IMG/VR virus record: IMGVR_UViG_3300032893_003099
Location: 1-22,496 of that record
Direction: 5' to 3' (one strand)
DNA from: a virus
DNA: 22,496 nucleotides
Positions 1 through 22,496 of the stretch are shown here, one piece after another. The notes under the pieces are model-generated. The model had not been told where the DNA came from. It was given only the letters and a program-made list of their open reading frames with translations, and ran no database searches. Within the stretch, counting starts at the first letter, position 1; every line of letters starts with the position of its first letter. A program made the position numbers and the translations under genes.

Positions 1-489
1 GAGCGACGTGGTCGTCTCGGTCGTCCGGGCGACCGCGAGGCCGAACCCGATCGGCGAAGCCGACGCCGCCGTGGTGGTCGTCGCCGCCGTGCAGTTCGTG
101 CCGGACGCGACCGAGAACGCCGCGCCAGCCGGGAACCCGGTCAGATAGACGACGTTGCTCGCGGCCGTGGCGACCATGATGCCGCCCAGGATCGGGTCGG
201 CGTTGAGCAGATCACGCAGGTGGCCCGCGATGATCGTGGTGGTCGTGTCCGACGACGTGGTCGTGTAGGTCTTCGTGATGCCGGCGACCGTGATGATGAC
301 GGAGTTGCCGGCGCCGGTGCCGCCCGTGACGGTGCCGGTCGAGACCTGCTTCGCCTGCGGGTTGCTGTTCGTGAAGTCGCGGTAGCGCGCGAGGTAGCTC
401 GACATCGCGAGCTGGCCAGGGAGGCCGGGGAGCTGGACCTTGCGAACGTCCTGGGCGCCCTGGCTGAAGGTGTTGGCGGCGTTTCCCAT
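1..489 (-). CDS. Virion structural protein, partial (capsid decoration/cement-like)
   Basis: The gene runs off the left edge; the 163 codons visible are all open. The start is the ATG at 489, with AGGAG nine bases upstream, just after the stop of the DUF2213 gene at 493. The N-terminus has a basic LARYRDFTNSN segment, then a Thr/Gly/Ala/Val-rich stretch with alternating polar and hydrophobic residues (for example NSVIITVAGITKTY, residues ~64-77). Such beta-rich insertions are common in phage virion proteins. There is no signal peptide and there are no cysteines except one near residue 134. In related head modules the gene after DUF2213 is often a capsid decoration or cement protein, followed by the major capsid protein. 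That is inference from position; the sequence itself supports only a structural beta protein. A major capsid N-terminal extension is the alternative. Confidence 0.55.
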   Translation of the reverse strand, partial: MGNAANTFSQGAQDVRKVQLPGLPGQLAMSSYLARYRDFTNSNPQAKQVSTGTVTGGTGAGNSVIITVAGITKTYTTTSSDTTTTIIAGHLRDLLNADPILGGIMVATAASNVVYLTGFPAGAAFSVASGTNCTAATTTTAASASPIGFGLAVARTTETTTSL

Positions 490-492
490 GGG

Positions 493-2040
493 TCAGTTCT
501 CCTGGGCCGGGGCGGCCTTCTTGTTCTTCTGCTCGGCGTCCTCGCGCATGCTGCGCTCGAGCCACGTCTCGTTCGGGCGCGCGTCCAGGCCGTCGACGCG
601 GACGGTCGGCGGAACGAACGAAGCGCCTTTCGGGGCGTTCCAGGCCTCGCGCGCGGGGTCCACGACCGGAAGGGCCGCGATGCCGTCGGCGCGCGCGCGG
701 TAGTAGGCGGGCGCCTCGTTCTGCGGCGCCTTCGCGTCCGACTTCAGGACGATCGCCTTGTCGAGGTCGGCCGGCGCCATCGAGTCGAACTTGTCGACGC
801 CCATGCGCTTCGCGAGCTCGCGACGGGCCATGACGGCCGCGCCGTAGCGGATGGCGAGGTCGGCCAGCGGCTCCTTCGCGTCTTTCTTGTCGGACGGCGG
901 GACCTGGGCTTCCATGCCGCCGCGTTCCGCCATGAGGTCGTCGTACGCCTTCTTCATGGCGTCCGCGGAGCCCTTCGTGGTCGCGTGCGCGGCCTTTTCC
1001 TCGGCGAGCTCCTGCTCGGCCGCGGACAGCTTCTCGTGGAGCTTGTCGTGTGCGGCGGCCAGCGCGGCCATCGCGGGGGACATCGACGCGTCGTTGACGA
1101 GCGTGTCGGCGTCGGCGCGGGTCACACCCTGCGCCAGAAGGAACTCCAGCAACTTCACGTTGACCTCCTTCCGGGGCGACGCGCGCCACGCGGGAGTTTC
1201 TTGATGACCGTCCGCGCGCAGGTGGCAGGTGTTGCCGCCCCGGGCCGCATCGACGATCGCGAGATGGTTGGCGCGCCGCGCGATCTGGATGGCGTCGTAC
1301 CGCCCATGGACCGGGTCGACACCGGGCGTTTCCGCACATGTGACCTGGTAGCCGGGGCTGATCTCGACCACGCCATCCCTGACGGCGTCGAGCGCGTCTT
1401 TCCGGCGAACCGCGAGCTTGATGCGAACGTGGCCGCCAGCCGCGGTGACCTCGGACGCGTCCGGGTCGGTCGTGTCGCCCACGCTGTACTTCTGGTACGT
1501 CTCGGGCCGGACCTCTTCGGGCGGATGCTGAAGCGTCACGGTCGCGCGGGCAAGGGATTCGAGCCACGCGGGATCGGTCAGCGTCTCGGCCGGCACGAGC
1601 TCGCGGCGGGTCGACCCGTCGGCGTTCTGGTAGATGAGCACGCCGGGATGCGCGACCTGACACTCGTAGAGGACCGCGCCGTCGGTGTCGCGTCTGAAGG
1701 GGCGCAGAAGCTGGCCGACGCCGCGGTCGTACCGCGTCACCGCGTCGCCGCGATGCGCTTCGAGGAGGCTCTGCGCCTTCTTCGTGGCGGCCGCCTTCGC
1801 CGCGGCGGGAACGTCGGCCTGCGGGATGCGCGACAGCGCGTTCTTGACATGAACGAGGTCGACCTTGCCGGACGCGTCCTTGAACGGGAAGTGCCGCAGG
1901 TCGCGCGGCGTCGTCTTGCCGCTTTCGTCCTTGGTTCCGCCCGGTTCGATGTAAAGGAAGCACTCGTCTTCAAGGTTGTTGATGTATGCTGTCGACCACA
2001 CGGAGTCCGCGGCATCGCGGCGGAACGACGAGGTCACCAC
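493..2040 (-). CDS. DUF2213 head morphogenesis protein (protease/scaffold-like)
   Basis: About 515 residues. Residues ~10-97 form a small domain seen at the N-terminus of phage head proteins (VWSTAYINNLEDECFLYIEPG, RHFPFKDASGKVDL). Residues ~100-285 match DUF2213: TLQHPPEEV, the VVEISPGY segment and NHLAIVDAARGG are its hallmark blocks. A coiled coil follows (~325-380, AAHDKLHEKLSAAEQELAEE), then a charged tail. The His block and the Ser in EISPGY resemble prohead protease arrangements, and the C-terminal coiled coil resembles a fused scaffold. The protease role is inference. The reading frame extends upstream as a shadow of the HNH gene, so the start is placed at the GTG pair at 2040/2037, directly before conserved sequence. 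No clear ribosome site is visible. Its 5' end abuts the divergent HNH gene with no spacer. The stop is 3 nt before the next start at 489. Confidence 0.8.
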   Translation of the reverse strand: MVTSSFRRDAADSVWSTAYINNLEDECFLYIEPGGTKDESGKTTPRDLRHFPFKDASGKVDLVHVKNALSRIPQADVPAAAKAAATKKAQSLLEAHRGDAVTRYDRGVGQLLRPFRRDTDGAVLYECQVAHPGVLIYQNADGSTRRELVPAETLTDPAWLESLARATVTLQHPPEEVRPETYQKYSVGDTTDPDASEVTAAGGHVRIKLAVRRKDALDAVRDGVVEISPGYQVTCAETPGVDPVHGRYDAIQIARRANHLAIVDAARGGNTCHLRADGHQETPAWRASPRKEVNVKLLEFLLAQGVTRADADTLVNDASMSPAMAALAAAHDKLHEKLSAAEQELAEEKAAHATTKGSADAMKKAYDDLMAERGGMEAQVPPSDKKDAKEPLADLAIRYGAAVMARRELAKRMGVDKFDSMAPADLDKAIVLKSDAKAPQNEAPAYYRARADGIAALPVVDPAREAWNAPKGASFVPPTVRVDGLDARPNETWLERSMREDAEQKNKKAAPAQEN

Positions 2041-2565
2041 ATGGCGACGGACGCTGGGAAGATCTGCGCTTTTTGCGGCAACAGGTTTGTCCGAACGCAT
2101 CCGAGCCAGACACGTCGGGCGATGTTTTGCAGCGTCGAATGTCGTGCCGAGGCGGCTCGTGGCCGACCGAAAGGGGCGCCCATCTTTGTGACGCGCGACT
2201 GTGAGGTCTGCGGCACCCAGATGTCGTTTCGACAGAAACGCGCGCAACGCGCATGCAGCAATGCGTGCCGACACGTTTTGCAGTCCCGGCTGATGCAAGG
2301 CCGACGCCGGCTCGGAGTCGATGAAGGATACGGGTCTACGGCTACCTTCCGAATCATGGCTAGGCGCGCCTTCGCGCCGCGATGCGCCATCTGTGGCTGG
2401 GCCGAGGCCCCGTGCGACGTCTGCCACATCGTGGCCAAGAAAAGCGGGGGCTCCGACAGCCTCGACAATGTCGTCATGCTGTGCCCGAACCACCACCGCG
2501 TGTTCGATCGCGGCATGATCACGGCCGATGCCGTGCGCCGCGCTCGCGAGGGAACGCTGCGCTGA
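2041..2565 (+). CDS. HNH homing-type endonuclease with two zinc ribbons
   Basis: 174 residues. ATG at 2041 is preceded by GAGG seven bases upstream. Residues ~8-34 hold a Cys4 ribbon (CAFCG ... CSVEC) and ~52-79 a second (CEVCG ... CSNAC). The C-terminal HNH core is clear: CAICGW, CDVCHIVAKKSGG (the DHV-type metal/catalytic His), then NVVMLCPNHHRVFDRG. The fold cleaves DNA with one metal ion. Free-standing HNH genes in phages are usually selfish or assist packaging. This one points against the surrounding late genes and abuts the start of DUF2213, so it is best read as part of an inserted plus-strand cassette. It lies next to head genes, and HNH proteins can cooperate with terminase in cos phages, so a packaging role is possible but not indicated by anything else here. 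Confidence 0.85.
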   Translation: MATDAGKICAFCGNRFVRTHPSQTRRAMFCSVECRAEAARGRPKGAPIFVTRDCEVCGTQMSFRQKRAQRACSNACRHVLQSRLMQGRRRLGVDEGYGSTATFRIMARRAFAPRCAICGWAEAPCDVCHIVAKKSGGSDSLDNVVMLCPNHHRVFDRGMITADAVRRAREGTLR

Positions 2566-2610
2566 TCCGACCGCGTCGTCCGCGTCAGCCCGAAAGCCCG
2601 TAGTGGTCCG

Positions 2611-2624
2611 TGGTGCCCGCACCA
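2611..2624. promoter_or_regulatory. Perfect palindrome TGGTGC-CC-GCACCA in HNH/RHH gap
   Basis: Six-base arms with a two-base spacer lie 46 nt after the HNH stop. No T-run follows, so this is more likely a protein site than a terminator. It is about 45 nt upstream of the promoter of the next gene. Confidence 0.35.
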
Positions 2625-2647
2625 TGACGCGAAACCTACCCCAGAAA

Positions 2648-2699
2648 CCGACAGGGGCGTCAGTTACCGTGGACGGTGCGACAAGAGCCGTGCTAGGCT
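2648..2699 (+). promoter_or_regulatory. Promoter of the RHH cassette, apparently leaderless
   Basis: A -35 of TGGACG (2670-2675), an 18-nt spacer and a -10 of TAGGCT (2694-2699) are followed by six bases and then the ATG at 2706. Transcription would start at or next to the A of the start codon. No Shine-Dalgarno sequence is present. Just upstream, 2648-2663 reads CCGACA-GGGG-CGTCAG. One half matches the CTGACG-N4-CGTCAG palindromes at 6058 and 7651, and the other half matches at 4 of 6 bases, so the promoter may share a regulator with the late genes. Confidence 0.5.
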
Positions 2700-2705
2700 T
2701 GCGCC

Positions 2706-2900
2706 ATGAACATGTCGCTCCACATTTCCGTCGACGACCTTGCCGCCGCCAAGCTGGCCGAGGTAAGAGACCAGGGGGAGAGCCCCAGTAAATTTATCGC
2801 GGAACTGCTGGTCTTCGCTGCTGCGCGAGGCTGGAAGACCCGCATCGCCGTGCAGCGCGCCATCGCCCGCGAGCGGCGGAAGGACAAGGAGCACCCGTGA
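2706..2900 (+). CDS. Ribbon-helix-helix DNA-binding protein
   Basis: 64 residues. The N-terminal MSLHISVDD strand is followed by two helices (LAAAKLAEVRDQG; SPSKFIAELLVFAAARG), the pattern of MetJ/Arc/CopG-type proteins that bind DNA as dimers through the beta ribbon. A basic tail (RERRKDKEHP) follows. There is no ribosome site. The promoter -10 lies six bases before the ATG, so translation is probably from a leaderless mRNA. The stop overlaps the next start (GTGA), implying co-translation. A likely role is repression of its own cassette or of nearby late promoters (inference). Confidence 0.7.
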   Translation: MNMSLHISVDDLAAAKLAEVRDQGESPSKFIAELLVFAAARGWKTRIAVQRAIARERRKDKEHP

Positions 2901-3073
2901 CCCGCCTTCTCCCCTGCAAGTGCGGGCACACCCCGCAGCTCAAAGACATCGGACAGGGCCGGTGGCTCGCCTTCTGCCCGAACAAGGACTGCGGCCATCA
3001 AGTCGTACACGTCGGCGACATGTTCGACACCATCAAGGTGTGGAACGACATCGCCGTCAGGGAGGGGCGGTGA
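2897..3073 (+). CDS. Lar-like small zinc-ribbon protein
   Basis: 58 residues, GTG start overlapping the previous stop by four bases. The pattern LLPCKCGHTPQL ... FCPNKDCGHQV ... DTIKVWNDIA follows phage and prophage Lar (restriction alleviation) proteins: a first Cys pair (here CKC rather than CxxC), a strand pair, a second Cys pair, and a C-terminal Trp-Asn. Lar modulates type I restriction in Rac prophage. Most homologues are untested, so only the fold is claimed. Its stop overlaps the next GTG. A plain zinc-ribbon protein of unknown role is the alternative. Confidence 0.6.
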   Translation: MTRLLPCKCGHTPQLKDIGQGRWLAFCPNKDCGHQVVHVGDMFDTIKVWNDIAVREGR

Positions 3074-3249
3074 AGTTCCTCACGGTGGACCTCATCGACG
3101 GCGGCCGCGCTCTCGTAAACTGCGACCAGATCACATCGATTCGACGCGAGCAAGACGGCGCCGAGGTCCGCACGGCGGACGGCGACCGGATGCGGACGAA
3201 GACGCCGTTCGACGAGTTCATCCAGTACTGCCGCTACCTTTCCGGCTGA
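3070..3249 (+). CDS. Small beta-rich protein, unknown function
   Basis: 59 residues, GTG start overlapping the stop of the zinc-ribbon gene (GTGA). KFLTVDLIDGGRALVNCDQITSIRREQDGAEVRTADG reads as a run of strands ending in a helix (FDEFIQYCRYL). The pattern resembles short FlbD-like proteins often annotated as hypothetical in phages. The gene ends tail to tail with the portal gene, overlapping it by 16 nt (3234-3249), so the cassette is fitted tightly against the late operon. No function is proposed. Confidence 0.65.
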   Translation: MKFLTVDLIDGGRALVNCDQITSIRREQDGAEVRTADGDRMRTKTPFDEFIQYCRYLSG

Positions 3250-5036
3250 TCCTTCGCCGGAACCCCCGTCGGGAACCACACCCCGACCCGCAGGCCCGAC
3301 GCGAGCGTGACCGTCCGGCGCGTGAAGTCAGGCGCTTCGTACTCGTCGAGCGCCGCCAGCGCGGGCGCCGTGATCTGGTAGACCTCGACCACCGCGGACG
3401 TCCCCATCCTCGCCGTCAGCGCGGGCCCCGCGTCCGGGCCGGTGATGTGCTCGACCGCCCAGCCCGGAAGTCGGTCGTCCGGAAGACGGACCGCGTTCGC
3501 GCCGAGCCGCCAGTGGTTCTCGCCGCCCGCGCGCCCCGTTCCGTAGATGCCGACCAGGGCCGACGGAGCAGCCGCGTCCGCGTTCCCCATCTTCGACCCC
3601 GCGCCGACCAGCGGAACCGGCTTTCCCGGGACCTCCTCCACATCTTCGGGGTCGACCGGGAGGATCTCCGTCGAGTACCCCTCCGGGCCGTACCGGGACG
3701 CCGCGACCACCTTCGCCGAGACGACCCCGTTCGTCATGTAGACCTGGTCGGTCTGCGCGATCCGCCACCGCATCTCCGCGATCTCGGTGTCGGACATCTC
3801 CTCGTACGCCGGGAACTTCACGTCGTACGCCCCGGGGACCTCGCCGCCCCCCGTGTTCGCCCGCGCCGCGTACAGCACCTCGACCAGCCGCAACAGGTTC
3901 GGCCGAAGCCGCTGCTGCCGCCCGCTCGTCACGAGGTTCGCCATGAGCGCGCGGTGACTGTCGCCGTCGGTGTTCAAGCCGCCCGGAGGCTGGCCGAATA
4001 GGACCGTCTCCGGGTACCGCGAGGCGGCCGCAAGCGCCGCGCGAGCGCTCTCGTGGACCTCCTTCCAGCCCGAGGCCCGGATCTGCTTCAGGGCGAAGTC
4101 GTCCTCGGCGTCCATGATGAGGCCGTTCGTCAGCCCGCGAAGACGCTGCTGAATCGTCATGCGCGTGAACAGCGTGCTCGCCTGGTCCGACGTCGTCAGC
4201 GACGCGAGACCCTTGATCTTCTGGACCGATGTGGACCATTCCTGCGCCAGAATCGCCGCCGCCTGATCGATGACGGTCATGTTCCGGATCGGGTCCCACG
4301 TCGCCTGAAGCACGCTGTCGTCGAACCCGCCGTTCGCGTACCGCATCGCCGGCGGAAGACGCTCTCCCGCGAAGTACAGCACGCGGCTGTGATGAACTTC
4401 CTTCCCGAGCAAGTACGTCAGCGCGCTGTTCGCCCCGGGCTGCGTCGCAGCCACGATCGGCGCGAGCCGCCACATCTTCACTTCGCGGAAGTTGTCCGAT
4501 GTGATGTCGCCGTCGAAGTCGGCCGGCGCGGCCTCATACCGAGACATGACCTGAAGCGCCTTGATCCCCTTCACCTTCGACAGGTCAAGAGGCGACGACA
4601 GGTCGTACGGGGTCGTCTCGTCGGTCACCATGACGATGACGGCGCCGCCGTGCAGACGGCCCCACGTCCACGCCTCCTGGAAGAGCGGGAGCACGGCCAG
4701 CCGTTGGAACTCGGTCTGGAACGGGTCGACCTGCTCCGTGGAGTCCTCGACCCACCATCCCTTCCGGCACGCCTCGGCCGGGAGCAGGTTCACGACCAGC
4801 TTCGCGTACGCGTTGAACCGCCAGAGCTGGTCGAGCTGAATCCACTGGAGCGGACCCCGCTGCATGTCGACCTGGGCCGCGGTCGTCTTGTCGCCCCAGC
4901 CGCCGAGGCCGGTCAGGAAGTTCGCGACGCTATCGTCGCGCGTCGAAGAAAGCCCCGCCGAGGCCACCGTGGGAACCGATGGCGCAACGGCGGGGGCGGG
5001 GAGAAGCCGCGCCGCGATTCGGGCGCGAAGGCTCAT
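3234..5036 (-). CDS. Phage portal protein (DUF1073 type) fused to a gamma-glutamylcyclotransferase-like domain
   Basis: 600 residues. Residues ~30-470 match the DUF1073 portal family: WRFNAYAKLVVNLLPAEACRKGWW, the ARAALAAASRYPETVLFGQPPGG block, and YEEMSDTEIAEMRWRIAQTD. The portal dodecamer forms the packaging vertex. After a Pro/Gly linker, residues ~493-590 form a second domain not needed by a portal: LVGIYGTGR (498-502 is the YGS/T substrate loop), VVEVYQITAPALAALDEYEAPDFTRRTV, and RVGVWFP. This is the AIG2/gamma-glutamylcyclotransferase pattern. E567 in LDEYE aligns with the catalytic Glu of human GGCT (LDEQEG). The Pfam family is named after proteins in which a DUF1073 portal region precedes an Acb1 anti-CBASS domain, so the C-terminus is known to carry cargo domains. 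The start ATG follows the previous stop by 3 nt. Confidence 0.85.
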   Translation of the reverse strand: MSLRARIAARLLPAPAVAPSVPTVASAGLSSTRDDSVANFLTGLGGWGDKTTAAQVDMQRGPLQWIQLDQLWRFNAYAKLVVNLLPAEACRKGWWVEDSTEQVDPFQTEFQRLAVLPLFQEAWTWGRLHGGAVIVMVTDETTPYDLSSPLDLSKVKGIKALQVMSRYEAAPADFDGDITSDNFREVKMWRLAPIVAATQPGANSALTYLLGKEVHHSRVLYFAGERLPPAMRYANGGFDDSVLQATWDPIRNMTVIDQAAAILAQEWSTSVQKIKGLASLTTSDQASTLFTRMTIQQRLRGLTNGLIMDAEDDFALKQIRASGWKEVHESARAALAAASRYPETVLFGQPPGGLNTDGDSHRALMANLVTSGRQQRLRPNLLRLVEVLYAARANTGGGEVPGAYDVKFPAYEEMSDTEIAEMRWRIAQTDQVYMTNGVVSAKVVAASRYGPEGYSTEILPVDPEDVEEVPGKPVPLVGAGSKMGNADAAAPSALVGIYGTGRAGGENHWRLGANAVRLPDDRLPGWAVEHITGPDAGPALTARMGTSAVVEVYQITAPALAALDEYEAPDFTRRTVTLASGLRVGVWFPTGVPAKDQPER

Positions 5037-5039
5037 GGT

Positions 5040-6020
5040 CTACGCGATCTCGACCGTGAAGGCGTCGAGCGTGACCACGTTGTCAGAACCGTTCGCGGAC
5101 CATGTCGCGTTCGGCAACACGACCTGGGCCGACGTGGTGTCGAGCGAGGTGCCACCGGACGCGGTGTGGAACGTCTTCACCGTCGTTCCAGCCGGGTCGA
5201 TGTAGGTGCCGGAACCGTAGATCTTCGCGCCGGCGCCCGCCGTGCCGCACATGAACTCGAACCGCATCCAGCCCTTGTCGTGAAGCGACGTGTCCACCGC
5301 GCTCGTCGCCTGGACCGTCGCGCCGCCCAGCGTCAGCGTGAAGGTCAGCGTGGTCGCGCCGGCCGAGGTCGTCACCTCGTAGTGCGCGTACACGACCACC
5401 TTGCTGCCGGTCTTGAGCGTGTTCGCCGGGATCGTGTAGCCCGAGCCGATCGGCAGGATCGTGTTGACGGTGTTCGTGGCCGTCGGCAGGCTCGTGTCCG
5501 ACGCCGCCCGACCGCCCACCACGCGCGCCGTGCCCGACGCGACCCCGTCCGTGGTCGTCAGGCGCTTCGTCGCGTTGATGGCCTCCGCGTTGTCCGTCGT
5601 CACGAACGTCAGGTAGGCGTTCGTGCCTTCCTTGATCGTCCACGCCGCCGCGAGGTTGTCGGTCAGCTTCACCAGCGACACGCCCGTCGCGCCGCTCGTC
5701 AGGTCGAGGACGACGCCGCCCGCCGCAGTCGACTGCGCGATCAAGTCGGTCTTCAGGCCGCTCGCGCCGAAGTTGTTCTCCGGCACGCCGATCGACCAGG
5801 TCCCGTCGCCGGCCGACTTGTACTCGACGCCCGCGTCGACGTCGAGCCATTCGCAGTACGCGCAAGGCGCCGCGATGTTCGGCGGCCCATGCGCGGCCCA
5901 CCGGAGCGGGCTGTTCAGGAAGAGCGGCCCGTCCCCCGGGACGAGCAACTGAAGCCCGGAAACCTGGATGATCGCCCCGTTGTGCAGTTCGGGGCGCTCG
6001 CCCACGCGCTGGCTCGCCAT
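5040..6020 (-). CDS. Beta-rich virion structural protein (fibre/decoration-like)
   Basis: 326 residues with GGAGGT five bases before the ATG at 6020. The N-terminal 90 residues include CAYCEWLDVDAGVEYKSAGDGTW. Residues ~100-150 (VLDLTSGATGVSLVKLTDN, AAAWTIKEGTNAYLTFVTTDN) match a beta module repeated in many phage tail and head appendage proteins. The C-terminal half (TLKTGSKVVVYAHYEV, TLTFTLTLGGATVQ) is a jelly-roll-like domain. It has almost no helix-forming stretches and is rich in Thr, Gly, Ser and Ala. It sits between the terminase large subunit and portal genes, which are usually adjacent, so a head fibre or decoration protein is more likely than a tail fibre (inference). The palindrome at 6058-6073 lies in its leader. 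Confidence 0.65.
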   Translation of the reverse strand: MASQRVGERPELHNGAIIQVSGLQLLVPGDGPLFLNSPLRWAAHGPPNIAAPCAYCEWLDVDAGVEYKSAGDGTWSIGVPENNFGASGLKTDLIAQSTAAGGVVLDLTSGATGVSLVKLTDNLAAAWTIKEGTNAYLTFVTTDNAEAINATKRLTTTDGVASGTARVVGGRAASDTSLPTATNTVNTILPIGSGYTIPANTLKTGSKVVVYAHYEVTTSAGATTLTFTLTLGGATVQATSAVDTSLHDKGWMRFEFMCGTAGAGAKIYGSGTYIDPAGTTVKTFHTASGGTSLDTTSAQVVLPNATWSANGSDNVVTLDAFTVEIA

Positions 6021-6057
6021 GAGACCTCCGTTTCAGGCCGGAGGGTATCACGGAAGA

Positions 6058-6073
6058 CTGACGACGTCGTCAG
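6058..6073. promoter_or_regulatory. Operator-like palindrome CTGACG-ACGT-CGTCAG
   Basis: A 16-bp perfect palindrome lies two bases after the terL stop and 38 bases before the next start codon. The same six-base arms with a four-base spacer recur at 7651-7666. No T-run follows on the minus strand, so it is not a typical terminator. Confidence 0.5.
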
Positions 6074-6075
6074 GT

Positions 6076-7629
6076 TCACGCGAAAGCTGCGGGCCCGAAC
6101 TGCCGAAGTAGTAGTTCGAGGCCGCGATTGCTGTGCTTGATGGTGCCCTTCGCCGTCCAGTGCGAGAGCAGTTGCGACGTCGCGTCGACCTGATCGTCGT
6201 GCTTCGCGTACGGGAAGTTCGCGAGCTCCTCCACGTACGCCCGCAGCCATGGCGCGTACCGGTCCTGCGGGAAAAGCACGTCACCGGCCGCGAAGTACGG
6301 CGTGACCCGATTCGCCCGCGCGAACTTGTCGCCGTCCCCGGCCGGGTCGTACGGCACGATCCCCGAGATCTGCGACTTCATGTCGGCGATGAGGTCGACG
6401 CCGCTCGCCCGCTCCTCGATGAGCTTCAGGCCGGCCTGCGGCCACTTGATGACCATCAACCTGAAGACCTCGCGCAGCGTTGGCAGGTCCATCCGCTGGA
6501 CGTGCGCGTCGAGCAGGCAGAACTTCGGGCCCCTCCGGCCCCACACCAGGATCGCCGTCGGGTCGGCCGACTCCTTTGCCTTGAAGCCTGTGTCGACCGT
6601 GATTGCAACCTCGTCCCACGGCGTCTCCGGTCGCTGCGGGTGGTCGTCGAACCGATGGATCGGCTGCCCGTTCTCGTCCCACGCCAGCCAGTCCCGCTTG
6701 AACAGGCCGCCGCTCCGGGGAACCGGGTTCTGCTGGTACATCGCAGCGAACCAGCCCGGGTCCATCGCGCGGCTGACTTCGAGCTCGGCCAGCGGAAACC
6801 GCGCCGGATGAAGCGCCTCGCCCGCCTTCCTGTACTTCTCGTCATGTTCGGCGATCGCCGGGAGGCTGATGACCTCCCACTTCTCCCCGGTCTGCTCCGC
6901 AATCGCCAACATCCGCCCCGGCGGATCGTCGAGGTGCCATCGCGTCGAGATGCACAGCACCCCCGCCCCCGGCGCGCGACGGCTGTACGCATCGGCCCGG
7001 TACCATTCCCAGACCGTGTTCCGCTGGAGGTCGCTCATCGCAGCCTGTTGTCCTGACAGGATGTCGTCAATGACCAGGATATGGGCCCCCTTTCCTTGGA
7101 TGGCCGTCCCGGCGCCAACCGCGGTGTAGCACCCGCCGCCCTTGACGCGCCACTGCTCGACGCCCCAGGTCGTCCCCTGCGCCAGCCCCGGGAACTGCCC
7201 TTGGAAGTCCGTCGCCAGCGCGCGCGCCGACCGCGAGAAGATGTTCGCGAGATCCTGCGTGTTCGACGCGACCATGATCTCGTGCGACGGGTAGTGCGCG
7301 AGGTGCCAGACCGGAAACCGCTCCGTTGCGATCGAGCTCTTCCCATGTCGAGGCGGCATGTTGATCATCAACCGCGGACTCTTGCGCTCCGCCACCGCCC
7401 GACTGAACCGCTGCAACGCCTCGAACATGATTGTGTGGTGCCAGTTCTCCTCGAAGTCGGGGTAGCACTGCCGGACGAACGACCCGAAGTCCACGTCAGC
7501 CTGAACCCGGGCCTTCGCCTCCGCCTCCGCCTTCAGCTTCGACAACAACGCCGCCGCCTCGTCGTCCCGCATCTTCGCGACGAGCCGGTCAACGTCCTCG
7601 GGCGTCAGCTTCTGCTTCGGAGGGGCCAC
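6076..7629 (-). CDS. terL: Terminase large subunit
   Basis: 517 residues, the ATPase-nuclease that pumps DNA into the prohead through the portal. Walker A is MPPRHGKSS (91-99) and Walker B is ILVIDDIL (184-191), followed by CISTRWH (227-232), the coupling motif seen in many terminases. The RNase H-like nuclease acidic residues are D346 (VDTGFK), E406/E407 (LIEERASG) and D478/D479 (KHDDQVDA). The N-terminus has a charged coiled segment (~15-45). The start is a GTG at 7629; no good ribosome site is visible, but there is no upstream start in frame before the palindrome at 7651. It is driven by the promoter at 7722-7750. The small subunit gene lies about 6.2 kb away (13834-14490), an unusual separation. 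Confidence 0.95.
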   Translation of the reverse strand: MAPPKQKLTPEDVDRLVAKMRDDEAAALLSKLKAEAEAKARVQADVDFGSFVRQCYPDFEENWHHTIMFEALQRFSRAVAERKSPRLMINMPPRHGKSSIATERFPVWHLAHYPSHEIMVASNTQDLANIFSRSARALATDFQGQFPGLAQGTTWGVEQWRVKGGGCYTAVGAGTAIQGKGAHILVIDDILSGQQAAMSDLQRNTVWEWYRADAYSRRAPGAGVLCISTRWHLDDPPGRMLAIAEQTGEKWEVISLPAIAEHDEKYRKAGEALHPARFPLAELEVSRAMDPGWFAAMYQQNPVPRSGGLFKRDWLAWDENGQPIHRFDDHPQRPETPWDEVAITVDTGFKAKESADPTAILVWGRRGPKFCLLDAHVQRMDLPTLREVFRLMVIKWPQAGLKLIEERASGVDLIADMKSQISGIVPYDPAGDGDKFARANRVTPYFAAGDVLFPQDRYAPWLRAYVEELANFPYAKHDDQVDATSQLLSHWTAKGTIKHSNRGLELLLRQFGPAAFA

Positions 7630-7650
7630 GCCCGGAAGTCTATCCCGAAA

Positions 7651-7666
7651 CTGACGGTTTCGTCAG
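7651..7666. promoter_or_regulatory. Operator-like palindrome CTGACG-GTTT-CGTCAG
   Basis: Second copy of the site at 6058, 22 bases upstream of the terL GTG and downstream of its promoter. Both lie in leaders of late genes, immediately 5' of coding sequence. Confidence 0.5.
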
Positions 7667-7714
7667 TCAGGGTCCCTGTTCGCGGGATAGCTTGCGCATG
7701 ACTCGGCCTCACTT

Positions 7715-7750
7715 CATACTGACTGTATGCGTGAGCGGTCGCGCAGTCAA
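7715..7750 (-). promoter_or_regulatory. Leftward promoter for terL and late genes with overlapping palindrome
   Basis: On the minus strand TTGACT (7750-7745), a 17-nt spacer and TACAGT (7727-7722) form a near-consensus housekeeping promoter with a start near 7715. The inverted repeat CATAC-TGACT-GTATG (7715-7729) covers the -10 and start point, where a repressor would block it. The leader to terL is about 85 nt and contains the 7651 palindrome. Confidence 0.6.
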
Positions 7751-7770
7751 GGACAAAGTGATCATTATGC

Positions 7771-7799
7771 TTGACCGTGCGCAAGTGAACGGCTACGTT
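7771..7799 (+). promoter_or_regulatory. Rightward promoter for the small RNA
   Basis: TTGACC (7771-7776), 17 nt, TACGTT (7794-7799), giving a start near 7806. No open reading frame of credible quality begins downstream before the terminator at 7916-7973. It is divergent from the terL promoter about 45 bp away. Confidence 0.5.
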
Positions 7800-7810
7800 C
7801 AAGGCGGAAG

Positions 7811-7880
7811 TGGAGACGAGTCGGGAGTCGAACCCGTACCCGGAGAGGTGCAAGTCCTCGGGCGGCGCCGGCCTCTCGCC
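7811..7880 (-). other. tRNA-like element lacking a normal D-arm
   Basis: Read on the minus strand, the 70 bases start GGCGAGA, contain a hairpin GAGG-ACTTGCA-CCTC where the anticodon arm should be, then GGG-TTCGACT-CCC (a canonical T-arm), ACTCGTC pairing with the 5' end (one mismatch, one G-U), and CCA. The D-arm position holds only 11 bases with no GG-containing loop, and the anticodon loop lacks a T at position 33. It may be a degenerate tRNA, a tRNA-derived attachment site, or a chance consequence of the plus-strand RNA fold. The end also resembles the 3' end of tmRNA. Confidence 0.3.
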
Positions 7881-7915
7881 AGTTGAAGCTTCTAGAAGGG
7901 TCCAAGAAAGCCCTA

Positions 7916-7973
7916 GGCCCCGGTCGGTGCCCGTTTCTTACCGGGATAGAGCACCGACCGGGGCCGTCGTTTT
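7916..7973 (+). terminator. Strong intrinsic terminator of the small RNA
   Basis: Perfect 15-bp inverted repeat (7916-7930 with 7951-7965, arms beginning GGCCCCGG), an inner CCCG/CGGG pairing in the loop, and then TTTT at 7970-7973. The T-run is on the plus strand only. Confidence 0.75.
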
Positions 7974-7993
7974 CTCGCCGCTCGGCGGCCGGG

Positions 7994-8318
7994 CTACGGG
8001 CAGCCGCCAGGGCGCGTCAGGGTTGGGCGGTCATTCGACCCCCTCGGCGCCATTTGCGCGACGGGCAGGTAGTCGTCCCATTCTTCCGGGATGTCCATGC
8101 GGATCAGCGTCATCCGCAGGACGTCCATCGGGGTCGGCGCGTGCGGCAACCAGCGTAGCCGTAGCCCGGCCTGCTCCGGCGTCCGGTCGGCCTTCTTCCA
8201 GTTGCAGTCGGTGCAGGCTGCAACGCAGTTTTCCCAGCAGGTCACCATGACCGTCTGGCCGCCGCCCCACGGCAGGCGCACGCGCGCGTTCTTCGACTGC
8301 GCGCTGGCGCGTCGTCAA
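7994..8318 (-). pseudogene. HNH endonuclease remnant, N-truncated and frameshifted
   Basis: The frame from 8281 to 7994 reads TCWENCVAACTDCNWKKADRTPEQAGLRL ... PEEWDDYLP when pieces are joined, the C-terminal half of an HNH family whose usual form has WENVVxACxxCNxRKGxRTPEEAGM. The first CxxC pair and the DHV motif are missing. A different frame beginning at a TTG directly after the upstream stop (8318) gives MTTRQRAVEERAR, a plausible original start. The two frames meet at the alternating CG run near 8290-8297, a likely slippage site. If the run is a sequencing error, the gene would still lack the first metal-binding half. Alternatively translation starts at the GTG at 8281. Confidence 0.5.
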
Positions 8319-8675
8319 CTACCACCCATTCGCCGGCTTCATGTCCGGCGCCTCCAGCCGTGACACCTGCATCCCCGTCGTCGACAGCACGTCCAGCACC
8401 ATCGCGTACGTCAGCGGCGTGCGCAGAGTCGCCCCCGACATGAGCGTGACCGTCGTGCCGCGTGGTTCCGCCCACACGCTCCCGATGTCCGTCGACCTCA
8501 CCGTTACCCGGCCCCCCTTCTCGAGCGGCAGGTCCAGCCACATCGGCATCGGCGTCGCCTGCCCGTCCATGACGACCGCGACCTGCCCGTTGTCGAGCAC
8601 CGTCAGGACCCGGTCCAACGCCTCGCCCCGAAGGTCCGCACGCGCCTCGTCCTCGTTGTCGTACGACTTGATCAT
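8319..8675 (-). CDS. Small hypothetical protein in leftward operon
   Basis: 118 residues from the ATG at 8675, with GGGGAGAA before it. The upstream extension of the frame is arginine/serine rich and is a shadow of the neighbouring genes, so the internal ATG is chosen. N-terminus is acidic and helical (YDNEDEARADLRGEALDRVLTVL). The middle (VAVVMDGQATPMPMWLDLPLEKGGRVTVRS, GTTVTLMSGA) looks like a small beta domain. No motif is recognised. It is the fifth gene of a set whose members overlap by four bases or have short gaps, starting at 9668. Confidence 0.6.
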   Translation of the reverse strand: MIKSYDNEDEARADLRGEALDRVLTVLDNGQVAVVMDGQATPMPMWLDLPLEKGGRVTVRSTDIGSVWAEPRGTTVTLMSGATLRTPLTYAMVLDVLSTTGMQVSRLEAPDMKPANGW

Positions 8676-8712
8676 GGTGTTCTCCCCTTGTTCGCCGCGA
8701 GGGCGAGGTTTT

Positions 8713-8871
8713 TCATGGCCGCGCCACGCAGACGGGCCCGAGCATGCCACGGACGACCACGCCGTTCGGGCAATCCGCCGCGACAGCGGCGTACCAGACA
8801 GCCGCGCCGGGAAGCAGCAGAAACGCGAGAAGGAACGGCCACAATCCCGCATGGTCGTCGTCGTGGTTCAT
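8713..8871 (-). CDS. Small single-pass membrane protein
   Basis: 52 residues. The acidic N-terminus (MNHDDDHAG) is followed by one hydrophobic segment (residues ~10-31, LWPFLLAFLLLPGAAVWYAAVA) and a short tail with two cysteines (ADCPNG ... GPVCVARP). The ATG lies inside the stop of the upstream gene (8868), so translation is coupled. Size, single transmembrane helix and coupling fit the small phage membrane proteins that act as superinfection-exclusion or spanin/holin-like proteins, but nothing here separates these. Its stop overlaps an ATG for a 14-codon frame that itself ends on the start codon at 8675, which may serve to carry ribosomes forward. Confidence 0.6.
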   Translation of the reverse strand: MNHDDDHAGLWPFLLAFLLLPGAAVWYAAVAADCPNGVVVRGMLGPVCVARP

Positions 8872-9167
8872 GGCGCCGCCTCCAGGGCCGCGACCAGGGC
8901 TTCGGCAACGACGGGGCTGTAGAGGTCATGGATGCCCCAGGCCTCCCGAACAAGCCCCAGCAGCGCCCCGACGGTCGCAAGGTCGGAAAGATCCGGCAGC
9001 TCCGCTTCGTCGACCTCGCTGAACGAGCCGAACCCGTCCCCGGGGCGCCAGCACACCCCGTTGTCGCCGAGCAGGACCGCGCCGCTCAACGTCGACATGC
9101 CCTTGCGCCAGCGCCAGCCCTTGCAGGAGACAGCGCGACGGCCGAGCCGTTCAAGATCAGCGTTCAT
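8868..9167 (-). CDS. Hypothetical phage protein, Trp-rich N-terminus
   Basis: 99 residues with GGAGG eight bases before the ATG at 9167. LERLGRRAVSCKGWRWRKGM, DLSDLATVGALLGLVREAWG and VAEALVAALEAA match a type of short protein frequent in phages of GC-rich hosts and in bacterial accessory regions, with no assigned function. There is no catalytic motif, and the protein is probably soluble. It overlaps the 30-residue gene upstream by 11 nt and the membrane protein gene downstream by 4 nt. Confidence 0.7.
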   Translation of the reverse strand: MNADLERLGRRAVSCKGWRWRKGMSTLSGAVLLGDNGVCWRPGDGFGSFSEVDEAELPDLSDLATVGALLGLVREAWGIHDLYSPVVAEALVAALEAAP

Positions 9168-9249
9168 CCCGTACCTCCAGTTCCCGCTTCGCCCACAGAA
9201 CCGCGTCCGCCTGCCACGCGCCGTCGGGCGCGATGTAGATGGTGGTCAT
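9157..9249 (-). CDS. 30-residue peptide, coupled
   Basis: MTTIYIAPDGAWQADAVLWAKRELEVRDER. The ATG at 9249 overlaps the stop of the upstream gene (ATGA), and the stop overlaps the next gene by 11 nt, so the frame is embedded in a chain of coupled genes. It has no independent ribosome site. Predicted as one strand and one helix. Too short for homology by eye. Confidence 0.45.
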   Translation of the reverse strand: MTTIYIAPDGAWQADAVLWAKRELEVRDER

Positions 9250-9668
9250 GGCCGCCACCCCGCCGGCGCCCACGGCGAGCCAGGGCCGGCGACCAGGACG
9301 GCGCCCCCGGGGGGCCACAGCTCCTCGGGGTATGACGTCGCCCCGAGCGTGACGAGGCCCCCGACCACGCTCGTCACGAGACCGTGCTCGCCGTTCGGCA
9401 GCACCCACACCTGTCCGCACAGCGGCGGCGGGGCGGGTAGAGGGTGGGCGGCGTCGACGTACGACAGCGCCGCGTCACAGTCGGCATGCTGAATGAAGTC
9501 GGCCTCTTCTGCCTGCGACCACCATCCCGGTCCGGGGCCGACCAGACTGCGCCCGTCCTCGAACCAGACACGGGCGCCATCGCGCCGATGCCAGCCCGAT
9601 CCGGCGCGCCACCACGGCCTCTCCGGGTGCGCGTTCGGGTGCTGCGGGTAGATCTCGAACGGGTTCAT
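9246..9668 (-). CDS. Hypothetical protein, first gene of leftward operon
   Basis: 140 residues, with GGAGGGG before the ATG at 9668. Rich in Trp, Pro and Gly (MNPFEIYPQHPNAHPERPWW, GSGWHRRDGARVWFEDGRSL, CGQVWVLPNGEHGLVTSVVGGLVTLG). The last part reads as a small SH3-like or KOW-like beta barrel around a VWVLPNGEHGLVTSV core. No enzyme motif is seen. It is transcribed from the leftward half of the symmetric promoter at 9688-9716, with a start about 15-20 nt upstream of the ATG. Confidence 0.6.
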   Translation of the reverse strand: MNPFEIYPQHPNAHPERPWWRAGSGWHRRDGARVWFEDGRSLVGPGPGWWSQAEEADFIQHADCDAALSYVDAAHPLPAPPPLCGQVWVLPNGEHGLVTSVVGGLVTLGATSYPEELWPPGGAVLVAGPGSPWAPAGWRP

Positions 9669-9687
9669 CGCCCCTCCTTCCAGAAAC

Positions 9688-9716
9688 TTGTACCATGCCG
9701 TCGGACGTGGTACAAC
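9688..9716. promoter_or_regulatory. Symmetric bidirectional promoter and operator
   Basis: TTGTACCA (9688-9695) and TGGTACAA (9708-9715) are perfect inverted arms. On the plus strand this gives TTGTAC, 17 nt, TACAAC (9711-9716). On the minus strand it gives TTGTAC, 17 nt, TACAAG. One palindrome therefore provides -35 and -10 boxes in both directions and is itself a repressor-sized dyad. It drives the 9668 gene leftward and the 9744 gene rightward, so the two transcription units would compete for polymerase and be co-repressed. Confidence 0.65.
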
Positions 9717-9743
9717 CCTTCCAGAAGAAAAGGAGCCGACCCC

Positions 9744-9992
9744 ATGCCCCGACCGAAGCGCCTCAACCCGAACCACTGGCCCGACTGGCTCATCGACGAC
9801 GTCGACGCCTGGGCCGCTACCCAGAACCTCTCCCGCGCCGCCGCCGCCCGCGCCCTCATCATCGCCGGCGCCAACGCCCTCGGCGTCCCCCTCCACATCC
9901 CCACTCCCCCCGAAGTCGAAGCCGCCCGCGCTACCCTCCGCGACTACAAGCGCCAGATCAAGGCGTTGAAGCTGAATGGAGGTGGCCGATGA
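9744..9992 (+). CDS. RHH/CopG-like DNA-binding protein
   Basis: 82 residues with AGGAG eight bases before the ATG. MPRPKRLNPNHWPDWLIDDVDAWAA, then LSRAAAARALIIAGANALG, resembles the two-helix part of a ribbon-helix-helix regulator with a basic N-terminal strand. A C-terminal helix (EVEAARATLRDYKRQIKALKL) may mediate oligomers. It is the first gene right of the symmetric promoter at 9688-9716, so autoregulation is a natural guess. Wobble positions are almost all C, as in the next gene and unlike the 11161-13232 operon. The stop overlaps the next ATG (ATGA). Confidence 0.6.
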   Translation: MPRPKRLNPNHWPDWLIDDVDAWAATQNLSRAAAARALIIAGANALGVPLHIPTPPEVEAARATLRDYKRQIKALKLNGGGR

Positions 9993-10828
9993 GAGGCCGC
10001 CCGCGTACCCCCGTCGACCCCGACGCCTTTCGGAAGGCCTGGCTCGATGGCCTCCCCGTCGACCAGATCGCCCGACGCCTCCACGTCGCCCCCTACCGCA
10101 TCCCCCGGATCGCCGCCGACCTCGGCCTTCCCCATCCCCGCCCACACCGCGCCTCCAAAGACGTCGCCGCCCTCTGGCGCCAAGGCCTCTCCGTCCGCGA
10201 AATCGCCGACCGCCTCTCCCTCTCCGACCCCACCATCCGCCGCATCCTCGACCGCCTCTCCCTCACCCCACATCACCCCTCTCCCAAGCCCGACCCCCGC
10301 CTCGGTACCGTCCCCGACTCCGTCCTCGCCGCCGAGCTCGGCCTCTCCCGCCAGCGCATCGCCCAGATGCGCGCCTACCACAACATCCCATCCTTCTCCG
10401 CCCAAAAACGAGCCTCCGTCTCCTACGACGACATCCGCGACCTACTCCTCGCCGGCCTCTCCAACGCCGCCATCTCCGCCCAACTCGGCGCCCATCACTC
10501 CCTCGTCCGTCAAATCCGCCGCGACCTCAACCTCCCCCCAGCTACCTCCATCGCCCGAGACCGCCGCGACGCCCTCATCCAACCCCTCGCCGGGACCATG
10601 TCCCAGCGCGACATCGCCGAAAAAACCGGCATCCCCCGCGACGCCGTCGACGACTACTTCCAACGCCATCCCGACGCCCCCCGCTTCCGCCATTACAACC
10701 GCTGGAACCCCCTCCCCCTCGACCGCGCTCGCGCCCTCCTCGCCGAAGGAAAGTCCCTCCAAGAAACGGCCGAACTCCTCGGTACCAGCACCGAAAGCCT
10801 TCGCTTCGCCCTCCGGCGCCGGAAGTGA
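9989..10828 (+). CDS. Multi-helix-turn-helix DNA-binding protein (six HTH units)
   Basis: 279 residues. Six helix-turn-helix-like units are visible at ~20-46 (GLPVDQIARRLHVAPYRIPR), ~65-92 (GLSVREIADRLSLSDPTIRR), ~108-132 (VLAAELGLSRQRIAQMR), ~149-181 (GLSNAAISAQLGAHHSLVRQ), ~193-226 (MSQRDIAEKTGIPRDAVDD) and ~246-277 (GKSLQETAELLGTSTESLRF). They resemble the Hin/resolvase or transposase-type HTH. No recombinase, nuclease or integrase core accompanies them, so the protein looks like a long-site DNA binder: a regulator or nucleoprotein organiser. It is coupled to the RHH gene (ATGA) and its stop overlaps the methyltransferase remnant (GTGA). Confidence 0.75.
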   Translation: MRGRPRTPVDPDAFRKAWLDGLPVDQIARRLHVAPYRIPRIAADLGLPHPRPHRASKDVAALWRQGLSVREIADRLSLSDPTIRRILDRLSLTPHHPSPKPDPRLGTVPDSVLAAELGLSRQRIAQMRAYHNIPSFSAQKRASVSYDDIRDLLLAGLSNAAISAQLGAHHSLVRQIRRDLNLPPATSIARDRRDALIQPLAGTMSQRDIAEKTGIPRDAVDDYFQRHPDAPRFRHYNRWNPLPLDRARALLAEGKSLQETAELLGTSTESLRFALRRRK

Positions 10829-11046
10829 CCCTCGGCTCCCTTTTCTCCGGGATCGGCGGGTTTGACGGTTCCGATGCCGTCAGAACGGGCCGAGAACCAA
10901 CCCTTAGGACGGTAACCCGGGATGGGACCCTTTCGGTTTTGAGGAAGGGGTGGGGAGGGAGGTTTTTCCAGGAGGGACGTGTAGGGGGAGGTTTTCCGCG
11001 CGCCGGACCTCGAGACGGGGGGCCCCTGAACGCGTTTTCAGGGTAG
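10825..11046 (+). pseudogene. Stub of a C5 cytosine DNA methyltransferase
   Basis: The GTG overlaps the stop of the HTH gene. VTLGSLFSGIGGFD is motif I (S-adenosylmethionine site, FSGxGG) as found at the very N-terminus of C5 methyltransferases. After FD the expected LGLERAG sequence is replaced by GSDAVRTGREPTL and then low-quality, Gly/Arg-rich sequence to the stop at 11046. Motif IV (PCQ) and the rest are absent. The break lies at an inverted repeat, TGACGG (10863-10868) and CCGTCA (10877-10882). The simplest reading is an internal deletion that left the coupled start. The 73-codon frame cannot be an enzyme. Confidence 0.6.
11024..11043. repeat. Hairpin at end of methyltransferase stub
   Basis: CCCTGAA (11024-11030), six-base loop, TTCAGGG (11037-11043). 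No T-run follows on either strand, so termination here would have to be factor-dependent. The 10829-11160 stretch otherwise holds G-rich runs (10947-10990) and the promoter described at 11081-11115. Confidence 0.35.
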
Positions 11047-11080
11047 GGGGGGCATGGGTTCGTGACATATGGTGACAATA

Positions 11081-11115
11081 TTACGGTACACGACAAGCCG
11101 GGTGCGGTGTACAGT
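11081..11115 (+). promoter_or_regulatory. Probable promoter of the 11161-13232 operon
   Basis: TACAGT (11110-11115) is a good -10. The -35 candidates are TACACG at 17 nt or TTACGG at 23 nt, neither strong. GTACAC (11086-11091) and GTGTAC (11107-11112) form an inverted repeat over the promoter. The same hexamers are the core of the repeats in 14553-14862, so one regulator could see both places. AT content rises here (GACATATGGTGACAATATTA). Confidence 0.4.
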
Positions 11116-11160
11116 GACTGTGTGACCGGCGGTTGACGCCTGGCCCGGAGGATCGCCCCC

Positions 11161-11391
11161 ATGCACGCCTACTGCGACGAGGTCGACGCGAAGCCCGCGA
11201 TCAAGCACGCGCTCATCTCTTACGACGAGCCGGCGCCGCTCGGGTGGCTCGTCGTCAGCCCGGAGGGCGCGTTTTTCTCGGAGTCGAGGATCGCGGCGGC
11301 GCGCGTGAAGGGCGCGTCGGAGCGCCGCGGCCTCCGCGTCATCGTCGCGCGCGCCCGCTGGACGGACGCGGGCCCGCAGATTGTTCGCTGA
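11161..11391 (+). CDS. Small hypothetical protein, first gene of rightward operon
   Basis: 76 residues, with GGAGGATC upstream of the ATG. HAYCDEVDAKPAIKHALISYDEPAPLGWLVVSPEGAFFSE followed by RIAAARVKGASERRGLRVIVARARW. It looks like a compact alpha/beta protein with a basic second half. No family is recognised. It heads a run of six small genes on the same strand with uniform ribosome sites, a layout typical of phage early accessory (host-takeover or anti-defence) operons. That assignment is by position only. Confidence 0.6.
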   Translation: MHAYCDEVDAKPAIKHALISYDEPAPLGWLVVSPEGAFFSESRIAAARVKGASERRGLRVIVARARWTDAGPQIVR

Positions 11392-11409
11392 CACCACAGA
11401 GGAGGATCA
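11391..11409 (+). repeat. Translation leader repeat, copy 1
   Basis: The 19-base sequence ACACCACAGAGGAGGATCA directly precedes the ATG at 11410 and recurs exactly at 11622-11640. It contains the ribosome site GGAGG. Confidence 0.7.
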
Positions 11410-11616
11410 ATGCGGCAAGCTATCAGCTACTACTATCCCCTCACTCACGGCGCCCCGCGCGATGGCCGCACCCTGTGCGGCGCGACCGACGGGCGCCGGT
11501 ATAGCGGCAGTGGCGTCCACTGCGTCACATGCCCCGAGTGCCTCGCCGTCTACCGGCGCCACTGGCTGCCTCTCTCGGAGATCCGCGAGCTGCTACCCGG
11601 CGGCTCGACGCTCTGA
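11410..11616 (+). CDS. Small zinc-finger-like protein
   Basis: 68 residues. MRQAISYYYPLTHGAPRDGRTLCGATDGRRYSGSGVHCVTCPECLAVYRRHW: C23 and the HCVTCPEC cluster could bind one zinc ion. The C-terminus (LSEIRELLPGG) is helical. Small proteins with this His/Cys spacing are common in actinobacterial-type phages and accessory regions, usually unassigned. Strong GGAGG is supplied by the repeated leader. The next gene starts 26 nt downstream. Confidence 0.6.
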   Translation: MRQAISYYYPLTHGAPRDGRTLCGATDGRRYSGSGVHCVTCPECLAVYRRHWLPLSEIRELLPGGSTL

Positions 11617-11621
11617 CACAC

Positions 11622-11640
11622 ACACCACAGAGGAGGATCA
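11622..11640 (+). repeat. Translation leader repeat, copy 2
   Basis: Exact copy of 11391-11409, one base before the ATG at 11642. The last ten bases (AGGAGGATCA) also precede the ATG at 11954. Confidence 0.7.
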
Positions 11641-11641
11641 C

Positions 11642-11872
11642 ATGTCGACTCACCAGCATCCCTCGTACGACGTCGAGCCGGGCCTCACCCCCGCGCTCAT
11701 GGATACGCGTGCGGCGCGCGAGCACATGCATGCGGTGGCCCGCGAGGTGGTCGCCGGCGAGACTCCCCTGACCGTGCTCCACGATGCGATCCGGGCCCTT
11801 GGCCACTCCTATGACGACCAGGGTGCGGCGCAGTCGGAGGCGGCCCAATTCCTCGCCCGTCTCCGCCGTTGA
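11642..11872 (+). CDS. Small hypothetical protein, helical
   Basis: 76 residues. MSTHQHPSYDVEPGLTPALMDTRAAREHMHAVAREVVAGETPLTVLHDAIRALGHSYDDQGAAQSEAAQFLARLRR, given here only as its visible layout: a polar N-terminus and two long amphipathic helices (~24-38 and ~42-75). It has no recognisable motif. The start is fixed by the second copy of the leader repeat. An 81-nt gap with two hairpins follows. Confidence 0.6.
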   Translation: MSTHQHPSYDVEPGLTPALMDTRAAREHMHAVAREVVAGETPLTVLHDAIRALGHSYDDQGAAQSEAAQFLARLRR

Positions 11873-11874
11873 TC

Positions 11875-11926
11875 GGGCTCGGTAGCCCCTCGACGTCCGG
11901 GCCGCGGCAGCGCGACCCGGAGGTCG
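11875..11926 (+). other. Intergenic hairpins within the operon
   Basis: GGGCT-CGGT-AGCCC (11875-11888) and a larger stem of 11 pairs with one mismatch, 11891-11901 with 11916-11926. There is no T-run, so they more likely stabilise or punctuate the mRNA than end it. The next ribosome site is at 11945. Confidence 0.4.
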
Positions 11927-11953
11927 GCGGACTAACGCCGGAAAGGAGGATCA

Positions 11954-12214
11954 ATGTACAACAACGCATCCCTCGTCGCGGAGATCATCGCGCGCGGCGG
12001 GTGGGAGCACCCGCAGTCGGTCGGCGCCGGCCAGTGGGCCGCCTACCTCGCCGACCAGGATCCGACCTGTACCTACGGCGTCATGTGGGACGAGCGCGGC
12101 GCGCAGGTCGTCGCGGACGACCGCGGCCAGTCGACCGCGATCGACGGCGAGGACTACGCGGACGTCATGGACGCGGTACGCGCTGCCGAGCGGCGCGCGG
12201 GGCGTGCGTCGTGA
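11954..12214 (+). CDS. Small acidic hypothetical protein
   Basis: 86 residues with AAAGGAGGATCA before the ATG. NNASLVAEIIARGGWEHPQSVGAGQWAAYLADQ, then TYGVMWDERGAQVVADDRGQSTAIDGEDYADVMDAVRAAERR. The net charge is negative and the pattern is alpha/beta. No family is recognised. Its stop overlaps the next start (GTGA), so it is translated with the 12211 gene. Confidence 0.6.
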   Translation: MYNNASLVAEIIARGGWEHPQSVGAGQWAAYLADQDPTCTYGVMWDERGAQVVADDRGQSTAIDGEDYADVMDAVRAAERRAGRAS

Positions 12215-12522
12215 GCGCCCCCGTCTACCGTGCTGTAGCCTACCTCGGGGTCCGCATCGATGTCGTCGGGTACGACGACGACGATCGCCCCGTCCTGTCG
12301 GGCGGCGCCGTCGGCGGTGCTGGCGACCCGACCGCGATCCTCCGCTCGTCCGGCGTCCCGACGCGGGATGCGGCCGTCGCGATCCTCGACCGCATGCTCG
12401 CCCTCGCCGACGCGACCGGCGGGTGCGTGGAGGAGTACGTCACCGGGATCGGGTGGTGTCTGTCCGACGCCCCCGACCCGGACGACGACCTCGAAACGGT
12501 CGGCGAGCGGGGCGTCTGGTGA
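12211..12522 (+). CDS. Small acidic hypothetical protein, coupled
   Basis: 103 residues from the GTG at 12211, which overlaps the preceding stop by four bases. YRAVAYLGVRIDVVGYDDDDRPVLSGGAV, then PTRDAAVAILDRMLALADATGGCVEEYVTGIGW and a very acidic C-terminus (DAPDPDDDLETVGERG). Negative charge clusters at both ends make DNA mimicry conceivable, but there is no sequence match to support it. A 91-nt gap with a hairpin follows. Confidence 0.6.
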   Translation: MSAPVYRAVAYLGVRIDVVGYDDDDRPVLSGGAVGGAGDPTAILRSSGVPTRDAAVAILDRMLALADATGGCVEEYVTGIGWCLSDAPDPDDDLETVGERGVW

Positions 12523-12538
12523 TCCGCGAACAACCCCG

Positions 12539-12589
12539 GCCCGCCCGTCACGCCGGACGGCGATCCTCCGCCGGTGCGACGGGGCGGGC
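12539..12589 (+). other. Intergenic stem-loop within the operon
   Basis: GCCCGCCCGTC (12539-12549) pairs with GACGGGGCGGGC (12578-12589) with one bulged G. An inner CGCC/GGCG pairing is possible. There is no T-run. It resembles in position and arm sequence the stem at 13257-13289. Confidence 0.4.
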
Positions 12590-12613
12590 TACCTCTTACG
12601 TGATGGAGACCAC

Positions 12614-12964
12614 ATGCTGACCCCTATCATCTCGCCGCGAGCCGCCTCCGACCTCGGGACCGACGCGGAGTATCCGCGCGATGTCGCACGGGCGATCCTG
12701 CGCGCCGAGCGCCGCGAGCCCGGATCGTGGCTGCCGTACGATGTGGACGCGGCCGCCGAATGGCTCGGATGCGACGCCGATACCTCGCGCGCCATCCTGC
12801 GCGAGATCGCCGACGCCCACGCCGACGAGGGCGGCGACCTCTGCTCCGACACCGACGACACGGGCTGCTGCTCTGTGTGCGGCGTGCTCCTCGACCGCTG
12901 CGCCATCTGCGGCGGCGTCGGCTACCACCGCGTCAGCTGCCCGGAGGTGGAGCGTGCTGACTGA
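12614..12964 (+). CDS. Small zinc-ribbon protein with acidic N-domain
   Basis: 116 residues from the ATG at 12614. The N-terminal part is helical (SDLGTDAEYPRDVARAILRAERREPG, DVDAAAEWLGCDADTSRAILREIADAHADEGG) and could hold a winged-helix-like fold. The C-terminus has a tight CCSVCGVLLDRCAICGGVGYH cluster followed by another Cys (SCPEVE), probably one or two zinc sites like the central CxxCxGxG of DnaJ-type zinc knuckles. The ribosome site is weak (GGAGA at 12605-12609). The end overlaps the next gene by 11 nt. Confidence 0.6.
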   Translation: MLTPIISPRAASDLGTDAEYPRDVARAILRAERREPGSWLPYDVDAAAEWLGCDADTSRAILREIADAHADEGGDLCSDTDDTGCCSVCGVLLDRCAICGGVGYHRVSCPEVERAD

Positions 12965-13232
12965 CTACGTCCGCCCCACCGCGTCCTACCACCCGCGCCA
13001 GGTCAACGACAGCGGCTATCGCGACGACCGCGGCCGGTTGATCTGCCTCCGGGTCTATGCCGTCACCCGCGACGATCGCGGCGGCACCATCGTCGCGCGC
13101 TGTCAGCGCGAAACCGACGCGGCCGACCTCGCGGGCCGGATCAATGCGTGCGCGACGGCCGACGAGGCGCGCGACGTGACCGACGCGTGGCACCGCGGCC
13201 GATCGTCTACCGAGCGGCGCCGCGGCCTGTGA
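12954..13232 (+). CDS. Small hypothetical protein, last gene of operon
   Basis: 92 residues from the GTG at 12954, with GGAGG six bases upstream. SYHPRQVNDSGYRDDRGRLICLRVYAVTRDDRGGTIVARCQRETDAADLAGRINACATADEARDVTDAWHRG: a beta-rich first half and two helices. The tail is basic (RGRSSTERRRGL). No motif is recognised. It is followed by a terminator-like pair of hairpins. Confidence 0.6.
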   Translation: MLTDYVRPTASYHPRQVNDSGYRDDRGRLICLRVYAVTRDDRGGTIVARCQRETDAADLAGRINACATADEARDVTDAWHRGRSSTERRRGL

Positions 13233-13256
13233 TCCGACCCCGCCATCCCGCCCGAG

Positions 13257-13315
13257 GTCCGCCCTGCTCCATTCCGGAACGGGGCGGACGTGTTTATGAC
13301 GCAAGTGTCATTTTT
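13257..13315 (+). terminator. Two hairpins closing the rightward operon
   Basis: GTCCGCCC (13257-13264) with GGGCGGAC (13282-13289) has a weak T tail. Then ATGAC (13296-13300) and GTCAT (13307-13311) form a short hairpin followed by TTTTT (13311-13315). The second has the canonical intrinsic form, although its stem is only five pairs. Confidence 0.5.
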
Positions 13316-13362
13316 CGGCAGGACACCGTGCGTGGCCGACCGCCGTACCGGCCCGCCCGTCG

Positions 13363-13571
13363 CCGGAATGGGCCCTATTGCGCGTGCCATGCGCCACGGG
13401 CGCTATCGGTGCACGCGGGACGGCGGCGTACCGGTGGCGGTGACACCGCGTCGCCGGACCCCGGACGTCGGATGCCGTGCCACGTCTCCGGAATGGGCCC
13501 TATTGTCCTCGACGAGCGCCCGACCCGTGCGTCCGACCGTCAGGACAACGCGGCGCGCAATAGGGCCCATT
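13363..13571. repeat. Three copies of AATGGGCCCTATTG in a non-coding region
   Basis: CCGGAATGGGCCCTATTG occurs at 13363-13380 and 13488-13505, exactly 125 bp apart. The 14-base core recurs inverted at 13558-13571. A one-mismatch relative (ATGGGCCTTATT) lies at 14620-14631 beyond the terS gene. The 13233-13833 stretch has no convincing gene. These sites are probably bound by a phage or host regulator. Confidence 0.65.
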
Positions 13572-13603
13572 ACGCGAGACCTGTGGTGGCCCGGTTCTCG
13601 CTT

Positions 13604-13665
13604 CGCGCGCGCGCGCGGGCGGGCGCGCGCGGGCGGGCGGGCGCGCGCGCGCGGGCGGGCGCGCG
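13604..13665. repeat. 62-bp pure G/C tract (CG and GGGCGGGC repeats)
   Basis: The run contains no A or T: alternating CG blocks broken by GGGCGGGC units. It has strong Z-DNA-forming potential and is hard to sequence, so its length is uncertain. Confidence 0.7.
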
Positions 13666-13674
13666 TATGAGCGG

Positions 13675-13813
13675 TCCGCGGTCCCGGAATCAGCTCCGCG
13701 GTCCCGGAACCCCGTCCCGCTTCGTAATGGGGTCTGTGACGCGTTCGGTCCCGGAACCGATGTCTGACCCGTCCCTACCCGTCCGCGAAGCTATTAGCGC
13801 TCATTACGAAGCG
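13675..13813. repeat. Direct and inverted repeats upstream of the terS 3' end
   Basis: TCCGCGGTCCCGGAA occurs at 13675-13689 and 13695-13709 (period 20). CGGTCCCGGAA occurs again at 13746-13756. CGCTTCGTAATG (13718-13729) is matched by its exact complement at 13802-13813. The last pair could form a large stem downstream of terS on the minus strand. Confidence 0.6.
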
Positions 13814-13833
13814 CTCCGGCCATCGCGGTCCCG

Positions 13834-14490
13834 TTACGTCTTCGGCGCGTTTCCGTCCTGGTTCCGGTCCGAGTTCGCCTCGAGGTCGGCCTGGTCTCGG
13901 CCCGCGTCCGGCGCGCTTCCGTCCTCGTCGCGTTTTCCGGCGGAGGGTGCGCTGCTCTCGCGGAGGGTGCCCGGTCCGGAGGAGGGTGAACCGGACGAAA
14001 CCGTGATCACCGTCTCGTCCGCGTCCATCTCCGCCAGCTTCTCGAGCAACAGCTTCCGCAGCAGCGCCCGGTCGATCGGCGCGTCCACCGTCTCCTGCAC
14101 TACGACCTGCTTCAACCCGTACTCGTCGTTCCGGCGCCGCTCGAGCCACCACGCCGCGGCCTTCCAGTCGCCTGCCATCCACGCTTTCTTGATCGCGGCG
14201 ACCGCGGTGCCGGCGCACTCCGCTTCGGCCGCGTACACGCGCATCACGAAGTCCACGTACGGTCGGTCCGCCTCGTCTGGTTCGATGCCCTGGCCCAGAG
14301 CCGAGACGGCGTCGCGCCCGCGGCGCAGCCAGTGGTGGATGGTCCGCAGGCTGATCCCGCACACGGCCGCGGCCGAGACGAACGTGTGGCCTTCGTTCAC
14401 GTGGGCGACGATGCGGTCGACGACCTCGGGCCCGAACCGGGTCATCGGGTGAATCGGGCCGATCTGTTGGCGAAGTAGTTGGTTCCCCAT
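13834..14490 (-). CDS. terS: Terminase small subunit-like HTH protein
   Basis: 218 residues from the ATG at 14490. The helix-turn-helix is at ~38-57 (VSAAAVCGISLRTIHHWLRRG). The segment PYVDFVMRVYAAEAECAGTAVAAIKKAWMAGDWKAAAWWLERRRNDEYGLKQ matches small terminase subunits, with a helical oligomerisation region and the characteristic DWKAAAWWLERR block. The acidic, Ser-rich tail (from ~165) is probably disordered and could contact TerL. The protein would recognise the packaging site. No ribosome site is seen; a -10-like TACCGT (14497-14502 on the minus strand) lies six bases before the ATG, as in front of two RHH genes, suggesting a leaderless mRNA, but the -35 is poor. The gene is separated from terL by 6.2 kb. 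Confidence 0.7.
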   Translation of the reverse strand: MGNQLLRQQIGPIHPMTRFGPEVVDRIVAHVNEGHTFVSAAAVCGISLRTIHHWLRRGRDAVSALGQGIEPDEADRPYVDFVMRVYAAEAECAGTAVAAIKKAWMAGDWKAAAWWLERRRNDEYGLKQVVVQETVDAPIDRALLRKLLLEKLAEMDADETVITVSSGSPSSGPGTLRESSAPSAGKRDEDGSAPDAGRDQADLEANSDRNQDGNAPKT

Positions 14491-14515
14491 GGGCTTACGG
14501 TAGCACGTCAAGCGT

Positions 14516-14865
14516 GTGCAACGCTGTCATCTGCTCATCCGGATACGCGGATGCACACACGTACAGACCTGCACACACCCATGTACACACGGGGGTGTGT
14601 GCACGAAAACAGACCACCTATGGGCCTTATTAGAAGTGTACACACCTCTCTCTCAATTCCTTAGGAGTACATTTCTACCGTCCGCGCTCTCTATAGGTAC
14701 ACGTGTAAAGAGAGAGCGCGCGGCGCGCGCCAGAGGTCTTCTGGTTTCGGGTGTGAGGTGTGTGCACCCTCGAACATGCGGGGACAAGGCGCACAAAAAT
14801 GCACACACGGGGGGTGTGTACAGGGGTGTGTACGGGGTCTGTACGCGGGGGGGGGTGTGTACGGA
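14516..14865. other. Candidate replication origin: iterons, palindromes, AT-richer core
   Basis: This non-coding stretch (14491-14921 overall) contains about 15 copies of GTGTGTAC/GTACACAC-type octamers. Four direct repeats of GGGGTGTGTAC (the third with C for G) lie at 14811-14821, 14823-14833, 14834-14844 and 14852-14862. Two dyads pair GTACACAC with GTGTGTGC (14583-14604) and GCACACAC with GTGTGTAC (14801-14821). A 10-bp perfect inverted repeat (14683-14692 with 14711-14720) encloses TACACGTGTA (14698-14707). The part 14616-14710 is clearly richer in A and T. It lies directly beyond the 3' end of the prim-pol/helicase gene. An origin is inferred; a multi-operator control region is the alternative. 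Confidence 0.5.
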
Positions 14866-14921
14866 AAAGGCCCGCGGACCGGCCGCAGATGAGGGACCAT
14901 ACCTCACGGCGGCTGTACTGG

Positions 14922-17303
14922 CTAGAGCTTGACCCAGATCGGGGGACCGCCTCGACCGCGTCGGCGGAGGGGGGAGGAGCGGGACCAGCCGAGGAGTTTG
15001 AGGATGTCGGCGACGTCGTTCTGGTGGCGTTTCTGGATGCGGTCTGGGGGCATTTGGAGGGCCTGGTCGAGGACTTCGAAGACGGTGACGTCGGAGGCGC
15101 GGGAGTCGAGCCAGTGTTCGATGGGCTGGAGCCAGGGGTGGGATTCGCGGAAGCCGGCGGATGCGGTATCGAGGTCAACGGCGACATCGGGGGGGAGCCA
15201 CCAGCGGAGGCCGTGTTTGTAGAGGGCGACGGCTTCGGCCCAGAGGTTGTCGCGGTCGCGGAGGAGGGCGGGGAGGTCGATGGAGGAGACGGCGACGGGC
15301 CAGAAGCGGCGGGAGCCGGTCGCATCGACGAGGAACTCGTCGTCGTTGGTGGTACCGACGAAGACGTTCTGGCGGCGGGAGCGGATGTCGTTCCGGCCGT
15401 AGGCGGGCCGGTACTTGTCGACGCACTCCGTGAGGAAGGCCTTGATGGTGTCGGCGTCGGACCGGCGGAGGGAGCGGAGCTCGGCGAGCTCGTAGATCCA
15501 GACGCCGCGGATGGATGAGTAGGCGTCCTTGTTGTTGAGCTGCAGCATGGAACCGGAGTACCACTCGGGCTTTCCAGCGAGGATACGGAAGGCGGAGGTT
15601 TTTCCGGCGCCCTGGGCTCCGGTCAGGACGAGGGTGGTATCGACCTGACAGCCGGGGTCGAAGATGCGGGCGACGCAGGAGACGAGCCAGCGCCACGAGA
15701 GTTCGGCGTGAAGCGGGGTATCGGCCGCACCGAAGTAGGTATGAAGGAGGTTCATCGCGCGTTCGGAGCCGTCCCAGGTCAGGCCTTCGAGGTATTCCCG
15801 GACGGGATGGGCGGAATGACGGGAGGCGACGACGTGGATGGCGTGGGAGATGTTCTCCGGGGTCGCGCGGATCTTGTAGTGGGTGTCGACCCAGATGACG
15901 GTTTCGCGTTCGTGGTCGTCGGTGAGGTCGTGTCCGCGGAAGGAGACGACGCCGGAGAACAGGTCTTTCTTGATGGCGCCGGACCAGCGGGGATCGCGTT
16001 CGAGGATGGTGACGAGGTTCTTGAGGGTGCGGATGGGGACGAAGACGCCGTCGGACACTTCGCGGCAGTCGAGGAGGTCCATGACGACCGGGTTCGGACC
16101 GAACTCCTCGGTGGTTTCGTCGTCCGGCGGTCCCCAGATCGCGGCTTGCGCGGCCGCGATACGTTCTTCGCGGTCGAGCCGCTTCGCCTCGGCGGCGAGT
16201 TCGGCTTCGAGGCGTTCGGTGGACTTCGCGAGGCCGCGGACGGCGCCCAGCTCGAGGAGAGCCGCGCCGAGCTCGTCGGGGCGTTCGCGTTTCGCTTCGA
16301 CGAGAGAGGCGCGAACGGTCGGGTCGAGGAGGGGGGCGGTCGCGAGCTTGCGGGCCTCGGGGGTGGGCGCGGCATGCACGGCGGCGGCGACTGCGAACAC
16401 GGTCCGAAGGCCCACGTCGCCAGGAGGGTCGCGCGGTTTCTCGGCGCCAGCGCGAAGGCCGTCGTCGACGGTCCGCTCGACTTCACTCGCGTCCTTTCCG
16501 ACCGCGAGTCCGGCGGCGATCAGGTCGGCGCGGGCCGAGGCGAGGTCGATGAGAGCGGAAAACTGACCGACGTTGTAGGCGGCGAGGTTGATCGCGTCGT
16601 GTCGGTTGCCTTGGGCCGATTGCGAGATGCGCTCGACGGACCGACGCACGACGCCAGCCGCGTACCGACGGGCCGGGTCGACGGACGAGCTCGGGGACGG
16701 AAATGGAACGACGACGCGCAGGGGCGGGGGCGGCGCGACGGGCGAGACGAGGTCGAGGAGCCAGGCCGGAGGGTCGACAACCTCGGCGTCCCAGGCCCAG
16801 GCGTAGAGGTTGCCGTTCGGATGGCGCGAGGGGGGCAGAACGACGTAGCCGCCGCCGGAGCGCACATCGAGGCCGGCGAGACGCTTTCCGTCCGGGCCCT
16901 TGAGCTTCACTTTGTTCCGGATCCCGCGGTCGGCCGGACAGCGGAAGAAGAAGTGTGAACCGCCAGAACCCGTCTTCGCCGCGAGCGTTTCGGGTAGCGG
17001 TCCAAAGGCGGCTTCAAGGGAGTCGAGGGATTCCTGGCCGCCCTTGTCGACGTCGACGTCGAGGACGAAGACGCCGGACGGAGGGCCGCAGTGTAGGCCG
17101 ATTCCGGCGTCAGGATGATCTGTCCACCATTCCCGGATGATGTCGACGGCGGTGGTGGCGTCGTGGCAGCCGTTGCCGCCGGCCGACTTCGGAATCAGGG
17201 GAACCTTCGCGCCGGGGGCGACCGGAAAGACGCGCCATCCGCGGGCGGCGTAGGCGAGAGCTGCGTTCAACATCGTCGGCTCGGGTTCAGCAGCGGAGCT
17301 CAT
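14922..17303 (-). CDS. Prim-pol / VapE-type helicase fusion (replication protein)
   Basis: 793 residues. The N-terminal domain (~10-190) is a bifunctional primase-polymerase: GWRVFPVAPGAKVPL, GIGLHCGPPSGVFVLDVDVDKGG (metal-binding Asp residues 82/84), TGSGGSHFFF, and GLDVRSGGGYVVLPPS (D146). A helical linker (~290-400) follows. The C-terminal VapE/D5-like ATPase has LVLTGAQGAGKTS (Walker A, 562-570), GVWIYELAEL (Walker B region), NVFVGTTNDDEFL (sensor 1) and the conserved TGSRRFWPV. Such fusions unwind DNA and start synthesis at the origin of phages and satellites. The ATG at 17303 overlaps the stop of the RNase H-like gene (ATGA). It ends beside the iteron region. The coding strand is strikingly pyrimidine-rich. 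Confidence 0.88.
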   Translation of the reverse strand: MSSAAEPEPTMLNAALAYAARGWRVFPVAPGAKVPLIPKSAGGNGCHDATTAVDIIREWWTDHPDAGIGLHCGPPSGVFVLDVDVDKGGQESLDSLEAAFGPLPETLAAKTGSGGSHFFFRCPADRGIRNKVKLKGPDGKRLAGLDVRSGGGYVVLPPSRHPNGNLYAWAWDAEVVDPPAWLLDLVSPVAPPPPLRVVVPFPSPSSSVDPARRYAAGVVRRSVERISQSAQGNRHDAINLAAYNVGQFSALIDLASARADLIAAGLAVGKDASEVERTVDDGLRAGAEKPRDPPGDVGLRTVFAVAAAVHAAPTPEARKLATAPLLDPTVRASLVEAKRERPDELGAALLELGAVRGLAKSTERLEAELAAEAKRLDREERIAAAQAAIWGPPDDETTEEFGPNPVVMDLLDCREVSDGVFVPIRTLKNLVTILERDPRWSGAIKKDLFSGVVSFRGHDLTDDHERETVIWVDTHYKIRATPENISHAIHVVASRHSAHPVREYLEGLTWDGSERAMNLLHTYFGAADTPLHAELSWRWLVSCVARIFDPGCQVDTTLVLTGAQGAGKTSAFRILAGKPEWYSGSMLQLNNKDAYSSIRGVWIYELAELRSLRRSDADTIKAFLTECVDKYRPAYGRNDIRSRRQNVFVGTTNDDEFLVDATGSRRFWPVAVSSIDLPALLRDRDNLWAEAVALYKHGLRWWLPPDVAVDLDTASAGFRESHPWLQPIEHWLDSRASDVTVFEVLDQALQMPPDRIQKRHQNDVADILKLLGWSRSSPLRRRGRGGPPIWVKL

Positions 17304-17725
17304 CGGCGCGCGACTCCGAAAATGTCGACCAGCCGGCCCAGAAGCCTCGCGTCGTCAGCGTACGCTCGGAGACGGTCGGTCCGTCCTCGCTCTACGTCGT
17401 CGGCAGGCCGGTCGAGCATGAATCGAGGATCCGCGGCGCGAAGCCGGACCCGCTCGACATCGGGCCTCGGGTTCGGCTCCGACGCGCACAACCAGGATAG
17501 CGCGCAGTTCGACCGCGAGACGATCCGGACGTCGCCGTCGCCGAGCACATCCATCGCGAGTTCGACCGCGAGAACCTCGTACATGTTGACGGTGGCAGGT
17601 TCCGCGACGACCGACCGGGAAACGACGCGCCAGCGGCCGTCCGGCCACTCGGCACCGACCACGATCCCGCCCGGCCCAAGGTTCCCGGAGGCTCGAACGA
17701 AAGCGGTCGGGAGGTCGACTCTCAT
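17300..17725 (-). CDS. RNase H-like protein with two catalytic Asp replaced by Arg
   Basis: 141 residues from the ATG at 17725 (GAGG upstream); longer frames starting at a TTG at 17815 would cross the terminator. ASGNLGPGGIVVGAEW aligns with the DGSCxGNPGPGGYGA block of RNase HI, VNMYEVLAVELAMDVL with NRMELMAAIEAL, DVRIVSRSNCALSW with VTLYTDSQYVxxG, and GRTDRLRAYADDA with the NExADxLA block. Thus E50 and D117 keep the second and fourth catalytic acids, while the first and third positions are R11 and R71. The enzyme is predicted inactive and may instead bind nucleic acid. It is coupled to the replication gene, so a replication accessory role is likely. The alignment is by eye. Confidence 0.6.
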   Translation of the reverse strand: MRVDLPTAFVRASGNLGPGGIVVGAEWPDGRWRVVSRSVVAEPATVNMYEVLAVELAMDVLGDGDVRIVSRSNCALSWLCASEPNPRPDVERVRLRAADPRFMLDRPADDVERGRTDRLRAYADDARLLGRLVDIFGVARR

Positions 17726-17743
17726 CAAAGACCTCGGACGCGG

Positions 17744-17781
17744 AAAGGCCCGGACGGGGGTAGCCGCCCACCGTCCGGGCC
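17744..17781 (-). terminator. Intrinsic terminator after ro60, before the RNase H-like gene
   Basis: On the minus strand, 17781-17771 pairs perfectly with 17757-17747 (11 pairs, GGCCCGGACGG type), then TTT. It would end the Ro60 transcript about 90-120 nt past its stop. A smaller stem, GCCCGA/TCGGGC (17822-17839), precedes it. Confidence 0.6.
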
Positions 17782-17867
17782 CGGTCCCGCAAGGCATCCG
17801 CCGGACCGCGCTCAAGCTATCGCCCGACGGCTATCGGGCTATGACGGGACGCTACCACACCGGATCG

Positions 17868-19475
17868 TTACGCGTCCAGAAACGCGTTCACGATCTCGGG
17901 CAGCGCGGCGTCGAAGCCGACAACGTCGAGCTGCTTCGGGTCGGCCGGGTCGGCGACGGTGAAGCGGGTAGCCGTCATCGCGCACACGACCTGGTGGACG
18001 TCGCGGCCCATGCCGTGCCGATACGCGTCGAGCGCGTGCGTCGGCTGCATGCCCGTGTTGAGCTCGTTGTCGGTGTAGACCTCGACGACGTCGACCGGGA
18101 TCTTGTTCTGAAGCGCCCACCGCATCGGCAGCGAGATGTCGGTGCGGCCGAAGTCCGAGCGGAGGGTTTGCCCCGTCGCCTGTTGAAGCGTCATCTTCCC
18201 GTGGATGCCGAGGTCGATGAAGTTGTGAGTGAAGCCCATGACGTAGTAGCTGGACTCGACGCGGGCGCGGACCATCGCGAGCGCCGCGGTCGCCTGCGCG
18301 CAGGTCAGCGGATGGCCCGACAGGCGGCCGCCCATCGAACCCGACACGTCGAGCGCGAGCAGGTGCTTCTTCCCGGTCGGGACGAGCCCTTTGAAGCCGT
18401 TGTAGAACGCGGTATCGAGCGCGGCGCCGACTTGCGGGACGGGCTTCCAGGTGAGGCCGCCCTTCTCACCGTGACCCTGCGCGTAGGTGCCGATCGCGAG
18501 GAGCGTACGAAGCGGATGCAGCTTCGCCTTGACGACGTAGCTTTCGTCGGAAAGCTTCGCGCTGACCCTGCGTTCCGCGTCCGACAGCGGGGTCAACAGG
18601 CCGACGGCCGACATCTTCCCGAGGTTGCGGACGAGCGCGGTCGCGCCCATGTCGTCGAGCAGCGCGTCCCAGACCGCGGGCGAGTTGAGCATCTCGGTCC
18701 GCACGCCCTCTCGCGGCAGGCGATGGTCGCGGATGAGAGAGATCGTCTCCTTCTCGTCGGCGACCTTGGCCCGCTCGAACGCCCATAGGATGCGCATCGC
18801 ATCGGTAGGCGCCGGGATGTCGGTCGAGCCCTCCCAGCCCTTGGTCGCCCAGCGCAGGACGCGGTCAAACTCGCCGTTCCGCTCGTGACCGGAGGGACGC
18901 AGCAGGCGGAGAACGTCGCGGTGCGCGAACTTCTCGCGGCTCTGGTACTTCATGAGCTGGAAGGCGAGCGCGGCCGGATCGCGCTTCGTGTACCAGCTTT
19001 CGATGGCCTTCTTCGTCAGGCGCGAGAAGCCGTGACGGAAGCCCTTCAACATCGAGACGAGCATGAGGATGTCGGTGCCGATGTTGCAGACGAGCGGAAC
19101 GGCCGCAGCCGCCTCGCGCCGGACCTCGACGTCGGCGTGGTTTTTCAAGAGCCACGCGACCGTCCAGATCGCGGGCGCCTTCTTCATCGCGCGACCGGCC
19201 TGGGTCACGTCGACGGCCATCCGCAGCGCGCGTCGGCCGTCTTCCTTCGCGACGCGGGCAACGACGCCCACGTTTTCCAGCGTCTGCTCCTTCTCGGTGC
19301 AGTAGTAGGTCTGGCCCTCGGTCCCGAGGATGAGGAAGCGCTGAAACTGCGTCCAGTCTCCGGCGAGGAACGCCACGCCGCCGCCGTGGTTCGGGGCCAT
19401 CTCGGCGTCACGTCCGAGGATGGCGCGGTCGGCCGGCGTCGGCCCCTGGGCGTGTCGTTGCATCGGCGTAGTCAT
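17868..19475 (-). CDS. rsr: Ro60/Rsr-like TROVE-vWA RNA-binding protein
   Basis: 535 residues with GGAGGGG before the ATG at 19475. The TROVE region (~30-360) is a helical-repeat ring: FLILGTEGQTYY, GRRALRMAVDVTQAGRAMKK, LLKGFRHGFSR-type loops, KFAHRDVLRLLRP. The C-terminal von Willebrand A domain (~368-535) has the metal site DVSGSMGG (D376, S378, S380), TDIS (445-448) and VYTDNE (D469). This is the Ro60 architecture; bacterial orthologues (Rsr) bind Y RNAs and, in Deinococcus, tether them to polynucleotide phosphorylase in RNA decay. Immediately upstream are four Y-RNA-like elements and a terminator, so the gene and its RNAs form one module. Expression probably depends on read-through of that terminator, because no separate promoter is seen in the 17-nt leader. 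No rtcBA genes accompany it. Confidence 0.92.
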   Translation of the reverse strand: MTTPMQRHAQGPTPADRAILGRDAEMAPNHGGGVAFLAGDWTQFQRFLILGTEGQTYYCTEKEQTLENVGVVARVAKEDGRRALRMAVDVTQAGRAMKKAPAIWTVAWLLKNHADVEVRREAAAAVPLVCNIGTDILMLVSMLKGFRHGFSRLTKKAIESWYTKRDPAALAFQLMKYQSREKFAHRDVLRLLRPSGHERNGEFDRVLRWATKGWEGSTDIPAPTDAMRILWAFERAKVADEKETISLIRDHRLPREGVRTEMLNSPAVWDALLDDMGATALVRNLGKMSAVGLLTPLSDAERRVSAKLSDESYVVKAKLHPLRTLLAIGTYAQGHGEKGGLTWKPVPQVGAALDTAFYNGFKGLVPTGKKHLLALDVSGSMGGRLSGHPLTCAQATAALAMVRARVESSYYVMGFTHNFIDLGIHGKMTLQQATGQTLRSDFGRTDISLPMRWALQNKIPVDVVEVYTDNELNTGMQPTHALDAYRHGMGRDVHQVVCAMTATRFTVADPADPKQLDVVGFDAALPEIVNAFLDA

Positions 19476-19491
19476 GTTCCCCTCCTGGACG

Positions 19492-19526
19492 AAAAAGGCC
19501 CGCGATCCGGAAATGGACCGCGGGCC
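19492..19526 (-). terminator. Intrinsic terminator between the Y RNA array and rsr
   Basis: On the minus strand 19526-19515 (GGCCCGCGGTCC) pairs with 19508-19497 (GGATCGCGGGCC), 12 pairs with one G-U, followed by TTTTT (19496-19492). The rsr ribosome site follows within 10 nt. Confidence 0.8.
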
Positions 19527-19532
19527 GAAGGA

Positions 19533-19598
19533 TCGAGAGCGAGGAACGCACGACGGGCGTAGCCACCCAATGGTTAACCGTCGAACAGCAGCTCTCGA
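19533..19598 (-). ncRNA. Y-RNA-like element 4 (compact)
   Basis: The ends TCGAGAGC (19598-19591) and GCTCTCGA (19540-19533) pair over eight bases. Inside, CGACGG (19583-19578) pairs with CCGTCG (19556-19551), closing a loop with GGTTAACC and GGGTGGCTACGCCC. It shares GAGCTG at its 5' side and TTCCTCGCTC at its 3' side with element 3. It lacks T- and D-arm sequences. The trailing GATCCTT resembles that after elements 1 and 2, then comes the terminator. Confidence 0.6.
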
Positions 19599-19604
19599 AG
19601 CGGC

Positions 19605-19671
19605 CCGCGAGCGAGGAATTGATGAACGGTATTAACGTGTTGAGCGGTAACCGTTCACCGGCAGCTCGCGG
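19605..19671 (-). ncRNA. Y-RNA-like element 3 (compact)
   Basis: CCGCGAGC (19671-19664) pairs with GCTCGCGG (19612-19605). An internal loop follows (TGCC opposite AATTCCTC), then a 10-bp stem (19659-19650 with 19630-19621, one G-U) and a 19-nt apical loop. This is the general Y RNA plan: terminal helix, asymmetric internal loop, second helix, large loop. No tRNA-like module is present. It lies 6 nt before element 4. Confidence 0.6.
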
Positions 19672-19684
19672 AAAAGAAAGGATG

Positions 19685-19814
19685 CCAGAGCGATGTTGGC
19701 GGGCCGCGGCGTTTGGACTGTTGCTCTTCCGTTGAGCTACGTCGACCGAGATCGGCGCAGGGAGTTGAACCCTGAACCCACAGCGTGAAGTTAACCGTGA
19801 CTCTTCAGCTCTGG
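19685..19814 (-). ncRNA. YrlA-like Y RNA 2 with permuted class I tRNA mimic
   Basis: Ends CCAGAGC (19814-19808) and GCTCTGG (19691-19685) pair fully. In order on the RNA: GCTGT (anticodon-stem 3' strand, 19784-19780), a 5-nt variable loop GGGTT, T-arm CAGGG-TTCAACT-CCCTG (19774-19758), acceptor-like stem ATCGGCG-type arm 19757-19751 closed by CUCG to 19746-19740 (one mismatch, one G-U), TA at positions 8-9, D-arm GCTC-AACGGAA-GAGC (19737-19723) with a GG in the loop, A26, and ACAGT (19721-19717) pairing with GCTGT. The halves are in the reverse of tRNA order and no anticodon loop exists. This is the YrlA arrangement known next to bacterial rsr genes. Confidence 0.8.
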
Positions 19815-19836
19815 ACGAATCAAAGAACAGAAGGAT

Positions 19837-22496: not shown

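Follow-up and report, generated by a model that had tools for sequence, protein, structure and literature searches.

The locus described here raises a simple question. Does a phage portal protein end in an enzyme, and if so, what might an enzyme be doing there? The DNA analysed (the window) is the whole of IMG/VR record IMGVR_UViG_3300032893_003099, a metagenomic virus record of 22,496 bases that may be incomplete. Its packaging module lies on the minus strand in the order large terminase subunit (TerL), a 326-aa protein, portal, and an open reading frame (ORF) with a DUF2213 head maturation protease. TerL (6076-7629; PHROG 38, E 9e-107) is upstream of the portal, and the interval between them is occupied by the 326-aa protein (5040-6020), which is Ser/Thr/Gly-rich, matches nothing in Pfam or PHROG and is perhaps a fibre or decoration protein. 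The portal gene (3234-5036) encodes 600 aa. The protease ORF (493-2625; PF09979, E 2e-24; PHROG 530, E 1e-49) is the next virion gene after it, with the real start of the protease probably inside the ORF.

Several other features of the window deserve mention. Between the module genes lie small ORFs on the plus strand, one of which is HNH-like, and a zinc-ribbon/HNH-like endonuclease sequence in the portal-protease interval (2100-2565, plus strand) runs antisense over the long protease ORF. A MuF minor-head gene is missing between portal and protease (2625-3234), where most relatives have one. Elsewhere there is a Ro60-like protein with TROVE and vWA domains (17868-19475, minus strand; PF25045, E 8e-51; TROVE, E 1e-26; PHROG 850 'RNA-binding protein') and a frame with several helix-turn-helix repeats (9698-10828, plus strand; HTH_23, E 2e-20; Sigma70_r4_2, E 5e-15).

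It is clear that the 600-aa protein is a portal. It belongs to Phage_portal_3 (DUF1073), with a Pfam PF06381 match across residues 67-431 (E 1.2e-59) and a PHROG 146 match (E 2e-82), and its neighbours are TerL and the DUF2213 protease. A model of the full protein has the portal fold, and the top Foldseek matches are the solved portals of Pam3, E217 and FCWL1 (best E 3.6e-21). The core, residues 57-465 (3642-4868, minus strand), is confidently modelled. Confidence then falls away. From about residue 466 the pLDDT drops from about 59 to 34-40, and it is below 50 from residue 472, which marks residues 466-490 (3567-3641, minus strand) as a disordered linker of about 25 residues. Typical portal relatives stop soon after the core, around the position of this linker. 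The window portal does not. Its remaining residues, 491-600 (3237-3566, minus strand), form a further domain, which is poorly modelled in the full-length prediction, whose alignment had no gamma-glutamylcyclotransferase (GGCT) sequences.

This C-terminal domain is homologous to GGCT/AIG2 enzymes. The Pfam family GGACT (PF06094, AIG2-like superfamily) matches residues 497-587 at 37.2 bits (E 4.8e-9) in the whole protein and at 41.2 bits (E 2.8e-10) with the domain alone, against a curated cut-off of 22.8 bits. PHROG 2520, 'gamma-glutamyl cyclotransferase', also matches the portal (E 1.3e-6). When 34 viral GGCTs, with the window excluded, are made into a profile, the domain scores 29.5 bits, as compared with 3.2 for the top of 2,000 shuffles. 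The single domain sequence has no match to PDB chains at E 1, and profiles are needed to reach them. PADLOC matched neither portal nor domain.

The fold agrees with the family. An AlphaFold2 model of the domain, made from an alignment with the 34 viral GGCTs, has the GGCT fold (pLDDT 86.1, pTM 0.77). Because that alignment contains GGCTs, the modelled fold supports the homology without being separate evidence for it. The top structural match is Bacillus subtilis YkqA (Z 13.8, 1.3 A over 91 residues), followed by PH0828, mouse GGACT, human GGACT and human GGCT at Z 12-13; the PDB structures matched at Z 12-14 are 2qik, 1v30, 1vkb and 3jub. The nearest viral structure is the GGCT of Cellulophaga phage phi14:2. 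An earlier note on this DNA, made from the sequence alone, had proposed a GGCT-like domain at 3258-3560 on the portal and named a structure model with structural comparison as a check, and profile and model both bear it out.

The same note described the catalytic Glu as intact and the domain as a possible enzyme. The motifs are where they were said to be, with YGTGR at residues 498-502 (3531-3545, minus strand) and LDEYE at 563-567 (3336-3350, minus strand). The active site of mouse and human GGACT consists of Tyr7, Gly8, Thr9, Leu10, Ile50, Glu82, Tyr88, Tyr115 and Tyr143 (PMC2954230). Alignment with the LDDFE motif of GGACT places Glu567 (3336-3338, minus strand) at Glu82. Of the 153 viral GGCT domains, 152 have Glu in this column, which lies outside the search patterns. 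Retention of the Glu carries some weight because the family can lose it; E. coli YtfP, a member of the same family, reads LDALR at this position. The claim of an intact Glu therefore stands, and the NH motif, the loop Pro and Y498, G499 and T500 of the substrate loop are also kept.

The rest of the site is less orthodox. The loop reads YGTG, with Gly501 in place of the usual Leu of YGTL. The Leu10 column is Leu in all 151 viral GGCT relatives that have it, a count that comes from two motif patterns, the first of which permitted Gly and the second of which demanded Leu. Phe571 (3324-3326, minus strand) falls at the position of Tyr88, a column with Tyr in 150 and Phe in 3 of the 153 viral domains. 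The Ile50 position is Gly537. The strand that should carry Tyr115 reads GVWF, so that this Tyr is probably changed, and the domain is short at its C-terminus, lacking the GDW-ending segment of its relatives; the segment with Tyr143 is absent. The domain is thus set apart from GGACT proper, which has the full active-site set. Homology, modelled fold, YGT loop and Glu speak for the enzyme reading, although part of the active site has changed. Judged from the sequence, the chance that the domain is catalytically active is put at a little over one half.

What if the domain was once an enzyme and is one no longer? The GGCT domain, once acquired, might have become inactive or be on the way there, and might now only decorate or stabilise the portal. 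Such a decoration stays viable because several active-site positions differ: Leu10 has become Gly, Tyr88 has become Phe, the Tyr115 position has changed and the C-terminus is truncated. There is precedent, too, since GGCT-like folds occur in roles other than cyclotransferase, and a Paulinella transit-peptide part and the C-domain of allophanate hydrolase are among the structural matches to the model. Nevertheless, a decoration has no need of a catalytic Glu, and here that Glu is kept together with YGT, the NH motif and the loop Pro. A purely structural leftover is, on this evidence, somewhat unlikely.

How common is the fusion? Homologous portals without the domain exist, and in fact all the relatives found are without GGACT. 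The portal sequence matches 1,449 phage records by tblastn, none of which covers 80% of the query, and among the 60 matches listed none reaches past portal residue 502. The domain alone has just three weak phage matches. None of the 97 loci with portal relatives that were scanned with the GGACT profile (L002-L096, L178 and L179, some of them near-duplicates) gave a match, and neither did the 13 portal relatives (one repeating L095) from 398 genomes of the phylum of Hydrogenophaga. The 80 viral-contig and five genome-contig portals recovered with a portal alignment have no GGACT in their tails. Scans of viral contigs with single proteins and with domains returned no close relatives of the fusion. 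A sub-threshold GGACT match of 15.9 bits in the Vibrio phage CP-T1 portal, from a search of 50 related virus and phage records, lies within the core and was judged to be chance. Coming from the other side, GGACT-motif scans of viral contigs found GGACT in 176 loci, with no Phage_portal_3 fusion among them. Since neither the portal relatives nor the GGACT loci have it, the portal-GGACT fusion is a singleton in the collections searched, from which near neighbours may be missing. GGCT is not among the portal fusions described in PMC5512222 and PMC9503650, and a literature search found no paper linking a portal protein with gamma-glutamylcyclotransferase.

In the GGACT loci found by motif, the domain either has a gene to itself or is fused to a class-II glutamine amidotransferase-like domain with an MCLIIHKP... 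start. Such fusions are common among these viral loci (L105, L150, L191, L231 and many others). Most of the viral GGCTs found are thus small proteins on their own or parts of non-portal fusions, which invites another explanation. Perhaps the domain is a nested in-frame gene, in which a second start at Met480 yields a free enzyme of about 121 aa and the portal-linked form is incidental. The ATG at residue 480 is suitably placed, inside the linker and 18 residues upstream of the YGT loop, but by inspection there is no clear ribosome-binding site ahead of it, and a nested gene seems quite unlikely.

Is the portal an odd place to find such a domain? Other members of the family suggest that it is not. 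The portal of L010, a Rhodovastum atsumiense plasmid, carries Acb1 (PF23474) at residues 487-629 with 135 bits. The portal of L301 has an end closely similar to the Acb1-type end of L010, with a PHROG 146 match that runs to the end and a match to the 2H profile. These two confirm the earlier note's statement that Acb1 is found at the same end in this portal family. The window portal itself has no match to PF23474 or LigT-like profiles at E 10. The L178 portal (8480-10852, plus strand) comes from a locus with a TerL that is related to the window TerL as well; its tail has a Zeta-toxin-like kinase domain, with a match of 23.7 bits against a cut-off of 22.3 and a Walker A motif, GGGGSGKS. L046 has DUF5872 in its portal tail, and the portals of L002 and L024 have long tails with no Pfam match. 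In L308 a 1,087-aa frame (583-3843, plus strand) joins a portal domain to a long Gly/His-rich tail. The differing tail modules among relatives imply that the C-terminus of this portal family accepts different modules.

It is worth asking whether the join could be false. The reading frame is continuous through core, linker and domain, and GC3 is 0.91 in the domain, 0.91 in the core and 0.89 in TerL, so the domain is coding and the join shows no foreign composition. An assembly artefact joining the portal to an unrelated GGCT gene might be suspected in a singleton fusion from a metagenomic record, but with this continuity, and with other domains occupying the same place in relatives, it is very unlikely.

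The closest parallels are the portals of L010 and L301, which like that of the window are Phage_portal_3 proteins with their cargo at the C-terminus behind a linker. In L010, as in the window, the portal is followed directly by the DUF2213 protease gene, with no MuF. The L010 and window portals are about 21-26% identical, and the difference lies in the cargo, which is a 2H phosphoesterase (Acb1) in L010 and L301 and a cyclotransferase-like domain in the window. Both the window and L010 would fit the idea that cargo sits on the portal when MuF is missing. Yet long portals and MuF occur together in L024 and L008, and some short portals occur without MuF; the idea was dropped. Portal and MuF fusions to 2H, PBECR, InPase, Nudix and ART domains have been described as packaged effectors (PMC5512222, PMC9503650), InPase and 2H each as portal fusions (PMC5512222). 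An enzyme-family domain fused to a portal within a packaging module, as here, has the architecture of a virion-linked effector fusion in the sense of Iyer et al. (2017; PMC5512222).

On the enzyme side, the window domain has its Pfam family, fold, YGT loop and catalytic Glu in common with GGACT and with the YkqA/YtfP-type AIG2 proteins. It is unlike GGACT proteins in being fused to a portal, in having Gly for Leu10 and Phe for Tyr88, and in its shortened C-terminus. By sequence the nearest phage GGCT is that of phi14:2 (36% identity, mostly in the N-terminal half). This GGCT and that of the Clostridium clostridioforme prophages phi13 are encoded by separate genes with a ligase nearby, in contrast to a fusion with a virion protein. 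The phi14:2 gene adjoins ATP-grasp or amidoligase genes, as do GGCT genes in C. clostridioforme prophages (PMC11318856). In the window, whose record may be incomplete, the ORFs scanned include neither an ATP-grasp nor an amidoligase partner.

One unrelated virus offers a further parallel. In L109 a 1,103-aa protein encoded between TerL and portal combines InPase, 2H phosphoesterase and GGACT (69 bits) domains. As in the window, GGACT is found in a protein of the packaging module, here with other effector domains added. The L109 protein is separate from the portal, and the portal and terminase families differ from those of the window. A search for relatives of this polyvalent protein returned only itself. 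The L109 architecture favours counting GGACT among the effector domains already known to be linked to virions. The locus (2509-6042 and 9726-11636, minus strand) also has a portal split by a LAGLIDADG-type intein and a TerL ORF that opens with an apparent intein C-terminus directly ahead of its Walker A motif.

Overall, we think it somewhat probable that the gamma-glutamyl cyclotransferase-type domain, held behind the portal core by its flexible linker, is an enzymatic cargo tethered to the portal. Against this are the single contig and the fusion seen in no relative, the changes in the active site, the lack of a ligase partner among the ORFs scanned, the dependence of the modelled fold on GGCT sequences, and the fact that a covalently attached domain stays in the virion unless it is cleaved. 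A portal ring normally has twelve subunits, with the C-termini of known portals at the crown facing the capsid interior, and it does not leave the emptied virion. Each ring would then display about twelve copies of the domain near the C-terminal end of the portal. The domain would most likely cyclise a gamma-glutamyl amine or peptide, giving 5-oxoproline and a freed amine; gamma-glutamyl-amines, gamma-glutamyl peptides and glutathione-like compounds are all possible substrates.

When would it act? Because the portal stays behind, a tethered enzyme would have to work in the producing cell or be released. It might act late in the producing cell, during portal production. Conversely, if the linker is cut by the maturation protease encoded next to the portal, a possible processing enzyme, the domain might leave with the DNA and act from the virion. 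The only hint of a role in counter-defence is the company of the other portal-tail modules. In one specific version, an active cyclotransferase, delivered by the portal vertex or displayed on it, would remove either a gamma-glutamyl peptide tag or a molecule of host defence or signalling that has a gamma-glutamyl linkage. This version is unlikely. If true, it would mean that there is a bacterial defence or modification built on gamma-glutamyl chemistry, which phages counter as Acb1 counters CBASS.

An effector-type domain on a portal was already known; a gamma-glutamyl cyclotransferase-type cargo, as recognised here from sequence, would be a new addition. Gamma-glutamyl cyclotransfer chemistry would thereby join the set of modules at the C-terminus of one portal family, where the module understood best, Acb1, acts against CBASS. 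An active domain would point to a gamma-glutamyl substrate, so far unrecognised, either in the conflict between phage and host or in virion maturation, and portal tails would be a place for a systematic hunt for counter-defence enzymes.
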